Shown in pieces: positions 1 through 64,000 of a stretch of 64,000 bases of DNA. The notes beneath the pieces are model-generated. The model saw only the letters and a list, made by a program, of their open reading frames with translations. It was not told the DNA's origin and searched no databases. Within the stretch, counting starts at the first letter, position 1; every line of letters starts with the position of its first letter. The translations under genes were made by a program, and so were the position numbers. The stretch is taken from the NCBI GenBank assembly GCA_020851565.1, contig JADZCN010000140.1, positions 1 through 64,000 of the forward strand. The letters run 5' to 3'. The stretch comes from Acidobacteriota bacterium (lineage in GTDB: Bacteria > Acidobacteriota > Vicinamibacteria > Vicinamibacterales > UBA2999).

Positions 1-2193
1 CAGGGCGCCGAGATGCCGAACCCGGGCGTGCAGAGCCAGTTCATCGCCAAGTCGGGCGGCAACCAGTTCAGCGGCGAGGGCTACTACGACTGGTACAACA
101 ACAGCCTGCAGGGCGCGAACATCCCGGACGACGTGCTGGCGCGCGGCATCCGCGAGCACAGCAACGAGATCGACACCTACTGGGATCGCGCCATCAACGT
201 CGGCGGCCCGATCGTGCGGGACAAGATCTGGTACTTCGGCACCTACCGCGAGCAGTTCAACGCGGTGGCGCAGCCGCAGTTCCGCTTCGACCAGACGTTC
301 GACACGAAGCTGTGGAACCCGGTGGTGAAAGGCACCTACCAGGTGAACCAGAAGAACAAGATCATCGGCTACTACCAGTACGGCCAGAAGATCCAGGCGA
401 CGCGCCTGCCGTATGCATCGTACTTCTACGACGACATCGGCTCGACCACCAGGCAGGATTCCGGCAGCTGGGTGTACAAGGCCGAGTGGAACGGGACGCT
501 GACCGACAAGCTGTATCTCGAGGCGCGTTTCGGGGACTTCGGCTACTACTTCCCGATGCTGTCGAACTGCGGCGAGGTGTCGACGTGCGACCCGAACTAC
601 TTCTGGCGCGACACCGGCCTGGGCGAGCTGACGGGCGCGCAGCAGCGCTGGCAGCTGGACCGGGACCGCAAGCAGTACACGGCGGCGGCGACGTACTTCA
701 TCGACACGGCGAAGGGCAGCCACACGGTGAAGTTCGGCGGCGAGCTGCTGAAGGAACAGGGCTGGGAAGGCTACCAGCAGCAGTTCGGCGGCAACATCGA
801 TCACCAGTACGCCAACGGTCGGTCGAGCACGGTGGTGTTCACGCTGCCGACGGCGACCGACAGCCCCGACTTCGGGACGATGAGCGCGAACAACAACGGC
901 GTGCTGACGTCGATGTCGGCGCTGGACGTGTTCGCGGCGTTCATCAACGACACGTGGGCCGTGGGCCGGCTGACGATCAACGCGGGCGTCCGCTACGACC
1001 GGTATCACGGGTTCCTGCCGGAGCAGCAGCAGCTGGCGGCCACGGTGGGCCCGACGTCGGTGGAGGCGAAGACGTTCCCGAAGAACGACCTGTACACGTG
1101 GAACCAGGTCGCGCCGCGCATCGGCGCGACGTACGACCTGTCGGGGGATGGCCGGACGGTGATCAAGGCGAACTACGGGCTGTTCTGGCACAACCCGGGC
1201 GTCGGCGTGGGCGGCAACGCCAACCCGAACACGACGGCGAAGTCCGAGACTTACGCCTGGAACGACATCAACGGTGACCGGCGGTGGCAGCCGGGCGAGC
1301 AGGGGAACCGGACGGCCTCGCAGCTCGAGGGGACCATCGGCCTCGACCCGAACATCGAGTCGCCGATCACGCACGAGGTGAGCGGCTGGCTCGAGCGGCA
1401 GCTCTCGGACACGATGGGGATGCGGGCGGGCTTCGTCTACAAGACGCAGGACAACCTGATCCAGACCTACGTGCCGGGCCGCAGCGTGCTGAACGGCGCC
1501 TACAGCGTGCCGTTCAACTTCACCGATATCGGCGTGGACGGCCGGGCTAACACCGGAGACGAGAGCACCGTCACGCTCTACGGCATGCCGGCCAGCCAGG
1601 CCGCGAACTTCCCGCTGGACTCGGTGGTGATGAACGTGCCGCGCGCCGAGGATTTCAAGACGTTCGAGATCTCGGCGAACCGCCGCTACAGCAACAAGTG
1701 GTCGGGCCAGCTGGCCTTCAGCCACACGTGGCTGAACGACTACCCGGCGGGCAACTTCCCGACCAACCCGAACCAGCCCGGGCGCCTGAAGAGGACGACG
1801 TGGCAGTTCAAGGCGACGGGCAGCTACGACCTGCCGTACGGCGTCCGCATCTCGCCGGTGCTGCGCCACCAGTCGGGTGAGAACTACGCCCGCGAGATCA
1901 GCGTGCCGGCGAGCGCCGCCACGGCGTTCGGCCTCGTGCTGCCGGCCTCGACCTACTACGCCGACAACCCGTCGGACAACCGCCAGGACAACATCTGGGT
2001 GTTCGACGTGCGCCTGGAGAAGACGGTGGAGATTGCGGCGCGCGCGCGCGTCCGCGGCTTCCTCGACTTCTTCAACATCACCAACAGCAGCGCTGCGGAG
2101 ACCATCACGCGGACGACGGGCACGAACTACCAGCGGCCGGCCGCCATCCTGGCCCCGCGAACCGCGCGCATCGGCGTCCGGTTCCTGTGGTAG
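1..2193 (+). CDS. TonB-dependent receptor (Oar-like), 3' part
   Basis: Outer-membrane beta-barrel receptor whose 5' end lies before the window; the frame is open from base 1 and 730 residues are visible. The visible part begins inside the plug/barrel transition, with a phrase of the type QSQFIAKSGGNQFSGEGYYD that is common in acidobacterial Oar-like receptors, and continues as alternating aromatic barrel strands (for example VRDKIWYFGTYREQ and VGRLTINAGVRYDRY). It ends in RIGVRFLW with a terminal aromatic residue, as expected for an outer-membrane insertion signal. The missing N-terminus would normally carry a signal peptide, a carboxypeptidase-regulatory-like domain and the plug. The substrate cannot be predicted. 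It is followed by a GGGGTTCT repeat spacer. Confidence 0.9.
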   Translation, partial: QGAEMPNPGVQSQFIAKSGGNQFSGEGYYDWYNNSLQGANIPDDVLARGIREHSNEIDTYWDRAINVGGPIVRDKIWYFGTYREQFNAVAQPQFRFDQTFDTKLWNPVVKGTYQVNQKNKIIGYYQYGQKIQATRLPYASYFYDDIGSTTRQDSGSWVYKAEWNGTLTDKLYLEARFGDFGYYFPMLSNCGEVSTCDPNYFWRDTGLGELTGAQQRWQLDRDRKQYTAAATYFIDTAKGSHTVKFGGELLKEQGWEGYQQQFGGNIDHQYANGRSSTVVFTLPTATDSPDFGTMSANNNGVLTSMSALDVFAAFINDTWAVGRLTINAGVRYDRYHGFLPEQQQLAATVGPTSVEAKTFPKNDLYTWNQVAPRIGATYDLSGDGRTVIKANYGLFWHNPGVGVGGNANPNTTAKSETYAWNDINGDRRWQPGEQGNRTASQLEGTIGLDPNIESPITHEVSGWLERQLSDTMGMRAGFVYKTQDNLIQTYVPGRSVLNGAYSVPFNFTDIGVDGRANTGDESTVTLYGMPASQAANFPLDSVVMNVPRAEDFKTFEISANRRYSNKWSGQLAFSHTWLNDYPAGNFPTNPNQPGRLKRTTWQFKATGSYDLPYGVRISPVLRHQSGENYAREISVPASAATAFGLVLPASTYYADNPSDNRQDNIWVFDVRLEKTVEIAARARVRGFLDFFNITNSSAAETITRTTGTNYQRPAAILAPRTARIGVRFLW

Positions 2194-2205
2194 GACACGG
2201 CTGAT

Positions 2206-2320
2206 ACGGGTTCTGGGGTTCTGGGGTTCTGGGGTTCTGGGGTTCGGGGGTTCGGGGGTTCTGAGGTTCGAACCTCTGGACCGAACCCCGGAACTTCAGA
2301 ACCTCAGAACCTCAGAACCT
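2206..2320. repeat. GGGGTTCT tandem array with inverted tail
   Basis: About six copies of the octamer GGGGTTCT and variants lie at 2208-2260, followed by the reverse-complementary GAACCTC/CAGAACCT words at 2266-2320. The two halves can pair. The G-tracts with 4-base loops also fit a potential G-quadruplex. It lies between a receptor stop and the next same-strand gene. Confidence 0.75.
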
Positions 2321-2480
2321 GAGATTCGGCTCCTGTGGGGGAGTCTGTGGCGAGAGCGGGCTGCGCCGGCCCCTCTCGCCGTTTTTTTTCGGCGTCGGCT
2401 CGCCGTGTCGTCGTGGAGGCGGAGCATGCGCCCACGGCTGGTCCTCGGCGGGAGATGGCGCGCTCCGGTAAGCTACCTCC

Positions 2481-3272
2481 ATGACCGACCGTGCCGTCAC
2501 CTACGGCAGCTACCTGGCCATCGACGAGCTGCTCTCCCTCCAGCGGCCGCGATCCGACGGGCCCGAGCACGACGAGCTGCTCTTCATCGTCATTCACCAG
2601 GTCTACGAGCTGTGGTTCAAGGAGATCCTCCACGAGCTGGACCAGGTGATGCGATGGCTCGACAAGGGCGAGGCGCACCGGGCCCACCACACCATGAAGC
2701 GCATCCTTACCATCCTCAAGGTGCTGGTGGCGCAACTCGACATCCTCGAGACGATGACCCCGCTCGAGTTCCAGTCGTTCCGCACGCGGCTCGAGGCGGC
2801 CAGCGGGTTCCAGTCGGATCAGTTCCGGCAGCTGGAGTTCGTCCTTGGCCACAAGACCCGTGGCGCGCTGGCCCGGTTCCCCGAGAACTCCCGGGCCAGG
2901 CGGGCGCTCGAGGAGAGGTTTGGTGCCCGGACGTTGTGGGATGCCTTCCTGCACTTCCTCTCCCGAGAGGGCTACGGGGTGCCCGCGGCCCTGCTCGCGC
3001 GCGATGTCACGAGGCCACCGGAGCCGTCCGAGGCACTGCAGGATGCGCTCATCGAGGTGTACCGTACCGACCCGAAGAACGCCGAGCTGTGCGAGCGCCT
3101 CGTGGACCTGGACGAGGGCCTGCAGGAGTGGCGCTATCGCCACGTGAAGATGGTGGAGCGGACCATCGGCACCCGGCCCGGCACCGGCGGCTCGAGCGGC
3201 GCCGCGTACCTGGCGACCACGCTGATGCAGCCGCTGTTCCCGGACTTGTGGGCGATTCGCGCCAGGCTGTGA
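2481..3272 (+). CDS. kynA: Tryptophan 2,3-dioxygenase
   Basis: Heme enzyme that opens the indole ring of L-tryptophan to N-formylkynurenine, the first step of the kynurenine pathway; cytosolic. The 263-residue product carries the family hallmarks: HDELLFIVIHQVYELWFK at residues 30-47, where the His-Gln and Trp-Phe line the active site, and the C-terminal H221 region (proximal heme ligand candidate) followed by GTGGSSG at 234-240 and the YLATTLMQPLFPDLW tail. The length fits bacterial TDOs. The ATG at 2481 is the only start that precedes the conserved YGSYLAIDELL block. The kynureninase-like gene follows 70 bp downstream on the same strand, so the two probably act together. No formamidase gene is visible between them. 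Confidence 0.95.
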   Translation: MTDRAVTYGSYLAIDELLSLQRPRSDGPEHDELLFIVIHQVYELWFKEILHELDQVMRWLDKGEAHRAHHTMKRILTILKVLVAQLDILETMTPLEFQSFRTRLEAASGFQSDQFRQLEFVLGHKTRGALARFPENSRARRALEERFGARTLWDAFLHFLSREGYGVPAALLARDVTRPPEPSEALQDALIEVYRTDPKNAELCERLVDLDEGLQEWRYRHVKMVERTIGTRPGTGGSSGAAYLATTLMQPLFPDLWAIRARL

Positions 3273-3282
3273 GGGATCACTT

Positions 3283-3315
3283 CAAGACCCCAAGACCCCA
3301 AGACCTCAGGACCCC
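3283..3315. repeat. Short CCCCAAGA array
   Basis: Three to four units of CAAGACCC/CCAAGACC type in the 70-bp gap between the dioxygenase and the kynureninase-like gene. Same word family as the longer array at 25016-25216. Confidence 0.6.
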
Positions 3316-3342
3316 TCGTGCCTTCGTGGTTTCGTTGGTGCC

Positions 3343-4512
3343 ATGATCAATGCATCTGACCTCGCGCGTCATTACTCCCGCTTCCGCGTTTCAGAGCGCC
3401 TGCTGCTCACGGGCCACTCGCACCAGGCGGGGCCCGACGCGGGATTCGAGGCGCAGCAGCAGGCCTGGCTCGATGCGGCCGAGCACCTCGACCACAAATG
3501 GGGCCTCGCCGAGGAGCAGGCCGAGCGCGTGCGGGACGGATGGCGGCGCCTGCTCGGCGAGCCGCGCGCCGAGATCCCCCTCGGCCAGAACACGCACGAG
3601 CTCGTCTGCCGGTTCCTCTCCGCCCTCCCGCTGGATCGCCGCCCGCGGCTGGTGACCACCGACGGCGAGTTCCACACCATCCGCCGGCAGCTGGACCGGC
3701 TGAGCGAGGCGGGGCTGGACGTCCGCAAGGTGCCCAGCCGTCCCGTCGAGACGCTCGTCGAACGCATGGCGGCGGATGTGAACGACCGCACCGCCGCCGT
3801 GCTCGTCTCGTCCGTGCTGTTCGAGACCGCGGAAATCGTCCCAGGCCTGGGCGAGCTCGCAGCAGCCTGCGTCTCTCGCGGAGCGGAGCTCCTGGTCGAT
3901 GCCTATCACCATCTGAACGTCGTCCCGTTCCAGGTGGAGGCGTTGGGGCTCCAGCACGCCTTTGTCGTCGGCGGCGGCTACAAGTACTGCCAGTTGGGGG
4001 AGGGCAACTGCTTCCTGCGGGTGCCGCCTGATTGCCAGATGCGTCCCGTGTTCACGGGCTGGTTTGCCGAGTTTGCCGCGCTCGAGGAAACTGCGCGCGA
4101 TGGCGCGGTCGCGTACGGCCGTGGCGCGGCGCGCTTCGCCGGCGCCACCTACGATCCGTCGTCGCACTACCGCGCGGCGTCCGTCTTCGCGTTCGCGCAG
4201 AAGCAGGGCTTGACCGCGGATGCGCTCCGCGCGCTCAGCAGGGCACAGACGACGATGCTGGCGGATGCGGTGGAGGCGTTGGACATCGCCCCGGCCCGGG
4301 TACGCGTGGAGCCGATTGCAGCGGAGCGCCGCGCGGGCTTCGTGGCGTTGCGGGCCGCGGACGCGCCGAAGCTCGCGCGCACCCTGGCGGCGCGCGGTGT
4401 GTGGTGCGACGCGCGCGGCGAGCGCCTGCGTCTCGGCCCCGCGCCCTACGTGACAAACGAACAGTTGTTACGGTCGGTCGAGATCCTCGGCGACGTCCTC
4501 CGCGAGGCGTGA
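3343..4512 (+). CDS. kynU: Kynureninase-like PLP enzyme
   Basis: Fold-type I PLP enzyme (389 aa, class V aminotransferase/kynureninase superfamily), expected to cleave kynurenine to anthranilate and alanine. Visible signs: the N-terminal TGHSHQAGPD motif (23-32), D186 in VDAYHH as the residue facing the pyridine nitrogen, K214 in GGGYKYCQLGEGNCFLR as the Schiff-base lysine, and RLGPAPYVT near the C-terminus as the substrate-carboxylate arginine region. Position directly after tryptophan dioxygenase supports the kynureninase assignment. It is divergent enough from textbook KynU that another kynureninase-clade activity cannot be excluded. Confidence 0.82.
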   Translation: MINASDLARHYSRFRVSERLLLTGHSHQAGPDAGFEAQQQAWLDAAEHLDHKWGLAEEQAERVRDGWRRLLGEPRAEIPLGQNTHELVCRFLSALPLDRRPRLVTTDGEFHTIRRQLDRLSEAGLDVRKVPSRPVETLVERMAADVNDRTAAVLVSSVLFETAEIVPGLGELAAACVSRGAELLVDAYHHLNVVPFQVEALGLQHAFVVGGGYKYCQLGEGNCFLRVPPDCQMRPVFTGWFAEFAALEETARDGAVAYGRGAARFAGATYDPSSHYRAASVFAFAQKQGLTADALRALSRAQTTMLADAVEALDIAPARVRVEPIAAERRAGFVALRAADAPKLARTLAARGVWCDARGERLRLGPAPYVTNEQLLRSVEILGDVLREA

Positions 4513-4638
4513 GCACGATCCAGCCCGTCGAAATCGACGATTTCAACTGATTGGATTTGGCCCCGGACCCCGCCACGGGCGCGCAAGGTGATCGCAGTTT
4601 TCCCTCCGGATTCTCGCGATGGCACGGCCCGTCGTTTT

Positions 4639-4654
4639 CGGCACATCGCTTGCA
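4639..4654 (+). promoter_or_regulatory. Sigma-54 (-24/-12) promoter
   Basis: CGGCACATCGCTTGCA matches the RpoN consensus TGGCACG-N4-TTGCW at all core positions but the first T and the G after CAC. GG lies at 4640-4641 and GC at 4652-4653, with the mandatory 12-base offset. Transcription would begin near 4665. No protein-coding start lies close downstream; instead a structured region ending in an intrinsic terminator follows. Confidence 0.6.
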
Positions 4655-4664
4655 GTTCCGAGAG

Positions 4665-4768
4665 CGGCGATTGAAACGGCTTGTGCACCCCCACAGGAGC
4701 AAGCCAGGTTTGAGCCAGGCTGACTAGGCCACTGGCTCGAGGGGCCCATGTTGATGGGCCCCTTTTTT
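4665..4768 (+). ncRNA. Candidate sigma-54-driven small RNA, three hairpins
   Basis: About 104 nt between the predicted RpoN start and a strong intrinsic terminator. Three consecutive stem-loops can be drawn. The first is GGCTTG (4678-4683) with CAAGCC (4700-4705). The second is GAGCCAG (4712-4718) with CTGGCTC (4732-4738), with an inner GGC/GCC pairing. The third is the terminator stem at 4741-4762. No open frame with a ribosome-binding site is seen here. It may be a free-standing sRNA or the attenuated leader of the cytochrome gene that starts 17 bp after the T-tract. Its regulator and targets are unknown. Confidence 0.5.
4741..4768 (+). terminator. Intrinsic terminator
   Basis: Perfect 9-bp stem GGGGCCCAT / ATGGGCCCC with loop GTTG, followed by six T. 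It ends the candidate small RNA and insulates, or attenuates into, the cytochrome gene. Confidence 0.9.
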
Positions 4769-4785
4769 GTTATCTTCAGGGCGTT

Positions 4786-7017
4786 ATGAGGTTCGGCACC
4801 GGCCTGATGGTAACGAGCGTCCTGCTCTGGAGCGTTCTCGTCGCCACGACCGGCAGCACGTCCCAGTCCGTGCCGCCGGACGCGCCCGCTTCGCCGACGG
4901 CGTCCCTGCAGGCTGCATCTCCTGGCGCCCACGCCGAGGCGCCTCGCTCGCCATCCGATTACCTCGGCTCCGAGTCATGCCGCCGCTGCCACGAAAAGGA
5001 GACCGAGCAGTGGGAGCGGTCCCTGCACCTGAAGATGACCGCGCCGGTGGCCCGGGCGACGGTCGTCGGCAACTTCTCTGAGGGAACCCGGTTGTCCGCT
5101 CACGGTCGCTCGTACGAGTTCGGCCGCAAGGACGGCACGCCCTACGTGTCCATCGCGTTCGGCGACCGGCTCCCCGAGACCTTCACGGTGGACTACACGC
5201 TGGGGGCCAAGCGCTACCAGGGCTACCTCTCGACGCTCCCGGACGGGCGGATCTACGTGCTGCCCGTGTTCTGGCACGTCGAGAGCCGGCGCTGGCTGGA
5301 CTGGAAGGAGATCACGCCCATCCCCGACGGCGCCCACGACCTGCGGCAGATCTGGAACGCGAACTGCTTCAACTGCCACGGCACCAACATCGCGCAGGAC
5401 TACGACGTCAGGGCGAAGCGCTACGACTCCACGTGGACGGAGATGGGCATCGGGTGCGAGGCGTGCCACGGGCCCGGGCGCGAGCACGTGGCGCAGATGG
5501 ATCAGTGGGAGAACGACCCGTCACTCAAGCCCGCCTACGACAACAGCGCGAAGAACCGCCAGCTGACCGACATCCTGAAGACGCTGTCGACCCGGTCTGC
5601 GGAGCCGCGACGCACGTTCGATACCTGCGCCTACTGTCATGGCAACAAGACGAACCTCTTCGTCGACTTCCGCGCCGGGGATCGCTACGAGGATTTCGCG
5701 CTGCCGTTCCTCCTGAGCGGGGAGATTCCTGCCAACGATCCGCAGGGCGAGTTCTGGCCCGACGGGCGGCCCAACCGCTTCAACCGCCCGCAGGCGCTCA
5801 CGCTCAGCGGCTGCTTCCAGGCGGGTGCCATCACCTGTACGAACTGCCACGTGGCGCACAGCTCGAGCAACGAGCACTCGCTGAAGGTGGACATCTACCA
5901 GGGGCGCAAGGGTGACGAGCTGTGCACGCAGTGTCACACGGCGCCAAAGGCGGAGTCGGGCGTGAAGCCGTCGTTCACCGGGGCGGGATTGCAGGCGCAC
6001 ACGTTCCACGAGCCGGAGAGCGCGGGCAGCCGGTGCATCAACTGCCATATGAGCGACGTGAACTGGCGGCTGCTCACCCGCCGCCGCGACCACACCTTCA
6101 AGGCGCCGGTTCCGGAGATGACGGCGCGTCACGGCGTGCCGAACGCGTGCACGACGTGCCACGACGACAAGACCCCGGAGTGGGCTGCCGCCCGGATGGA
6201 CGCGTGGTGGGGCGACGGCGATCGGCGGCGCCAGGACCTGATGACGGCTGACGTCATGTATCGCGCCGGCTCCGGTGACGTCTCGGTGATGCCGGACCTG
6301 GCGCGCATGGCCGTGGACCGCTCGCAGGGCTGGCTCCTGCGGGCGAGCGCCGCGGACTTCGTCGCGCAGATGCTGCTCGGCGGCGCGGCCTCGACCTCAA
6401 CCGCCCAGAGCCAGACGTCCTTTGCCTCGGGCTCGGCCTCCGGCGACCGTCGCCCGGCCAGCGCCCCTGTCGAGGCACCGCAGGCGGTTCTCAACGCGCT
6501 GATGGGCGCGGCTTCGGACCCCGAGCCCGCGGTGCGAGCGTCGGCCGTGAAGGCCCTGGCCGCGTCGGGCCAGCTGGAGCGCGTGGCGCCGGCGCTCACG
6601 GCCCGGCTGGTGGACACGGCCCGGGTCGTGCGCGTGCGGGCGGCCGAGGCGCTGCTGTCGCTGGGCGTGGCGGAGCTTCCGGGCCCGGCCGGACAGGCCC
6701 TGGCCAGGGCCCAGGACGAGTACGCGCAGAGCCTGAGGACCTTCCCGGACATGGCGTCGAACCACGCGGCACTCGGCTGGCTCGAGGCCTCCAGGGGCCG
6801 CACCATGGAGGCCCAGCAGGCGCTGGACGCGGCCCTGCAGGTGGACCCGCGCTTCGCACGGGCGTACGTGGTGAAGGGCATCCTCGCGGCGCGGGAGAGC
6901 CGGTACCGGGAGGCCATCGACCTGTGGAAGAGGGCGCAGGACATCACGCCAGACGACCCGCGCCTGGCCGACCTCATTGCCGAGGCCCAGAAACGGCAAA
7001 AGGCCGGAGCGCGTTAG
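4786..7017 (+). CDS. Octaheme c-type cytochrome with HEAT/TPR tail
   Basis: Exported 743-aa multiheme cytochrome. A signal peptide (about residues 1-26) precedes eight CxxCH heme sites at C65, C194, C224, C281, C351, C380, C417 and C455, in the spacing style of cytochrome c554/doubled-CXXCH proteins. After residue 500 the protein changes to HEAT-like helices (about 545-620) and then TPRs (about 650-735), so an electron-transfer head is fused to a protein-interaction tail. No quinol oxidase or reductase partner lies next to it, so the electron acceptor is unknown. The stop codon lies inside a terminator hairpin. The sigma-54 small RNA unit immediately upstream may influence its expression. Confidence 0.88.
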   Translation: MRFGTGLMVTSVLLWSVLVATTGSTSQSVPPDAPASPTASLQAASPGAHAEAPRSPSDYLGSESCRRCHEKETEQWERSLHLKMTAPVARATVVGNFSEGTRLSAHGRSYEFGRKDGTPYVSIAFGDRLPETFTVDYTLGAKRYQGYLSTLPDGRIYVLPVFWHVESRRWLDWKEITPIPDGAHDLRQIWNANCFNCHGTNIAQDYDVRAKRYDSTWTEMGIGCEACHGPGREHVAQMDQWENDPSLKPAYDNSAKNRQLTDILKTLSTRSAEPRRTFDTCAYCHGNKTNLFVDFRAGDRYEDFALPFLLSGEIPANDPQGEFWPDGRPNRFNRPQALTLSGCFQAGAITCTNCHVAHSSSNEHSLKVDIYQGRKGDELCTQCHTAPKAESGVKPSFTGAGLQAHTFHEPESAGSRCINCHMSDVNWRLLTRRRDHTFKAPVPEMTARHGVPNACTTCHDDKTPEWAAARMDAWWGDGDRRRQDLMTADVMYRAGSGDVSVMPDLARMAVDRSQGWLLRASAADFVAQMLLGGAASTSTAQSQTSFASGSASGDRRPASAPVEAPQAVLNALMGAASDPEPAVRASAVKALAASGQLERVAPALTARLVDTARVVRVRAAEALLSLGVAELPGPAGQALARAQDEYAQSLRTFPDMASNHAALGWLEASRGRTMEAQQALDAALQVDPRFARAYVVKGILAARESRYREAIDLWKRAQDITPDDPRLADLIAEAQKRQKAGAR

Positions 7018-7031
7018 CGCCCCGGCCTTTT
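6998..7031. terminator. Bidirectional terminator overlapping stop codon
   Basis: AAAAGGCCGG...CCGGCCTTTT hairpin with an inner GCGC/GCGC pairing and loop around GTTA. The TAG stop of the cytochrome gene is in the loop, so the last codons are part of the terminator. A-tract on one side and T-tract on the other allow it to serve the convergent gene as well. Confidence 0.75.
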
Positions 7032-7107
7032 GGGCCTTGGGCCTTGGGACTTGGGCCTTGGGACTTGGGACTTGGGACTTGCGTCTTGGGGTCTTGAGGT
7101 CTTGGGG
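7030..7107. repeat. CTTGGGA / CTTGGGC array
   Basis: About ten degenerate copies of a 7-8 base unit (CTTGGGA, CTTGGGC, GTCTTGGGG) in the gap between two convergent genes. Strongly G-rich on the + strand. Confidence 0.7.
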
Positions 7108-7144
7108 GCGTGAGACTCCCCGGTTCCCGACTCCCGACCAGAGC

Positions 7145-8086
7145 CTACTGCTTCTTCAGCTGTTCGATCAGCCCCTTGGCTTGTGCGGCCTCCGCCGAGT
7201 TCGGGTCCACCGCGATCACCTTGTTCATGATCTCGAGCGTGCCCGCCGTGTCGGCCTTCTGCAGCCGGGCCAGGCCCAACTTGAAGAGTGGCTTGCCCCA
7301 GTTGGGATCGATGTCCGAAGCGCGCTGGTAGTACTTCACGGCCTCCTCGGTCTCGCCCTTGGCAAACTTCACCTCGCCAAGGTTGTAGAACACTTCCTTG
7401 TTGGCGCTGGTGGACTGCGCCACGCTCAGCAGGGTGGTCTCGGCACCCGCGAGGTCGTTCATCTCGAGCTGGGTCATGCCGATCTCGATGGTGGCCTTGT
7501 CGGCGTTCGCGTCGCCGGCGGGCACCTTCTTGTAGGCCTCGATCGCCTTGTCGTACTGCTTCTGGTTCCGGTACAGGCCGCCAATCTGCAGGTGCAGGGC
7601 CGTCAGGGCAGGCACCTTGGCCAGCATGGCCTCGTAGATGCCAATCGCGCCCGGGTAGTCCTTGGCCGCCACCATCGCGTCGGCCTTGGCGAGCTCACCC
7701 TGCAGTTCCTTGGTGTTGACGCCGGCCAGGGCCCCCGCCGGGCCGGAGGCGCCGGGGTTGAGGGTGAAGTCCACGGGCGGCATCGGGGCACCGATGGTCT
7801 TGATCGGCACGTTGCCGGACACGGCCTCGAAACCCGGGGCGGATGCGGTGACCTTCCACGAGCCGGCCTTGAGGCCAATCATCGAGTAGCGGCCGCGGTC
7901 GTCCGTGGTGGCGGTGAAGGACGACGGAGCGGAGGCCGGGTTCTCGGCGACGATGGTGGCACCCTTGATGGGCTGGCCGTTCGCGTCCTTGACGGTGCCG
8001 CCGATTCGGCCGGTCTGCGCCGCGGCGGGCAGGGCGATCACCAGCGCCATGGCGGTCGCGCTGAGCAGGGTCTTGAGGTCACGCAT
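7145..8086 (-). CDS. Secreted TPR protein with carboxypeptidase-regulatory domain
   Basis: 313 aa. Signal peptide at 1-23 (MRDLKTLLSATAMALVIALP then AAAQ). A carboxypeptidase-regulatory-like beta-sandwich spans about 25-100 (GRIGGTVKDANGQPIKGATI through SMIGLKAGSWKVTASAPGFE). TPR helices run from about 130 to 310 with repeats of the type YDKAIEAYKKVPAGD and EEAVKYYQRASDIDPNWGKP. It is probably a periplasmic or surface scaffold; no catalytic residues are seen. This combination is common in acidobacteria. It diverges from the NamZ fusion gene with about 60 bp between the starts. Confidence 0.8.
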   Translation of the reverse strand: MRDLKTLLSATAMALVIALPAAAQTGRIGGTVKDANGQPIKGATIVAENPASAPSSFTATTDDRGRYSMIGLKAGSWKVTASAPGFEAVSGNVPIKTIGAPMPPVDFTLNPGASGPAGALAGVNTKELQGELAKADAMVAAKDYPGAIGIYEAMLAKVPALTALHLQIGGLYRNQKQYDKAIEAYKKVPAGDANADKATIEIGMTQLEMNDLAGAETTLLSVAQSTSANKEVFYNLGEVKFAKGETEEAVKYYQRASDIDPNWGKPLFKLGLARLQKADTAGTLEIMNKVIAVDPNSAEAAQAKGLIEQLKKQ

Positions 8087-8148
8087 TGCTTGGGTCTCCC
8101 ATGCGGCGTCCCACGACGCCTATAAGCAATCAAGTATATGTTACCGCG

Positions 8149-10554
8149 ATGTCCGACGCTCGCCCGTCCCCGTCACTTCCCCTCCGCCTCGTGGCGCTGG
8201 TGGCGCTGTGCGCGGCCTTCGCCAGCTCGACCGGCACCGCCCAGGGCCGCCTACCCGCCGCCTCTTCAAGGATCGCCGGGATCGACTCGGTCGTGGAGGC
8301 TGCGATTGCCGCCGGCCAGGCCCCTGGGGCCGTGGTCCTCGTGGGGCGCGGTGACCAGGTGCTGCACCTCCAGGCCTACGGCGACCGAGCGCGGGTCCCC
8401 GCGCGGGAGCCCATGACCCTCGATACGGTGTTCGACCTGGCGTCGCTTACCAAGGTGGTGGCCACCACCCCCGCCGTGATGTCGCTGGTGGAGCAGGGCC
8501 GCATCCGTCTCAACGATCCCGTCTCGACCTACGTGAAGGGCTTCGAGCGCTACGGCAAGGGCGGCATCACCGTCGGACACCTGCTGGCGCACGTGTCCGG
8601 CCTGAGGCCCGACGTGGACCTGGCCGACCCGTGGACCGGATACGACGCCGCCATCGAGCTGGCGCGCAACGAGGTGCCCACCTCGTCGCCCGGCGAGCGC
8701 TTCGTCTACAGCGACATCAATTTCTTCCTGCTCGGCGAGATCGTCCGCGTGGTGAGCGGCCAGCCCCTCGACGTGTACGCCCGCACCACGATCTTCGAGC
8801 CGCTGGGCATGCGCGACACCGGCTTCAAGCCGCCCGAGCGCCTGCGGCCACGCATTGCCCCCACCGAGCGGTGCGAGGAGATGGACCAGTGGCCCTGCAA
8901 GCGGCCCTCGGCCCCGGTCTTGCGGGGAGTGGTGCACGACCCCACGGCGCGGCGGATGGGCGGTGTGGCCGGCCACGCGGGGCTGTTCGGGACGGCGACA
9001 GACCTGGCGCGCTACGCGCGGATGCTGCTGGGCGGCGGCGTGCTCGACGGGCGCCGCGTGCTGTCGCCCGCCACGGTCGCGCGCATGACGTCGCGGGCGA
9101 CCCCGCCGGGGATGGCTGCCGTGCGCGGCCTCGGCTGGGACATCGACACGACGTTCTCGTCGAACCGAGGCGAGCTGTTCCCGATCGGCTCCTACGGGCA
9201 CACGGGCTTCACCGGGACGAGCCTCTGGATGGACCCGGCCTCGGGAGGCTACGTCGTGTTCCTGTCGAGCCGCCTCCACCCTGATGGCGCCGGCGACGTG
9301 ACGCCCCTGCGCGCGCGCGTGGCCACGCTGGCCGCGGCGGCGATGCTCGACGTGCCGCACGCGCCGCGCGCCGCGGCGCCCTCGCTGGCCGCTGCATCGG
9401 TGCCGGCGCCGCAACCCGCGGCCCCGGTCCTGGCCGGCATCGACGTGCTGGCGCGAGACGGCTTCAAGCTGCTGCAGGGGAAGAAGGTCGGCCTGCTCAC
9501 CAATCACACCGGCATCGATCGCAACGGCCGCAGCAGCATCGACGTCCTGCACGCCGGCATCGGGGAGAACCTCGTCGCGCTCTTCAGCCCGGAGCACGGC
9601 ATCCGCGGGACCGAAGACCGGGAGGACGTCGCCTCGGAGAAGGATACGAAGACCGGGCTGACGGTGCACTCGCTGTACGGCGCCGCGCGGCGCCCGACCG
9701 ACGACATGCTGAAAGGCCTGGACACCATCGTCGTGGACCTGGCGGACGTGGGCACGCGCTTCTACACCTACCACGCGACGATGGGCTACGTGATGGAGGA
9801 GGCGGCAAAGCGGAAGATTGGCGTGGTGGTGCTGGATCGCCCGAACCCGATCAACGGATGGCAGATCGAGGGCCCCCTGCCGGAGCGCACGGGCACGGCC
9901 CTGGTGGATTATCACCCCATGCCCATACGGCACGGCCTGACGATGGGCGAGCTGGCGCGGCTCTTCAACGGCGAACGGAAGATGGAAGCGGACCTGACGG
10001 TGGTCCCGGTCGAGAACTGGGTGCGTGACGCCTGGTTCGATCAGACCGGACTTACCTGGCTGAACCCGTCGCCCAACATGCGCAACCTGAACCAGGCGAC
10101 GCTCTATCCTGGTATTGGCGCGATTGAATACTCGAACATCTCGGTGGGGCGTGGCACGGATCAGCCGTTCGAGCAGCTGGGCGCGCCGTGGATCGACGGG
10201 CATCGGTTGGCCGACGCGCTCAACGCCAGGCGCCTGCCGGGCATCCGCTTCTATCCCGTCGTGTTCACGCCTGCCAGCAGCAAGTACGCGAACGAGCGCT
10301 GCCAGGGCGTGTTCCTCGTGGTGACGGATCGCGCGGCGCTCTCGCCCGTGCGCGTGGGCCTCGAGATCGCGGGGGCGCTGGGCCGGCTCTTCGGGGCTGC
10401 GTACCGGCTGGAGAACACGGCCCTCCTCCTCGGATCGCAGAGCAGCCTCGAACGCGTTGTGCGCGGCGATGATCCGGCCGTGGTCGCCGCGGGCTGGTCC
10501 GCAGACGAGGCACGCTGGCGCCAGACGCGGGCGAAGTATCTGCTGTACAGGTGA
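8149..10554 (+). CDS. Serine hydrolase (beta-lactamase fold) fused to NamZ/DUF1343
   Basis: 801-aa exported fusion. The ATG at 8149 is preferred over upstream TTG because a clean signal peptide follows (LPLRLVALVALCAAFASS). The N-terminal half is a class C beta-lactamase/DD-peptidase-like domain with SLTK at 99-102 (nucleophile Ser99), Y187-S-D as the YxN-type motif and GHTGFTGT as the KTG-type motif. From about residue 420 the DUF1343/NamZ domain begins (GKKVGLLTNHTG, FSPEHGIRG, DVGTRFYTYH, DRPNPINGWQIEGP). NamZ enzymes are exo-beta-N-acetylmuramidases in peptidoglycan recycling. The pairing suggests one polypeptide that trims both peptide and glycan parts of muropeptides; that role is inference. 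Confidence 0.88.
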   Translation: MSDARPSPSLPLRLVALVALCAAFASSTGTAQGRLPAASSRIAGIDSVVEAAIAAGQAPGAVVLVGRGDQVLHLQAYGDRARVPAREPMTLDTVFDLASLTKVVATTPAVMSLVEQGRIRLNDPVSTYVKGFERYGKGGITVGHLLAHVSGLRPDVDLADPWTGYDAAIELARNEVPTSSPGERFVYSDINFFLLGEIVRVVSGQPLDVYARTTIFEPLGMRDTGFKPPERLRPRIAPTERCEEMDQWPCKRPSAPVLRGVVHDPTARRMGGVAGHAGLFGTATDLARYARMLLGGGVLDGRRVLSPATVARMTSRATPPGMAAVRGLGWDIDTTFSSNRGELFPIGSYGHTGFTGTSLWMDPASGGYVVFLSSRLHPDGAGDVTPLRARVATLAAAAMLDVPHAPRAAAPSLAAASVPAPQPAAPVLAGIDVLARDGFKLLQGKKVGLLTNHTGIDRNGRSSIDVLHAGIGENLVALFSPEHGIRGTEDREDVASEKDTKTGLTVHSLYGAARRPTDDMLKGLDTIVVDLADVGTRFYTYHATMGYVMEEAAKRKIGVVVLDRPNPINGWQIEGPLPERTGTALVDYHPMPIRHGLTMGELARLFNGERKMEADLTVVPVENWVRDAWFDQTGLTWLNPSPNMRNLNQATLYPGIGAIEYSNISVGRGTDQPFEQLGAPWIDGHRLADALNARRLPGIRFYPVVFTPASSKYANERCQGVFLVVTDRAALSPVRVGLEIAGALGRLFGAAYRLENTALLLGSQSSLERVVRGDDPAVVAAGWSADEARWRQTRAKYLLYR

Positions 10555-10555
10555 T

Positions 10556-10644
10556 GGCGCGCGGCCTTCGGCGGCGCGTGGGCTTCGCCGCGATGCGGCT
10601 CGGTGGGCGGCGCTTCGCGCCGCCTACGCGCCGAAGGCGCGCCT
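10556..10644. repeat. Nested GC-rich palindromes (REP-like)
   Basis: Between the NamZ fusion and the convergent DUF420 gene lies a perfect hairpin GGCGGCGC-TTC-GCGCCGCC at 10606-10624. It is flanked by an outer pair of GCGCGGCCTTCGGC-type (from 10558) and GCCGAAGGCGCGC-type (to 10643) words. No T-tract. The inner hairpin recurs almost identically at 42949-42965. Confidence 0.65.
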
Positions 10645-11056
10645 ACAGCTTGTACAGCATCAGATAGATCACCACCCCCGTCACCGAGACGTAGAGCCAC
10701 AGCGGCAGCGTCCACCGCGCGATGCGGCGGTGGCGATCGAAGCGCTGGCCGAGCGCGCGCGAGAGCGTGATGAGCACCAGCGGCACGATGGCCGCCGCCA
10801 GCACGATGTGCGTGAACAGGATGGAGAGGTAGACCGTGCGGATAAGCCCCTGCTTCTGGAAGGGGACCGATCCCACGTTGTAGTGGTAGACGAGATACGA
10901 GGCCAGGAACGCCGCCGACGTGGTGCACGCCGCGAGCATGCAGGCGCGGTGCGCGTCGCGCTGCTTCCGGCGGATGAACACCCAGCCCGTGACCAGAAAA
11001 ACCGTGGCCAGTGCGTTCAGCGACGCGTTGAGGGCGGGGAGGTCGGTGACGGACAT
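10643..11056 (-). CDS. DUF420 membrane protein (CtaM-like)
   Basis: 137 aa with about four transmembrane helices and the DUF420 pattern (LNASLNALATVFLVTGWVFI, RKQRDAHRACM, SYLVYHY, RTVYLSILFTHIVLA, TLPLWLYVSVTGVVIYLMLY). The conserved histidines at HR, YHY and THI are those of the family. DUF420 includes CtaM, needed in Staphylococcus for maturation of cytochrome aa3 oxidase. Its position next to heme O synthase (ctaB) on the same strand agrees with a role in oxidase assembly. The oxidase subunits themselves are not in the window. Confidence 0.8.
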   Translation of the reverse strand: MSVTDLPALNASLNALATVFLVTGWVFIRRKQRDAHRACMLAACTTSAAFLASYLVYHYNVGSVPFQKQGLIRTVYLSILFTHIVLAAAIVPLVLITLSRALGQRFDRHRRIARWTLPLWLYVSVTGVVIYLMLYKL

Positions 11057-11246
11057 CGGGGGCCTGGGGCTTGTGGCTTGGGGCTTGGGTCGTGGGGGCT
11101 CGAGGTTTCGAGGTCTGGGGGTCTTGAGGTACCGGGCGTCGCTTGCCGTCAGCGCTCGAACTCACACCCTAGGTGCAGCCACCACGCTGCACGCAGGCGC
11201 ATATGCACCGGGCACCCTGCACCCTTGCACCCTGCACCCTTGCACC
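11057..11246. repeat. CTTGGGG array and CACCCTGCACCCTT repeat
   Basis: Spacer between two minus-strand genes. 11057-11129 holds degenerate CTTGGGG/TCTTGAGG units. A 7-bp hairpin GTGCAGC/GCTGCAC lies at about 11173-11192. 11209-11246 holds a 14-base unit (CACCCTGCACCCTT) repeated about 2.5 times. These words belong to the short-unit spacer arrays seen throughout the window. Confidence 0.65.
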
Positions 11247-12170
11247 CTACCGTACGTGATCCCACACCAGCAGCCCCCACAGGATCGGCAGGTAGAGAAT
11301 CGACGCGAGAAACAGCCGGCGCGCCGCGTCGTTGGTACGAGTGAACGCGAACTCGAGGCTGAAGACCATGAGAATCGCGCCGAGCACGATCGCCCCCGCC
11401 AGGTAATACGGCGATGCCAGACCCATCAGCGTGGGCATCAAGGTGATGGGGATGAGGCCGGCGGTATAGAGCACGGCCTGCCGGCCGGTGGAACGACCGT
11501 CGGGCTGGATGACGGGCAGCAGCTGGATGCCGGCCCGCGCGTACTCGTCGCGATACATCCAGGCGATGGCCAGGAAGTGCGGCATCTGCCACATGAAGAC
11601 GATGCCGAAGAGCACCCAGCCTCCCATGGACAGCGTGTTGGTGGCCGCGCTCCAGCCGATGACCGCCGGCAGCGCGCCGGGCAGCGCGCCGACGATGGTC
11701 GAAAGCGACGTGCGGAACTTGAGGGGCGTGTAGAACCAGACGTAGCTGGCGAGGGTGACGAGCGCCACGATGCTCGACAGCACGTTGACGAACACCGCGA
11801 GCTCGACCAGGCCCAGGATGCTGAGCGTCCAGCCGAAGAAGCGCGCCTGCGAGGGCTCGAGCCGGGCGTCCGGCAGGGGGCGCATCCGCGTGCGACGCAT
11901 GAGCTTGTCCGAATCGCGCTCCCAGACCTGGTTGAGCGCCGAGGCGCCGCCGGCGACCAGTGCGGTCCCCACCAGCGTGTGCATCATCGCCAGGGCCGAC
12001 GCGCCCTCCTGGACGCCCAGGCGGTAGGCGGCGGCCGTGGTCAGCAGCACGAGGAAGTTCAGGCGCGGTTTCGTGAGGGCGAGGAAGTCGGATCCGCGCG
12101 AGCGCGTCGCCTCGCGCGCAACGACCGCCGCACCCGCCGGCGCCTCAGCGTGTGAAGGTGAAGACGACAT
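11247..12170 (-). CDS. ctaB: Protoheme IX farnesyltransferase (heme O synthase)
   Basis: Integral-membrane UbiA-family prenyltransferase (307 aa) that attaches a farnesyl group to heme B to make heme O for terminal oxidases. Signature: LTKPRLNFLVLLT at 32-44 and the polyprenyl-diphosphate/Mg site N80-xxx-E84-RDSD followed by MRRTRMRPLP (91-100); a second acidic region lies near YRDEYARAGIQLLP. About eight to nine hydrophobic helices follow. The start at 12170 lies 26 bp inside the end of the upstream lipoprotein gene, indicating translational coupling. The DUF420 gene is downstream, forming an oxidase-maturation group. Confidence 0.93.
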   Translation of the reverse strand: MSSSPSHAEAPAGAAVVAREATRSRGSDFLALTKPRLNFLVLLTTAAAYRLGVQEGASALAMMHTLVGTALVAGGASALNQVWERDSDKLMRRTRMRPLPDARLEPSQARFFGWTLSILGLVELAVFVNVLSSIVALVTLASYVWFYTPLKFRTSLSTIVGALPGALPAVIGWSAATNTLSMGGWVLFGIVFMWQMPHFLAIAWMYRDEYARAGIQLLPVIQPDGRSTGRQAVLYTAGLIPITLMPTLMGLASPYYLAGAIVLGAILMVFSLEFAFTRTNDAARRLFLASILYLPILWGLLVWDHVR

Positions 12171-12897
12171 CTTTCGATTCCTTCGGCCCGACGGTCACCT
12201 GGCTGGCCTGCACACCCAGCCGCTCGTGCCACGCCTCGATCGTATACGTTCCGGGCGGCAGGTTGGGCAGGCTGAAGGTGCCGGCATCACCGGTGACGGC
12301 GAAGTACGGATGCTCGAGCACGCCGATGTAGGCGTTCATCCAGGCGTGGACGTCGCACTTCACCGGCACCATCACCTCGCGCGTGGTGAACGTGTGCGAG
12401 AACCTCATGCCCTGCACGGGCTGCCCCTGGTTGAAGGGCTGGTTGATCTCGCTCTCGGATCGCACGTTGTGCAGCAGCGGGTCGCCGTTCAGGATCTCGA
12501 GCGGCTGTCCGACGCGCACGCCGAGGACGCGCGGGACGTAGCGGCACTTCTGCTGGTCCAGCACTACCGGCGCGGAGGGCACCGGAAAGGTGTGCTTCTC
12601 GAGGCCGCTCTTCACGTAGACGAACACGTTGGTCAGCGCGTCGCCGTTCCCCAGGACGATGAACTCGGTCGGCTGCTCGCCGGCGCCGGCGAGCGCGACG
12701 CAGTCCTTGTCGGCGTCGAGGCGCACGATCTCGGCGGCCGGGGCGGGGCCCTCGAAGCGGACGCGTCCGGAGATGGTCGCCGCGGTGGCGGGATCTGGCC
12801 CGGTGGATCGCGGCGGCTCCGGCGTGGGCGAGCCGCCGCAGGCCATCGCCAGTACGGTTGCGGTGGCCAGAAAGAGCAGTCGAACCGGGCGCATCAT
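12145..12897 (-). CDS. Cupredoxin-like lipoprotein with regulatory-like domain
   Basis: 250 aa lipoprotein: the signal ends at a lipobox LAMAC with Cys at about 19. The middle part looks like a type-I copper fold, with an HN motif (DPLLHNVRS), then C-D-V-H-A-W-M (VPVKCDVHAWMNAYIGVLEHPYF), where His, Cys, His and Met could be copper ligands. The C-terminal 60 residues resemble a carboxypeptidase-regulatory sheet (GDAGTFSLPNLPPGTYTIEAWHE). It is the first gene of the group with ctaB and the DUF420 gene. A copper-delivery or electron-transfer role near a heme-copper oxidase is plausible, but copper binding is inferred only from residue pattern. Confidence 0.75.
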   Translation of the reverse strand: MMRPVRLLFLATATVLAMACGGSPTPEPPRSTGPDPATAATISGRVRFEGPAPAAEIVRLDADKDCVALAGAGEQPTEFIVLGNGDALTNVFVYVKSGLEKHTFPVPSAPVVLDQQKCRYVPRVLGVRVGQPLEILNGDPLLHNVRSESEINQPFNQGQPVQGMRFSHTFTTREVMVPVKCDVHAWMNAYIGVLEHPYFAVTGDAGTFSLPNLPPGTYTIEAWHERLGVQASQVTVGPKESKDVVFTFTR

Positions 12898-12971
12898 GCC
12901 ATTATGGCATCCGGCCGGCCTTGACCGGCCCGCTGTGCCCCGGTAACATTGGAGGTTCGTAGCCCCCGAGT

Positions 12972-13046
12972 GCCGGTATCGTCTAGGGGTCAGGACGGGT
13001 GGTTCTCAGCCATCAAACCGGGGTTCGAATCCCCGTACCGGTACCA
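12972..13046 (+). tRNA. tRNA-Glu (anticodon CTC)
   Basis: Full cloverleaf. The acceptor GCCGGTA (12972-12978) pairs with TACCGGT (one G-T). The D arm contains GTC..GAC. The anticodon stem GGTGG/CCATC closes the loop TTCTCAG with anticodon CTC at 13005-13007. The T arm is CGGGG-TTCGAAT-CCCCG, the discriminator is A, and CCA is encoded at 13044-13046. Confidence 0.95.
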
Positions 13047-13075
13047 TCCTTCATTGGATCTTCCTCAACCGCGCT

Positions 13076-15847
13076 CTACCTCGGCTGCCCGTCGAGCGCC
13101 GCGTTCGCCTCGTCCGCCAGGTCTGCCGGCAGGTCATCGCGCGCCGCGACGGCCTTCCACATTCCGAGGCTCTGCTGTCGCGCGGCCCGCGCGGCCTCGT
13201 GATCGCCCATCGTCGTGAGCAGGTCGGCCAGCCACGCCCGCACGCGCGGCGGCCAGCCGGGCGCGCGGGAGTACTGCGAGGCGCGGGCGCCGACCTCGTC
13301 GGCCAGCGTGACCGCGCGTGCGGCTGTGCGTCGCGCACCCGCCAGGTCCCCCTGCGCGGCCAGCGCCAGGGCCTGGTTCTGCAGCACCGGGATCAGCAGG
13401 CGCCGCGGGTAGTAGTGGTCCGGCGACGCCGCCAGCGCACGTCGAAAGGCCGCATCGGCGTCGCGCCACGCCCGCAGCGCGCGGTCCACGCGGCCGGCCT
13501 GGCGATGGCGTTCCGCAAGGCTCCCCAGAAGCTCGATCAGATACGGACCTACGCGCGCGGGATGCGCGGCCTCGAGCCCGCCCAGGAGCCCGAGGCTTCG
13601 CTCGAGCACCTCGATAGCCGCATCGTCTCCAGGCGCGTACGCAGGCGCTGACCGCCCGAGCGCAATCGCGTAGTCGAGCGTGGCACCTGCGTTGTCGGGA
13701 TCCTGCCGGCGCAGCCACTCGGCCTGCTCGACGACCTGTGTGGCGGCTGCCAGCGCCTCGCGCCGGCGATCCGGTGCCAGCGGGACTGGCGGGCCCCCGG
13801 GACCGGTGTAGGAATCCTGGCCGAGCGGCCCGAGCGCCATGTCCGCCAGCGTGTTCCACGCGAGCATGAGGTTCCGGCGGGCAGTGGCGTTGAAGGGCTC
13901 GGCCTTCACGACCTCTGCCTGGATCTCGGCGTTGCGCCGGAAGTAGCCGAGCGCCTCGTCGACGCGGCCCGCTGCCGCGGCCACCTTGCCGGCCTGCGAG
14001 TACGCCACGCCCAGTGCGGCGCTCGCGTCCAGGGCCGCCGGGCGTTGCTGCGCGAGCTGCCGGGCCCGGTCCAGGTACGCCTCGATATGGCCCGGCGCCG
14101 CCGGGTTGGTGTCGAACCGCGCAAGCAGGTCTTCGTAGGCCGTGGTCAGAGCCTCCAGCAGCGGCACGCTCGACGGATGGTGGGCCATCGCACGCTCCCC
14201 GGTCTGGATGGCCCGCTCCATTTCGGCCAGCGCCTCGCCGGCGTGCCCGGTTTCGTGCAGGAACACCCCCGAGGCTGTCCGCAGCCTCGTCACGGCGACC
14301 GACACGTCCGCATCGTTCGGGAAGGACGCCTCGAGCGGGTCGAGCACGGACCGTGCCCTTTCGAGGTACTCGCGCGCCTGGTCGGGTTGGCCGAGGCTGG
14401 GGCGCGAGAGCGAATAGGCCAGCTCGGCGACCTTCGTGTACCCCCGCCCGACCTCGAGGAGCAGCGCGGGGTCGCTGCCGGATTCCCTCGCGAGTCCCTC
14501 GAGGTAGTCCACCGCGGTGGCGACCACGACACTCTGGGCCCTTGCCGAGGCGGGCAGGTCGCGGACGGCCGCGTGGACGTCGGTCATCAGGGTGTTGGCG
14601 ATGCGACGGACTTCCTGGAAGCGGCGTTCGGCCCTCCGCGCCTCGGCGCGTGTGGCGACGATCCCGCCGACGAGGGCAGCGACCAGCAGTGACGCCGCCG
14701 CGATGGGACGCCAGTGCCGGCGAGCGAACCTCGAGGCGCGGTACCAGCGGCTCGCCTGCCGCGCGACGATGGGCCTGGACTCCAGGTGGCGCCGGAGGTC
14801 GTCCGCAAGCGCGGCGACGGACAGGTACCGTCGCGACGGGTCTTTCTCGGTCGCGGCCAGCACGATGGTGTCGAGATCGCCCCGCAGGCGGCGGGCGAGT
14901 GCCGTGTCACCGCGCGCGAGGGGCGCCGTGCTGGGAGCGGGGAGAGGCGTCTGGCAGATGGCACGCTCGAGCGCGGCCGCCGATGAGGTGTCCACCTGCT
15001 GCGCACGCGCGCCGGCCAGGATCTCGAAGAGCACGAGGCCCAGGGCGTACACGTCGGTGCGCGTGGTGACGGCCTCGCCGCGCACCTGCTCGGGGCTGCC
15101 GTAGTCGGGGGTGAACGGGACCAGGCCAGCAGCCGTGGCGCCCGTGTCGGTGGCGTCCAGCAGCTTCGAGATGCCGAAGTCGAGCAGCTTCACCGTGTCG
15201 CCGGAGACCAGGATGTTGCGCGGCTTGAGGTCCCGGTGCACGACCAGGTTCTGGTGCGCGTAATCCACGGCGTCGCACACCTGGAGGAACAGCCGCAGCC
15301 GTGCGGGGATCCCCAGGCTGTGCCCGGCCACGTACTGGTCGATGGGCAGACCTTCCACGAACTCCATCGCGAAGTACGGCACGCCGTCCTCACCGGTCCC
15401 GCCGTCGAGGAGGCGCGCGATGTGCGGATGCTCCAGGCGCGCGAGAATCTGCCGCTCGTCGCGGAAGCGATACATGAAGTCCTGTGAGTACGCCGCGCGG
15501 GTGGCCACCTTGAGCGCGACCCGCTTGGTGAACGCGCCGTCGTCACGCACGGCCTCGAAGACGATGCCCATGCCGCCGCGGCCGAGCTCGCGGACGATGC
15601 GATAGGGACCGAAGTGGCGGTCCGCGAAGGCCGGCTCCTCGGGAGCGGGCAGGCGTGCCGCCCCCTCCACGACCCCGGCAATGCGACCGCGGCGGGTGCG
15701 GTCGTGGTCCAGGAGGCGGAGGACCGTGTCGCGCAGACCCGTGTCCTCCCCGCACTCGTGTGCGAGCAACAGCCGTTGCTCCTCGGCGGTCAGGTCGGCC
15801 GCCCGGCCGAACAGGTCCTCGATGCGGGTCCACCGTGCGTCGGTCAT
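13076..15847 (-). CDS. Ser/Thr protein kinase with C-terminal TPR-like region
   Basis: 923 aa PknB-type receptor kinase. Residues 1-65 are a helical N-terminus. The kinase domain starts at about 81, with glycine loop GRGGMG (90-94 core), catalytic K113, HRDLKPRN at 204-211, DFG at 223-225 and SPEQ in the activation segment at 251-254. One transmembrane helix at about 381-398 places the remaining 500 residues, helical TPR-like, outside the cytoplasm. It follows an ECF sigma-factor gene by 57 bp on the same strand. The ECF-STK pair is a recurrent acidobacterial arrangement, so the kinase may signal to the sigma factor; that link is inference. A paralogous pair lies at 49884-53033. Confidence 0.92.
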   Translation of the reverse strand: MTDARWTRIEDLFGRAADLTAEEQRLLLAHECGEDTGLRDTVLRLLDHDRTRRGRIAGVVEGAARLPAPEEPAFADRHFGPYRIVRELGRGGMGIVFEAVRDDGAFTKRVALKVATRAAYSQDFMYRFRDERQILARLEHPHIARLLDGGTGEDGVPYFAMEFVEGLPIDQYVAGHSLGIPARLRLFLQVCDAVDYAHQNLVVHRDLKPRNILVSGDTVKLLDFGISKLLDATDTGATAAGLVPFTPDYGSPEQVRGEAVTTRTDVYALGLVLFEILAGARAQQVDTSSAAALERAICQTPLPAPSTAPLARGDTALARRLRGDLDTIVLAATEKDPSRRYLSVAALADDLRRHLESRPIVARQASRWYRASRFARRHWRPIAAASLLVAALVGGIVATRAEARRAERRFQEVRRIANTLMTDVHAAVRDLPASARAQSVVVATAVDYLEGLARESGSDPALLLEVGRGYTKVAELAYSLSRPSLGQPDQAREYLERARSVLDPLEASFPNDADVSVAVTRLRTASGVFLHETGHAGEALAEMERAIQTGERAMAHHPSSVPLLEALTTAYEDLLARFDTNPAAPGHIEAYLDRARQLAQQRPAALDASAALGVAYSQAGKVAAAAGRVDEALGYFRRNAEIQAEVVKAEPFNATARRNLMLAWNTLADMALGPLGQDSYTGPGGPPVPLAPDRRREALAAATQVVEQAEWLRRQDPDNAGATLDYAIALGRSAPAYAPGDDAAIEVLERSLGLLGGLEAAHPARVGPYLIELLGSLAERHRQAGRVDRALRAWRDADAAFRRALAASPDHYYPRRLLIPVLQNQALALAAQGDLAGARRTAARAVTLADEVGARASQYSRAPGWPPRVRAWLADLLTTMGDHEAARAARQQSLGMWKAVAARDDLPADLADEANAALDGQPR

Positions 15848-15904
15848 GGGGCGCGCCGGGTGTGAGGCGTCAGCTTCTCGAGCGCGAAAGCGCTCCCGAA
15901 TCGT

Positions 15905-16483
15905 TCATCCGGTCAACGCGTCGCTCAGCCAGGCCTCTGCGAAGCGTTGTTCACGATGGGCCGTAGCCGGCGAGATGCCGAGGAGCACGGCCGTTTCCTC
16001 GAGGGTGAGCCCCCCGAAGTAGCGCAGCTCGATGACGCGGGCCTTCCGGGCATCGTGGCTGGCCAGCCGATCGAGCGCGTCGTGCAGTTCGAGGAAGCGG
16101 CCCGCCGCCAGCTGGTGGTCCGGCAGGTCCAGGCCGTCCAGCGAGACCCTGGCCGCCTCGCCGCCCCGTTTCTGCGCCAGTGCCGCCCGTGCGTGGTCGA
16201 CGAGGATGTGCCGCATGAGCTGCGCCGCCAGCGCATAGAACTGCTGCCGGCACTCGAATCGCAGGCTCCCGGCGTGGACCAGGCGAAGGAACGCCTCGTG
16301 AACCAGCGCGGTCGGTTGCAGGGTGTGATTCGCACGCTCGCGCCGCAGGTAGGAACTGGCGATGCGGCGAAGCTCCGGGTAGACGACCTCTGCGACACGG
16401 TCGTGCGCCCCGTCTTCACCCGCCTGCCAGCGGGCCAGGAGCGAGGTGACGTCCGCGGGTTCTGCCGGCCCGCCCGGCGACAT
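15905..16483 (-). CDS. ECF sigma factor (acidobacterial TIGR02999-like)
   Basis: 192 aa. The start at 16483 gives MSPGGPAEPADVTSLLARWQ; longer frames upstream are non-coding extensions with no family similarity. Region 2 is seen in LRRIASSYLRRERANHTLQPTALVHEAFLRLV and the YALAAQLMRHILVDHAR helix; region 4 in RVIELRYFGGLTLEETAVLLGISPATAHREQRFAEAWL. No anti-sigma gene is adjacent; the following kinase probably replaces that function. Divergent from the cyclase operon with 87 bp between starts. Confidence 0.9.
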   Translation of the reverse strand: MSPGGPAEPADVTSLLARWQAGEDGAHDRVAEVVYPELRRIASSYLRRERANHTLQPTALVHEAFLRLVHAGSLRFECRQQFYALAAQLMRHILVDHARAALAQKRGGEAARVSLDGLDLPDHQLAAGRFLELHDALDRLASHDARKARVIELRYFGGLTLEETAVLLGISPATAHREQRFAEAWLSDALTG

Positions 16484-16570
16484 GCCGTTGAATATAGCAG
16501 AGCCCTGCCAGGGCCGCGCCAGGCAGACCATGTTGACGGGACGGCGAAAACTTGAAACGCTGCACACCAC

Positions 16571-18622
16571 ATGCGCCGCCTGCTGATTGGCACCGCCTTC
16601 GGCCTCGCGGCGGCCGTTCTGGCGCTTCTCCTGGGATTCACACCGCTGCTCCGCACCGCGGAGCTGAAGCTGTACGACTGGCGTGTGCGGGCGACGGCGC
16701 CCGGACGGTCCCGTGACGCCGACGCGGGACGGAGGGCCGGGACCTCGGTCCCGGCGGACGACCCCATCGTCCTCGTCCAGATCGACGATGACAGCCTGAA
16801 GCGGATGGAGCCGCTGGTCGGGCGATGGCCGTGGCCGCGGCTGGTGCACGCGTCGCTCATCGACTACCTCGCGGATGGGGGCGCAAAGGCGGTCGTGTAC
16901 GACGTGCTGTTCGCCGAGTCGGACCGCTCGAAGTTCATGGTGGGCGAGACCGAGTGGACGGGCGAGGAATCGGATCAGGCGCTCGTGGACGCGACCGCGC
17001 GGGCGGGGAACGTGATCCACGTGGCCGAGGCCGCCAGCGCCGGGCTCGTCGACGAGTCGAAGGCCATCGCCGCGAACCTCGAGGGGTTGCCCGCGTTCAA
17101 CCGGCGGTTTGCCGTGGACGCCTGCGTGGAGCGCCGGCCGCACGTGACGCCGCCCTTTCCCGCGCTGGCGGGAGCCGCGCATGCGATCGGGCACTCGTTC
17201 GTGGTCTACGACCCGGATGGGCCGCTCAGGCGCGTAGTGCCCTTCGTGCGTGTCGGGAGTCCTGCCGAAACGGATCGGGTCATTCCGTCACTACCTCTTG
17301 CGGCGATGATGATGGCTCGGGGGCTGGGGGCGGAGGCCGTCGGCGTGCGGGACGGCGTGCTGCAGATTGGCGAGACGCGCGTGCCGCTGGTGACCGAGAT
17401 GGTGCCCGACTACTACGGCCCGCCCACGCCGGCCTGTCGCGCGCTGCTGTCGTGGCGCGGGCCGACACGGCAGCAGGATGGGACGCCCACCTTCCGGTCC
17501 TACAGCTTCTACGACCTCTTCTATTCCCAGCAGCAGGTGCTCGAGGGCATCGCGCCGCAGGTGCCGCCCGCCACTTTCCGGGACCGCATTGTCGTCGTCG
17601 GCGTTGCCGGTGAGGGACTGCGTGACGTGTTCGTGACCCCGTTTGCGGAAGGGCGCATGCCGGGCGCGGAGATCCACGCCAACACCATCGACGCGTGGAG
17701 CGCCGGGCGGACGCTCGTGCCCGTGTCGGGCCTGAGGGGCGGGCTGGCCACGCTGGCGCTGGCGCTCGCCGTCGGTGCGACCGGAGCGGTCCTCTCCGCC
17801 TGGCTCACCGGCGCCATGGCCGTCGCGCTCGCGGGGGCGTGGGTCTGGGCCAACGTCGCGCAGTTCGGCGCCGGCCTCTGGTGGCCGCTGGCGGCGCCGC
17901 TCGTGGCGATGGGAACGGCCTTCGTCGGAAACCTGGCGTGGGAATACTTCGTCGAGGGGCGGGAGAAGCGGAAGGTGAAGCAGCTGTTCTCGCGCTATGT
18001 CGCGAAGGACGTGTACGAGCAGCTGATCGCGGACCCGTCGCGCGCCCGGCTCGGCGGCGCGCGGCGCCACATGACGGTGCTCTTCTCGGACATGCGCGGC
18101 TTCACGACGCTGACCGAGAAGGGCGCGCCCGAGGACATCGTCGCGCAGCTGAACGAGTACTTCAGCCGCATGGTGAAGGTGCTCTTCGAGCACCACGGCA
18201 CCCTGGACAAGTTCGTGGGCGACATGGTGATGGCGCTCTTCGGCGCGCCCCTGGACGACGAGGACCACGCCGAGCATGCGGTGCAGGCGGCCCTGGCGAT
18301 GGTCCGGGCCCTGGAGGTGCTGAACGCCGAGTGGCAGTCGTTCGGGTTGCCGCGGCTGGACATCGGCATCGGCATCAACACCGGCGACATGGTGGCCGGC
18401 AACATCGGCTCGTCCGCCATCATGAGTTACACGGTGATCGGCGATGCGGTGAACCTGGGAGCGCGGCTCGAGTCGCTGAACAAGGAATACGGGACCCGGA
18501 TCATCATCAGCGAGGCGACGCGGGCTCGCCTGAAGGGGCAGTATGATATCCATCCACTGGGCTCCGTGACCGTGAAGGGCAAGAGCCAACCGGTGGCGAT
18601 TTTCGAGGTCAGACCAACATGA
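16571..18622 (+). CDS. CHASE2-domain class III adenylate/guanylate cyclase
   Basis: 683 aa membrane cyclase. An N-terminal anchor (1-25) is followed by an extracytoplasmic CHASE2 sensor (about 40-375: AELKLYDWRVRATAP, PIVLVQIDDDSLKRMEPLVGRWPW, GGAKAVVYDVLFAESD). Two to three transmembrane helices (about 385-455) lead to the cyclase homology domain. Metal aspartates are D507 (VLFSDMRGFTTLTE) and D551 (KFVGDMVMALFG), the preceding Lys sits in LDKFVGD, and the transition-state Asn/Arg lie in GDAVNLGARLE. All catalytic positions look intact. The product (cAMP or cGMP) cannot be assigned securely. The stop overlaps the next start (ATGA). The operon ends with a channel carrying a cyclic-nucleotide-binding domain, which could be a receptor for the product. 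Confidence 0.93.
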   Translation: MRRLLIGTAFGLAAAVLALLLGFTPLLRTAELKLYDWRVRATAPGRSRDADAGRRAGTSVPADDPIVLVQIDDDSLKRMEPLVGRWPWPRLVHASLIDYLADGGAKAVVYDVLFAESDRSKFMVGETEWTGEESDQALVDATARAGNVIHVAEAASAGLVDESKAIAANLEGLPAFNRRFAVDACVERRPHVTPPFPALAGAAHAIGHSFVVYDPDGPLRRVVPFVRVGSPAETDRVIPSLPLAAMMMARGLGAEAVGVRDGVLQIGETRVPLVTEMVPDYYGPPTPACRALLSWRGPTRQQDGTPTFRSYSFYDLFYSQQQVLEGIAPQVPPATFRDRIVVVGVAGEGLRDVFVTPFAEGRMPGAEIHANTIDAWSAGRTLVPVSGLRGGLATLALALAVGATGAVLSAWLTGAMAVALAGAWVWANVAQFGAGLWWPLAAPLVAMGTAFVGNLAWEYFVEGREKRKVKQLFSRYVAKDVYEQLIADPSRARLGGARRHMTVLFSDMRGFTTLTEKGAPEDIVAQLNEYFSRMVKVLFEHHGTLDKFVGDMVMALFGAPLDDEDHAEHAVQAALAMVRALEVLNAEWQSFGLPRLDIGIGINTGDMVAGNIGSSAIMSYTVIGDAVNLGARLESLNKEYGTRIIISEATRARLKGQYDIHPLGSVTVKGKSQPVAIFEVRPT

Positions 18623-19743
18623 TTCGCACAACTGCATGCTTCGTCGCGGCCGGGCTCCTGCTCGGGACGGCCACCACGGCCCGTGGCGGTGATCAGCTCG
18701 GCCAGATCGGGAAGATCGGCGGGGCCGTCAAGAAGGTCAACGACGTGCGCGACCTGCAGGTCACCGACCAGGAGGAGCAGCAGCTCGGCGCCGCGGTCAG
18801 TGAGCGCATCCGGGCGCGCTACGGCGTCGTGCAGGACGCGGCCGTCCACCGCTACGTGGCGCTCGTCGGCGGGGCGCTGGCGCAGGCGAGCACGCGGCCC
18901 GCGCTTCCCTGGACGTTCATCGTGCTCGACACCGACGGCGTGAACGCCTTCGCGGCGCCGGGCGGCTACGTCCACGTCACCCGCGGCGCGCTCGCCCTCA
19001 TCCAGGACGAGGCGGAGCTGGCCGGCGTGCTGGGCCACGAGATCGTCCACATCACCGAGAAGCACACCATCAGGTCCATCCAGAAGAGCAAGTCGGTGCA
19101 GATGGGGGCCTCCGAGACGCTCTCCGGCAGCTCCGCGCTCCTCGAGCGTGCCGTCACCGCCACCTACGACAACATCGTCGAGAAGGGCTTCGGGCGCGGG
19201 GAGGAGAACGAGTCGGACGAAAAGGGGATCGAGCTCGCCAACCGGATCGGGTACGCGCCTGCGGGCCTCAGCGGGTTCCTCACGCGGCTGAAGGACCGCA
19301 ACAAGGGCTCGCAGGAGAAACGCGGCCTCTTCGCGTCGCACCCCGAGATGCAGTCGCGCCTCGACAACATCAAGAAGGAGATCGCCTCGAAGAAGATGGC
19401 GTCCACGGCGACCCTGCCCGATCGATACAAGAAGTTCATCACCTATACGCCGAAGTCGGTGACCGAGATTGCGACGGTGGCGGCGGGCTCTGCGGGGCTG
19501 ACCGGCGGCGAGAGCAAGGCCGAGCCGAAGAAGGAGGAGCCGAAGAAGCGGGGCTTCGGCATCAGCCGGATGCTGCCGACGGGCGGCGGCGAGAAGCAGC
19601 AGGCCCAGGTCACCGGCTCGGGCTCGGCCCGCGGGGTGGACCCCGAGAAGGACGCGCGCGGCGGCGGGAACCCGAGGCTGGTGCCGGTGAAGATCGCGGC
19701 AGCCGACATCGCCGCGTTCAAGAAGGAAGGCGGGCTGAAGTAG
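18619..19743 (+). CDS. M48-family zinc metalloprotease
   Basis: 374 aa exported protease. Signal peptide at 1-24. The peptidase M48 core spans about 45-260, with H140-E-I-V-H144 as the zinc/catalytic motif and the third ligand glutamate in ENESDEKGIELA (about 197). Family members such as BepA/LoiP act in outer-membrane protein quality control. The C-terminal 80 residues are low-complexity and Lys/Glu/Gly-rich, unlike E. coli homologues. It is translationally coupled to the cyclase gene through a 4-base overlap and followed by the channel gene 13 bp later. Confidence 0.9.
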   Translation: MIRTTACFVAAGLLLGTATTARGGDQLGQIGKIGGAVKKVNDVRDLQVTDQEEQQLGAAVSERIRARYGVVQDAAVHRYVALVGGALAQASTRPALPWTFIVLDTDGVNAFAAPGGYVHVTRGALALIQDEAELAGVLGHEIVHITEKHTIRSIQKSKSVQMGASETLSGSSALLERAVTATYDNIVEKGFGRGEENESDEKGIELANRIGYAPAGLSGFLTRLKDRNKGSQEKRGLFASHPEMQSRLDNIKKEIASKKMASTATLPDRYKKFITYTPKSVTEIATVAAGSAGLTGGESKAEPKKEEPKKRGFGISRMLPTGGGEKQQAQVTGSGSARGVDPEKDARGGGNPRLVPVKIAAADIAAFKKEGGLK

Positions 19744-19756
19744 GGTCGGCCTCCCG

Positions 19757-21190
19757 GTGGACGTCTCGAACCTGATTCTCGCCGGCGCCGTCGCGCTCGT
19801 CGTCACGCTCGCGCTGCTGGCTGCCATCCGCAGCCGGTTCGTCCGCGGGCGGCTGGCCTTCAGCGCCTGGCTGTTCCTGGGCTTCATCGGCCTCGAGCTG
19901 GCCGTGGCCCAGGGCCTGGGCGACGCGGCCGTCATGCCGGCGCTGGCACGGCTCGCGTTCGTGCTGGCGCTGGTCAACCTGGTGATCGCGCTGCTGGTGA
20001 ACCCGTGGCGCGACAGCCGGCCCTCGGACCGTTTCCCCGCCATCGTCCAGGACGTCGCGGTCATCGGGCTGTTCCTGGTGATCGCCACGGTCCTCATGCG
20101 CGAACAGCTCCTGGCCACGTCGGCCGTGGGCGCCGTGGTGGTCGGCTTCGCCCTGCAGGACACCCTCGGCAACTTCTTCGCGGGGCTCGCCATCCAGGTC
20201 GAGAAGCCCTTCCGGGTGGGTCACTGGATCCGGATCGGCGACAACGAGGGGAAGGTGCAGGAAGTGACGTGGCGGGCCACGAAGCTCCTGACCAAGGATG
20301 GCCAGTTCCTGATCGTCCCGAACAGCGCCATTTCCGGAGAATCCATCCTCAACTACTCCGAGCCCACGGTGCCGACGCGCATCGACATCGACGTGGGCAC
20401 CGGCTACGAGAGGCCGCCCAACGAGGTGCGCGCCGCCATCCGGCGCGCGCTGGCGGATGCGCCGCTGGTGATGCAGAGCCTCGAGCCCCAGATCCACCTG
20501 CACAACTTCGGCGGCTCGGCGCTCGAGTTCAAGGTGCGCTTCTGGATCGACGACTACGGGTGCGAGCTCGAGGCGCGGGACCAGGTGCGGACGAGAATCT
20601 GGTACGAGTTCCGCCGGCAGAACATCGAGATCCCCTGGCCCATCCAGATCGAGTACTCGCGAGAGGAGCAGCCGCTCCGGACCGAGGCGCACGTGGTGGC
20701 CGCGGCCGAGCAGCTGGCCGGCGTGGACCTCTTCTCCACCCTGTCGCCCGACGCGCGCCTGTCGCTCAGCCGTGCCGCCTCGGATCATCTCTTCGCCGCC
20801 GGAGAGGCGATCGTGCGGCAGGGCGAGCAGGGCAGCTCGATGTTCGTGGTCGTGCAGGGCACCGTGAGGGTGGCGCTCGAGCCGTCAGGACAGGAAGTCG
20901 CGACGATTACCGCCGGCGGGATCTTCGGCGAGATGTCGATGCTGACAGGGGAGCCGCGCACGGCCACGGTGCGCGCGATCGACGAGGTCAGGGCACTGGA
21001 GATCGCCGCCCCGGACATCCGGGCGCTCGCCCAGGCGACACCGGGGCTGATCGAGCACATCAGCCAGGTGGTGGCCGCGCGACGCGTCGGCCTGGCGCAG
21101 GCCGAAGCCACGGCGGCCGCGGCCGCCAGCGCTCAGCCGCACGTGCCGCAGTCGCTGCTGGCACGCATCAAGGCGTACCTCCGCCTCTGA
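19757..21190 (+). CDS. MscS-family channel with C-terminal cyclic-nucleotide-binding domain
   Basis: 477 aa, GTG start 13 bp after the protease stop. Four N-terminal helices (about 5-23, 36-56, 62-82, 98-118) lead into the MscS pore helix and beta domain (GFALQDTLGNFFAGLAIQVEKPFRVGHWIRIGD, 130-162; VPNSAISGESILNYS, 188-201). A cNMP-binding domain occupies about 320-440, with the phosphate-binding cassette FGEM (390-393) ... R401-T-A-T. Both the Glu and Arg that hold the cyclic nucleotide are present. This is the architecture of bacterial cyclic-nucleotide-gated (bCNG) MscS relatives. Co-transcription with a class III cyclase suggests ligand and receptor are made together. Confidence 0.93.
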   Translation: MDVSNLILAGAVALVVTLALLAAIRSRFVRGRLAFSAWLFLGFIGLELAVAQGLGDAAVMPALARLAFVLALVNLVIALLVNPWRDSRPSDRFPAIVQDVAVIGLFLVIATVLMREQLLATSAVGAVVVGFALQDTLGNFFAGLAIQVEKPFRVGHWIRIGDNEGKVQEVTWRATKLLTKDGQFLIVPNSAISGESILNYSEPTVPTRIDIDVGTGYERPPNEVRAAIRRALADAPLVMQSLEPQIHLHNFGGSALEFKVRFWIDDYGCELEARDQVRTRIWYEFRRQNIEIPWPIQIEYSREEQPLRTEAHVVAAAEQLAGVDLFSTLSPDARLSLSRAASDHLFAAGEAIVRQGEQGSSMFVVVQGTVRVALEPSGQEVATITAGGIFGEMSMLTGEPRTATVRAIDEVRALEIAAPDIRALAQATPGLIEHISQVVAARRVGLAQAEATAAAAASAQPHVPQSLLARIKAYLRL

Positions 21191-21192
21191 CA

Positions 21193-21343
21193 CAGATGGC
21201 GCAGATTACGCAGATGGCGCAGATAATCCTGGGGGCCGCAGATGCGCAGAGGACGCAGATTACGCCCTTTGATCCGGATGTCCGCGTGACCGGATCCGCC
21301 TTGCGAGAGTTATCTGCGCCATCTGCGTAATCTGCGCCATCTG
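21193..21343. repeat. 34-bp perfect inverted repeat (CAGATGGCGCAGATT type)
   Basis: The 34-base arm at 21193-21226 and its exact reverse complement at 21310-21343 flank an 83-base centre that also contains CGCAGATTACG words. Each arm is itself a near-tandem repeat of CAGATGGCGCAGATTACG. It lies between two convergent genes. A related fragment (CATCCGCGTAATCTGCGGAT) occurs at about 23959-23978. Confidence 0.85.
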
Positions 21344-21360
21344 CGTTCTGCGTTCTGCGC

Positions 21361-21846
21361 TCAGTTCACCCAGAGCAGCGCGCGCTCGTCACCGCGGCCC
21401 ACGTCAACGACAATTCCCGGCCCGTAGCGCTCCAGATCCGCTGCCGTGAGGGAGATACGCAGCCCGTCCAGGCCGCTGGCGTAGGTGCCGAACCGGATGG
21501 GGCCTTCCTTGAGGCGCAGGAACCAGAACGGGAGATCGAAGCGTGCCAGCCGGCCCTCGTCCGCGTCGAAGGCGAGCACGTGCAGCGTGTTCAGCGTCGT
21601 GCGCGGGGCGTCCTCCGAGGGGCGGTTGGTCCGCGCGCCTGTCTCTGAGAGCTCCAGCAAGGGCGCCTTGTCGCGGTAGCGCTGCCGCACCTCGTCGAAC
21701 GCGGATTCGGCGTCCGCGGCACTGGACGGCGCGATGTCCAGGTGATTCCGTACCCACGAGATGCCGAAGATGGCCGCGCCCAGGATGACGAAGACGACGA
21801 ACACCGCCACGCCGAAGAGGATGGGCGCCCACCGACGAGCCTTCAT
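21361..21846 (-). CDS. Membrane-anchored hypothetical protein
   Basis: 161 aa. The ATG at 21846 is chosen because GGAGGT stands just upstream; an upstream in-frame ATG lacks a site. One N-terminal helix (about 6-27, WAPILFGVAVFVVFVILGAA) anchors a soluble domain of alternating polar and hydrophobic residues (RYRDKAPLLELSE, TLNTLHVLAFDADEGRLARFDLPFWFLRL, GLRISLTAADLERYGPGIVVDVGRG). I do not recognise the family; such proteins are widespread in acidobacteria as hypotheticals. It ends in convergence with the channel operon. Confidence 0.7.
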   Translation of the reverse strand: MKARRWAPILFGVAVFVVFVILGAAIFGISWVRNHLDIAPSSAADAESAFDEVRQRYRDKAPLLELSETGARTNRPSEDAPRTTLNTLHVLAFDADEGRLARFDLPFWFLRLKEGPIRFGTYASGLDGLRISLTAADLERYGPGIVVDVGRGDERALLWVN

Positions 21847-21899
21847 AGGACCTCCGGGCGGCACTTGCCACCACCTGCTCCCTGAGTCTGACGAGCCGG

Positions 21900-22889
21900 T
21901 CAGAGCGAGAGTTCCACCCCGCCGCCGGTCTCGATGGCCTTGCGCAGGGCCAGGTCGGCCGCGACTACGTCCTCCACCGCCATGCCCAGCGACTTGAAGA
22001 CGGTGACGTCCCCGTCGCTCGATCGGCCCGGCGCCCGCCCCAGCACCACCTGGCCGAGCTCACCAACGATGTGGGCCTCGTTGAACCGGCCCTCTCGCAT
22101 GCCCATCACGACATCGCCCGATTCCACGAGCGCGGCCGCGCGGGAGTCCACGTAGAGGCGCGCCCGTGCGACGAGCGCCGGATCCATCTCCCGCTGGTCG
22201 GGCCGGCACGCCCCCACCGAGATGACGTGCGTTCCAGGGGAGACCCACGCGTCCTCGATGACCGGGGTCGGCGACGAGGTGACGAGCACGACGATGTCGG
22301 CGCCCCGGACGGCATCCTCCGCGCGGTCCACTGCGTGGAGCCTGCCGGGCAGGTGCGCCGCCATCTCGCCCACGAATCGCTCCCGGCTGGCCCGCCGTGG
22401 CGACCAGACGCGGGCCTCTTCCAGCGCGCGGACCGCCTTCAGCGCTTCGAGGTGGCTCCGCGCCTGAACGCCGGAGCCGATGATGGCCAGCGTGCTCGCC
22501 CCCGCGCGCGCCAGGTGCCGCGCCGAGACCGCGGACACTGCCGCCGTGCGCGCCTCGGTGATATAGCGGCCGTCCAGCAGCGCGACCAGGGCTCCGGTGT
22601 CGGGATCCAGCAGCAGGATGGTGGCGAGGTGCGAGGGCAGCCCGCGCGACTCGTTCTGGTTGAACACCGTCACCAGCTTCGCGCCGAGGCGTGCCGGCTG
22701 AGGGGTGTAGGCCGGCATCACGCCGAAGAAGGCCTTCGTCGGGCCCACGCTGAGGACCGTGCGGACCGGCTGCAGGACGTCACCCGCCGAGAAGCGGGCC
22801 AACGCGTCCTCCATCGCCTGGATCAGATCGTCCATGGGGACGAGCGCCTTGATCTGCGCCTCGTTCAGCAGCCTGAAGCGTTGTGGCAT
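21900..22889 (-). CDS. Ornithine cyclodeaminase/mu-crystallin family reductase
   Basis: 329 aa. The start at 22889 gives MPQRFRLLNEAQIKALVPMDDLI, the usual family N-terminus; it overlaps the upstream gene by 25 bp. Substrate-side motif LGAKLVTVFNQN and the Rossmann fold GSGVQARSHLEAL with RTAAVSAVSARHLARAG are typical. Members include ornithine cyclodeaminase, ketimine reductase and delta-1-pyrroline-2-carboxylate reductase. With a proline racemase-family gene two genes away, pyrroline-2-carboxylate (or a related cyclic imine) reduction is the best guess, but ornithine or alanine dehydrogenase activity is possible. Confidence 0.85.
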   Translation of the reverse strand: MPQRFRLLNEAQIKALVPMDDLIQAMEDALARFSAGDVLQPVRTVLSVGPTKAFFGVMPAYTPQPARLGAKLVTVFNQNESRGLPSHLATILLLDPDTGALVALLDGRYITEARTAAVSAVSARHLARAGASTLAIIGSGVQARSHLEALKAVRALEEARVWSPRRASRERFVGEMAAHLPGRLHAVDRAEDAVRGADIVVLVTSSPTPVIEDAWVSPGTHVISVGACRPDQREMDPALVARARLYVDSRAAALVESGDVVMGMREGRFNEAHIVGELGQVVLGRAPGRSSDGDVTVFKSLGMAVEDVVAADLALRKAIETGGGVELSL

Positions 22890-23818
22890 GTGGGCTCCGT
22901 GTCGCGGGCCACCAGGTCGCGGGTACACAGCGCCGCGGCGGCCGCAATCGTGTTCGCATGAATCGTGACGATGGCGTCGATGTCGGTGGCGTAGCCGCCG
23001 CTCATCGTCACGGCGACGGGCAGGCCGAGCGCGCGGCATCGTCCGAGCACGAGCTCGTCGCGCTCGCGCAGGCCGTCGATGGTCATCCCGAGGCGGCCAA
23101 GGCGGTCGCCCTCGTACGGGTCCGCGCCCGCGAGGTAGAAGACGAAATCCGGGCGGTGCCGCTCGAGCACGTCCTCGAGATGACGGGCGAGCAGCGGCAG
23201 GTAGTCCGCATCGGTGGCGCCGTCCTCGAGTGCGACGTCGAGGTCGCTGGCCTCCTTGCGGAACGGGAAGTTGCGGGCGCCGTGCATCGAGAAGGTGAAG
23301 ACCGAAGGATCGCCCTGGAAGATCACCGCGGTGCCGTTGCCCTGGTGGACATCGCAATCCACGACGGCGATGCGCGCGGCGCCGCCCTCGCGCTGCAGCA
23401 CGCGCGCGGCCACGGCGACGTCGTTGAACACGCAGAACCCTTCGCCACGATCCGCGTACGCGTGGTGCGTGCCGCCCGCGAGATTAGCGGCCAGCCCGTG
23501 CACGAGGGCGGCTCGCGCGGCCGCAATGGTGGCCCCGACGGATCGGCGCGAGCGCTCGACCATCTCCGGCGACCACGGGAACCCGATGCGGCGCTGGGCC
23601 TCGCGCGGCAGCGTTCCGGAAGCCACGGCGTCCACGTACGCGGGCGTGTGCACCAGGCGCAGGTCGTCCCACTCCACGGCCGGCGCCTCGAACAGCCGGT
23701 CGGGTGCCACGATGCCGCGGTCGAGGATCCGCTCCCGGAGGCGGGCGTACTTCGCCATCGGGAACTTGTGGTCCGCAGGCAGCGGAAGCACGAAGTGGTC
23801 CGAGTAGAACGCGAGCAC
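22865..23818 (-). CDS. Histone-deacetylase-family amidohydrolase (class IV-like)
   Basis: 317 aa, Zn-dependent deacetylase fold. Catalytic elements are GGTHHAYADRGEGFCVFND (the His-His pair), DCDVHQGNGT (metal ligands Asp and His) and GADPYEGDRLGRL (metal ligand Asp). The short length and the GFCVFND/DVHQGNGT wording resemble the HDAC11/class IV-like bacterial proteins. Natural substrates of these bacterial enzymes are mostly unknown (acetylpolyamines, acetyl-lysine or fatty-acylated groups). It is transcribed with and overlaps the cyclodeaminase-family gene. The spacer upstream carries a GGGAGTC array. Confidence 0.9.
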   Translation of the reverse strand: MLAFYSDHFVLPLPADHKFPMAKYARLRERILDRGIVAPDRLFEAPAVEWDDLRLVHTPAYVDAVASGTLPREAQRRIGFPWSPEMVERSRRSVGATIAAARAALVHGLAANLAGGTHHAYADRGEGFCVFNDVAVAARVLQREGGAARIAVVDCDVHQGNGTAVIFQGDPSVFTFSMHGARNFPFRKEASDLDVALEDGATDADYLPLLARHLEDVLERHRPDFVFYLAGADPYEGDRLGRLGMTIDGLRERDELVLGRCRALGLPVAVTMSGGYATDIDAIVTIHANTIAAAAALCTRDLVARDTEPTCHNASGC

Positions 23819-23836
23819 CGGGGACAGCGTACAACA

Positions 23837-23930
23837 ATCGTTGTCGGGAGTCGGGAGTCGGGAGTCGGGGAGTCGGGAGTCGGGAGTCGGGAGCCGGGAA
23901 CGGGGAACGGGGAACCGGGAACGGGGGACG
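23837..23930. repeat. GGGAGTC array
   Basis: Heptamer GGGAGTC repeated about eight times, grading into GGGAACGG units, in the gap between the divergent deacetylase and proline racemase-family genes. The unit word itself differs from the other spacer arrays, but it is again G-rich. Confidence 0.75.
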
Positions 23931-24015
23931 GAAAGCTGACCCCCTCCAAGCCATCCGCGTCATCCGCGTAATCTGCGGATCCCTGCCTCCGCGCAATCCC
24001 ACATAATCGGTGTCA

Positions 24016-25014
24016 ATGGTCCACACTATCCGCACCATCGACGCGCACGCCGCGGGGGAGCCCCTGCGCCTCATCGTGGACGGCATCCCCTCGCCCGAAG
24101 GCGGGACGATGCTCGAGAAGCGCGCCTGGGCCATCAAGCGCCTGGATCACTGGCGGCGATCGCTGATGCTCGAGCCGCGCGGGCACGCCGACATGTACGG
24201 AGCGCTGCTGACCGAGGCTCCGACGAACGACGGGCACGCGGGCGTGCTGTTCATGCACAACGAGGGCTGGAGCACGATGTGCGGCCACGGCATCATCGCG
24301 GTGACGACCATCGCGCTCGAGCGCGGGCTCATCGATCCCGGCGGCGACGAGATTCGCTACGACACGCCCGCGGGCCGCGTCGTGGCTCGCGCGCGCGTCA
24401 CTGAAGGCCGCCACGGGCGGCGCGTGGAGTCGGTGAGCTTCGTCAACGTGCCGTCGTTCGTGTTCGAGGCAGGACTGCCGATCGAAGTGGGAGGCCGCGC
24501 GATTCCGGTGGACGTCGCCTTCGGCGGCGCCTTCTACGCCATCGCGGACGCCGAGGCCGCGGGAATTCCCGTCCTCCCCGCACGCCTGCCCGAGTTGCGC
24601 GTACTGGGCATGCGGATCGCGCGCGAGGTGGAGCGCCTGCGGCAGGTCGTGCACCCGGAAGATCCCGGACTCTCGGGAATCTACGGCACGATCTTCACCG
24701 GCCCGCCGCAGGCGGGCGAGGCTCACCTGCGCAATGTCACGGTGTTCGCCGACGCCGAGGTGGATCGCTCCCCCTGCGGGACGGGCACAGCGGCCGTGAT
24801 GGCCGTGCTGTCGGAGATTGGCCTGCTCGGCGAAGAGGCGTTCGTCCACGAGTCCATCGTGGGGACGACGTTCGCGGGACGGGTTGTCGGGCGGAGGCGC
24901 GTCGGCGAGCGCGAAGCCATCGTCCCGTCGATCGAAGGCAGCGCCTGGGTGACCGGCGAGCACGCCTTCCTGATCGACGGCGACGACCCGCTCAAGGCGG
25001 GGTTTCGGATCTAG
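24016..25014 (+). CDS. Proline racemase-family enzyme (4-hydroxyproline epimerase-like)
   Basis: 332 aa cofactor-independent racemase fold. Both catalytic cysteines are present: C89 in STMCGHG and C254 in DRSPCGTGTAA. Dehydratases of the family (trans-3-hydroxyproline dehydratase) replace the second Cys by Thr, so an epimerase/racemase acting on hydroxyproline or proline is favoured. ATG at 24016 is chosen; a GTG two codons upstream is also possible. The cyclodeaminase-family reductase on the opposite strand could use a cyclic imine downstream of such an enzyme. A protein-derived hydroxyproline catabolic role is inference. Confidence 0.85.
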   Translation: MVHTIRTIDAHAAGEPLRLIVDGIPSPEGGTMLEKRAWAIKRLDHWRRSLMLEPRGHADMYGALLTEAPTNDGHAGVLFMHNEGWSTMCGHGIIAVTTIALERGLIDPGGDEIRYDTPAGRVVARARVTEGRHGRRVESVSFVNVPSFVFEAGLPIEVGGRAIPVDVAFGGAFYAIADAEAAGIPVLPARLPELRVLGMRIAREVERLRQVVHPEDPGLSGIYGTIFTGPPQAGEAHLRNVTVFADAEVDRSPCGTGTAAVMAVLSEIGLLGEEAFVHESIVGTTFAGRVVGRRRVGEREAIVPSIEGSAWVTGEHAFLIDGDDPLKAGFRI

Positions 25015-25015
25015 G

Positions 25016-25216
25016 TCTCTCGGGTTCTGGGGTTCTCGGGTTCTGGGGTTCTGGGGTTCTGGGGTTCTGAGGTTCTGGGGTTCTGAGGTTCTGGGGTTCT
25101 GAGGTTCTCAAGCCCCAAGCCCCAAGCCCCCAAGCCCCCAAGACCCCAAGACCCCAAGACCTCAAGCCCCCAAGACCTCAAGCCCCCAAGCCCCCAAGAC
25201 CCCAAGACCCCAAGAC
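25016..25216. repeat. GGGGTTCT array followed by CCCCAAG array
   Basis: The largest short-unit array. About eleven GGGGTTCT/GAGGTTCT octamers occupy 25018-25107, and about thirteen CCCCAAGA/CCCCCAAG units occupy 25108-25216. The first half is G-rich and the second C-rich on the + strand. It fills the gap between convergent genes and reaches the stop codon of the minus-strand gene. Confidence 0.85.
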
Positions 25217-25217
25217 C

Positions 25218-25874
25218 TCACTTCAGCGATACAAACGTCCCGAAGTCCATCTTCCCGGCCATCTCGTGCAGCACCCTGGTGTCGGCGAGGTCGCTGCCCT
25301 CGAACGAAACCAGGAAGCGCTTGTCCACGAGGACGTTGAGTTCGCCGTTCTTCGAGCTGCTGTCCCACTTCTCGAAGCCGGGCTGGCCGTTCACGGTCAC
25401 GGCCTTCTCGTAGCCGTCGCTGCTCTCCCGGCTGTAGCCGCTCGCGAGCATCATCGACCACGGCGCGATGAGCATCTGCGCGAAGCCCGAATCCACGACC
25501 TTGACGTCGATGCGGGCGTCGCCCTTCGTGTAGGTGGCCTCTGTCTGCGAGTAGGCGAACGGCGAGGTCATGCGCTCGCTCTCCGGCTTGCCGCGCTCCC
25601 AGCCCGATACCTGCGGCAGTGTGGTCTCGAGTGCCTGGAAGCTGACGGGATCCACGGTCTTGCCGTCGCCGCCCATCGCGCCGGCGAGGCCGGACATCGC
25701 CTTGCCGAACTCCTCCATGCCCTTCGCCACGTCCTGGCCGGCGGCCTCGGCGGCTTTCGCGGCCTTCTCCATCTCGGCCGCGGCCTGCTCGGCCTGCTTC
25801 TCGGCCTCCGACTTCCCACACGCGACCGACGCCACCAGGGCCAGGGCCACGCCGACTGTGAACAACTTTTGCAT
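25218..25874 (-). CDS. Hypothetical lipoprotein
   Basis: 218 aa lipoprotein with lipobox LVASVAC (Cys19). Residues 20-60 are an Ala/Glu/Lys-rich segment likely to form a helix or coiled coil (EAEKQAEQAAAEMEKAAKAA). The rest is a compact domain with no catalytic signature that I know (LPQVSGWERGKPESERMTSPFAYSQTEATY, KWDSSSKNGELNVLVDKRFLVSFEG). A ribosome site GGAGG precedes the ATG. Its start lies only 22 bp from the start of the divergent gene. Confidence 0.75.
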   Translation of the reverse strand: MQKLFTVGVALALVASVACGKSEAEKQAEQAAAEMEKAAKAAEAAGQDVAKGMEEFGKAMSGLAGAMGGDGKTVDPVSFQALETTLPQVSGWERGKPESERMTSPFAYSQTEATYTKGDARIDVKVVDSGFAQMLIAPWSMMLASGYSRESSDGYEKAVTVNGQPGFEKWDSSSKNGELNVLVDKRFLVSFEGSDLADTRVLHEMAGKMDFGTFVSLK

Positions 25875-25896
25875 TTCGAAACGCCTCCAGAGGGGA

Positions 25897-27738
25897 ATGA
25901 CCCACCATCATACGCTGACGAATCCGTGGCGGGCGGTGGCGCTCGTCGCCATCGTGCTGGCGGCCGGGATGCACTCTGGTGCACAGTCCCTGGCCGAGCG
26001 CAACGGGCCCCTGCCCGGGCCGCTGCCCCTGTTTCCACCCGATAACTGGTGGAACCAGGACATCTCCCAGGCGCCGGTGGATCCGCGCTCCGCCGAGATC
26101 ATCTCGTTCATCGGACCCGGCGACGGCATGCACCCGGACTTCGGCGGCACCGAATCGCCGGGCAGCCAATACATCTACGGCATGCCCTACGTTGTCGTCG
26201 GCGCCGACCAGCCGAAGGTCGCCGTGCAGTTCGACTATGACGATCAGAGCGATGGTGTGAACCACCAGACGGGACAGAGCTATCCCTTCTATCCCATTCC
26301 GGCACAGGCGATTACAGAACCGTACTGGATCGAAGGCGGTCCGCCGGGGAACTCGGGCGTCGGCGGCGACCGGCACATGCTGGTCGTGGACCGCGACAAC
26401 CGTCACCTGTACGAGCTGTTCGCCCTGCGGTGGACCGGCACCGGGTGGGAGGCGGGCTCGGGCGCGTTCTTCGACCTGAACACCAACGCGCGCCGGCCCG
26501 AGGGGTGGACGTCCGCCGACGCGGCCGGACTGGCCATCCTGCCCGGCCTCGTGCGGTACGACGAGGTGTTCGGCCCGGACGAGATCCGCCATGCGTTTCG
26601 CGTCACGGTGCACGGCGTCAACGGCTACGTGTGGCCGGCGTCGCACCGTGCCAACACGAACCCGTCGGGCCCGCCGCTCGGCGCGCGGCTGCGCCTCAAG
26701 CCCGGCACGAACATCAGCGGCTACCCCGCGTACATCCAGAAGATCTTCCGGGCGATGAAGACCTACGGCCTCATCGTGGCCGACACGGGATCGGACATGT
26801 ACGTCAGCGGCGCGTTCGATCCGCGGTGGGACAACGGGCAGTTGAACCCCGCGTTCCATGCGATCAAGGCCAGCGACTTCGAGGTCATCGAGCTCGGGTG
26901 GCAGGGGACCACGGGCCCATGCGAGGCACCGGGGACGCCGTCGGGTCTCGCCGCGTCGGTGTCAGGGCTTTCGGCATCCTTCACGTGGTCGGCGCCCGCG
27001 TCCGGCGGTCCCGTCAGCGACTACCTGCTCGAAGCGGGCAGCACGCCCGGGGCGTCGAATCTGGCCGCGGTGCCCGTGCCGGCTTCGTCCACGAGCTACT
27101 CCGTTGGCACCGCACCGGCGGGCACCTACTACGTGCGCGTGCGCGCGCGGAACGGCTGCGGCGGCGCGGTGTCGAACGAAGTCGTCGTGACGCTGATGCC
27201 GCCGGCGTGCACTGTGCCCGGCGTGCCGGGCGCGCCCGAAGCCTCGGTCGACGGCTCGTTGGTCACGCTGTCGTGGACGCCGGGGAGCGGCGCGTCCAGT
27301 CACGTGTTCGAGGCCGGCTCCGTGCCGGGGCAGGCGAACCTGCTGAGCACCGTGGTGAACTCGACGACGCTCGCCGCGCAGGCGCCGTCTGGCGTGTACT
27401 ACGTGCGGACGCGGGGGCGGAACGCGTGCGGCACCAGCGGAGCCTCGCCGGAGACGGTCGTCGCCGTTGGGTGCAGCCCGCCCGGCTCAGCTTCACCGCT
27501 GGCCTATTCCCTGAACGGCCGGCAGGTGACGCTCACCTGGAACGCGGCCGGTAACACCACCGATTACGTCGTGGAGGCCGGCACGTCGAGCGGAGCCGGG
27601 AACGTCGCCTCCATACCAGTGGGCGGGACCACGCTCACCGTCGCCGCGCCGCCCGGCACCTACTACGTGCGCGTGCGCCCGCGCAACGCCTGCGGCTCGG
27701 GAGCCTTCAGCAACGAGGTGCAGCTGAGCGTGCCCTAG
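25897..27738 (+). CDS. Secreted protein with three fibronectin-III repeats
   Basis: 613 aa. ATG 25897, preceded by GAGGGG, begins a signal peptide (NPWRAVALVAIVLAAGMHSGA). Residues 35-345 form an unnamed N-terminal domain rich in Trp/Asn/Asp (PPDNWWNQDISQAPVDPRSAEII, HPDFGG, MLVVDRDNRHLYELFALRW, AFRVTVHGVNGYVWPASH). Three FN3-like domains of about 88 residues follow, each ending in GTYYVRVR.RN.CG. It may be a surface or secreted hydrolase or carbohydrate-binding protein; the catalytic identity of the N-terminal domain is unknown. Confidence 0.8.
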   Translation: MTHHHTLTNPWRAVALVAIVLAAGMHSGAQSLAERNGPLPGPLPLFPPDNWWNQDISQAPVDPRSAEIISFIGPGDGMHPDFGGTESPGSQYIYGMPYVVVGADQPKVAVQFDYDDQSDGVNHQTGQSYPFYPIPAQAITEPYWIEGGPPGNSGVGGDRHMLVVDRDNRHLYELFALRWTGTGWEAGSGAFFDLNTNARRPEGWTSADAAGLAILPGLVRYDEVFGPDEIRHAFRVTVHGVNGYVWPASHRANTNPSGPPLGARLRLKPGTNISGYPAYIQKIFRAMKTYGLIVADTGSDMYVSGAFDPRWDNGQLNPAFHAIKASDFEVIELGWQGTTGPCEAPGTPSGLAASVSGLSASFTWSAPASGGPVSDYLLEAGSTPGASNLAAVPVPASSTSYSVGTAPAGTYYVRVRARNGCGGAVSNEVVVTLMPPACTVPGVPGAPEASVDGSLVTLSWTPGSGASSHVFEAGSVPGQANLLSTVVNSTTLAAQAPSGVYYVRTRGRNACGTSGASPETVVAVGCSPPGSASPLAYSLNGRQVTLTWNAAGNTTDYVVEAGTSSGAGNVASIPVGGTTLTVAAPPGTYYVRVRPRNACGSGAFSNEVQLSVP

Positions 27739-27748
27739 CACGCGCGCG

Positions 27749-28060
27749 CCCATTGGCGATTGCTTATTGCCAATCGGGCGATTCAGCGGGCGATCGGAGG
27801 ATTGAGGCATTGGGGCATTCGGGATTGGGGCATTGGGTGATTGGGGATTGAGGCATTGGGTGAGTCAGTGATCGGTGATTCGTCGCTGCTCACCGGTGGC
27901 CCGCACCGCGACCGCCCGGGCGATCTTATCCACCGGAAAGCGGCGATCGTTCGATCGCCCAATCGCCCAATCGCCCAATCGCCCAATCCGAATCCGACAA
28001 TGCGGGCAATCGCCAATCGCCCAATGAATCGCCCGATCGTCAATTGGCAATCGCCAATGG
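27749..28060. repeat. Long-palindrome element E1 (ATTGGGC family)
   Basis: 312 bp between convergent genes, filling a 346-bp gap with no gene. Perfect 14-base ends CCATTGGCGATTGC (27750-27763) and GCAATCGCCAATGG (28047-28060). The left arm is built of GGCATTGGG/GATTGGGG words and the right arm of CGCCCAAT words (four tandem copies at about 27954-27987). Confidence 0.85.
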
Positions 28061-28084
28061 ACGCCCCGGCCACGGCGCCACCTG

Positions 28085-29794
28085 TTACCAGCCGATGGCG
28101 AGGCCATCCTTTCGGAGGTCGGAGCCGCCCATCAGCACGCCGGTCTTGGGGTCGATGAGGATGCCCTGGAACCCCCCCATCGCGCCGCGGCCATCCGTGA
28201 GGGTGTGCCCGCGCGCCTCCAGGGCCCTGCGCACCTCGGCGCCGATGCCGGTCTCCACTGCCAGGCTGTTGCCCGTGTGACGCACGCGCGCGGCCTCGCC
28301 CGCCTGCTGGATGCCCATCCCGAAGTCCACCAGGTTTGCCACCACCTGCACGTGGGCCTGCGCCTGGTTGTCGCCGCCCATCACGCCGAACGACACCCAG
28401 GGGCGGCCCCCTTTCAGGATCATCGCGGGCACCAGCGTGTGCAGGGGGCGCTTGTGCGGCGCGATCCGGTTCGGGTGGCCGGGCGCGAGGGTGAAGCCCG
28501 CACCGCGGTTGTGCAGCGTGATGCCCGTCTCGCCGGCCACGATGCCCGCGCCGAACGAGGAGAAGAGCGACTGGATGAACGACACGACGTTACCCTGCCC
28601 GTCGGCGGCGGTCAGATAGATGGTGTCCCCAAGGTCGCGTCCCGAGAAGTCGAGCGGTGAAGAGGGGCCGCCCGGCGTGCCGGCCGCGTACGCGCCCGCC
28701 TTCTGCATGTTGATCTCGGGACGCCGCCGGGTGGCGTAGTCCTTGGACACCAGCATGGCCAGGATGCCCTTCGGCATCGCATCGCGATCCGCGAGGTACG
28801 CCGCGCGATCCGCGAACGCCAGCTTCTTCGCCTCGCTCAGCAGGTGCAGGTAGTCGGCCGAGTTGTGGCCCATCGCCTTCACGTCGAAGCCTTCCATCAG
28901 GTTCAGCATCTCGAGGGCGACGAAGCCCTGAGTACTGGGCGGCATCTCGACAACGTCGTGGCCGCGGTAGCTCGTGCGGAGGGGCTCCACCCAGTCGGCT
29001 TTGTGATCCACGAAGTCGCGCATCTCGAGCAGGCCGTCGCGCGCCTTCATGTCGGCGACGATGGCCTTGGCGATGGCCCCGGTGTAGAAGGCGTCGCGTC
29101 CCTCCTTCGCAATCAGGTCGAGGCTCCGCGCGAGGTTGGGGTTCGCGAAGATCTCGCCTTCGCGGGGCGCCTTGCCGCCGGGAAGGAACGTCCGGGCCGC
29201 GGCCGCGTCTTCCGCGAGACGCTCTGCCGCGTCCTGCCACTGCGCGGCCATGATCTCCTGCACCGGGAAGCCGTCGCGCGCGTAGGCGATGGCGGGCTGC
29301 AAGGCCTTCGAGAGGGGGATGGTGCCGAACCGCGTGAGCAGCTGATGCCACCCTTCAACCACGCCCGGGACATCCACGGCGAGCGGGCCATCCTCGGCCA
29401 TCTCCGTCAGCCCCCGCCGGGCGAACTCCTCGGGCGTTGCGCGGTAGGCGGAGCGGCCGCTCGAATCGAGGCCGTACACCTGCTTCGTCTTCGCGTCGTG
29501 GACGAGCGCGAAGAGATCGCCGCCGATCCCGTTCATCGAGGGCTCGACGACGGCCAGCACCGCGGCGGCGGTAACGGCCGCGTCGATGGCGTTGCCTCCC
29601 TCCTGCAGGACCCGCAGTCCCGCAGCCGAGGCCAGCGCCTGGCTGGTGGCGATCATCCCGTGCCGGCCCACCGCGGCCGAGCGCGTGGCGAGGATGTTGC
29701 CCGACGGGCGATCGCCGGGACGAATCGGCTGCTGTGCCGCGGACGTCGTCATGATGAGCGCTGCTCCCGAGAGCCCCAGGAGGACTCGTCGCAT
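28085..29794 (-). CDS. ggt: Gamma-glutamyltransferase
   Basis: 569 aa Ntn-hydrolase precursor, periplasmic. Start 29794 with GGAGG upstream and a signal peptide (RRVLLGLSGAALIMTTSAAQ). The family core is clear: QALASAAGLRVLQEGGNAIDAAVTAAAVLAVVEPSMNGIGGD in the large subunit, and the autoprocessing site at LGDT391 starting the small subunit, followed by AADGQGNVVSFIQSLFSSFGAGIV and LHNRGAGF. It transfers or hydrolyses gamma-glutamyl groups of glutathione and peptides. It is followed by element E1, shared with a convergent gene. Confidence 0.93.
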   Translation of the reverse strand: MRRVLLGLSGAALIMTTSAAQQPIRPGDRPSGNILATRSAAVGRHGMIATSQALASAAGLRVLQEGGNAIDAAVTAAAVLAVVEPSMNGIGGDLFALVHDAKTKQVYGLDSSGRSAYRATPEEFARRGLTEMAEDGPLAVDVPGVVEGWHQLLTRFGTIPLSKALQPAIAYARDGFPVQEIMAAQWQDAAERLAEDAAAARTFLPGGKAPREGEIFANPNLARSLDLIAKEGRDAFYTGAIAKAIVADMKARDGLLEMRDFVDHKADWVEPLRTSYRGHDVVEMPPSTQGFVALEMLNLMEGFDVKAMGHNSADYLHLLSEAKKLAFADRAAYLADRDAMPKGILAMLVSKDYATRRRPEINMQKAGAYAAGTPGGPSSPLDFSGRDLGDTIYLTAADGQGNVVSFIQSLFSSFGAGIVAGETGITLHNRGAGFTLAPGHPNRIAPHKRPLHTLVPAMILKGGRPWVSFGVMGGDNQAQAHVQVVANLVDFGMGIQQAGEAARVRHTGNSLAVETGIGAEVRRALEARGHTLTDGRGAMGGFQGILIDPKTGVLMGGSDLRKDGLAIGW

Positions 29795-29858
29795 CGTGGG
29801 CCTCCGTGCCGCCCGCGATTGTAGCGGACCGGCGCGCCCGGTTGGATAGAATCGCCTC

Positions 29859-30680
29859 ATGCGCTGGTGCTGCACCTGGGCGGCCTTGCTGGCGGCACTG
29901 GCCGTCGCCGCGCCGCTTCGCGCCCAGCCAGCCGGGGATGACGCACTTGTCCGGGCGCTTGTCCTGGCGCTCCGTCCCGCCCTGCCATTTCCCGCGGCCG
30001 GACCCGACGGCACGCCGGCGAGCGGCGGGGCCCAGCCCGTGTGGGTGGTGCGTTGGCCCGAGGGAGGTGGCGGACAGGTCGAGGTGCTGGCCAATCCGCT
30101 GCATCCGGAGAACCGCGAGCGCGCGCTGGCAGCGGAGGAGGCGATCCAGAAGGCGGCCATGCGCTCGCAACGCCGCTCGCAGGGCGACTACGAGCAGGCG
30201 CTCAGCGACTTCGCACGCACCGGCCGCGTCTCGAACATTCGCGAGATCTCACTCGACGATGACGGCGTGGCGGGCGAGCGGTACGACGCCGACAGCCATC
30301 TCCTCGTCTCGGTCGCGCCGCTCGATGACGACCTCTCCTTCAGTGTGGCCACCGGCATCCCGCCCGCGGTAATGAACGGGGTGGCCGGTCCCACGATGGT
30401 GATTCGCGTGCCCGCCAACGTCTACAAGGTGGCCGCCGAGGCGGGCGCTCCCGCAGAGGAGCATTACTGCGCGGAACAGGCCTGGCTGGTGTTCGGCGAC
30501 GCGGGAGTGGCCGTGATCAGCCCTCGTGCGGGCCCGCAGGTGGATGTAACGGTGCCGGTCGCGGCCGCGCCCGGGGGACGCGCGGGGATGGTGGTGTCGA
30601 TCAGCGGGAATGCGGCGCTGGTGGAACAGGCACTGCGACAGGCTGATTGGCCCGCCCTGCGCGCCGCCCTCAGGGACTAG
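29859..30680 (+). CDS. Secreted hypothetical protein
   Basis: 273 aa with signal peptide (RWCCTWAALLAALAVAAPLRA). The mature part has a helical stretch (NRERALAAEEAIQKAAMRSQRRSQGDYEQALSDF) and a beta-rich half (SLDDDGVAGERYDADSHLLVSVAPLDDDLSFSVATG; TMVIRVPANVYKVAAEAGAPAEEHYCAEQAWLVFGD). No family recognised. Divergent from ggt by 64 bp. Confidence 0.65.
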   Translation: MRWCCTWAALLAALAVAAPLRAQPAGDDALVRALVLALRPALPFPAAGPDGTPASGGAQPVWVVRWPEGGGGQVEVLANPLHPENRERALAAEEAIQKAAMRSQRRSQGDYEQALSDFARTGRVSNIREISLDDDGVAGERYDADSHLLVSVAPLDDDLSFSVATGIPPAVMNGVAGPTMVIRVPANVYKVAAEAGAPAEEHYCAEQAWLVFGDAGVAVISPRAGPQVDVTVPVAAAPGGRAGMVVSISGNAALVEQALRQADWPALRAALRD

Positions 30681-30824
30681 CGGGGGCCCGTCCCCGTCCT
30701 TCCTCAACCGTCCCACGTACTTCGCGGCATCCAGGGTGATCCTCGTATGCCAGGTGCGCGAGGCGTGTCAGGGGATGGAACAGCCCACCAGCGGGCCACG
30801 TCCAACCCTCTGGAGGCATCCGCA

Positions 30825-30920
30825 ATGTTCCGCATCTACGAGTTGAACTTCTCCGCCACCGCCGAAGCCGTCGTCGGGGCGCTCCTGGCCATCACGCTCG
30901 TTGCGATGGTGTTTGTCTAG
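30825..30920 (+). CDS. 31-aa membrane miniprotein
   Basis: ATG preceded by TGGAGG at 8-9 bases. The product starts MFRIYELNFSATAEAVVGAL and continues LAITLVAMVFV: a short polar N-terminus and one hydrophobic helix with no charged residues after residue 15. It could be a small membrane-protein subunit or regulator. Function unknown; the evidence is only the ribosome site and the hydrophobic composition. Confidence 0.5.
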   Translation: MFRIYELNFSATAEAVVGALLAITLVAMVFV

Positions 30921-30956
30921 GGTCCTGGGCCCTGGGTCTTGGGCCTTGGGACTCGA
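30921..30956. repeat. CTTGGGCC-type short array
   Basis: CCTGGGCCCTGGGTCTTGGGCC-like degenerate units after the miniprotein stop; same word family as 7030-7107. Confidence 0.5.
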
Positions 30957-30980
30957 GGCGGACCCCGAGACCGCTCGATC

Positions 30981-31889
30981 TCATGAGCGGTCGGCTGCGG
31001 CCAGGTAACTCCTTCGCGCGCGGACCGTCATCCCCGGACGGTTCACGCGCACCTCGAGCTTGTGCACCTTCCCGTCCAGCGCCGCTGGCGCGAATCCGAT
31101 CAGGTACTGGCTTCGTAGCTCCTGTGCGACCCGGCTGAACGTCGGCGCGAGCTCCGCGGTCTCCTTCAGTTCGAAGTACCCGCCGCCGGTTTCCTCCGAG
31201 ATCTTGCGCAGGTCACGTGTCGGCCGCGACCGCACGACGCGCACCCCGTTGAAGTACTCCGACTCGAGCCCGATCGAGTAGACCATCACCTCTTCGTCGC
31301 GCGCCCGATCCATCACGGTGTTGAACCGCACGCGGCTCGCGGTGTCCTCGCCGTCGGTGAAGGCGAGGATGACGCGGCGGCCGTCGATGCCCTGCAGCGC
31401 GTCGAGGCTGGCGGCGATGGCGTCGTTCAGCCGAGTCGGGTTGCCGAAGTAGAGGTCGTCGAGGGCGGCGATCAGCGCGTCGCGGTCGTTCGTGAACTCG
31501 CCGCTCAGCTGGATCTTGTCGTTGAAGGCGCCCACCTGCGCGCGATCCACGGGCAGGAGCCGGAGCAGGAACTGCTCGGCCGCGCGGTTCAGCAGCTTCA
31601 GGTTCGCGGTCATGCTGGCGCTGGTGTCCAGCATCACGACCGCGGTGAACGGCTGCGGCTCGCTGGAGAAGAGCGCGATCTCGGCGGGCTTGCCGTTGTC
31701 GAGCACCGAGAAGTTCGACTGCTCGAGGTCCGGCACCAGGCGGCCACTGGCGTCGAGCACCGTGGCGTAGATGGGCACCGTGCGGACGGCCGAGCGGAAG
31801 ACCGGTTGATCCTGCGCGGCTGGCGCGGCGGCGAGCGCCACCCCGGCCAGGGCCGCGACGAGCACGGAACCGAGCGCCGAGACCTTCAT
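30981..31889 (-). CDS. VWFA-related acidobacterial protein
   Basis: 302 aa. Signal peptide at 1-25. Residues 30-75 are the short N-terminal sheet typical of these proteins (RTVPIYATVLDASGRLVPDLEQSNFSVLDNGKPAEI). The von Willebrand A domain covers about 80-260 with MIDAS motif DTSAS (about 94-98), a Thr in the second MIDAS loop and FTDGED as the third. It is probably periplasmic or surface, binding partners through a divalent cation. Families like this are strongly expanded in Acidobacteriota, so it supports the taxon assignment. Confidence 0.88.
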   Translation of the reverse strand: MKVSALGSVLVAALAGVALAAAPAAQDQPVFRSAVRTVPIYATVLDASGRLVPDLEQSNFSVLDNGKPAEIALFSSEPQPFTAVVMLDTSASMTANLKLLNRAAEQFLLRLLPVDRAQVGAFNDKIQLSGEFTNDRDALIAALDDLYFGNPTRLNDAIAASLDALQGIDGRRVILAFTDGEDTASRVRFNTVMDRARDEEVMVYSIGLESEYFNGVRVVRSRPTRDLRKISEETGGGYFELKETAELAPTFSRVAQELRSQYLIGFAPAALDGKVHKLEVRVNRPGMTVRARRSYLAAADRS

Positions 31890-31932
31890 GGATCCATCTT
31901 ATTACCTGTCAGGCAGGCGTAGGATCGTTGCC

Positions 31933-32115
31933 ATGGAGGACGATCCCGGGCTCTGTGGCCGCTGCCGGCACTGCCAGGTCGTCGAGACCACGCGGTCGCG
32001 ATTCTACCTGTGCCGTCGCTCGTTCACAGATCCGCACTATCGCAAGTACCCCATCCTGCCCGTGCGCGTGTGCCAGGGGCACGAGGCGGGGGAGCCGACG
32101 GGAACGGGCGGATAG
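31933..32115 (+). CDS. Small Cys-rich zinc-ribbon-like protein
   Basis: 60 aa with Cys8, Cys11, Cys14, Cys27, Cys47 and His50. The pattern CGRCRHCQ ... YLCRRS ... PVRVCQGH suggests a structural zinc site. Tiny proteins of this pattern are common in acidobacterial genomes as hypotheticals. The start ATG 31933 lies 43 bp from the divergent VWFA gene start. Confidence 0.6.
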   Translation: MEDDPGLCGRCRHCQVVETTRSRFYLCRRSFTDPHYRKYPILPVRVCQGHEAGEPTGTGG

Positions 32116-32400
32116 CGTCGGGAGGGGAGATCGCGTCGGGAGCGAGAGCGCACCGGGAGGGGAGATCGCGTCGGGAGCGAGAACACGTCGGGAGGAGATT
32201 ACGACGGGAGGGAGAAATCGGGAGGGAGAGCACGCTGGGAGAGGACCGGACCGGGACAGTTCCGCTCCCGACGCAGTTCCGCTCCCGACGCAGTTCCGCT
32301 CCCGACGCAATTCCCCTCCCGACGCAATTCCCCTCCCGTCACTATCTACCCCTCCCGTCGTCGCCCGCTCTTCCCGTCGTTCGGTCCCGGCGCGGTTCTG
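32116..32400. repeat. Purine/pyrimidine inverted repeat block with 17-bp tandem units
   Basis: A 300-bp gap without genes. 32116-32255 is GGGAG/GAGA-rich (GTCGGGAGCGAGA, GGAGGGGAGATCGCG twice). 32258-32400 is the complementary pyrimidine-rich half with GCAGTTCCGCTCCCGAC repeated three times (17-bp units, about 32257-32305) and CAATTCCCCTCCCGA variants. The halves can pair over much of their length. The last 30 bp lead into the DsbA-family gene. Confidence 0.8.
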
Positions 32401-32415
32401 GGATATCCTCGTTCG

Positions 32416-33495
32416 ATGCAGATCGCACGATTGAGGGCGATTGCCGTGCTGGCGGCCTCGGTGGCCGTGGGCTGTGGCAACTCGCCAACCGCCGCGCAGG
32501 CGCCGGCTGCGCCGCCCATCCAGGCGCCCGCGCAGGGGGGAGCCGATCCCGTGGTGGCCGAGGTCGGCGATCGCCGGATCACGCTCAGTGAAGTGGACGC
32601 GAAGTGGCAGGAGTTCGACGCCGCCGAGCGCGCCCGTGTTACGCAACTGCTCTACCAGAACCGCCGCAACCTGCTCGACGTCATGGTGGGCGACCTGTTG
32701 ATTGCCGAGGCGGCGAAGGCCGCCGGCACGACGCCGGATGAGTACCTGGAGCGGGAGCTGAGGCGCCGCGCGCAGCCGGTGAGCGAGGCCGAGGTGCAGC
32801 GGTTCTACGAAGAGAACAAGGAGCGCGCGCAGGGCCGCACGCTCGAGCAGCTTCGAGGGCCCATCTCCGACTTCCTGCAGAGCCAGAAGCAGCTGCAGGC
32901 GCGCGCGCAGCTGGTGGACGAGCTCAGGGGCAAGGCCGGCAACGTGCGCGTGCTGCTCGACCCGCCGCGCGTGCAGGTGGCAGTGTCGCCGGACGATCCG
33001 GTCCGCGGAGAATCGACGGCGCCCATCACGCTGGTCGAGTACTCCGACTATCAATGACCGTTCTGCGCGAGGGTCGGTCCGACCCTCAAGAAGGTCCTTG
33101 CCACCTACGGCAACAAGGTCCGCGTCGTCTACAAGGACTACGCGCTGCCGACGCACCCGAACGCCCAGAAAGCCGCTGAAGCCGCGCACTGCGCGGGTGA
33201 CCAGGGCAAGTACTGGGAGATGCACGACCTGATGTTCGAGGACATCAGCGCGCTCTCGGTGCCGCAGCTCAAGCAGGGCGCCGCGAAGCTGAGGCTGAAC
33301 CAGGCCACGTTCGACCAGTGCCTCGACTCGGGCAAGCACGAGGCGCGGGTGAAGGCCAGCGCAACCGAGGGCGAGAAGATCGGGGTGAACTCGACGCCGA
33401 GCATCTTCATCAACGGCCGTCCACTCGTCGGCGCGCAGCCGTTCGAGGTGTTCCAGCAGGTCATCGACGAAGAACTGGCGAGGCTCGCGAAGTAG
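32416..33495 (+). CDS. DsbA-family selenoprotein lipoprotein with SurA-like N-terminus
   Basis: One 359-residue frame interrupted only by TGA at 33055-33057, exactly where the first Cys of the thioredoxin CxxC belongs: SDYQ-U214-P-F-C217. Lipobox VAVGC at about 20 anchors it to a membrane. Residues about 45-190 are a SurA/PrsA-like N-terminal helical domain (VVAEVGDRRITLSEVD ... NRRNLLDVMVGDLLIAEAAKAAG). Residues 195-359 are a DsbA/thioredoxin fold with cis-Pro motif NSTPSIFINGRP. A hairpin after the TGA has loop and spacing like the bacterial SECIS. A thiol (selenol)-disulfide oxidoreductase in the envelope is expected. Homologues usually have Cys here. If selenocysteine were not inserted, only a 213-aa truncated protein would be made. 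Confidence 0.82.
33055..33087 (+). promoter_or_regulatory. SECIS-like element after in-frame TGA
   Basis: TGA at 33055-33057 is followed by a stem GAGGGTC (33069-33075) / GACCCTC (33081-33087) with loop GGTCC. The loop GGTC starts 19 bases after the TGA, the same offset and loop core as in the E. coli fdhF SECIS recalled from the literature. The stem also encodes the protein, as in all bacterial SECIS elements. Confidence 0.75.
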
Positions 33496-33507
33496 GCACG
33501 AGCCGTG

Positions 33508-33794
33508 CCCATTGGCGATTGCTTATTGATGATTGAGTGATTCATTGGGCGAGGAGCGATTGGGCATTGCGCATTCTTGATTGGGGCGGGTGATTGCCTG
33601 ATTGGGTGATTCGGTTACCCCATCGACGAGCCGCCGGCGATCGGCCCTTCGGGCAACCCAGGGAGGTGGGACGGGCAGAGGGGATCACCAATGCGCCAAT
33701 GCCCCAATCCCCCAATGCTCCAATCGGAATGCCCAATGCCCAATCGCCAATCGCCCAATGAATCACCCGATTGGCAATAAGCAATCGTCAATGA
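33508..33794. repeat. Long-palindrome element E2 (ATTGGGC family)
   Basis: Lies in the 326-bp gap between the selenoprotein gene and the convergent quinone reductase; no gene in the gap. Ends CATTGGCGATTGCTTATTG (33510-33528) and its partner at 33775-33793 differ at one of 19 bases. The left outer end is identical to that of E1 over the GCCCATTGGCGATTGCTTAT stretch. The centre (33615-33680) is unique sequence. Confidence 0.85.
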
Positions 33795-33821
33795 GCACGC
33801 GCGCACCAGCGCGCCACCCGG

Positions 33822-34793
33822 TCAGGCGCGCAGCACAATCTTGCCTCGTGCGCCGGGCTCGAGCACGAGCTGGTGCGCGATGGCAGCGTCGGCGAGCGGC
33901 AGTTCCCTCCCCACCACCGGGTTGAGTGTCCCGTCCTCGAATCCCCTCGCCATGTCCCTGTGGATCTGTGCGACGGCGTCGTCGGACAGGTTCCAGAACG
34001 CCGTGCCCCGGACCGTGGCTTCCTTGCTCATGATGCGCCGCGGGTCGATTTCGACGCGTCCCCGGTTCCCCACGATGACGATTCGGCCGTACTTCGCGAG
34101 GACCGAGAGGTCGTTGTCGAGGTTCTGGTTGGCGAGCATCTCGACGATGATGTCCGGCCCGCCATTGGTGAGCAGCGCCAGCTGGTCGAGATAACCTGCC
34201 GAGCGATGGTTGAGCACGTGGGCGGCGCCCTGCGCGCGGACGAGCGCCGCGCCGTCGTCGGTGCTCGCCGTGCCGATCACGGTGAGCCCTGCCGCGTGCG
34301 CCATCTGCACGGCGGCCAGCCCGACGGCACCGCTCGCGCCATGGATGAGGATGGACTCGCCCCGCGAGGCCTCGGCCCTCTGGAAGACCGCGCGCCACGC
34401 GGTGGCATAGGGCACATTGATGCCGGCGCCCTGGGCGAAGGACAGCCGTTCTGGCAGCGGGTGCACCTGGTCCGGTCTGCAGACAACCAGCGTGGCATAC
34501 GCGCCCCAGGCGCGGCTGGCGGCTGTGCCGCCGATGTAGACGCGGTCGCCCTCCCGCACGCCCGTCACCTCCTCGCCCACTTCCTCGACGATGCCGGCGG
34601 CGTCCGCGCCGGGGATGTAAGGCGGCTCCGGCGAGAGGGCGTAGCCGCCGGCCCGCATGTAGGTGTCGCAGGGATTCACGCCGGCGGCGTGGACCCGGAC
34701 GAGCACCTCGGAAGGGCCGGGCGTGGGGTCGGGGAGCTCCTCGAGTGCGAGCACTTCGGGGGGGCCGAAGGAACGGGCTACTACTGCCAACAT
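33822..34793 (-). CDS. NADPH:quinone reductase / zinc-less MDR oxidoreductase
   Basis: 323 aa medium-chain dehydrogenase/reductase of the zeta-crystallin (QOR) type. N-terminal GroES-like domain (PGPSEVLVRVHAAGVNPCDTYMRAGGY, GADAAGIVEEVGEEVTGVREGDRVY) and nucleotide-binding GASGAVGLAAVQMAHAAGLTVIGTAS at about 150-175. It lacks the four-Cys structural-zinc loop and the catalytic zinc Cys of alcohol dehydrogenases, so a quinone or enone reductase is expected. The electron acceptor is unknown. Confidence 0.9.
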   Translation of the reverse strand: MLAVVARSFGPPEVLALEELPDPTPGPSEVLVRVHAAGVNPCDTYMRAGGYALSPEPPYIPGADAAGIVEEVGEEVTGVREGDRVYIGGTAASRAWGAYATLVVCRPDQVHPLPERLSFAQGAGINVPYATAWRAVFQRAEASRGESILIHGASGAVGLAAVQMAHAAGLTVIGTASTDDGAALVRAQGAAHVLNHRSAGYLDQLALLTNGGPDIIVEMLANQNLDNDLSVLAKYGRIVIVGNRGRVEIDPRRIMSKEATVRGTAFWNLSDDAVAQIHRDMARGFEDGTLNPVVGRELPLADAAIAHQLVLEPGARGKIVLRA

Positions 34794-34814
34794 GCAAGGG
34801 ATTCTAGATCGGGT

Positions 34815-35041
34815 CCATTGATGATTGGTGATTGGTGATTGAGCGATTCATTGGGTGATTGGTGATTGGGCATTGGGGCATTGGATTGGGCGATTGGGTG
34901 ATCGGGCGATTGGGGCATTCCGGGGCGCCGCGTCACTGCGCGAATGCCCCAATGCGACGATTCCCCAATCGAAATGCGCAATGCTCAATCGCCAATCGCC
35001 CGATGAATCGCGCAATCGTCAATCGGCAATCGCCAATGAGC
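34815..35041. repeat. Long-palindrome element E3 (ATTGGGC family)
   Basis: 227 bp in a divergent gap, between the starts of the quinone reductase and the DUF2721 gene. The right arm read on the minus strand (from GCTCATTGGCGATTGCCGAT) is nearly the same as the left arm of E4 for over 60 bases. The left arm begins CCATTGATGATTGGTGATTG. The centre is only about 30 bp. Confidence 0.85.
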
Positions 35042-35062
35042 AGCTGTCGTATAGTCAGCCCC

Positions 35063-35638
35063 ATGGACTGGCTGGCCAGGCTCGAGTCGCCGCAGAACGC
35101 GCTGGCGGTGCTGACCGCGATGATCACTCCGGCGGTGCTCATCTCGGCCTGCGGCGCGCTCATCTTCTCCACGAGCACCCGCATGGGGCGCGTGGTGGAT
35201 CGCGTGCGATCGTTGTCGGAGCGGTTCGAGAATCTGGCCAAGCACCCCGAGCAGGACGACATGTTCGAGGAGCGGCGCGCGCTCATCTTCCAGCAGCTGG
35301 ATCGTCAGACCTCACGCGCACGGCTCCTGCAGCGGGCGATGCTCACGTTCTACGTCGCCCTGGCCATCTTCGTGGCGGCGAGCGTGGCCATCGCCATCGT
35401 CTCGGCCGTGGCGCGCGACTTCACGTGGGTGGCCGTGGTCCTGGGCCTGGCCGGCTCGTTCCTGATGCTCTACGCGTCGGTCCTGCTGGTCCTCGAGTCG
35501 CGCCTCGCGCTGGGCGCCATCACGAGCGAGATGGACTTCGTGTGGAAGGTGAGCAAGAAGTACGCGGGTCAGGAGCTGGTGGACCGGAGCGAAGCGGGGG
35601 CGTTCAAGTGGCTCGGCAAGCGGGGCGAGACTCCCTGA
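35063..35638 (+). CDS. DUF2721 membrane protein
   Basis: 191 aa. ATG 35063 (MDWLARLESPQNALAVLTAM) is preferred; an ATG at 35036 lies in repeat element E3. A first helix (about 12-35) is followed by a conserved charged stretch (STSTRMGRVVDRVRSLSERFE), then two helices (about 95-117 and 122-145). The pattern matches DUF2721, a family of unknown function found mostly in cyanobacteria, acidobacteria and proteobacteria. Confidence 0.82.
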   Translation: MDWLARLESPQNALAVLTAMITPAVLISACGALIFSTSTRMGRVVDRVRSLSERFENLAKHPEQDDMFEERRALIFQQLDRQTSRARLLQRAMLTFYVALAIFVAASVAIAIVSAVARDFTWVAVVLGLAGSFLMLYASVLLVLESRLALGAITSEMDFVWKVSKKYAGQELVDRSEAGAFKWLGKRGETP

Positions 35639-35675
35639 ACCCCAGAACCCCAGAACCCGAGAACCCCAGAACCCT
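35637..35675. repeat. CCCCAGAA array (short)
   Basis: Five CCCCAGAA/CCCGAGAA units between two convergent genes, abutting both stops. Complement of the GGGGTTCT octamer. Confidence 0.6.
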
Positions 35676-38121
35676 ACTGCTCCCGCAGTGCCCTGATCGG
35701 GTCCACGCGCGTGGCCATCCTCGCGGGGAGCCACGTCGCCACGAGCGCCACGCTGGACAGAACGGCTGCGACAGCCCCGAACGTCCAGGGGTCCTGCGGC
35801 TGCACCTCGAAGAGCAGCGAGGCCATCCACCGCGTGGCCAGCCAGGCGGCGCCAAGCCCCGAGACCACGGCCACGCCGCTCAACCACGCACCTTGTCCGA
35901 GCACCATCCGCCGGAGATCCGCGGGCGAAGCGCCGAGTGCCGTGCGCACGCCCAGCTCGCGGGTGCGCGTCGCCACCGCGAACGCCATCACGCCGAACGT
36001 GCCCACGGCGGCGAGCACCACGGCCGTGAGCGCGAACAGGCCGACGAGCAGCGTGTTGAACCGCCTTGGCGCCAGCGCCGTCTCGAGCAGGTCCTCGTAG
36101 GTGCGCACGCGTGCGACGGGCTGGTTCGGATCCGCCTCGCGCACGGCCTCGCGGAACACGCTGGCCAGAGCGGCGGCGTCCCCGTCGGTCCACGCCGTGA
36201 ACGACAGGAACGGCCAGCGCTCGTCGTTCTGCAGGAGGGGGATGTAGAACGTGGGGTCCGCCGGACGCTCCACGTCGCGGTAGCGTGCGTCGGCCACGAC
36301 ACCGACGATCTGGTGCCGGTTATTCCCGCCGAACGTGAGCGTATGGCCCAGCGGATCGGCGCCCGGCATGAAGCGATCGACGAAGACCTGGTTGACGATC
36401 ACCACCGGCGGGCGGCCCTCCCGGTCGGTTTCGTCGAAGGCACGCCCGCGCACCAGCGTGATGCCGAGCGCACGGAAATAGTCGGGGGTGATGACCTGGA
36501 AGTCGGCCGCCGGCCCCTGCGCGGTGAGCTTCTCGCCCGGCCGGTCGATGGTGAACCCGCGGTTCGGCGCGCCTGCCAGCGGCGCGGTGAACGAGGCCGC
36601 CACGGCGCGCACGCCCGGTGTGTTCCGCAGCCGCGCCAGCACGGATTCCACCAGTTGCCGCTTCGGCTCGGCGTTCACCCGGAATTCGTCGGGGGCGCCG
36701 CCCGGCCGCGGCTGCAGGTAGCGGCCCGGGACGAGCGACAAGTCGGCGGCGACGCGTCCCTCGGGCACGAACCCGAGATCCACGCGCTGCACGGCCAGGA
36801 AGCTGGCGAGCAGCAGCCCGGCACCGACGAGCAGGACCTGGGCCACGGTGAGCTGGCCAATGGCCATCACCTGGTGCCAGCGACGCACGGATCGGTCGCC
36901 CGCCACGCGCGGGCCCTGTCTCGCGGCATCGGCCACCGAGCGGCGTGCGCTGGCCAGGGCCGGGCCCAGGCCGAACGCCAGGGCGGTGGCCAGTGTCACC
37001 AGCAGGGTGAACGCAAGCACCGCGACGTCGATGCCCACCTCCTTCACTCGCGGCACCGCCGCGGGTGCGAGACCCGCCAGCGCCTCGAGTCCCCACAGCG
37101 CGAGCAGCAGACCGAGGACGCCGCCGGGCACGGCGATCACGAGCGTCTCGGCCAGGAGTTGCCGCACGAGCTGCCCGCGGCTGGCGCCGAGCGCCACACG
37201 CGCCGCGAACTCGGCCCGGCGCCCGGCGGACTGCCCCATGATCAGGTTGGCCACGTTCGCGCACCCAATCGCCAGCATCAGTCCCACCGCGAGTTGCAGC
37301 AGCAGAAGCATGGGCCGCGCGTCGCCGACCACCTGCTCGTGCAGGCCGACGACATTTGCGCCCAGGCCGGCGTTGGTGTCCGGATACTCGCGCGCGAGGC
37401 GAGCCATGATCGCCTCCAGCTCGTCGCGCGCTGCGGCAGGCCCGACGCCGTCGGCCAGGCGCCCCACCACGAACAGGATGTGCGAGTCGCGGACGCGCGT
37501 GATGTCGCCCGGGAAGGGGAAGCTGCGCGGGATGCCGCGGTCGCCTGCCGTCCAGATCTCGACGTCCGGCATCAGTGGCATCGCAAAGGTCGCGGGCAGG
37601 ACGCCAACGACGGTGTGCGGCCGGCCTTCGAGGGTCAACAGCTGTCGCAGTGCCAGGGCAGGTGCGCCGAACAGCCGGCTCGCGAGTCCATCGCTGAGGA
37701 CTGCCACGGGGTCGGCGCCGGGCTCGTCGTCCAGGGGCAGGAGCGTGCGGCCCGCGGCAGCTTCCACGCCGAGGGTCCGGAAGAAGCTGCCCGACGCGCC
37801 ACCGGCGCGCAGCCGTTCGGGCTCACCACGCCCGGTGAGGTTCATCGAAAAACTGTCGAACGCTGCCAGTGACGCGAATGAACGCGCCTCGCGCGCCCAG
37901 TCGAGATAGGTGGCCGGTGCCACCCACCGTGTCGGATTGTCCGCGCTCGTCTCCCAGGCCATCACCAGCCGGTCCGCATCGTGGAAGGGCAGCGGCCGCA
38001 GCACGACGGCGTTCAGCACAGAGAAGATGGCCGTGTTGGCGCCGATGCCTATCGCCAGCGACACGATGGCCGCCCCGGCCAGCAGCGGGTGGCGACGCCA
38101 GGTTCGAAGGGCGTGTCTCAT
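35674..38121 (-). CDS. FtsX/MacB-type permease, acidobacterial orphan (ADOP)
   Basis: 815 aa. ATG 38121 (MRHALRTWRRHPLLAGAAIVSLAIG) preferred to an upstream TTG. One N-terminal helix (about 15-37), a large periplasmic MacB-PCD domain (40-240), three helices (about 265-400), a second periplasmic domain and three final helices (about 690-805): a duplicated FtsX architecture. Typical phrases are GIGANTAIFSVLNAVVLRPLPF, NVANLIMGQSAGRRAEFAARVALGASRGQLVRQLLAE and RTRELGVRTALGASPADLRRMVL. No ATPase gene is adjacent, hence 'orphan'. Function unknown; expanded in Acidobacteriota. A paralogue is at 53195-55756. Confidence 0.93.
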   Translation of the reverse strand: MRHALRTWRRHPLLAGAAIVSLAIGIGANTAIFSVLNAVVLRPLPFHDADRLVMAWETSADNPTRWVAPATYLDWAREARSFASLAAFDSFSMNLTGRGEPERLRAGGASGSFFRTLGVEAAAGRTLLPLDDEPGADPVAVLSDGLASRLFGAPALALRQLLTLEGRPHTVVGVLPATFAMPLMPDVEIWTAGDRGIPRSFPFPGDITRVRDSHILFVVGRLADGVGPAAARDELEAIMARLAREYPDTNAGLGANVVGLHEQVVGDARPMLLLLQLAVGLMLAIGCANVANLIMGQSAGRRAEFAARVALGASRGQLVRQLLAETLVIAVPGGVLGLLLALWGLEALAGLAPAAVPRVKEVGIDVAVLAFTLLVTLATALAFGLGPALASARRSVADAARQGPRVAGDRSVRRWHQVMAIGQLTVAQVLLVGAGLLLASFLAVQRVDLGFVPEGRVAADLSLVPGRYLQPRPGGAPDEFRVNAEPKRQLVESVLARLRNTPGVRAVAASFTAPLAGAPNRGFTIDRPGEKLTAQGPAADFQVITPDYFRALGITLVRGRAFDETDREGRPPVVIVNQVFVDRFMPGADPLGHTLTFGGNNRHQIVGVVADARYRDVERPADPTFYIPLLQNDERWPFLSFTAWTDGDAAALASVFREAVREADPNQPVARVRTYEDLLETALAPRRFNTLLVGLFALTAVVLAAVGTFGVMAFAVATRTRELGVRTALGASPADLRRMVLGQGAWLSGVAVVSGLGAAWLATRWMASLLFEVQPQDPWTFGAVAAVLSSVALVATWLPARMATRVDPIRALREQ

Positions 38122-38187
38122 GGCGTTTCCCAAGTCCGGACACCGGCTGTCCGGTAGTAGAATCCCGAAACCCGAAAGGCCCCGTTC

Positions 38188-39477
38188 ATGTGTTCACGAG
38201 CCCTGTTGTTCGCCCTCCTTGCAGCAATCCCCATGCCCGGATGGGCGCAGTCGTCACAGCCCGACGTGATGGCCGCCGCCATCGATCGCACGACGGCTGA
38301 GGTCCTTCCGCAGGTGGTGGCGTGGCGCCGCGACTTCCACCAGCACCCCGAGCTCGGGATGCAGGAAGTGCGGACGTCGAAGATCATCGCGGACCACCTG
38401 CGCAGCCTCGGGATGGAGGTGCAGACGGGCATTGCCGGCACCGGTGTCGTCGGCATCCTGAAGGGCGCGAAGCCGGGCAAGGTGGTGGCGCTCCGCTCCG
38501 ACATGGACGGGTTGCCGGTCACCGAGCAGGTGGACCTGCCGTTCAAGTCCACGCAGAAGGCGATGTGGAACGGCGCGGAGACCGGCGTGATGCACGCCTG
38601 CGGCCACGACAATCACATGGCCATCCTGATGGGCGCGGCCACCATCCTCTCGCGCATGGGAAGCGAGCTGCCCGGCACCGTGAAGTTCATCTTCCAGCCT
38701 GCTGAAGAAGGCCCCGGCGGCGCGGAGCCGATGGTGAAGGCGGGCGTCCTCGAGAACCCGAAAGTGGACGCTGTGTTCGGCCTCCACGTCTTTCCCTACA
38801 CGGCGGGCACCATCGTCTATCGGTCCGGGCCGCTGATGGCCAGCGCCGACGAGTTCACCATCGAGATCATCGGTCGGCAGACGCACGGCGCCGTGCCGTG
38901 GGGCGGCGTGGATCCCATTGTCATCGGCGCGCAGATCGTCGTGTCGCTCCAGAGCATCGTGTCGCGCGCGGTGAACATCGCGCAGGCGCCTGCCGTGGTC
39001 ACGGTCGGGAAGTTCGCGGGCGGCAACCGCTCGAACATCATCCCCGACAAGGTCGAGCTCGTCGGCACCGTGCGCGCGTTCGACGAGGGCGATCGCACGA
39101 AGATCCGCCAGCGCATCACCGACATTGCCACGAAGTACGCCGAGGCCGCCGGCGCCACCGCGAAGGTGGACTTCGGGCTGGGCTACCCGGTGACGACCAA
39201 CGATCCGGCGCTCACCGACAAGATGGCACCGACGCTGCAGCGCGTCGCCGGGCCGGGCAAGGCTATCGTCGGGCCGCTCACGGGCACGGCCGAGGACTTC
39301 TCGTACTTCCAGCAGCAGGTGCCGGGGCTGTTCTTCTTCCTCGGCGTCACGCCCCCTGGCCGCGAGGCGACGGCCGCGCAGAACCACTCGCCGCTGTTCT
39401 TCGCAGACGAGGCGGCGCTGCCGGTGGGCGTGCGCGCGCTGACCTCCCTTGCCGTCGACTTCCTCCGCGCACCCTAG
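38188..39477 (+). CDS. M20-family amidohydrolase/peptidase (secreted)
   Basis: 429 aa with signal peptide (CSRALLFALLAAIPMPGWA). Di-metal site elements of M20D enzymes are present: RSDMDGLPV, HACGHDNHMAILMGAA, FQPAEEGPGGAEPM with the catalytic Glu pair, and HVFPY. Related to hippurate hydrolase/IAA-amino acid hydrolase/carboxypeptidase Ss1. Export suggests it releases acyl groups or amino acids from N-acyl amino acids outside the cell. Followed by element E4. Confidence 0.92.
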   Translation: MCSRALLFALLAAIPMPGWAQSSQPDVMAAAIDRTTAEVLPQVVAWRRDFHQHPELGMQEVRTSKIIADHLRSLGMEVQTGIAGTGVVGILKGAKPGKVVALRSDMDGLPVTEQVDLPFKSTQKAMWNGAETGVMHACGHDNHMAILMGAATILSRMGSELPGTVKFIFQPAEEGPGGAEPMVKAGVLENPKVDAVFGLHVFPYTAGTIVYRSGPLMASADEFTIEIIGRQTHGAVPWGGVDPIVIGAQIVVSLQSIVSRAVNIAQAPAVVTVGKFAGGNRSNIIPDKVELVGTVRAFDEGDRTKIRQRITDIATKYAEAAGATAKVDFGLGYPVTTNDPALTDKMAPTLQRVAGPGKAIVGPLTGTAEDFSYFQQQVPGLFFFLGVTPPGREATAAQNHSPLFFADEAALPVGVRALTSLAVDFLRAP

Positions 39478-39487
39478 CGCGGCCGGT

Positions 39488-39736
39488 GCCCATTGGCGAT
39501 TGCCGATTGACGATTGAGTGATTCATTGGGTGATTGGCGATTGGGCATTGGGCATTGGGATTGGGGCAATGGGGGATTGGCGCATTGGGGCATTGGGGAT
39601 GGCCGTCGTCGTCGATCACGTTCAGGCACGGGCGCACCGGTGGGAATTCACCGTCGCGATCCCGAATTCGACAATGGCGAGAATCGCACGATCGTCAATG
39701 AATCGCTCATTCGTCAATTGGCAATCACCAATGGGC
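39488..39736. repeat. Long-palindrome element E4 (ATTGGGC family)
   Basis: 249 bp between two tandem + genes. The terminal arms pair over 41 bases with four mismatches, beginning GCCCATTGGCGATTGCCGAT on the left (39488) and ending ATCACCAATGGGC on the right (39736). The inner left arm repeats GGGCATT/GGGGCATT words; the centre is unique sequence (about 39600-39665). Confidence 0.88.
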
Positions 39737-39753
39737 GCGGACCGATAGGAGAG

Positions 39754-42700
39754 ATGCGCATGACAGGTCGGAACTGGATGGCAGTCGGGTTGGTCGCGGT
39801 GCTGGGGACCACGCTGTTGGCACAGGCCCCGCCGCGGCCGACGCCGGTGTTCACGGCGGACTCGCCCGGCACGGGGCCGCTGGATCGCCTGGCCTTTCGC
39901 GCCATTGGCCCCGCCACGCCATCCGGCCGGGTGGACGACCTTGCCGTGCTCGAAAGCGATCCGTCCACGTTCTACGTGGGCACGGCCACCGGCGGTGTTC
40001 ACAAGACCACCAACAACGGCACCACCTTCACTTCCGTCTTCGATCACGAGGGCAGCTCCTCGGTCGGTGACCTCGCCATCGCGCCCACGGACGCGAACCT
40101 CGTCTGGGTCGGCACCGGCGAGAACAACAACCGACAGAGCAGTTCCTGGGGCGACGGCGTCTACAAGTCCACCGACGGCGGCCGCACGTGGAAGAACATG
40201 GGCCTCCGCGACAGCCGGCAGATCGCGCGCATCATCGTGGACCCCGTGGACTTCGACGTCGTCCACGTGGCGGCGCTCGGCGACCTGTGGGCCGCGGGCG
40301 GCGAGCGCGGCGTCTACAAGACCACCGACGGCGGCCTCACCTGGAAGCGCACGCTCCATGTGGACGACGACACGGGCGCCACCGAGCTGGTGATGGATCC
40401 CGCGAACAACAAGGTGCTCTACGCGGCCACCTACCAGCGCCGTCGCGCGCAGTGGGGCATGAACGGTGGTGGTCCCGGCAGCGGCATCTGGAAGTCCACC
40501 GACGGCGGCGAGACCTGGGCGAAGCTCGAGAAGGGCATTCCCGAGGGGCCGAAAGGCCGCATCGGGATGGACATCTACCGGAAGAACCCGAATGTCCTCT
40601 ACGCGCGCATCGAGCACCCGACCGAAGGCGGTGTGTATCGCACGGACGATGGCGGCGCGAGCTGGCGCAAGCTGAGCGACATGAACCCGCGGCCCATGTA
40701 CTTCAGCCAGATCCGCATCGATCCGCAGACCGACTCGCGCATCTACGTCCTCGGCGTGCAGCTGCACGTGTCGGACGACGGGGGGCGGACGTTCAGGAAC
40801 GACGGGGCGGAGCGCATCCACGTGGATCACCACGCCATGTGGATCAACCCGAACAACCCGAGCCACGCCATCATCGGCAATGACGGCGGCGTCGCCCTCA
40901 CGTACGACCGGTCGGCCACGTGGGTGTTCCTGCCGAACCTGCTCCTGGCGCAGAGTTACCACGTGGAGTTCGACATGCAGACGCCCTATCACGTCTGCAC
41001 GGGCCTGCAGGACAACAACACCTGGTGCGGCCCGAGCGCGGTACGTACCAACAGCGGCATCAACAACGACGACTGGTACGTCATCAATGGGGGCGACGGC
41101 TTCCAGCCGCTGATGGATCCCACCGACGCGCGCATCGTCTACGGCGAGTCGCAGGACGGGCGCATGAGCCGCATCGACCGCAACACCAACGAGCGGACGT
41201 TCGTCCGTCCCGAGCCGCCCGAGCAGAAGCCGTTCGAGCCGAGCACCACGTATCGCTTCAACTGGGACACGGCGATGCAGTTGTCGCCCTTCGACCCGAA
41301 GACCATCTACATCGGCGCCAACGTCGTCCTGAAGTCGTCGGACCAGGGCCGCTCGTACCAGCCCATCAGCCCGGACCTGACGACGAACACGGATCGAGAG
41401 GCGCTGTCCATCATGGGCGTGCCCGGCAAGGACATCCGCATCGCCAAGCACGACGGCGTCGGCAGCTTCGGCAACATCGTCACGCTGGAGGAATCCGCGG
41501 CACGGCAGGGCGTCGTCTGGGTGGGCAGCGACGACGGTGTGGTGAGCGTGACGCAGGATGCAGGGAAGACATGGGCGAACGTGACGTCGAAGATCCCGGG
41601 CGTGCCGAAGTTCACCTACGTCTCGGACGTCGTGCCCTCGCGCGCGGCGGCAGGAACGGCCTACGTCACCTTCGACGGCCATCGGGGCGGCGACTACGCC
41701 ACCTACGTGTTCACGACCACGGACTTCGGCAGCACCTGGCGCTCCATTGTCGGCAACCTGCCGAAGGGCGAGGTCGCGCGCACGATTGCCGAGGATCGGA
41801 AGAACCCGGACCTGCTGTACCTGGGCACCGAGACCGGCCTGTGGGTGTCGTGGAACAAGGGCGGGCAGTGGACGCGCGTGAAGGCGAACCTCCAGACCAT
41901 GCCCATCTACGAAATCAAGACGCACCCGAGGGACAACGACATGGTCCTCGCGACGCACGCGCGCGGCGTGTGGATCCTGGACGACCTCGGCATCATCCAG
42001 CAGTGGGCGAAGAGCGAGAGCGCTGATACGTACGCGTTCGAGCCAGACCCTGCGGTGGCCTTCAACCCGGCGAACGACCAGATGAAGGGGTTCGAGGGCG
42101 ACCGGTTGTTCCTCGGCCTGAACCCGGCGCCGGGCGCGACGCTTGCGTACCGCCTGAAGGCCGACGCGAAGGACGTGAAGTGGACCATCCGCGACGCCGG
42201 CGGCAGCGTCGTGCGCGAGATCTCGGGCGACGACGTGCGTGACCGCAACAAGGCGGGATTGAACATCGTGAAGTGGGACCTGCGCGTGCAGCCGCTCCGG
42301 CCGCTGCCTCCCCCGCCGGGCGCACCTGCGGGCGCGGGTGGCGGCGGTGGGGGCTTCTTCGGCGGCGGCGGCAACAACGGCCCGTTCGTGCTGCCGGGCA
42401 CGTACCGCGCGACGCTGACCGTGGACGGCCGCGATGCCCAGTCGGTGAGCGTGGCCGTGACGGGCGATCCGGAGATCACCATCAGCGATGCCGATCGCAA
42501 GGTGTGGCACGACACGGCCATGGACCTGCACCAGGTGCAGGCGAAGGCCAACGAGGCCGCGGAGCTGGTGCAGAACGCGTACGCACAGTTCCAGCAGCTG
42601 CAGCAGCAGTCGAAGGGGCAGAAGCTCGCGGCGGGCGTACAGCAGTCGGTGGACGGGTTGCAGAAGGAGTTCGACGTGCTGCGTCGCCGGCTCGGCCTGG

Positions 42701-42948
42701 CGGGGGGCGGTGGCTTCGGCGGCAACACCGAGAACGTTCGCGGGCGCATCGGGCAGTTGAAGGGCCAGGTGATGGGATCCACCGCGGTGCCGACGAACAC
42801 GCAGCTCATGCAGATCCGCGAGGTGAAGGCGGCGTTGCCCCTCGTGATCGATCAGGCGAACGCCGCGGCGGCGAAGATGCCGGGGCTCGTCAAGGAGATG
42901 CTGGGCGCGGGGGCGATCTTCCCGGCGCTGAAGGCGGTGGCGAAGTAG
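39754..42948 (+). CDS. Secreted BNR/sortilin-like repeat protein
   Basis: 1064 aa. The start at 39754 is chosen because AGGAG stands just before it and a signal peptide follows (TGRNWMAVGLVAVLGTTLLAQ); a longer frame reads through element E4. The body is a VPS10/BNR beta-propeller, with Asp-box repeats of the type S-x-D-G-G-x-T-W (TNNGTTFTSVF, STDGGRTWKN, TTDGGLTWKR, STDGGETWAK, TDDGGASWRK, SDDGGRTFRN, TQDAGKTWAN). A Gly-rich linker (about 865-880) leads to a C-terminal helical region (940-1064). Many acidobacterial homologues exist as 'glycosyl hydrolase' or sortilin-like proteins; enzymatic activity is not demonstrated by the residues. Confidence 0.88.
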   Translation: MRMTGRNWMAVGLVAVLGTTLLAQAPPRPTPVFTADSPGTGPLDRLAFRAIGPATPSGRVDDLAVLESDPSTFYVGTATGGVHKTTNNGTTFTSVFDHEGSSSVGDLAIAPTDANLVWVGTGENNNRQSSSWGDGVYKSTDGGRTWKNMGLRDSRQIARIIVDPVDFDVVHVAALGDLWAAGGERGVYKTTDGGLTWKRTLHVDDDTGATELVMDPANNKVLYAATYQRRRAQWGMNGGGPGSGIWKSTDGGETWAKLEKGIPEGPKGRIGMDIYRKNPNVLYARIEHPTEGGVYRTDDGGASWRKLSDMNPRPMYFSQIRIDPQTDSRIYVLGVQLHVSDDGGRTFRNDGAERIHVDHHAMWINPNNPSHAIIGNDGGVALTYDRSATWVFLPNLLLAQSYHVEFDMQTPYHVCTGLQDNNTWCGPSAVRTNSGINNDDWYVINGGDGFQPLMDPTDARIVYGESQDGRMSRIDRNTNERTFVRPEPPEQKPFEPSTTYRFNWDTAMQLSPFDPKTIYIGANVVLKSSDQGRSYQPISPDLTTNTDREALSIMGVPGKDIRIAKHDGVGSFGNIVTLEESAARQGVVWVGSDDGVVSVTQDAGKTWANVTSKIPGVPKFTYVSDVVPSRAAAGTAYVTFDGHRGGDYATYVFTTTDFGSTWRSIVGNLPKGEVARTIAEDRKNPDLLYLGTETGLWVSWNKGGQWTRVKANLQTMPIYEIKTHPRDNDMVLATHARGVWILDDLGIIQQWAKSESADTYAFEPDPAVAFNPANDQMKGFEGDRLFLGLNPAPGATLAYRLKADAKDVKWTIRDAGGSVVREISGDDVRDRNKAGLNIVKWDLRVQPLRPLPPPPGAPAGAGGGGGGFFGGGGNNGPFVLPGTYRATLTVDGRDAQSVSVAVTGDPEITISDADRKVWHDTAMDLHQVQAKANEAAELVQNAYAQFQQLQQQSKGQKLAAGVQQSVDGLQKEFDVLRRRLGLAGGGGFGGNTENVRGRIGQLKGQVMGSTAVPTNTQLMQIREVKAALPLVIDQANAAAAKMPGLVKEMLGAGAIFPALKAVAK

Positions 42949-42965
42949 GCGGCGCTTCGCGCCGC
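42949..42965. terminator. GC-rich hairpin after BNR gene
   Basis: GCGGCGC-TTC-GCGCCGC hairpin directly after the stop codon, with no T-tract. Same core as the hairpin at 10606-10624. It may act as a rho-assisted terminator or mRNA 3'-end stabiliser. Confidence 0.5.
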
Positions 42966-43005
42966 GTGTAAGATCGAGGGTCGTCGTTCCAGCAAAGGAG
43001 TACAC

Positions 43006-43629
43006 ATGAGGCGGTTGATCCTGTTGTCGACCCTGTTCACCCTGGCGCTCGCCCCCCTTGCCGCGCAGTCCACGGCCGGATGGAAGATCCGCCCCGATCG
43101 CAGCACGAGCGCGTCGGATCCCGATGGTGCCGGCGAGATCAAGTTCACGGCCGAGGGCAAGGGATTCCATGCCGTGAACCCCGCGGCCGCCGTCTACTGG
43201 CACCCGTCGAACACCGCGACGGGGACCTACACCCTGAAGGGCACGTTCAAGCTGAACAAGCCCAGCGGCCACAACAACTACTACGGCCTGGTGTTCGGCG
43301 GGAGCGCGCTCGAGGGCGCCGACCAGGCGTACCTCTACTTCCTGATCGGGCAGAACGGGACGTTCATCGTGAAGCGGCGCCTCGGTGATCCCAAGACGGA
43401 GGATGTCGTTGGCCGGACGCCGAGCGAGGCCATCAGGAAGCCCGATGCCGGCGGCACGTCCACGAACACGCTCGAGGTGCGCGTGGGCGGCGACAAGGTG
43501 GACTTCGTCGTGAACGGGACCTCCGTGCACTCCGCGCCGAAGGCGGGCCTGAGGACGGATGGGATCTGGGGCATCCGCGTCAACCACCAGCTGGACGTGA
43601 CGATCGAGGACATCGGCGTCACGAAGTAG
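43006..43629 (+). CDS. Secreted concanavalin-like domain protein
   Basis: 207 aa with AAAGGAG five bases before the ATG and a signal peptide (RRLILLSTLFTLALAPLAAQ). The mature protein is one jelly-roll of the DUF1080/LamG kind (GTYTLKGTFKLNKPSGHNNYYGLVFGGSALEGADQAYLYFLIGQNGTFIVKRR ... NTLEVRVGGDKVDFVVNGTSVH). Probable glycan-binding or accessory protein; no catalytic acid pair is evident. Confidence 0.75.
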   Translation: MRRLILLSTLFTLALAPLAAQSTAGWKIRPDRSTSASDPDGAGEIKFTAEGKGFHAVNPAAAVYWHPSNTATGTYTLKGTFKLNKPSGHNNYYGLVFGGSALEGADQAYLYFLIGQNGTFIVKRRLGDPKTEDVVGRTPSEAIRKPDAGGTSTNTLEVRVGGDKVDFVVNGTSVHSAPKAGLRTDGIWGIRVNHQLDVTIEDIGVTK

Positions 43630-43717
43630 CGCCTGGCCTTCGGCAGGATTGGGACGCGAGTGCCCGCCCTCGGAAGAGCAGGCGCTCGCGTATCCGGTCC
43701 GGCGTTCGGGCCACGCA

Positions 43718-44782
43718 TCAGCGGCCGGTCACCTCGTCGCACGTGACGTGCGGATGCCAGTCGGTGAAGGTGCCGCTCGGGTTCGCCTTCCACGCCCACA
43801 CGTGCAGCTCGTAGAAGGCCGGGAGGCCGTAGCGGTTGGCGCCGCTGACGAGATGGAAGTGCTGCCCCTTCAACACCGGCGGCTGCGGCCCGTGCTTCGC
43901 GTGCCACTGCTCGGCAATGACAACGAACTCCACGCCGACCAGGGCCGTGCGCCCACCGCGCGTCTCGAAGATGAGCGCCTCGGGCCGCTCGGGATCCAGG
44001 TCGCCGTCAGGCACCAGCGAGCCGTTGATGTAGTGGACGCCCATCGCGCCCGACTGCGGACCGCTGACGCAGCCCGTCGCGGGTGCCCACCCGGCGGCAA
44101 TGGCGGCCTCCGGCCCCCGGAGCTCGACGGTCGCCGCGCGGACGGTGTCCACGAGCGTTGGCGACGGCTGGGCGGCCGCCGGCGTCGCTGTCAACAGGCA
44201 CGCGACCGCCGCCAGGATGGCGACCAGCGGCACGGCACGACCGAGGGCCCGGGCGATGACCGCGAGGTGGTGGTAGCTGTGGCGCACGGCGTGGTCCTCC
44301 AGGACGAACTGGCAGGTGACCGGCGCCTCGTCGTAGAGCGACGCGCGCGCCGCGCGATCCAGCGCGACGTCGTCGAGCGCGCGGATGGCCCGGGCCGCGG
44401 CGGCGCTGTTGGCCTCGAGCAGGCTGATCGCTTCGGCGCGGCTCGCGCCGGCGTGCTCGGCGGCATGCCGCGCATTCATCTGGTGCACGTCGTCCATGGT
44501 CACGCCCTCGATGGGAGCGCCGTGGGCGATCTGCTGGGCGAGCTCCACCTCGATGGGATAGACACTGGCCACGTGATGCACGACGACGCCGACGGTGCGC
44601 CCATCGTGTGGCAGCCGCGTGGTCCACTCGCGATCGCTGAGGCCGGCCGCGAAGGCCCCGAGTGCGCGCGCGCCGCGTTCGAGGCGCTCCGCGAGCGCCG
44701 CCGCGCGGGCCGACGCCCCGGCCGGTTCGCCCTGGGTGACGTCGCACACCGCGGTTCGTTCCTTCGTGCTGTATCCCGACAT
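43718..44782 (-). CDS. DinB-like domain fused to exported-type domain
   Basis: 354 aa. Residues 15-180 look like a DinB/four-helix metal-binding domain (GVVVHHVASVYPIEVE, DHAVRHSYHHLAVIARALG). Immediately after comes VPLVAILAAVACLLTATPAA-AQ, which has the composition of a signal peptide, and then a C-terminal domain (TVELRGPEAAIAAGWAPATGCVSG ... MGVHYINGSL ... HFHLVSGANRYGLPAFYELHVWAWKANPSGTFTDWHPHVTCDE) seen alone in hypothetical secreted proteins. The junction suggests fusion of two once-separate genes. If the internal helix inserts, the DinB part stays in the cytoplasm and the C-terminal part is outside. Confidence 0.75.
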   Translation of the reverse strand: MSGYSTKERTAVCDVTQGEPAGASARAAALAERLERGARALGAFAAGLSDREWTTRLPHDGRTVGVVVHHVASVYPIEVELAQQIAHGAPIEGVTMDDVHQMNARHAAEHAGASRAEAISLLEANSAAAARAIRALDDVALDRAARASLYDEAPVTCQFVLEDHAVRHSYHHLAVIARALGRAVPLVAILAAVACLLTATPAAAQPSPTLVDTVRAATVELRGPEAAIAAGWAPATGCVSGPQSGAMGVHYINGSLVPDGDLDPERPEALIFETRGGRTALVGVEFVVIAEQWHAKHGPQPPVLKGQHFHLVSGANRYGLPAFYELHVWAWKANPSGTFTDWHPHVTCDEVTGR

Positions 44783-44961
44783 AGAATCCTCCTCCTGTGT
44801 GGGCCCGGCAGGTGTGCCGGCCGAATTCCACGGTAGGGGAGGGCAGCGGTTCCAGCCATGCGCGCGCGTCCGGCCTTCGTTGCAGAGGCTCCGGCAGTCG
44901 GAGCAGATGTTCCGCCCGTCCGGGTGATCGATCCGGGCGTCCGGACGGAGAGGGGCGCCGC

Positions 44962-45930
44962 GTGACCGCGGATGTGCTCTCCGACGTGCTGCGCGCCGTG
45001 CGGCTCACCGGTGCGGTGTACTTCGACTACGAGCTGCGCTCGCCCTGGGTGGCCGAAGCGCCCCCGTCGCGGGAGATCGCGGCCGTCGTCATGCCGGGCG
45101 CCGAGCGTGTGATCGAGTACCACCTGATCGCCCGGGGCGCCTGCTGGGGGCACATGGTCGGCCGGGCGCCGACCCGGCTGCACGAGGGGGACCTGCTCCT
45201 GTTCCCCCAGGGAGACGCGCACGTGCTGTCGAGCGCGCCGGGCATGCGTGCGACACCAGACATCGCCGGGTACGCGCGCGGTTCGACGCCGCTGCCCCTG
45301 TTCTACGAGCTCGGCGGCGGCGGGCCCGAGGAGGCTCGCATCATCTGCGGCTTCCTCGGCTGCGACGAGCGGCCGTTCAACCCCCTGCTCGATGCGCTGC
45401 CCCGAATGTTGCACGTTCCGGCGGCGGTGTCAGAGGGCGCCAACGGTTTGATCGTCGGGCTGCTGCTGACCGCCGTGCGGGAAGCGCGGCACGCGCGTCC
45501 CGGCAGCGAGAACGTGCTCGCCCGGATGTCCGAGCTGATGTTCGTCGAGACCGTCCGCCGCTACCTCGAGACGTTGCCGGCCGACCAGACCGGGTGGCTC
45601 GCCGGCTTGCGGGATCCGATCGTCGGCCAGGCGCTGGCCGCCCTGCACGCCGCTCCTGCGGAAGCGTGGACCGTGGACAGCCTCGCACGCCACGTGGGCA
45701 CGTCGCGGTCGGTGCTTGCCGAGCGCTTCGCGGCACTCGTCGGCCAGCCCCCGATTCAGTACCTCACGATGTGGCGGATGCAGGTCGCCTCGCGGCGGCT
45801 GCTCGACGGGGGCACCGTCGCCGAGGCGGCCGCGGAAGCCGGATACGATTCGGAGCCCGCATTCAGCCGGGCGTTCAAGAAGGTGCTCGGGCAGGCGCCT
45901 GGCATGTGGCGGCGCCGCGTGGCGCGCTGA
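44962..45930 (+). CDS. AraC-family regulator with cupin sensor
   Basis: 322 aa. The GTG at 44962, preceded by GGAGAGGGG, fits the family start (TADVLSDVLRAVRLTGAVYFDYEL). The N-terminal cupin (about 10-200) has the AraC_binding_2/cupin_6 pattern (ERVIEYHLIARGACWGHM, LHEGDLLLFPQGDAHVL). The C-terminal AraC HTH lies at about 215-320 (TVDSLARHVGTSRSVLAERFAALVGQPPIQYLTMWRMQVASRRL). It diverges from the DinB fusion, so it may control that gene; quinone, aldehyde or solvent stress ligands are common for relatives. Confidence 0.9.
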   Translation: MTADVLSDVLRAVRLTGAVYFDYELRSPWVAEAPPSREIAAVVMPGAERVIEYHLIARGACWGHMVGRAPTRLHEGDLLLFPQGDAHVLSSAPGMRATPDIAGYARGSTPLPLFYELGGGGPEEARIICGFLGCDERPFNPLLDALPRMLHVPAAVSEGANGLIVGLLLTAVREARHARPGSENVLARMSELMFVETVRRYLETLPADQTGWLAGLRDPIVGQALAALHAAPAEAWTVDSLARHVGTSRSVLAERFAALVGQPPIQYLTMWRMQVASRRLLDGGTVAEAAAEAGYDSEPAFSRAFKKVLGQAPGMWRRRVAR

Positions 45931-45949
45931 TGGCCCTGGGCTCGAGGGG

Positions 45950-46013
45950 GCCCTTCCGAGGGGGCCCTTCGGGTGGGCCCTTGGGGTCGGCCCTTCGGGT
46001 GGGGTCTTCGGTG
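45950..46013. repeat. GGGCCCTTCGGGT-type tandem units
   Basis: Four to five degenerate copies of GGGGGCCCTTC/GGGCCCTTCGGGT between the AraC gene and the PLP enzyme gene. Each unit can form a small GGGCCC self-complementary core. Confidence 0.55.
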
Positions 46014-46031
46014 GGATGGAGGATGTTGAAG

Positions 46032-47231
46032 ATGGAGCACTCTCGACGACTGTTCCTGCAGGCTCTGGCGGCGACGGCCGCGGTGCGTCCACTTGCCGCG
46101 CAGCCGGGTGACCCGCTGGGCGTACGGCCCGAGTTTCCGGCCGCCGCGGATCGGCTCTACCTGAACTCGGCCTACATCGCGCCCGTGCCGCGCGCGGTCG
46201 CGGCGGCCGGCCGCGCCTTCGTCGACGCGAAGATGGAGCGGCCCATCTCGCTCGGGGAGATGCAGCGCGCCGCGGACAGGGTCCGCGCCCAGTACGCGGC
46301 CCTCATCGGCGCGTCGCCGGACGAGATCGCGTTCCTCTACTCCACCAGCGAGGGCGAGAACATCGTCGCGCGTGGCCTCGGGCTGAAGAAGGGCGACAAC
46401 GTCGTCGTGGACGAGCTGCACTACAACACGACGTTCGTGCTCTACCGCGAGCTGGAGCGGACGCTCGGCATCGAGCTGCGGATCGTCAAGGCGCGGGACG
46501 GCGCCGTGGACGCGTCCGACTTCGCGCGCCACGTGGACCGCCGCACGCGGCTGGTGTCGGTGGCGTGGGTGTCGCACCAGAACGGGTTTCGGCACGACAT
46601 GCGCCCCATCGCCGACCTCGCGCACGCGCACGGCGCGTTCTTCTACGTGGACGGCGTGCAGGCGGTGGGCATGTTCCCCATCGACATCGGCGCGGCCGGC
46701 GTGGACTTCATGGCCGCGGGGACCTACAAGTGGCTGCTGGCGAGCTTCGGCGTGGCACCGTTCTTCATCCGGCGTGATTTGCTGGACCGCATCCCGCTGG
46801 ACCGCTTCGGCGCCCTGCACGTCGAGCGGGAACTGGGAGACTTCCGTTACGAGATCTACCGCACCGCGAAGCGCTTCGACTACGCCACGCCGGCCTTCGG
46901 CCCCATCTACCAGCTCGGGGCCGCGCTCGCATTCCTGGAGCGCGTGGGTGTCGCGGCCATTGAGACCCACACGGTGGCCCTGGCGGATCGCCTGAACCGC
47001 GGATTGCGCGACATGGGGGCGCGCGTCGTCACACCGCTCGGGAACCGGTCGTCGATCGTGTCGTTCAGCGTGGATCCCGCGCGCGACCCCGCCGGCTACT
47101 TCACCAAGGCAGGCGTGGACGTGAGCATCAGGGAGAGTGGGCGCCAGGTGCGCGTGTCCCCGGCGCTGTTCAACACCGTGGACGACATCGATCGGTTCCT
47201 GGCGCTGAGCCGGGACATCGTGCGCGGCTGA
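46032..47231 (+). CDS. Class V aminotransferase-like PLP enzyme, Tat-type signal
   Basis: 399 aa. ATG 46032 follows GGAGG by about nine bases. The N-terminus MEHSRRLFLQALAATAA is a twin-arginine-like signal, so this PLP enzyme is likely exported folded. Core: FLYSTSEGENIVARGLGLKKGDNVVVDELHYN, the Asp in FFYVDGVQAVG and Schiff-base K233 in AAGTYKWLLASFG. Closest groups are isopenicillin-N-epimerase-like and cysteine-desulfurase-like proteins of class V. Substrate unknown; amino-acid epimerisation or C-S lyase chemistry is possible. Confidence 0.85.
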   Translation: MEHSRRLFLQALAATAAVRPLAAQPGDPLGVRPEFPAAADRLYLNSAYIAPVPRAVAAAGRAFVDAKMERPISLGEMQRAADRVRAQYAALIGASPDEIAFLYSTSEGENIVARGLGLKKGDNVVVDELHYNTTFVLYRELERTLGIELRIVKARDGAVDASDFARHVDRRTRLVSVAWVSHQNGFRHDMRPIADLAHAHGAFFYVDGVQAVGMFPIDIGAAGVDFMAAGTYKWLLASFGVAPFFIRRDLLDRIPLDRFGALHVERELGDFRYEIYRTAKRFDYATPAFGPIYQLGAALAFLERVGVAAIETHTVALADRLNRGLRDMGARVVTPLGNRSSIVSFSVDPARDPAGYFTKAGVDVSIRESGRQVRVSPALFNTVDDIDRFLALSRDIVRG

Positions 47232-47255
47232 GGGGCTGCGACGTGCGAAGCGCGC

Positions 47256-47286
47256 GGAGGCGACCCTTCCTGGGTCGCCTCCGTTT
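47256..47286. terminator. Bidirectional hairpin terminator
   Basis: Perfect 11-bp stem GGAGGCGACCC / GGGTCGCCTCC with loop TTCCT, followed by GTTT. It sits in the 58-bp gap between convergent genes and can serve both. Confidence 0.8.
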
Positions 47287-47289
47287 GCC

Positions 47290-49689
47290 CTATCTCAACC
47301 ACAACGGTGCCCCGTGGACCGTCGGATCGACGCCCGCGCGGAACCTGAGCTGGTACTGACCCGGCTGCAGGCCCCAGGTGACCAGCGGGAACACGTAGCT
47401 GCCTCGTCCCGGCCACGGCACGTAGTAGAACGCGTCGAAGGGCGGCAGCGGGCTCACCGGCCTCGTCACCTCGCCGGTCGCCACGTTGACCAGCTCGATC
47501 GCCCGCAGCGCCACCCTCGACGACGACACGTTGTTGCCGTTGGCGTCGCAGAGGCCGAGCCAGACTGGGGCGACCGGTCCGATCCGAATCGGGGAGGACG
47601 GATCGTAGTGCAGGCACACGGCATAGGACACGCTGTAGGTGACGCTGGCCGACGACCGGTTGCCCACCCGATCCGCGGCGTTCACCTCGAAGCGGTGCGT
47701 GCCGACCTGCGGGACCATCATCGATCCGTGTCCCTCCGTTCCCGCGCACGACGCGACCAGCGACCCATCGTCCGAGCAGTAGTACTGCGCGTACAGCGCT
47801 TCTCGCAGGACGTAGTTCCTGGGCTGTGGCGAGACGAGGGAAATGGTGGGCGCCTTCTTGTCGACCCTGATTGGCGCGACAGGACCCGCCTGCGTCGCGT
47901 TGCCGGCGCGGTCGATCACCGTCACGATGCCCGTGGCCGCCGCACTGGTTTCGGTGCCCGCCGGGACGCTCGTCGAGAGAGCGAAGCCGGACCCGGGGAA
48001 GGCGATGCCGGACGCCGCATCCGTGGCCGTGCACGGGATGCTCACATCCGTGGCGTGCCAGAGGCCGTCGGGTGTTCCGCACGACACGGCCGGCGGTGTG
48101 CGGTCGATCCGGACCGTCGCGGTGACGGCAGCGCTCAACCCCTCGCCGTTGGTCGCCGTGCACGTGAACGTGAGGTCGGTGGGATCCGCCGCGAGCTGGC
48201 GGGTCTCGCACCCCGACGTCGAGGCGATGCCGGATTCCGGGTCCGATGCGGTCCACGTGAGCTGAACGGGCGTGTTGTTCCACCCGGCGGCGTTCGGCGG
48301 CGGATCGATCGCATACGTCACCAGCGGCGGCGTCGTGTCGTCGCCGCTTCCCCCGTCGTCATCGTCGTCCACGATGGTGCCGGTCGCCTCGTCATCGGCG
48401 AGCGTCGCGCCGTCGGGATTCGAGAGGAGTATCGTGAACGTCTCGTCGGGCTCCTGCACCGTGTCGCCCTCCACGAGCACCGTGACCGTGGAGGTCGTCT
48501 CACCCGGGGCGAAGGTCAGCGTGCCGCTGGCGGATCGATAGTCGGCATCTGCCTGCGCGCTGTCCTCGACGGTGGTGAAGTCCACCGAGACGATACTGCT
48601 GCTCGGGGCCGAGAGCGAGACCGTGAACACAGCCTCGACCACGCCGGCATCTCCCTCCAGGACCGACTGGTCCGCGATGGCGATGGTGCGATTGTCCCAG
48701 AACACCTGGATGCGGTGATTGTCGGTGTCGGCGACGTAGAGGCGCCCGGACGCATCGATTGCCAGACCTTGCGGCCCCACCTCATCGCCGAACTGCCCCT
48801 GGGCGGTGCCGGGCCCGCCGAACTTCCAGAGGAAGCGCCCGTCGGGGCCGAACTTCTGGATACGGTGGTTGATGCTGTCGGCCACGTAGATGTTCCCGAG
48901 CGCGTCCACCTCGAGCGCGCCCGCGCCGCTGCCCAGCTCACCGTCGCCAGGCGCGATGGCGCCCTCCTGGTCCGTCGAGCAGCCGAACCCGGTATCCATG
49001 TAGCAGCCGGTGCTCGAGAATTGGCGGACGAGGTCTCCCTCGGCATCGAACACGTCGATCGTGCCGTTGTCCTTCTCGAACATCACGATGTCGCCGTTCC
49101 CCGCGATGGCCAGCGCCTCCGGCAGAATGCCTCCGAGCGCGAAGGCCTCGATCAACGTCCCGTTCGCGCTGAACTTCTGAAGCTGGAACACGCTCCCCAC
49201 GTAGACGTTGCCGTCGCCATCGAGCGCCAGGGACATGACGCGGTTGAAGAACTGACCGGGTTCCTGTCCCGGTGCTCCGAAGCTGAGCTCATGGACCCCT
49301 GAAGGGCTGAACTTCTGGACACGGAGGTTGCCGCTGTCGGCCACGTAGATGCTGCCGTCGGCCGCGACGGCGATGTCGGTGGGCTGGTCGAACTGGCCCG
49401 GTAGCGAGCCGTACGAGCCGAAGGCGAGCAGTGGCGCGCCCGAGGGTTCGAACACCTGCACCCGGGAGTTGCCGGCATCGATCACGTAGATATTGCCGGC
49501 GGTGTCGACGTCCATACGGCCCGGCCACTGGAACTCGCCCACATCGGTGCCGGGGGTGCCGAACACGAGACCCGGGAGCCGGGCCTGGGCCGCCGGCTGA
49601 GCTCCACTCAGGATGGCGATGGCGGCCGCTGCCGCCAGGGCGGAGACGCGCGTGAGGGACCTGCGGAGTGTTGCGATTGCTGCGCGCAT
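47290..49689 (-). CDS. Secreted NHL-repeat protein with Calx-beta and Ig-like domains
   Basis: 799 aa. ATG 49689 with AGAGGA upstream begins a signal peptide (RRSLTRVSALAAAAAIAILS). Residues about 45-335 are six NHL propeller repeats (GEFQWPGRMDVDTAGNIYVIDAGNSRVQVFEPSG and variants). Then follow a Calx-beta domain at about 340-445 (TIAIADQSVLEGDAGVVEAVFTVSLSAPSS ... VDDDDD) and Ig-like/HYR-type sheets to the end with paired Cys (SGCETRQLAADPTDLTFTCTATNGEG). Likely a surface or secreted adhesion protein. No catalytic residues recognised. It converges with the PLP enzyme gene. Confidence 0.85.
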   Translation of the reverse strand: MRAAIATLRRSLTRVSALAAAAAIAILSGAQPAAQARLPGLVFGTPGTDVGEFQWPGRMDVDTAGNIYVIDAGNSRVQVFEPSGAPLLAFGSYGSLPGQFDQPTDIAVAADGSIYVADSGNLRVQKFSPSGVHELSFGAPGQEPGQFFNRVMSLALDGDGNVYVGSVFQLQKFSANGTLIEAFALGGILPEALAIAGNGDIVMFEKDNGTIDVFDAEGDLVRQFSSTGCYMDTGFGCSTDQEGAIAPGDGELGSGAGALEVDALGNIYVADSINHRIQKFGPDGRFLWKFGGPGTAQGQFGDEVGPQGLAIDASGRLYVADTDNHRIQVFWDNRTIAIADQSVLEGDAGVVEAVFTVSLSAPSSSIVSVDFTTVEDSAQADADYRSASGTLTFAPGETTSTVTVLVEGDTVQEPDETFTILLSNPDGATLADDEATGTIVDDDDDGGSGDDTTPPLVTYAIDPPPNAAGWNNTPVQLTWTASDPESGIASTSGCETRQLAADPTDLTFTCTATNGEGLSAAVTATVRIDRTPPAVSCGTPDGLWHATDVSIPCTATDAASGIAFPGSGFALSTSVPAGTETSAAATGIVTVIDRAGNATQAGPVAPIRVDKKAPTISLVSPQPRNYVLREALYAQYYCSDDGSLVASCAGTEGHGSMMVPQVGTHRFEVNAADRVGNRSSASVTYSVSYAVCLHYDPSSPIRIGPVAPVWLGLCDANGNNVSSSRVALRAIELVNVATGEVTRPVSPLPPFDAFYYVPWPGRGSYVFPLVTWGLQPGQYQLRFRAGVDPTVHGAPLWLR

Positions 49690-49883
49690 GATTCGTGTCC
49701 TCTTGAACAAGAGCCGGCGATCCGGCGTTCACATTCCTGCTGACACTCCTGACGCGACAACCGAAGGACATCGGGCTCACGCCCGCGCGGGAGGCTGGGG
49801 ACCGGCGGTGAGGACGGGAGGCGGCGGGGGCTTGAAGGCGGAAGGCGGAAGGCGGAACGGTAAGGTTTCTGAATTCTGCTTTC

Positions 49884-52382
49884 CTACTTCTGAATGTTCG
49901 ACAGGCGCTGGACTCGGGCGAGCATCCGCTGCAGGTCCTCTTCGGCCGGCGGGAGACTGCCAGGGCGCTGGTCGACGCGCCATCGGCTTCGGAGGGCGAC
50001 GAGATCGTCGAGCATTCGCGTGACACGCGCGGTCACGAGCCGGCGGACGACGCCGGTCGCCGGACGCGACTCCAGGAGGGTGACCAGGGCGCCGGCCGCC
50101 TCGAACAGCGCGTCGGCGTAGTCCGACGATTGACGATCCCGCTCGGGGTGGTCCAGCGAGCGCTGCCGGTAAACGGCCAGCGCTCGCTCATGTGACGCGA
50201 GGGCTGCTTCCAGGTCGCCGCCCTCTCCCTCGACCCAGGCCATGCGCTGATGGCCGTATGCGACGGCCACGGTCGCGCGGTCGTTCTCCGGATCGGCGTC
50301 CGCGACGGCCTGGCGCAGTTCGATGGCCCGCTGGTACTGTTCACGTGCGCCACCGATGTCGCCCGCGCTCAACAGCGCGGCGCCGAGGGCCCCGTGGGAG
50401 AACGACAGATCGAGGCGAGCATCGGCCGAGCCCTGCAGACGCTCGGCGCGCTCGCGGTCGAGCGACAGGGCGCGCCGGTACGCGGCGATGGCCTCGTCTG
50501 GTCGCTCGAGCATCTCGAGTGTTGTCCCCAGCTGCTGGAGTGCGAGCGCCAGATTACGGCCGGCGTTCGGGTTCTCGGGTGCCAGGCCGAGCGCGGCTTC
50601 AGCGGCCTCCGCGGCGCGAACGAACGCCTCGTGTGCGTCCGTGTACTGCCGGGCACCGATATGCTGGCGGCCGAGGTCGAACCACACGCGCACGGCCGTG
50701 GAGAGTACGTCAGGGGTGGTCTGCTCCGCCCGCGGAATCGCCTCGAGCATCGCAGCGGCCTGACGGGTGCGCGCCCGACGCTCCTCGATGTTCGACTCCA
50801 GATTCGACAGCGTGACGTAGGCGTTGGCGAGTGCCAGCCGGTCGCGCGTCTCTCCGAAGCGCGCGGCGAGCGGCTCCAGCAGCGCGACGGCCTTCCGGCT
50901 GCTCGTCACCGCGGCGTTCACGTCGCCCACGTTCGACGCCCCGCGCGACCCCTGCACTTCCGCCAGCCGCCGGTAGCCGGCGGCCAGCTCCCGCTGAAGG
51001 TCCGTGCGGTCGCCGGCCTCGCGCGACAGCGTGTCCAGGTACTCCGTGGCGCGCCGCAGGAGGAGCTCTCGTGCGGGTGTCGAGCCCGCCAGCACCGCCA
51101 CCGCATCGTGCAACTCCCCGAGGACCGACCCGGCGAGGGTCCGCACGGCGTTGAACTGGCGGCCGGCCCGATCCCGCTCGCGCGCGGCCACGCGCGCCTG
51201 CCAGAAGGTCGCCGCACTGCCGCCCGCGATGGCCAGCGTGACGAGCGCCGCCGCGGCCAGGCCGAGGCGATGACGCGCCGCGAACTTGCGCGTCCGGTAC
51301 GCCCGGCTGTCGGGCGCGGCGAGCACGGGGCGGGATTCCAGGTAGCGCTGCAGATCGTCGGACAGTTGGTCGGCGCCGCTGTAGCGCCGCTCCGGGTCCT
51401 TGCGCATCGCCTTGAGGATGATGCGATCGACGTCGGCGTCGATCGTGCCGGGCGGAGCCGGCTCCTGCACGCAGACGGCCTCGATCACCTCCGCGTCGGA
51501 GCCCGTCGTGAGGCGGTACGGGCTTCGCCCGGTGGCCAGGCGATACAGCAGCACGCCGAGCGCGTAGACGTCCGTGGCCGTGGTGATCGGTTCGCCGCGC
51601 AGCTGCTCGGGGCTGGCGCTCTCCGGCGTGATCATCCGCACGAGCGTCGGCTCGGCCGCCGAGTCCTGCTGGAGCACCTTGGCGATGCCGAAGTCCAGCA
51701 GCTTCGGGACGCCGTCGACGGTCACCAGGATGTTCGACGCCTTGATGTCGCGGTGCACGACCAGATGCTGGTGCGCGTAGTCCACCGCCAGGCACACGAG
51801 GCGGAAGAGGTGGATGCGTCGGCGGAGATCGAGCGCGTGCTGCTCGCAGTAGAGGTCGATGGGCAGCCCCTCGACGTACTCCATGACGACGTACGGCAGG
51901 CCGCGGGGCGTGGCGCCGCCGTCGATCAGCCGCGCGATGTGCGGGTGCTCCAATGTCGCCAGGATGCGCCGCTCGTCGCGAAGGCGCCTCACGAGCAGGT
52001 CGTCGGCATTCCCGCCGCGCACGATCTTCACGGCGGCGCGCTGCGAGAACTCCGCGTCGCTCCGCTCGGCCAGGTACACCGTTCCCATGCCGCCCTGGCC
52101 GATCTCGCGAACCAGCGTCCACGGTCCCAGCCGCTCGCCAATCGGGACCGATCGGTAGTCGTCGATCACTCGGGACATCCGCGCGACACTCGCGGGGTCG
52201 AACACCGGCGTGTCGAGACCGTCGCCGGCGCCCTCCATCGCACCGAGCAGCGACAGCGCCTCGTGCCGGAGCGCGTCATCGCCTTCGCACCGCGCCGCCA
52301 CATAGTCGGCCCGGTCCGCTGGCGGGCGCTCCCAGGCGTCGGCGGCAATGGCCTTGACGCGTCTCCAGAGCTCGGGATCCAT
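49884..52382 (-). CDS. Ser/Thr protein kinase with C-terminal TPRs
   Basis: 832 aa paralogue of the kinase at 13076-15847, same build. Glycine loop GQGGMGTVY (95-103), catalytic K119, HRDIKASN at 210-217, DFG at 230-232, ASPEQ in the activation loop. A single transmembrane helix at about 369-390 is followed by an extracytoplasmic TPR region (for example EAFVRAAEAAEAALGLAPENPNAGRNLALALQQLG; DEAIAAYRRALSLD). The ECF sigma gene is 45 bp upstream on the same strand. The preceding 194-bp gap to the NHL gene holds GGAAGGC units only. Confidence 0.92.
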   Translation of the reverse strand: MDPELWRRVKAIAADAWERPPADRADYVAARCEGDDALRHEALSLLGAMEGAGDGLDTPVFDPASVARMSRVIDDYRSVPIGERLGPWTLVREIGQGGMGTVYLAERSDAEFSQRAAVKIVRGGNADDLLVRRLRDERRILATLEHPHIARLIDGGATPRGLPYVVMEYVEGLPIDLYCEQHALDLRRRIHLFRLVCLAVDYAHQHLVVHRDIKASNILVTVDGVPKLLDFGIAKVLQQDSAAEPTLVRMITPESASPEQLRGEPITTATDVYALGVLLYRLATGRSPYRLTTGSDAEVIEAVCVQEPAPPGTIDADVDRIILKAMRKDPERRYSGADQLSDDLQRYLESRPVLAAPDSRAYRTRKFAARHRLGLAAAALVTLAIAGGSAATFWQARVAARERDRAGRQFNAVRTLAGSVLGELHDAVAVLAGSTPARELLLRRATEYLDTLSREAGDRTDLQRELAAGYRRLAEVQGSRGASNVGDVNAAVTSSRKAVALLEPLAARFGETRDRLALANAYVTLSNLESNIEERRARTRQAAAMLEAIPRAEQTTPDVLSTAVRVWFDLGRQHIGARQYTDAHEAFVRAAEAAEAALGLAPENPNAGRNLALALQQLGTTLEMLERPDEAIAAYRRALSLDRERAERLQGSADARLDLSFSHGALGAALLSAGDIGGAREQYQRAIELRQAVADADPENDRATVAVAYGHQRMAWVEGEGGDLEAALASHERALAVYRQRSLDHPERDRQSSDYADALFEAAGALVTLLESRPATGVVRRLVTARVTRMLDDLVALRSRWRVDQRPGSLPPAEEDLQRMLARVQRLSNIQK

Positions 52383-52427
52383 CGGAAGGTGTCAGGACGC
52401 GGGTGGGCGGGCTGCGGATCCCGCGCG

Positions 52428-53033
52428 TCAGGCCTCCGGTGCCGCCTGGCCCTCGGTCAGGGCCCGGTGCAACCAGCCCTTGGCGACGGCCCATTCCCGT
52501 TTGACCGTCGCGGGTGACGTGCGCATCACCATGGCCGTTTCCTCGACGGTCAGACCGCCGAAGAAGCGCAGCTCCACGAGCCTGGCCTGATCGGGATCGA
52601 GCTGCTCCAACCCCGTCAGCGCGCGATCGAGATCGAGCAGGTCGATCGTGCTGACCGGTGCGTCGGACGCAGGCATCGACAGCTCGTCGAGGGTCACACG
52701 GGCGCTCGCGCCGCCCCGCTTGGCCCTGCGCGCGCCTCTTGCTTCGTCGAGCAGAACCCGCCGCATGATCCTCGAGGCGATGGCGAAGAAGTGCGCGCGG
52801 TTCTCCCAGCTGCTGCCGCGCTGGCCAAGGAGCTTCAGGTACGCCTCGTGGACCAGCGCCGTCGTCCGCAGCGCGCCCTGGCGCCATTCCCGGCGGGCGT
52901 GGCTCGAGGCAATGGCACGCAGTTCCTGGTAGACGAGGGGTATGAGGCGATCGAGCGCGTCCCGATTGCCAACCTGCCAGTCATGGAGCAGGCGAGTGAT
53001 CTCTGCCGGAGAGCTGGGGTGGCACTCGGTCAC
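52428..53033 (-). CDS. ECF sigma factor (acidobacterial TIGR02999-like)
   Basis: 201 aa, GTG start. Region 2: YQELRAIASSHARREWRQGALRTTALVHEAYLKLLG and HFFAIASRIMRRVLLDEARG; region 4: RLVELRFFGGLTVEETAMVMRTSPATVKREWAVAKGWL. Together with the following kinase gene it duplicates the 13076-16483 module. The first helix of region 2 retains the P-L/V-Y-Q/P-E-L-R-x-I-A-S signature common to both copies. No anti-sigma gene nearby. Confidence 0.9.
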   Translation of the reverse strand: MTECHPSSPAEITRLLHDWQVGNRDALDRLIPLVYQELRAIASSHARREWRQGALRTTALVHEAYLKLLGQRGSSWENRAHFFAIASRIMRRVLLDEARGARRAKRGGASARVTLDELSMPASDAPVSTIDLLDLDRALTGLEQLDPDQARLVELRFFGGLTVEETAMVMRTSPATVKREWAVAKGWLHRALTEGQAAPEA

Positions 53034-53194
53034 GGCGAGGCTCCGCGTGAGGCGGCGATTCTGTCATGGCGGCGCGCATGCGTCAACGTGCGGGCTCGCG
53101 CTGACGTCCTCGCGCCTGACGCTGCTGCACCGGTGACGTCGCGCGCCGCGGAGCCGACGCTTCGGCCGGCGGGGGCTCGTGCGGGGCTGACGGA

Positions 53195-55756
53195 CTACTC
53201 CGTCCGCAGCGCGCTCATCGGCGCCAGGGCGGCCGCCCGCGTGGCCGGCACGAGCGAGGCCACGAACGCCGCTATGGCGAGAGCGCCTGCCGCCACGCCC
53301 AGCGCGGCCGGGTCCCAGAACGACACACCATACAGCTGCGCCGACAGCAGGTAGCCGGCGCCAACCGCTAGAGGCAGGCCCAGTGCCAGGCCGATCGCGG
53401 CGCGACTGAACGCGCCGCCGAGCACGAGGCGGACGACGCGCGCGCGATCCGCGCCGAGCGCCATGCGCACCCCGATCTCGCTCGTGCGGCGGGCCACCGA
53501 GTAGGCCGTCACGCCGTAGAGCCCGATGGCCGCCAGGATCAGGGCCACGCCGCCGAAGAGCCCCGCCAGGCTCGCCACGGCCCGCTGCTGGTCGAATGTT
53601 CGCTCCATTTGCTCGCCGAGCGTGCGGATGCCGATGACCGCCATGTTCGGGTCCGCCTCGGCCAGGACGCGGGCCACCTGCGGCTCCAGCACGCCTGGCG
53701 GCGTGTCGGTCACCAGCAGCAGCCCGCCGACGAAGTGCGAGGCGGTCTCCACGCGCCTCATCATCTCGTTCGCGTAGTTCACCGTCTGCGCGAGCGGGAC
53801 GAAGAACATCGGACGCGCGGGCCGGTCGAGCTGGAACGCCTGGAACCTGGGATCGCGCACCACGCCGACGATGCGGAACGAGTTGACGTTCTCCGGCATG
53901 TTCAGGCCGAAGTGCTGATCCAGGGGATCCTCCTCCGGTTTGAAGAAGCGCTTCACGAACGCCTCGTTCACGACGGCCACGTTCTCCGACGTCTCGTTGT
54001 CGGCCTCGGTGAAGTGCCGGCCGCGCACCAGTTCGACGCCGAGGTTCTGGAGGTAGTTCGCGCTCACGCGATCCCACGACGCCCCCGTCTGCTCACCCGG
54101 CGCGGGGAGCGGCTTGCCGGCGATGAGCACGCCTTCGCCCCAGTTGTTCGTGAGCGGGTTGTAGAGCGCCAGGCCGACACCCCGAACGCCCGGAAGGCTG
54201 GCGAGGCGCGCCTCCACGTCCCGATAGAGCGCCGTGAGCCGCGCGTCCGTGAACGACGCCGAGGGGCGGCCCACGGACACCAGCACGCGCCCGTCCTTCT
54301 CGAAACCGAAGTCCTGTCCCTCGAGGTTGCCGAGACTGCGGCCGAGCATCGCGGAGCCGGCCACGAGCACGACGGAGAGCGCGGCCTGCGCCACGAGCAG
54401 CGCCGTGCGTGCGAACGAGGCCCGGTCACCCACAGTGCGCCCGCTGCCGCGCAGGGCCTCGATGGGATCCGTGCGCGTGGCGAACCATGCCGGCGCGGCG
54501 CCGAAGAGGAGCCCGGTCACCAGCGCCAGGCCGGTCGCGAAGGCGAGCACCATCGGCGACGGCGTGGTGTCGATGGGCAGCATCGTCGCGGCCGCGAACG
54601 CCAGCGACAGCAGGAGCCGCGCCGCCCCCATGGCCACCACGAGGCCGACGATGGCGCCGCCGATGGCGAGCACCACGCTTTCCACCAGCGCCTCGGTGAC
54701 GATCTGCCGGCGCGAGGCACCCATCGCCAACCTGACGGCGGTCTGCCCGCGCCGCGCGACCCCGCGAGCGAGCAGCAGGTTGGCCACATTGGCGCACGCG
54801 ATGAGGAGGACGAGCGCGCACACCGCGAGCAGGATGCGGAGGCTGCGCCCGTACTGCTCCTTCATGATGCCCACGCCCGCGCCGGCGGGCACGACGGCGA
54901 TGGCCTGCTGTGGCAGCGTGCGCTCGATGTTCGCCATCCAGTTGGAGGGATAGCCGGCCTCGTGCAGCATCCACTGGCGAAGGATGCCCGTGAGCCGCGC
55001 GTCCATGCCCTCGGTGGTGGCGCCGGGGCGAAGCCGGCCGATCACGCGCAGCCACGATGAGATCGGCTGGCGCAGCAGGGACGTCGTGGCTCCCGTGATC
55101 AGCGGCTCCTGGTGGAGAGGCACCCACATGTCCGGCGGATCGGGCTTGACCGTCTCGCCGAAGAACCCGGGAGGCGCGACGCCGGCGACGGTGAATGGGT
55201 GTCCCTCGATTACGAGCGTGGCGCCGATCATCGCGGGGTCGGCGCCGTAGATCCCCTGCCACGCGTGGTAGGCGATGACGACCACGGGAGCGGAAGCCGG
55301 CGTGTCGTCCTCGGGCGAGAAGACGCGTCCGGCAAACGACTGCACACCAAGGACCTGGAAGTAGTTGCCAGTGACGTAGATGGAGCGAAGGGGGCGCGGC
55401 GCGGCGTCCACGCCCTGGCGGCGGGTGCTCAAGCGGTTGTTGCCCGCCTGGAACGCGGTTAAGGCCTCGAACTCCGGCGCCTCCGCGCGGAGGCGCTCGA
55501 ACAGCGGATACGAGAACAGGCCCCAGCGGTCCTGGGGCCCGCCCTGCACACAGCAGTTGTCGCCATCGCCGACGCGGTAGAGGCCGGACGGGTCGGCCAC
55601 CGGCAGCGACCGCAGCATCACGGCGTGGATCAACGTGAAGATGGCCGTGGTGCCGCCGATGCCGAGGGCGAGCGTGAGGACGGCCGTGGCCGTGAAGACG
55701 CGCGCGCCGGCGAGCGTCCGGAGCGTGTAGGTGAGATCGCGGAGAAGGGTGCCCAC
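53195..55756 (-). CDS. FtsX/MacB-type permease, acidobacterial orphan (ADOP), second copy
   Basis: 853 aa with GTG start (MGTLLRDLTYTLRTLAGARVFTATAVLTLALGIGGTTAIF). Same duplicated FtsX layout as 35674-38121: N-terminal helix, periplasmic domain with DDTPASAPVVVIAYHAWQGIYGADP, three central helices (NVANLLLARGVARRGQTAVRLAMGASRRQIVTEALVES), second periplasmic domain, three final helices (RRTSEIGVRMALGADRARVVRLVL). No ATPase partner adjacent. It diverges from the giant kinase gene with a 229-bp gap in which I see no gene. Confidence 0.93.
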   Translation of the reverse strand: MGTLLRDLTYTLRTLAGARVFTATAVLTLALGIGGTTAIFTLIHAVMLRSLPVADPSGLYRVGDGDNCCVQGGPQDRWGLFSYPLFERLRAEAPEFEALTAFQAGNNRLSTRRQGVDAAPRPLRSIYVTGNYFQVLGVQSFAGRVFSPEDDTPASAPVVVIAYHAWQGIYGADPAMIGATLVIEGHPFTVAGVAPPGFFGETVKPDPPDMWVPLHQEPLITGATTSLLRQPISSWLRVIGRLRPGATTEGMDARLTGILRQWMLHEAGYPSNWMANIERTLPQQAIAVVPAGAGVGIMKEQYGRSLRILLAVCALVLLIACANVANLLLARGVARRGQTAVRLAMGASRRQIVTEALVESVVLAIGGAIVGLVVAMGAARLLLSLAFAAATMLPIDTTPSPMVLAFATGLALVTGLLFGAAPAWFATRTDPIEALRGSGRTVGDRASFARTALLVAQAALSVVLVAGSAMLGRSLGNLEGQDFGFEKDGRVLVSVGRPSASFTDARLTALYRDVEARLASLPGVRGVGLALYNPLTNNWGEGVLIAGKPLPAPGEQTGASWDRVSANYLQNLGVELVRGRHFTEADNETSENVAVVNEAFVKRFFKPEEDPLDQHFGLNMPENVNSFRIVGVVRDPRFQAFQLDRPARPMFFVPLAQTVNYANEMMRRVETASHFVGGLLLVTDTPPGVLEPQVARVLAEADPNMAVIGIRTLGEQMERTFDQQRAVASLAGLFGGVALILAAIGLYGVTAYSVARRTSEIGVRMALGADRARVVRLVLGGAFSRAAIGLALGLPLAVGAGYLLSAQLYGVSFWDPAALGVAAGALAIAAFVASLVPATRAAALAPMSALRTE

Positions 55757-55985
55757 GCCGGTGTTGGACGGGCCGCAGGCTCGAAACGTTGACGCCGGAC
55801 GAAGGACAGGACCCGCGACCGGCGCTTCGCCGTGGTCGGCGGGCTCGGTCGCAGACGAGGCAGACTAACCCCACAGTTCACTTGTGTTGAGTCCGCCATC
55901 GGATCGGACTCCCGACCGACGGCGCCTGTTTCCCGCGGGTCAGCGAGCGGATGGATGCTCAACCGAAGTGAGCTGAGGGGCTAGA

Positions 55986-58706
55986 ATGGCGGTCCCGATG
56001 TCCTTGTCCCCCGGGACCCGGATCGGCCAGTACGAGGTCCGGGCGCCGCTCGGCGCCGGCGGAATGGGCGAGGTGTATCGCGCCCACGACGCCAGGCTCG
56101 GCCGTGACGTCGCGCTCAAGGTGCTGCACCCCGAGGTGGCGCGCGACGCCGTCCGCCTCGAGCGCTTCGCCCGCGAGGCCCGTGCCGTCGCTGCGCTCAA
56201 CCATCCGCACATCGTCACGATCTACTCGACGGAGGAAGCCGACGGCATTCGCTTCATGACGATGGAGCTGGTGGAGGGGCGCCCGCTCGACGAGCTGATC
56301 CCGCGCGCCGGGCTGCCCGTGACGCGGTTCCTCGAGCTGGCGCTGCCGCTGGCCGATGCGCTGACGGCCGCGCACCAGAAGCAGATTACCCATCGCGACC
56401 TCAAGCCGGGCAACGTGATGGTGGCGTCCGACGGCCGGGTCAAGGTGCTCGATTTCGGGCTGGCACGCGTGGCGACCGCCGCGCCCGAGCAGGCCATGGA
56501 CGCCACCCGCGCCGTGCTCACCCACGAGGGCACGATCGTGGGGACGATGCCGTACATGTCGCCCGAGCAGGTGGAGGGACGGGCGCTGGACGCGCGGAGC
56601 GACCTCTTCTCGCTCGGCGTGATGTTCTACGAAATGCTCACAGGGTCGCGGCCGTTCGCCGGTCCCTCGTCGCCGGCGCTGATGTCGGCGATTCTTCGTG
56701 ACGTGCCGCCACCGGTCACCGAGCGGCGCTCGGATGTGCCCGACACGCTGGCGCGCCTGATCGCGCGGTGCCTCGAGAAGCACCCCGAGGAACGCGTGCA
56801 GACGGCGCGCGACGTCCACAACGAGTTGCGGCACGTTCAGAAGCAGCTCGAGTCGGGGGCGGGGAGGCGTTCGGGCAGCGGAGCGCCTTCCGGCACGGAG
56901 GCGTCGCTCTGGATGGCGGTGCTGCCGTTCGGCGCGCGCTCTGCCGATGCCGATTCCGAGGCCCTCGCCGCCGGGCTGACCGAGGACATCACCGGCGGGC
57001 TGTCGCGGTTCCCCGCGCTCTCGGTGATTGCGCCGCAATCGGCGGCGGCGTTCAGGAACAGTCCGCTCGACGTGCGGCAGATTGCCGAGCGGCTGGGCGC
57101 GCGCTACGTGCTGGGCGGCACGGTGCGGAAGTCCGCGAGCGCGGTCCGGATCGCGGCCCACCTGGTGGATGCGCACAACGGCGCGCACCTGTGGACGGAT
57201 ACCTACGATCAGCGGCTGGACGGGACCGACCTCTTCACCATCCAGGACGACGTCACCGACCGCATCGTCGCGACGATTGCGGACAAGGCCGGGGTGCTGG
57301 CGCGGTCGATGGTGCAGGCGCTGCGCCAGCTCCCGATGGAGCAGCTGAGCGCGCGCGAGTTGATCTTCCGCTGCTGGATGTTCCAGTGGCAGCCGATGCC
57401 GGAGGTTCAGGCCGAGGTGCGGCGCGCCCTGGAGCACCACCTCGAGGCCCGCTCCGACAACCCGCACCTGTGGGCCGAGCTCGCCAACATCTACATCTGC
57501 GAGCACTCGCTGTTCTTCAACCCGCTGCCCGACGCGCTCGGCCGGGCGATGCGTGCGGCGCGGCGCGCCATCGAGATCGATCCAGGCAACCAGGAGGGTT
57601 GGGAGATGGTGGCGCTCACGTCCTTCTACCTGAAGGACGAGGCAGGCATGATCGAGGCCGCCGATCGCGCCATCCGTCTCAATCCACGCAATTCCAACGC
57701 GCTGGCGTGGATGGGGAACATCCGCACCCACGCTGGCGACTACGACCGCGGCTCGGAGCTGACCGGGCGGGCGATGACGCTCAACCCGGCGCATCCGGGC
57801 TGGTATCACTTCGCACCGTTCAACCGCCACTTCGCCCGCGGCGAGTACGACGAGGCGCTCAAGGCCGCGCGCCGCGTCAACATGCCGGAGTTCATGTGGA
57901 TGCACTTCGCGGTGGCCGCCGCCGCCGGGCAGCTCGGCCTCGGCTCCGAGGCGAAGAAGGCTGCCGAGGCCATGGTCGCCCTGGCACCCTCGTTCGCGGA
58001 CGAGGCGAGCCTGCGCGAGTTCGTGACCCGCTGGTACTGGCCGACCGACCTGATCGAGTGCCTCCTCGATGGTGTGGCGCGCGCACTCAGTGCGGAGGGA
58101 AGCGACGCGGCCGTGCCTTCGCGCTCGTCGTCTGCGGAGGCGGGTCAGGCGACGGGACGGCCCCGGTCGGGCTTGGCGGCCGATCGCGATCGCTCGATCG
58201 CCGTCGTGCCGTTCGCCGCCGCCAGCGGTGATCCGGACACGCAGGCGCTCACTGACGGCCTCACCGAGGACATCACCGCCGGACTCTCCCGCTTCCCGTA
58301 TCTGTCGGTGGTCGCGGCGCACTCCGCGCGCCAGTACCGCGGCAGCACCGCCGACGTGCGCCGGCTGGGTGAGGCGTTGGGCGCGCGCTACCTCCTCGAC
58401 GGCAACGCGCGTCGTGTCGGCGCGGCGCTCCGCCTCACCGTCCGGCTCGTGGACACGGCCAGCGGCGCGCAGCTGTGGAGCGAGACCTACAACCGGGCCG
58501 GCACGAACGCCGACCGGCTGGCGCTGCAGGACGATCTCACGGACCGGATCGTCGCGACGGTCGCGGACGCGCATGGCGTGCTGCTGCGTGCGATGAGCCA
58601 GGGTGTGGAGCAGCTCTCCGCGGACCAGCTGGGCCCCGACGCGCTGGCCCTGCGGTACTGGGCCTACCACCGCCAGCACGCCGGCGCAGCACGCGCTCCT
58701 CCGTGA
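55986..58706 (+). CDS. Ser/Thr kinase with tandem TolB-N/TPR modules, first part of giant gene
   Basis: 906 residues to the first stop. The start ATG follows GAGGGG; another ATG four codons on is possible. Kinase domain 16-280: glycine loop GAGGMG (23-28), K45, HRDLKPGN 136-143, DFG 156-158, SPEQ. Module 1 begins at about 56910 (WMAVLPFGARSADADSEAL ... GLTEDITGGLSRFP), a COG5616-type TolB amino-terminal domain followed by TPR-like helices ending in HPGWYHF ... R-V-N-M-P. Module 2 begins at about 58194 (SIAVVPFAAASGDPDTQAL). The frame stops at TGA 58704 in the linker of module 2, while the homologous continuation is in the +1 frame, so the gene is broken here by a frameshift. No transmembrane helix is evident, so a cytosolic signalling protein is likely. 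Confidence 0.9.
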   Translation: MAVPMSLSPGTRIGQYEVRAPLGAGGMGEVYRAHDARLGRDVALKVLHPEVARDAVRLERFAREARAVAALNHPHIVTIYSTEEADGIRFMTMELVEGRPLDELIPRAGLPVTRFLELALPLADALTAAHQKQITHRDLKPGNVMVASDGRVKVLDFGLARVATAAPEQAMDATRAVLTHEGTIVGTMPYMSPEQVEGRALDARSDLFSLGVMFYEMLTGSRPFAGPSSPALMSAILRDVPPPVTERRSDVPDTLARLIARCLEKHPEERVQTARDVHNELRHVQKQLESGAGRRSGSGAPSGTEASLWMAVLPFGARSADADSEALAAGLTEDITGGLSRFPALSVIAPQSAAAFRNSPLDVRQIAERLGARYVLGGTVRKSASAVRIAAHLVDAHNGAHLWTDTYDQRLDGTDLFTIQDDVTDRIVATIADKAGVLARSMVQALRQLPMEQLSARELIFRCWMFQWQPMPEVQAEVRRALEHHLEARSDNPHLWAELANIYICEHSLFFNPLPDALGRAMRAARRAIEIDPGNQEGWEMVALTSFYLKDEAGMIEAADRAIRLNPRNSNALAWMGNIRTHAGDYDRGSELTGRAMTLNPAHPGWYHFAPFNRHFARGEYDEALKAARRVNMPEFMWMHFAVAAAAGQLGLGSEAKKAAEAMVALAPSFADEASLREFVTRWYWPTDLIECLLDGVARALSAEGSDAAVPSRSSSAEAGQATGRPRSGLAADRDRSIAVVPFAAASGDPDTQALTDGLTEDITAGLSRFPYLSVVAAHSARQYRGSTADVRRLGEALGARYLLDGNARRVGAALRLTVRLVDTASGAQLWSETYNRAGTNADRLALQDDLTDRIVATVADAHGVLLRAMSQGVEQLSADQLGPDALALRYWAYHRQHAGAARAPP

Positions 58707-61700
58707 TGCCTTCGAACGGCTGGTCGAGGAGCGGCCAGCCAGCGCGTTCGCCTGGTCTGCGCTCGCGCACCTCTACTGCCACGAGCACGGCTTCCGGTTC
58801 AACGCCCGGCCCGACCCGCTCGTGCGCGCGCGTCGCGCCCTCGGCCGCGCCCTCGAGCTCGACGCCGTGGACCAGCACGGATGGGAGGCGCTCGCGCTCG
58901 CCTACTTCTTCGAGCGCGATGCCGAGGGGTTCGCACACGCGGCCGAGCGCGCCATCGCGCTCAACCCGCGGAACGCGAACACGCTGGCGTGGATCGGCGT
59001 GCTGACCGTGCACGCCGGAGAGCTCGATCGCGGCTGCACCCTGGTCGAGCGGGCGATGGCGCTCAACCCGGATCACCCGGGCTGGTACCACATCGCCATG
59101 AGCAACCGCCATCTCGTGCGCGGCGAGCACGCGGAGGCGCTGCGCGCGGCGAAGCGGATCAACATGCCCCAGCACGTCTGGGCGCATGTGGTGGTCGCCA
59201 TCGCCGCCGGCGAGCTGGGCCGCATGGCCGAAGCGGCAGCCGCGGTGGACGCGGTCGAGCAGCTGGCGCCCGCCATGGCCGACCCGGCGGTCGTCGCGGA
59301 AGCCACGCGGAACTGGAAGTGGGACGACGCGGCCGCCGGGCAGATGCTGGTTGGCTACCGCAAGGCGGTGGCATTGCGGGAGGACGCGAAGGCGCGCTCG
59401 CGGCCGCCCTCGTCCGGCCCGACAACCTCACGCGCGTCCTCACCCGCCGCGGCGACGTCGGATTCGAGTCGCTGGGCAATCAGCGTGAACGACTTCGGTG
59501 CCAGCGGTGGACCGCAGGCGACCGCGCTTGCCGCCGGATTGACCGAGGACATCGCCACGGGGCTATCGCGGTTCGGCAATTTGAAGGTGCTGGCCCGCAA
59601 CGCCCGCTACGTTCTAAGCGGCAGCGTCCGGCAATCAGGCGAGGCCCTGCGCGTGACGGCCCGCGTCATCGACACCGCTTCGGGTGCGAACATCTGGGCC
59701 GACACCTACGATCGGACCACCGAGGGCGGCGTGTTTGCGCTTCAGGACGATGTGGGCAGCCGGATCGTCAGCACGGTGGCCGACCCGACGGGCGTGCTCG
59801 GGACCGCAATGGCGACGGCGATCGGCGACAAGGATTACGAAAGCCTGAGCGTGCAGGAATTGGTGATCCGGTTTCATGTCTACACCGGGCAGCTGCGTCC
59901 GGGAGAGCACGCACGACTGCGCGAGGCGTTCGAGCGTGCGCTGGAGCGGGAGCCGGACGTGGCGGAGGGGTGGGCCAGCCTCGCCTACCTCTACGGGCAG
60001 GAGCACGCGCTCGGCCTCAACCCACAACCCGACTCGCGTGAGCGGGAGCGCCGGGCGGCCGAACGCGCGGTCGAGCTCGATCCGCAGAGCCCGTTGGCCT
60101 GGACGGCGCTGGCGCGCTCGCACATGTTCGCCCACGACGCCACGGCGACGCGGGCGGCCGTCGATCGTGCCCTGGCGCTCAATCCACTGAACGCCGACCT
60201 GCTCGGACACGCGGCAATCTTTCTGACGAGCTTCGGCGACTTCGATCGGGCGCTGGCGCTGGTCGCGCGGGCCACGGAGCTGAAACCGCGGCACCAGGGC
60301 TGGTTCTATTTCCCTGTCTTCAACGCGCACTACGTGCGTGGTGACGACCACGCCGCGCTCGAGGCCGCCAAGAAGATCAACATGCCGGCGGTGTCGCTGG
60401 CGGCCATGGCGGCTGCTGCCGCCGCCGGTCAGCTCGGAAGGACGGATGAAGCGCGCGCCTCGCTCGACACGCTTCGCCAGCACGCCCCGCACCTGCTCGA
60501 TCCGGTGGCGGCACGGGGGGAGTGGAGCATCTGGCTGTGGAGCGAGGCGCTGCTCGACCGTCTGGTCGAGGGGTTCGAGAAGTCGCTGGCCTTGACCGGG
60601 GCCGCGGCCGGCGAGTCCGGGCACGGCTCGGGTGACCGGCATGCGGCCAGTCCTGCCGCGCTCGGGTCCCGCGCGTCGTTCGCGAACGGCACCGGCGCGC
60701 CGGCAACGAGTCCGCAGATCACTGGCGCCCTCCAGTCCGCGGACGATTTGTCGCTCGCGGTACAGCCGTTCAGCGCCCGTGGCGGGGACGCAACGGCCGT
60801 GGCGCTCGCCGAGGCCCTCACCGACGATGTGACGACCGGCCTCTCCCGTTTCGAGCACCTCCGCGTCATGGCGTCGGCCGGGGCCCAGAGGGTGATCGCG
60901 CCAAGGGAAGGACCGTGGCGCTACGCGCTCGAAGGCACCGTCAGGACCGCCGGCCGCGCGGTGCGCGTCGGCGTCCGCATCTCGGATGCGCACACCGGCG
61001 CAAACGTCTGGGCCGAAAACTTCGATCTCGACAGCGACTCCGGCGTCTTCACCCAGCAGGACGACCTCGCCAGCCGCATCGTCGCCACCGTGGGCGATCC
61101 GACGGGCGCACTCGCGAAGGCCATGCGGGCGGCGCTCTCCGACACGCCGATCGAGCAGCTCAGCGCCGAGGGGCTGATGTTGCTCTACCACGGCTACACC
61201 GAGCATCTGCGCGCAGAGGATCACGCTCGACTGCGCCAGGCGCTGGAACAAGCCGTCGAGCGTCAGCCGCAGTCGCACCTCGGCTGGGCGATCCTGTCCA
61301 GGCTGTACGAGCACGAGCACGCGCACCGCCTGAACGTTCGGCCGGACTCGATCGCCCGACAGCGGAACGCGGCCTATCGCGCGCTCGAGCTCGACTCCGC
61401 GTCGCAGAGCGTCTGGGTGGCGGTTGCGAGCGCGCACAAGTTCTCGGGGGACATGCCCGCCCTGCATGGCGCCGTGGAGCGGGCGGTGGCCATCAACCCG
61501 CTCAACGCCGATGCCCTCGCGTTCTGTGCCCTGCTGATCTCGACTGGCGGCGCCGACGAGCGAGCCCTCCAGCTGGCGCGCCTGGCGATGCACCACAAGC
61601 CGCGGCATCCGGGCTGGTATCACTTCCCGACCTTCAATGCGCTCTATGTGCAGGGCCAGGACGAGGAGGCGCTCGCCGAGGCCCGGCTGATCAACATGCC

Positions 61701-64000
61701 GAAGCTGGCGCTGACGCACCGGTCTTCGGCGGCCGCCGCCGGCCAGCTCGGTCGCGCCCACGATGCGCGGCTTGCGCTCGACGCGCTCGCCGCGATCGAC
61801 GCGACGCTGCTCGACCCGGCGCGCGCGCGGACGGCCTGGCGGGTCTGGGTGATGGATGGGCCGCTGCTGGATCGCCTCGTGGAGGGCTTCGGGAAGGCGC
61901 TGGCGCTCGCCGGAGAGAGCCCCGCATCGCGTCCTCTCTCGTCGGGCACCGCGGACCGCGCCAGCCATCCGGCGTCCACGTCGAGTGAGCTGCGGGTGGC
62001 CGTCCTCCCCTTCACCGCCCGCGGCGGCGAGTTCGCGACAGGGCTGGCCGACGGGCTGGGCGACGACATCACCACCGGACTCTCGCGATTCCCGCACCTG
62101 CGGATCGTTCCGGCGGCGAGCGCGGCGGCGCTCACCCCGGAGTCGGCGCCGCGGGCCGGTGTGCGCTATCTCCTCGAAGGACGGGTGCAGGAGCGTGGCG
62201 CTGCCGTCCGCGTGACGGTGCGCTTGATCGACGGCAGCACGGGCGTCAACCTCTGGGCCGAGACCTTCGACCGTCCCATCGGCCCGACCGCCTTCGAAGT
62301 CCAGGACGACATCGCGAGCTACGTCGTCGCCACCGTCGGCGACACCAGCGGCGTGCTCGCTCGATCGATGGGCGCCCCGCTGTTGCAGCGTCCGGTCGAG
62401 GAGCTCAACGTCCGCGAGCTGGTGCTCCGGTTCCATGCCTACGTCGAGCACTTCCAGGCCGATGAGCACGCGCGCCTGCGCAGCGGTCTGGAGCGGGCGC
62501 TCGAGCGCGAGCCGCACGTCGCCGAGGGCTGGGCGCGGCTGGCCAATCTCTACGGGCACGAGTACTCCCAGGGCCGCAACCCGCTGCCCGACAGCCTCGG
62601 CCGGCAACGGCGAGCGGCGCAGCGTGCGCTGCAGATCGACCCGCACAACCAGGCCGGGTGGACGGGGATGGTCGCCGTGCACATGTTCGAGCGCGACCGA
62701 ACGGCGCTGCGCGCCGCGGCGGAGCGTGCCATCGCGCTCAACCCGCTCGATGCCGACACCGTCGGCCTGTGCGCGCTGTACCTGAGCTGCGCCGGAGATG
62801 ACGACCGCGCGATGGAACTGTTCGAACGCGCGGTGCGGGTGAAGCCGCAGCATCCGGGCTGGTATCACTTCGCGCCGTTCACGACGCACTTCAAGCGGCG
62901 GGAGTACGCGGACGCGCTCGCAGAAGTGAAACGGATCAACATGCCGCAACTGCCGACGATGCACATCTCGGCGGCGGCGGCGGCGGCGCGCGTCGGCTCC
63001 GCACCGGAGGCGCAGGCCGCCGTCGAGGCCCTGCGCCGTCTCGATGCCCGGTTCCTCGAGTCGGAGGCGGCGCGGCAGGCGGTGGCGCTGTGGATCTGGG
63101 ACGAGGCGCACGTCAACAACCTGGTCGATGGCCTCGCCGAGGCCATTGCACTGAGCGGTATCCGGAGCGACACGTCCGGCGCCGCCTCAGCGCTTACCGC
63201 CGGGGGGCAGGGTCCCGGCGCGTCGTTGGGCGAGCGGCCGCGATCCGGGTCCATGCCCTTGGCGGCGGCTGCCCGCGACGATAGCGGCCTGCGCGTCGCC
63301 GTGCTGCCCTTCACCGCGCGTGGCGGTGAAGAGGTGACGGCACTCGCCGAGGGCCTCACGGATGAGATCACGACGGCGCTCGCCCGGTTCCCGTATCTCA
63401 AGGTGGTGTCGCGCGCCGCGGTCGCGGCCCTCGACGGACCCGTCCAGGAGGCGCCCGCGGCCGGCGTCAGGCTCGGCGCCCGCTTCCTGCTCGAAGGTTC
63501 GGTGCGGAAGGCGGGATCGGCGTTGCGCGTCAGCGTGCGCCTCTCCGACGTCGAGAGCGGCGCCCACCTGTGGGCCGAGACGTTCGATCGCGAGGCCGCC
63601 TCCGGGATCTTCGCCCTTCAGGACGATCTCTCGGCGTGCATCACGTCCCAGGTGGCCGACCCCAGCGGCGCGCTCGTGCGCAGCATGGCCGCGACGCGCG
63701 CCCACGTGCCGCTCGACCAGATGACCACCGCGGAGCTGACGCTCCAGTTCTTTGCCCACCTGGAGACGTTCGATGCGGCGCGGCATGCCGCGTTACGGGA
63801 CGCCTTCGAGCACGCGCTGGAACGCGAACCCTCCGACGCCACAGCGTGGGGATGCCTGAGCGACCTCTACATGCAGGAGTTCGCTCCCGGTCTCAACCCG
63901 CGGCCCGACTCGCTCGGCCGGCAGCGCGCGGCCGCCGAGCGCGCGGTGGCGCTCGACGCGACCTGCCAGTACGGGTGGCTCGGCCTCGCCATGCACCGGC
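58681..64000 (+). CDS. Continuation of giant kinase in +1 frame (modules 2-6), runs off window
   Basis: From 58681 the frame P-A-Q-H-A-L-L-R-D-A-F-E is open to base 64000 and completes module 2. Further modules start near 59476, 60751, 61993 and 63289. Each repeats the order TolB-N (V-x-P-F, G-L-T-E-D-I-T-x-G-L-S-R-F, G-A-R-Y-L-L-x-G-x-V-R, G-A-x-L-W-A-E-T-x-D-R, QDD, IVATVxD) then TPR-like helices with HPGWYHF and a final K-K/R-I-N-M-P. Spacing is 1240-1300 bp. There is no usable start codon near 58681, so this is not an independent gene. Either the real protein is one chain of more than 2670 residues and the break is a sequence error, or the gene is truncated in this genome. The module linkers (for example 60590-60740) are Ala/Gly/Ser-rich and vary. 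Confidence 0.85.

Follow-up and report, generated by a model that had tools for sequence, protein, structure and literature searches.

A predicted small RNA with a sigma-54-type promoter and complementary hairpins behind outer-membrane receptor genes in uncultured Acidobacteria

A conserved small RNA (sRNA) unit with its own sigma-54-type promoter is carried by a group of uncultured Acidobacteria, and the loop of its first hairpin is complementary to hairpins located in the 3' untranslated regions (3' UTRs) of several paralogous receptor genes of the TonB-dependent/OMP type. Its anatomy, the conservation of promoter, upstream dyad, loops and stems, and the conserved complementarity to the receptor 3' UTRs are directly visible in the genomes compared, while transcription, dependence on sigma-54, in vivo pairing of the two RNAs and the direction in which it would act (receptor repression or capture of the sRNA) are predicted from these features. 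Since a hairpin of the sRNA mirrors the hairpin in the tail of the receptor mRNA, the RNA probably controls outer-membrane receptors. The explanation that we regard as likely is a sigma-54-activated, trans-acting sRNA, which would pair with the 3'-UTR hairpins and thereby either alter the stability of the receptor mRNAs or be soaked up by them. The promoter and the hairpins had been noticed in a preliminary description of the locus, to which the upstream dyad and the complementary 3'-UTR hairpin are now added. The features concerned are located as follows in the window, that is the whole 64-kb stretch of DNA that was analysed.

13 to 2193, forward strand: TonB-dependent/OMP beta-barrel receptor gene (PF25183), the predicted regulatory target
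2328 to 2345, forward strand: partner hairpin, with the sequence GGCTCC-TGTGGG-GGAGTC, located within the TonB/OMP 3' UTR
2349 to 2389, forward strand: intrinsic terminator belonging to the TonB/OMP gene and immediately behind the partner hairpin, with its stem at 2349-2380 and its T run at 2382-2389
4518 to 4556, no strand assigned: 39-bp dyad ATCCA-N7-GAA-N9-TTC-N7-TGGAT, centred 103 bp before the GG of the promoter
4640 to 4654, forward strand: sigma-54 (-24/-12) promoter GGCAC-ATCGC-TTGCA; all 20 members share the form GGYAY-N5-TTGC
4665 to 4768, forward strand: predicted small RNA of about 104 nt (from fold, blastn, alignments and covariance model), its 5' end at about 4665 being deduced from the promoter position
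4678 to 4705, forward strand: hairpin 1, loop motif CCCCCACAGGAG at 4688-4699
4712 to 4738, forward strand: hairpin 2, loop motif TGACTAGGCC at 4721-4730 (loop also given as UGACUAGGCC)
4741 to 4768, forward strand: hairpin 3, an intrinsic terminator with six T
4786 to 7017, forward strand: octahaem cytochrome c gene, downstream of the RNA and an inconstant neighbour

Anatomy and conservation of the RNA unit

The observation of a promoter and a three-hairpin RNA unit at 4639-4768 is confirmed as real. As claimed initially, a near-consensus -24/-12 element is present, in which GGCAC (4640-4644) and TTGCA (4650-4654) are separated by five bases and the GG (4640-4641) and GC (4652-4653) are offset by 12. 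It is followed by two stem-loops and a terminator, the stem of which comprises nine perfect pairs between GGGGCCCAT (4741-4749) and ATGGGCCCC (4754-4762), succeeded by six T (4763-4768). The reported lack of a coding frame holds as well, as no forward-strand open reading frame of at least 80 amino acids runs across 4551-4766. The stretch 4660-4775 folds at -52.2 kcal/mol, compared with -39.2 (sd 3.5) for shuffled sequences (z -3.7; 0 of 200 shuffles equal). Within the window, the sigma-54 box pattern matches once against 0.17 matches expected, and because 16 of 100 shuffled windows also contain at least one match, the promoter match by itself is not decisive; a terminator scan of the window found one, with a shuffle average of 1.8. 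It is the conservation in relatives, and not these window-only statistics, which places the unit beyond chance.

A blastn search with 4615-4790 yielded matches in 14 of 99 genomes, including the own genome, and in all of them but one (G010) the alignment extends over the promoter, the loop of hairpin 1, hairpin 2 and the terminator; the box is intact in all 13 of these full loci, locus L014 of G010 being set apart. The covariance model R1 recognised 14 of the 43 family genomes and, among 396 genomes of the phylum, seven, none of which lies outside the family of the window genome. In five genomes missed by R1 (G002, G025, G010, G009 and G011), a sigma-54 box at the syntenic place precedes parts arranged in the order seen in the window, an arrangement also retained by the further diverged members G022, which was added via pattern searches, and G027, which was found with model R2. 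Altogether, sRNA homologues are present in 20 of the 43 family genomes and in 8 of 24 genera, namely in all five genomes of genus g1, all nine of g2 and one each of g6, g7, g8, g19, g22 and g24. The -24/-12 box occurs with correct spacing, ten bases between GG and GC, in every one of the 20, the box of L002 having been missed by the regular expression and read by eye. When a pattern devoid of the GG was run against 193 genomes of the class, ten matches were obtained, all within the family and all with the GG correctly placed (control: 5). A pattern match in G070 looked by eye like coding sequence and was dropped. Moreover, 21 bases of hairpin 2 gave nine matches in a collection of 84,980 species genomes, all on MAG contigs that apparently had already been found here.

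Some members feature extra or longer hairpins between promoter and terminator with unchanged loop sequences; such inserts are situated between hairpins 1 and 2 in L007, L010 and L012 and inside hairpin 1 in L009 and L013. Altered hairpin 1 loops (CCCACGGG or CCCACCGG) are found in G009, G011 and G022. A 385-nt variant of the RNA was observed in G010 (L050, 7071-7455), consisting of the box, a C-rich motif, about 250 extra bases, hairpin 2 and the terminator. This variant (L014) is counted as a member and was excluded from the alignments, since its box lies about 300 nt away from hairpin 2. Two other functions were considered for the hairpins and rejected. A short peptide, TTG AGC CAG GCT GAC TAG, judged by eye within hairpin 2, was abandoned because the inserts in L007, L010 and L012 separate it from the upstream AGGAG and because the frame is lost in G009; a CsrA-type site in the loop of hairpin 1 was discarded because the GGA is not universal, being absent from G010, G011 and G022.

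In alignment A1, which comprises 13 sequences, every cell of hairpin 2 is paired, and one pair is changed on both sides, from C-G to U-A, in three sequences; the pairing of 67.5% in the terminator helix is only a lower bound, since this helix is out of register in A1. When the arms were swapped among members, one per genus and with G002 omitted for both hairpins, the true pairing was equalled in 1631 of 40320 arrangements for hairpin 1 (4%) and in 855 of 40320 for hairpin 2 (2%), which lends the two stems modest to moderate backing. Neither the window RNA nor any of six loci from relatives reached the gathering score of an Rfam 15 family; among the sub-threshold matches, BjrC68 attained 19.4 bits against a cut-off of 39, and others remained likewise far below. 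The sole match of the window at the gathering score is a tRNA gene at 12972-13043. A AGGCTGACTAGGCC hairpin sharing 14 bases with sRNA hairpin 2 was noted in three genomes of genus g21 (L110, L111 and L113), where it stands opposite the hairpin-terminator after a gene ending in ...NELVRAKLS; the rest of the sRNA is absent there, and as far as seen it is not an sRNA of the same kind.

Predicted sigma-54 control

The preliminary description had proposed a free-standing sRNA gene controlled by RpoN. As far as sequence goes, this proposal is supported and withstands both refuting conditions named with it: relatives conserve the promoter as well as the stems, the unit has its own promoter and its own terminator, is devoid of a coding frame and is kept where the downstream gene is missing, and the promoter persists irrespective of the upstream gene, which is KynU in g1 and TDO (tryptophan 2,3-dioxygenase) or remnants thereof in g2. 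The Pfam sigma-54 DNA-binding (RpoN) domain was detected in 40 of the 43 family genomes; the RpoN of the window genome is represented by a fragment of only 24 positions at a contig edge.

The dyad at 4518-4556 is likely the binding site of a sigma-54 activator. All 14 genomes searched, which were chosen among the sRNA carriers as having upstream sequence, contain its family consensus, ATCCA-N7-GRA-N9-TTY-N7-TGGAT, with at most one mismatch at exactly one place each, and this place is always before the sRNA (control: 0). The dyad is also carried by G027, and the locus of G001 lacks upstream sequence for the search. In G002, G009, G011 and G022 the strict pattern gave no match; variant inverted repeats are discernible there by eye. 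The centre of the dyad is positioned 69, 80, 90-92, 103 or 116 bp upstream of the GG, varying across genera. Since these steps of 11-13 bp amount to about one helix turn, insertions may keep the helix face, hinting at a corresponding requirement for activation; the whole span shows no exact fit to 10.5 bp per turn.

Complementary hairpins behind receptor genes

The 10-mer TCCTGTGGGG, complementary to the hairpin 1 loop, was matched 107 times in 10 genomes, compared with 47 matches for the reversed control. In eight of these genomes one match lies on the same strand as the sRNA and upstream of it, after a TonB/OMP gene and before TDO where the latter is present, and it takes the form of a (G/A)CTCC-TGTGGG-GGAG hairpin immediately ahead of an intrinsic terminator. 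Using a 17-mer of this partner, with up to one mismatch allowed, 23 perfect copies were found in 17 of the 193 class genomes, all within the family; 12 of the 17 genomes carry the sRNA and five do not. Each of the 23 copies is followed by a run of 5-8 T beginning 35-44 nt downstream, and in 20 cases a TonB/OMP gene of the window kind ends 8-465 nt before the copy (tblastn); of the other three, two lie at contig edges and one, in G025, is without such a gene within 1.5 kb. The own genome holds two copies, one at 2328-2345 of the window and one on contig 83 after a receptor paralogue of 95% identity. Two perfect copies at paralogues are present in six of the 12 genomes holding both RNA and partner (G000, G005, G032, G035, G039 and G041), and G004 also has two, one of them imperfect with two changes. 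One-mismatch matches in G523, G086 and G052 were taken as chance, and those in G019 and G007, for which a T run was not seen in the stretch examined, looked by eye like coding sequence and were dropped. A subset of the 107 TCCTGTGGGG matches viewed by eye revealed no other hairpin before a terminator beyond the copies listed, and in 18 stretches around other matches no run of five T followed. Between the stop codon of the window receptor and the partner hairpin (2194-2327), short direct repeats of the type GAACCTCAGAACCTC were observed, with similar ones in G004.

In the window, positions 4688-4700 of the sRNA pair with 2329-2341 of the partner over 13 bp. All 19 sRNA-partner combinations from the 12 genomes with both display unbroken runs of 10-15 nt with at most one G-U pair and duplex dG values of -27.5 to -41.6, which were equalled by 0-9 of 500 shuffles each; because the partners were picked by motif, these shuffles gauge the strength of pairing and not its discovery. 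In addition, the partner hairpin is the best non-self match of the sRNA on both strands of the window, and CTCCTGTGGGGG occurs in the window only at the partner and opposite the sRNA, compared with 0 occurrences in 100 shuffles. At one position, a C of the sRNA corresponds to a G of the partner in g1 and a U of the sRNA to an A or G of the partner in g2; this co-variation between sRNA and target is consistent and thin, a single change, as the partner stem is nearly invariant.

Across the 43 family genomes, both elements were recognised in 12, the sRNA only in eight, the partner only in five and neither in 18, so that 12 of the 20 sRNA-bearing genomes show the complementarity. The genomes with one element only, five on the partner side and eight on the sRNA side, weigh against the pairing proposed here. 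Among the eight for which no partner was found, the sequences of G001 and G003 stop at contig edges and the assembly of G040 is incomplete; none of the 10-mer matches inspected in G003 is of the partner type. In G010, the region behind the TonB gene yielded no complement (equalled by 793 of 1000 shuffles), and the result for G002 is suggestive only (60 of 1000). The remaining three, G009, G011 and G022, are those with altered hairpin 1 loops.

According to the mechanism that we propose, RNA polymerase containing sigma-54 would transcribe the sRNA gene under an activator bound at the dyad, and the transcript would stop at its own terminator and act in trans. The hairpin 1 loop CCCCCACAGGAG would first touch the UGUGGG loop of the TonB/OMP 3'-UTR hairpin, and this contact may grow into the 10-15 bp duplex, opening the hairpin beside the receptor terminator; most likely, the stability of the receptor mRNA would be lowered. 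A further-reaching version is put forward tentatively, as a proposition with somewhat less than even prospects: one sigma-54-type sRNA with a unique activator site could be antisense to barcode hairpins before the terminators of chosen TonB/OMP genes, forming a two-part RNA switch by which one signal would set a whole receptor set via the 3' ends. If a 3'-UTR tag is matched by one sRNA, a search for the tag would find the receptor regulon, which constitutes a testable hypothesis.

Alternative readings and known systems

The roles of the two RNAs could be reversed, with the receptor 3' UTR as the regulator, such that a freed piece of hairpin and terminator sponges the sRNA, whose real targets would lie elsewhere. 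The genomes with a partner only speak for this arrangement: they are all five genomes of g21, in which no sRNA was recognised, the order TonB - partner - TDO being found in three, with TDO farther off in G024 and not found in G034, and no sigma-54 box following shortly after TDO. Hence, the hairpin has a reason apart from the sRNA, or an unseen sRNA is present. The tagging of two paralogues in half of the genomes with both elements would fit a decoy, and GlnZ provides a known example of a small RNA freed from a 3' UTR (PMC9731577). On the other hand, the best match of the sRNA loop in the window is the 3' UTR itself, and no other target was found in a genome-wide search for one exact 10-mer; we consider this reversal unlikely.

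Another reading assumes that the sRNA works mainly via other targets or a protein, either by action of the C-rich loop of hairpin 1 at ribosome-binding sites or through the hairpin 2 loop UGACUAGGCC, and that the 3'-UTR match is a by-product of an inverted duplication of the hairpin. The hairpin 2 motif TGACTAGG, conserved to about the same degree as the loop of hairpin 1, has no partner known to us, and hairpin 1 closely resembles the partner hairpin in reverse complement, which would be expected of an inverted copy. This reading is opposed by the fact that four genera retain the complement next to the sRNA and that it is also kept at far-apart paralogous loci, and by the start regions of neighbouring genes, which showed no consistent pairing with the loop (the DUF420 row in L046 is an artefact, as the compared stretch contained the sRNA itself). 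Taken jointly, these routes appear quite improbable to us, and pairing of a trans-acting sRNA with the receptor 3' UTRs is preferred.

The preliminary description had also offered the RNA as an attenuated leader of the cytochrome gene. The translation of that gene contains eight CXXCH motifs, counted by eye, and thus the label octahaem is correct. The general gene order is TonB/OMP - TDO - (KynU) - sRNA - (cytochrome) - convergent TPR gene - beta-lactamase/NamZ gene. The cytochrome gene adjoins 9 of the 13 full blastn loci; it is absent in G001, G039 and G040 and reduced to a relic of about 54 residues in G042, and in these four loci sRNA and box are intact and the convergent gene is next. Termination of a sigma-54 transcript at 4768 with signal-dependent read-through is in line with the terminator ending 17 bp before the ATG in the window, with the failure to find a sigma-70-like promoter in 2150-4800 and with the nine adjoining loci, but as a conserved role it is largely refuted and highly improbable, because the RNA persists where the cytochrome gene is missing or reduced to a relic, a convergent gene is the next one recognised in G009 and G011, and an alternative anti-terminator fold was not seen. 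TDO was observed to be internally deleted or fragmentary in L042, L044 and L041 (G035, G040 and G041), and at such loci of TDO decay, in several g2 genomes, sRNA, dyad and promoter are intact. The contig of G040 begins close by.

Many receptor paralogues are present in acidobacterial genomes, and their regulation is, to our knowledge, hardly known. Most studied sRNAs target start-codon regions; judged against this general background, aiming at a hairpin beside the terminator in the 3' UTRs of several paralogues is unusual. The RNA would constitute a new acidobacterial family with predicted sigma-54 and dyad control and predicted targets, all readable from the genome. Searches of open-licence literature on acidobacterial sRNAs with sigma-54/RpoN, or on sRNAs and TonB receptor 3' UTRs, revealed no such RNA.

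The Acido-1 and Acido-Lenti-1 motifs (Rfam RF01686 and RF01687) are likewise structured acidobacterial RNAs according to the description in PMC2864571, whereas the window RNA has no counterpart in Rfam at the gathering score. GlnZ, an enterobacterial sRNA processed from the 3' UTR of the glnA mRNA in the account of PMC9731577, resembles the receptor side of the system in that an mRNA 3' UTR ends in a piece able to act as RNA; in contrast to GlnZ, the window unit has its own promoter and is predicted to pair with such a 3' UTR. The sponge RNA CrfA and the sRNAs SisA-D of Caulobacter, portrayed in PMC12559287 as separate non-coding RNAs recovered with Hfq, share an RNA-RNA sponge logic tied to nutrient supply, whereas in the window system one partner would be the 3' UTR of a receptor. 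ChvR of Caulobacter crescentus, which is controlled by the ChvI-ChvG two-component system and targets a TonB-dependent receptor mRNA by direct base-pairing (as described in PMC6237742), likewise combines a small RNA, a dedicated activator and a TonB-dependent receptor mRNA as target; compared by description, the window sRNA differs from it by featuring a sigma-54-type promoter in place of ChvI-ChvG control and by matching the 3'-UTR hairpins of several receptor paralogues.

Follow-up and report, generated by a model that had tools for sequence, protein, structure and literature searches.

The locus at positions 55986-67143 of contig C140 (~11 kb) appears, judging from its sequence, to be a genuine and extreme example of a recurrent, apparently undescribed kind of Acidobacteriota kinase, in which a single N-terminal Ser/Thr kinase domain is followed by tandem modules that combine a domain like the TolB N-terminal domain (TolB-N) with TPR helices. 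Eight such modules are found here. The window (C140:1-64000, the whole stretch of 64,000 nucleotides that was analyzed) ends inside the sixth of them (Table 1). With middling confidence, we propose that the product of the locus is, or was until recently, a soluble PknB-like kinase with an eight-module docking chain. The literature searched contains no description of this architecture and nothing that bears on it directly. The host genome is a draft metagenome-assembled genome (MAG) of 6.06 Mb in 171 contigs, 88% complete; the nearest relatives in the protein search are Acidobacteriota, one MAG labelled Vicinamibacteria among them.

To our knowledge, Acidobacteriota genomes encode many Ser/Thr kinases, hardly any of which have known inputs. 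A module that recurs, serially multiplied, behind kinases and is shared with cyclases, TIR-like proteins, and winged-helix proteins might represent a defined, testable unit of kinase partner choice; in the eight-module locus, this multiplication reaches its extreme.

Kinase domain and modules

The N-terminal domain matches the Pfam Pkinase profile PF00069 (5.8e-49), in agreement with a preliminary description of this DNA that had recognized a single kinase domain at this end. The GAGGMG loop and the HRDLKPGN and DFG motifs are intact, and the model of the domain is similar to Mycobacterium tuberculosis PknB (5u94; Z, 32.7; rmsd, 1.8; 256 aligned residues; 41% identity). By its fold, Gly-rich loop, catalytic Lys, HRD, and DFG, this is a predicted Hanks-type (PknB-like) Ser/Thr kinase. 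A hydropathy scan shows no transmembrane (TM) segment between the kinase and module 1, which rules out a transmembrane receptor kinase and predicts that the protein, unlike TolB, is cytosolic; the only peak of hydropathy in ORF B falls within a TPR helix. The protein is not a PASTA kinase either: the PknB/Stk1 equivalog model NF033483 scores 308 bits, below its cutoff of 450, and matches the kinase part only, there are no Pfam matches to PASTA repeats, and no TM segment follows the kinase. An assignment to the anti-phage defence kinases was rejected, as PADLOC matches are confined to the generic kinase domain.

Each module spans ~405 to 450 residues and consists of an α/β domain that resembles the TolB N-terminal domain and, after it, some 13 to 16 predicted TPR-type helices; Pfam profiles and fold matches both bear out the composition that was initially described. 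Two structure models have mean pLDDT values of 85 and 83, with linkers below 50. The α/β domain matches the TolB N-terminal region in 4pwz (Z, 14.3; rmsd, 2.1 over 119 residues) and 2hqs (Z, 14.3; rmsd, 2.3 over 118 residues), whereas the TPR superhelix matches 3hym (Z, 17.8; rmsd, 4.7 over 255 residues), as well as PilW, PilF, and Rap. The PF04052 profile (gathering score, 22.4) matches ORF A with 31.3 bits and the last third of the searched ORF B region with 40.5 bits; on the stretch of modules 3 to 5 it reaches 22.2 bits, just below the gathering score. TPR profiles, TPR_17 (4.1e-24) among them, are matched in agreement with the superhelix fold. By profile and modelled fold, the modules are members of the TolB amino-terminal domain family (PF04052); TolB N-terminal and FlgO-like domains have the same α/β fold and give weak to clear Pfam matches to them. 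TolB is a periplasmic protein with a β-propeller, whereas the domain found here is predicted to be cytosolic and is followed by TPRs. A Foldseek search with a dimodule retrieves generic TPR proteins only, and the fold search with the kinase plus module 1 is filled by kinase matches and is uninformative on the module.

TABLE 1 Kinase domain, reading frames, and modules of the locus (positions on contig C140)
Feature	Position	Strand	Remarks
ORF A	55986..58706	+	906 aa; kinase, module 1, and N-terminal ~40% of module 2
PknB-type Ser/Thr kinase domain	56031..56807	+	Pfam PF00069, residues 16-274
Module 1 (TolB-N-like + TPR)	56907..58190	+	
Module 2	58191..59472	+	Broken by frame change near 58684
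ORF B	58603..67143	+	2846 aa; remainder of module 2 through module 8; window part, 58603..64000
Frame change	58675..58706	+	Net +1 or −2 bases; kinase-frame stop at 58704-58706
Module 3	59473..60747	+	21-residue gap in TolB-N part
Module 4	60748..61989	+	
Module 5	61990..63288	+	
Module 6	63289..64635	+	Window edge at 64000 inside module
Module 7	64636-65922	+	Wholly past window
Module 8	65923-67143	+	Wholly past window

The starts of modules 1 to 6 reproduce to the base the periods of 1284, 1282, 1275, 1242, and 1299 bp reported earlier, and extension of the contig adds two modules, up to the end of the frame, to the "at least six" that had been expected to continue past the window. The eight modules share 36 to 51% pairwise identity in protein and 53 to 61% in DNA, as expected from the original view of a diverged array and not a recent assembly duplicate. 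The longest exact repeat within the gene is only 24 bp, so that mis-assembly of repeats is unlikely, and together with the DNA identities this also argues against a recent duplication; the sole report of Tandem Repeats Finder, for periods of at most 500, is a two-copy 24-bp repeat.

Against a profile built from other proteins only, modules 1 to 8 score 472, 462 (read across the frame change), 398, 372, 432, 427, 388, and 427 bits, respectively. All eight keep 57 to 67 of the 75 family-conserved positions (54 to 75 in other proteins). The middle of the TolB-N part is eroded in modules 3 to 5, module 3 having the gap listed in Table 1, and in module 6 the HPGWY motif is without its near-invariant Trp. 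Since modules 3 and 6 have lost conserved residues, some modules may be nonfunctional. The linkers between modules are rich in Ser, Ala, Pro, and Gly.

Reading frames and neighboring genes

The preliminary description envisaged a single chain of more than 2670 residues running past the window. The array does continue there, but not as one open chain, as the kinase frame stops within module 2. ORF A contains the kinase with one full and one partial module, and ORF B contains six full modules and no kinase. In module 2, the module profile is split across the two frames (positions 2-166 in ORF A and 161-422 in ORF B), and a codon-usage hidden Markov model (HMM) places the switch at 58683/58684. 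Because the homology and the codon usage each pass to the other frame at ~58684, ORF A and ORF B are, on sequence grounds, a once-continuous coding sequence with an internal net frame change. The G+C content at the three codon positions is normal in both (0.72/0.51/0.91 in ORF A and 0.75/0.54/0.88 in ORF B). The change falls in the middle of module 2 and not at a module boundary, and the separate genes with their own starts that could have accounted for the array are not seen; for modules 3 to 8, all in one stop-free frame, a separate gene per module is ruled out.

As the modules downstream of 58684 are not decayed, the frame change would stem either from an error in the assembly or from a mutation that occurred recently. 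Were it real, the kinase produced would carry about 1.4 modules, and the 2846-residue remainder would be untranslated or separately started, in early decay. We consider this possible but rather unlikely. The assembly does show two frames, and the two-module kinase on contig C17 of the same genome (L006:3401-6963) likewise changes frame, in the linker between its kinase and modules. The next gene downstream, an O-methyltransferase (C140 67219-67868; L005:12219-12872), is broken as well, with its N- and C-terminal parts in different frames and the middle of the domain missing. Furthermore, 464 kb of this genome contain 7 frame-shift-like junctions, whereas a single-contig genome from the same order shows none in 400 kb. 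However, the C17 frame change and the broken O-methyltransferase could come equally from assembly errors, the junctions elsewhere in this draft MAG can also be read in favor of an error, since a somewhat error-prone assembly would give the same excess, and modules 3 to 8 are without stops and normally conserved.

No partner gene is evident near the giant-kinase locus. Within the window, an ECF sigma factor adjoins a TPR kinase (49884-53033, minus strand), and a MacB/FtsX-type permease (53195-55756) is divergent from the giant kinase. A short kinase remnant (GQVKVLDFGLAKP) is found on the minus strand at L005:13775-14269, beside an intact dienelactone-hydrolase-like gene. On C17, a further kinase gene (L006:13068-14825) looks broken: the region of the HRD catalytic loop and its surroundings is missing, and a shift of frame follows.

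Relatives and origin of the array

At strict thresholds, this module subtype is found in 5 of 162 genomes of the order, in 16 of 396 genomes drawn across the phylum, and in 24 of 399 genomes of another class, although these figures come from different thresholds and queries and do not form a single census. One module per protein had been assumed to be the norm, but Acidobacteriota repeatedly show kinases in which a single open frame holds two to five modules. Five are found in L053 (2470 aa) and in L057 (at a contig edge, at least 4 + 1), four in L066, three in L046, L048, L056, L063, and L175, and two in many others; these counts include ordinary TolB-N/TPR modules, and this subtype alone reaches at most four outside the present locus. 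Eight modules are the most found among the 4 to 10 candidates scored per genome, and the longest open frame elsewhere among the scored candidates (2470 aa) is shorter than ORF B alone. The eight-module form is found in one genome only, and four other genomes of the genus show no comparable match to the array.

The kinases of a Terriglobia MAG (L053, 4 + 1), a member of the Pyrinomonadaceae (L057), and Acidobacteriaceae (L046 and L048) combine a PknB-like kinase with tandem modules of the same subtype in a single open frame and, like the window protein, show no TM linker. They have fewer modules, often with one ordinary TolB-N/TPR module at the end, which is absent from the window protein. Within these proteins, the modules do not have one another as nearest kin, whereas those of the window protein group together. 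Indeed, modules of these four are scattered over the module tree, suggesting that arrays arose more than once or that modules were shuffled.

The same tree places the eight modules of the locus alongside the first modules of the C17 kinase, G035, and L047. Modules 1 and 2 are sisters (support, 97), and modules 3 to 5 form a group (97), with modules 6 to 8 near them and modules 3 to 8 together (92). A tree with all eight modules in one clade is retained (p-AU, 0.66) and is slightly better than that from a free quick search. This branching favors growth largely within the lineage and agrees with the serial duplication proposed at the outset; the array probably grew by such duplication of the subtype module of a C17-like kinase. 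The C17 and G035:C113 kinases, which are among the nearest by both kinase and module, consist of a kinase, one subtype module (versus eight), and one ordinary TolB-N/TPR module, which is the probable pre-expansion architecture, as judged from these comparisons.

The same module is also found after class III cyclase-like (L052, L054, and L059), TIR-like (L062), and winged-helix (L073) domains, the N-terminal domains having been read by eye; these fusions suggest a portable binding or regulatory module. In the Verrucomicrobia locus L052:2300-15134, five frames lie side by side, each with a single TolB-N/TPR module or a pair of them; a cyclase-like domain precedes the modules in at least one frame. 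The L174 and L177 kinases carry long extra C-terminal regions after the modules, that of L177 being AAA/STAND ATPase-like (read by eye).

Possible functions of the module chain

The role as a multivalent scaffold or sensor suggested in the preliminary description is plausible. In the docking chain proposed here, the TPR groove of each module would bind a protein or peptide, and the array would gather multiple partners or substrates, either different ones or copies of the same one, beside a single kinase domain. Flexible linkers would let the chain bring docked partners to the kinase, and partner occupancy might control or direct phosphorylation, by analogy with the role proposed for the TPR domain of PknG. 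TPRs rank with the domains attached most frequently to prokaryotic kinases (PMC2877116). PknG of Corynebacterium and Mycobacterium is a soluble Ser/Thr kinase whose C-terminal TPR domain has been proposed to serve as a scaffold that connects the detection of signals with the phosphorylation of substrates (PMC8546545). The likeness is in logic only, as PknG contains one TPR domain, no TolB-N part, and an N-terminal docking segment, and no homology to the window protein is proposed beyond the kinase fold. Since the modules diverged after duplication, the copies may now bind nonidentical partners. A more tentative extension, to which we give fairly low credence, is a kinase hub of ~3,700 residues whose eight diverged modules would dock different partners, and duplication would drive the evolution of module number across Acidobacteriota.

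The modules might instead be mainly sensors of small molecules or other signals, with the array integrating several inputs on one kinase. Their occurrence in kinases, cyclases, TIR-like proteins, and winged-helix proteins is typical of input domains, and the region of the HPGWY motif, conserved throughout the family, could line a pocket. This reading is nevertheless doubtful: neither sequence nor fold searches reveal a ligand-binding homologue of the module, and peptides or proteins are the usual ligands of the TPR fold. It is improbable that unequal recombination merely adds modules to a tolerant C terminus, their number having no function, even though that number varies sporadically from one to eight among relatives and reaches eight in a single genome, because most conserved positions are kept despite the divergence to 36 to 51% identity, which indicates that the integrity of the modules, at least, is under selection.
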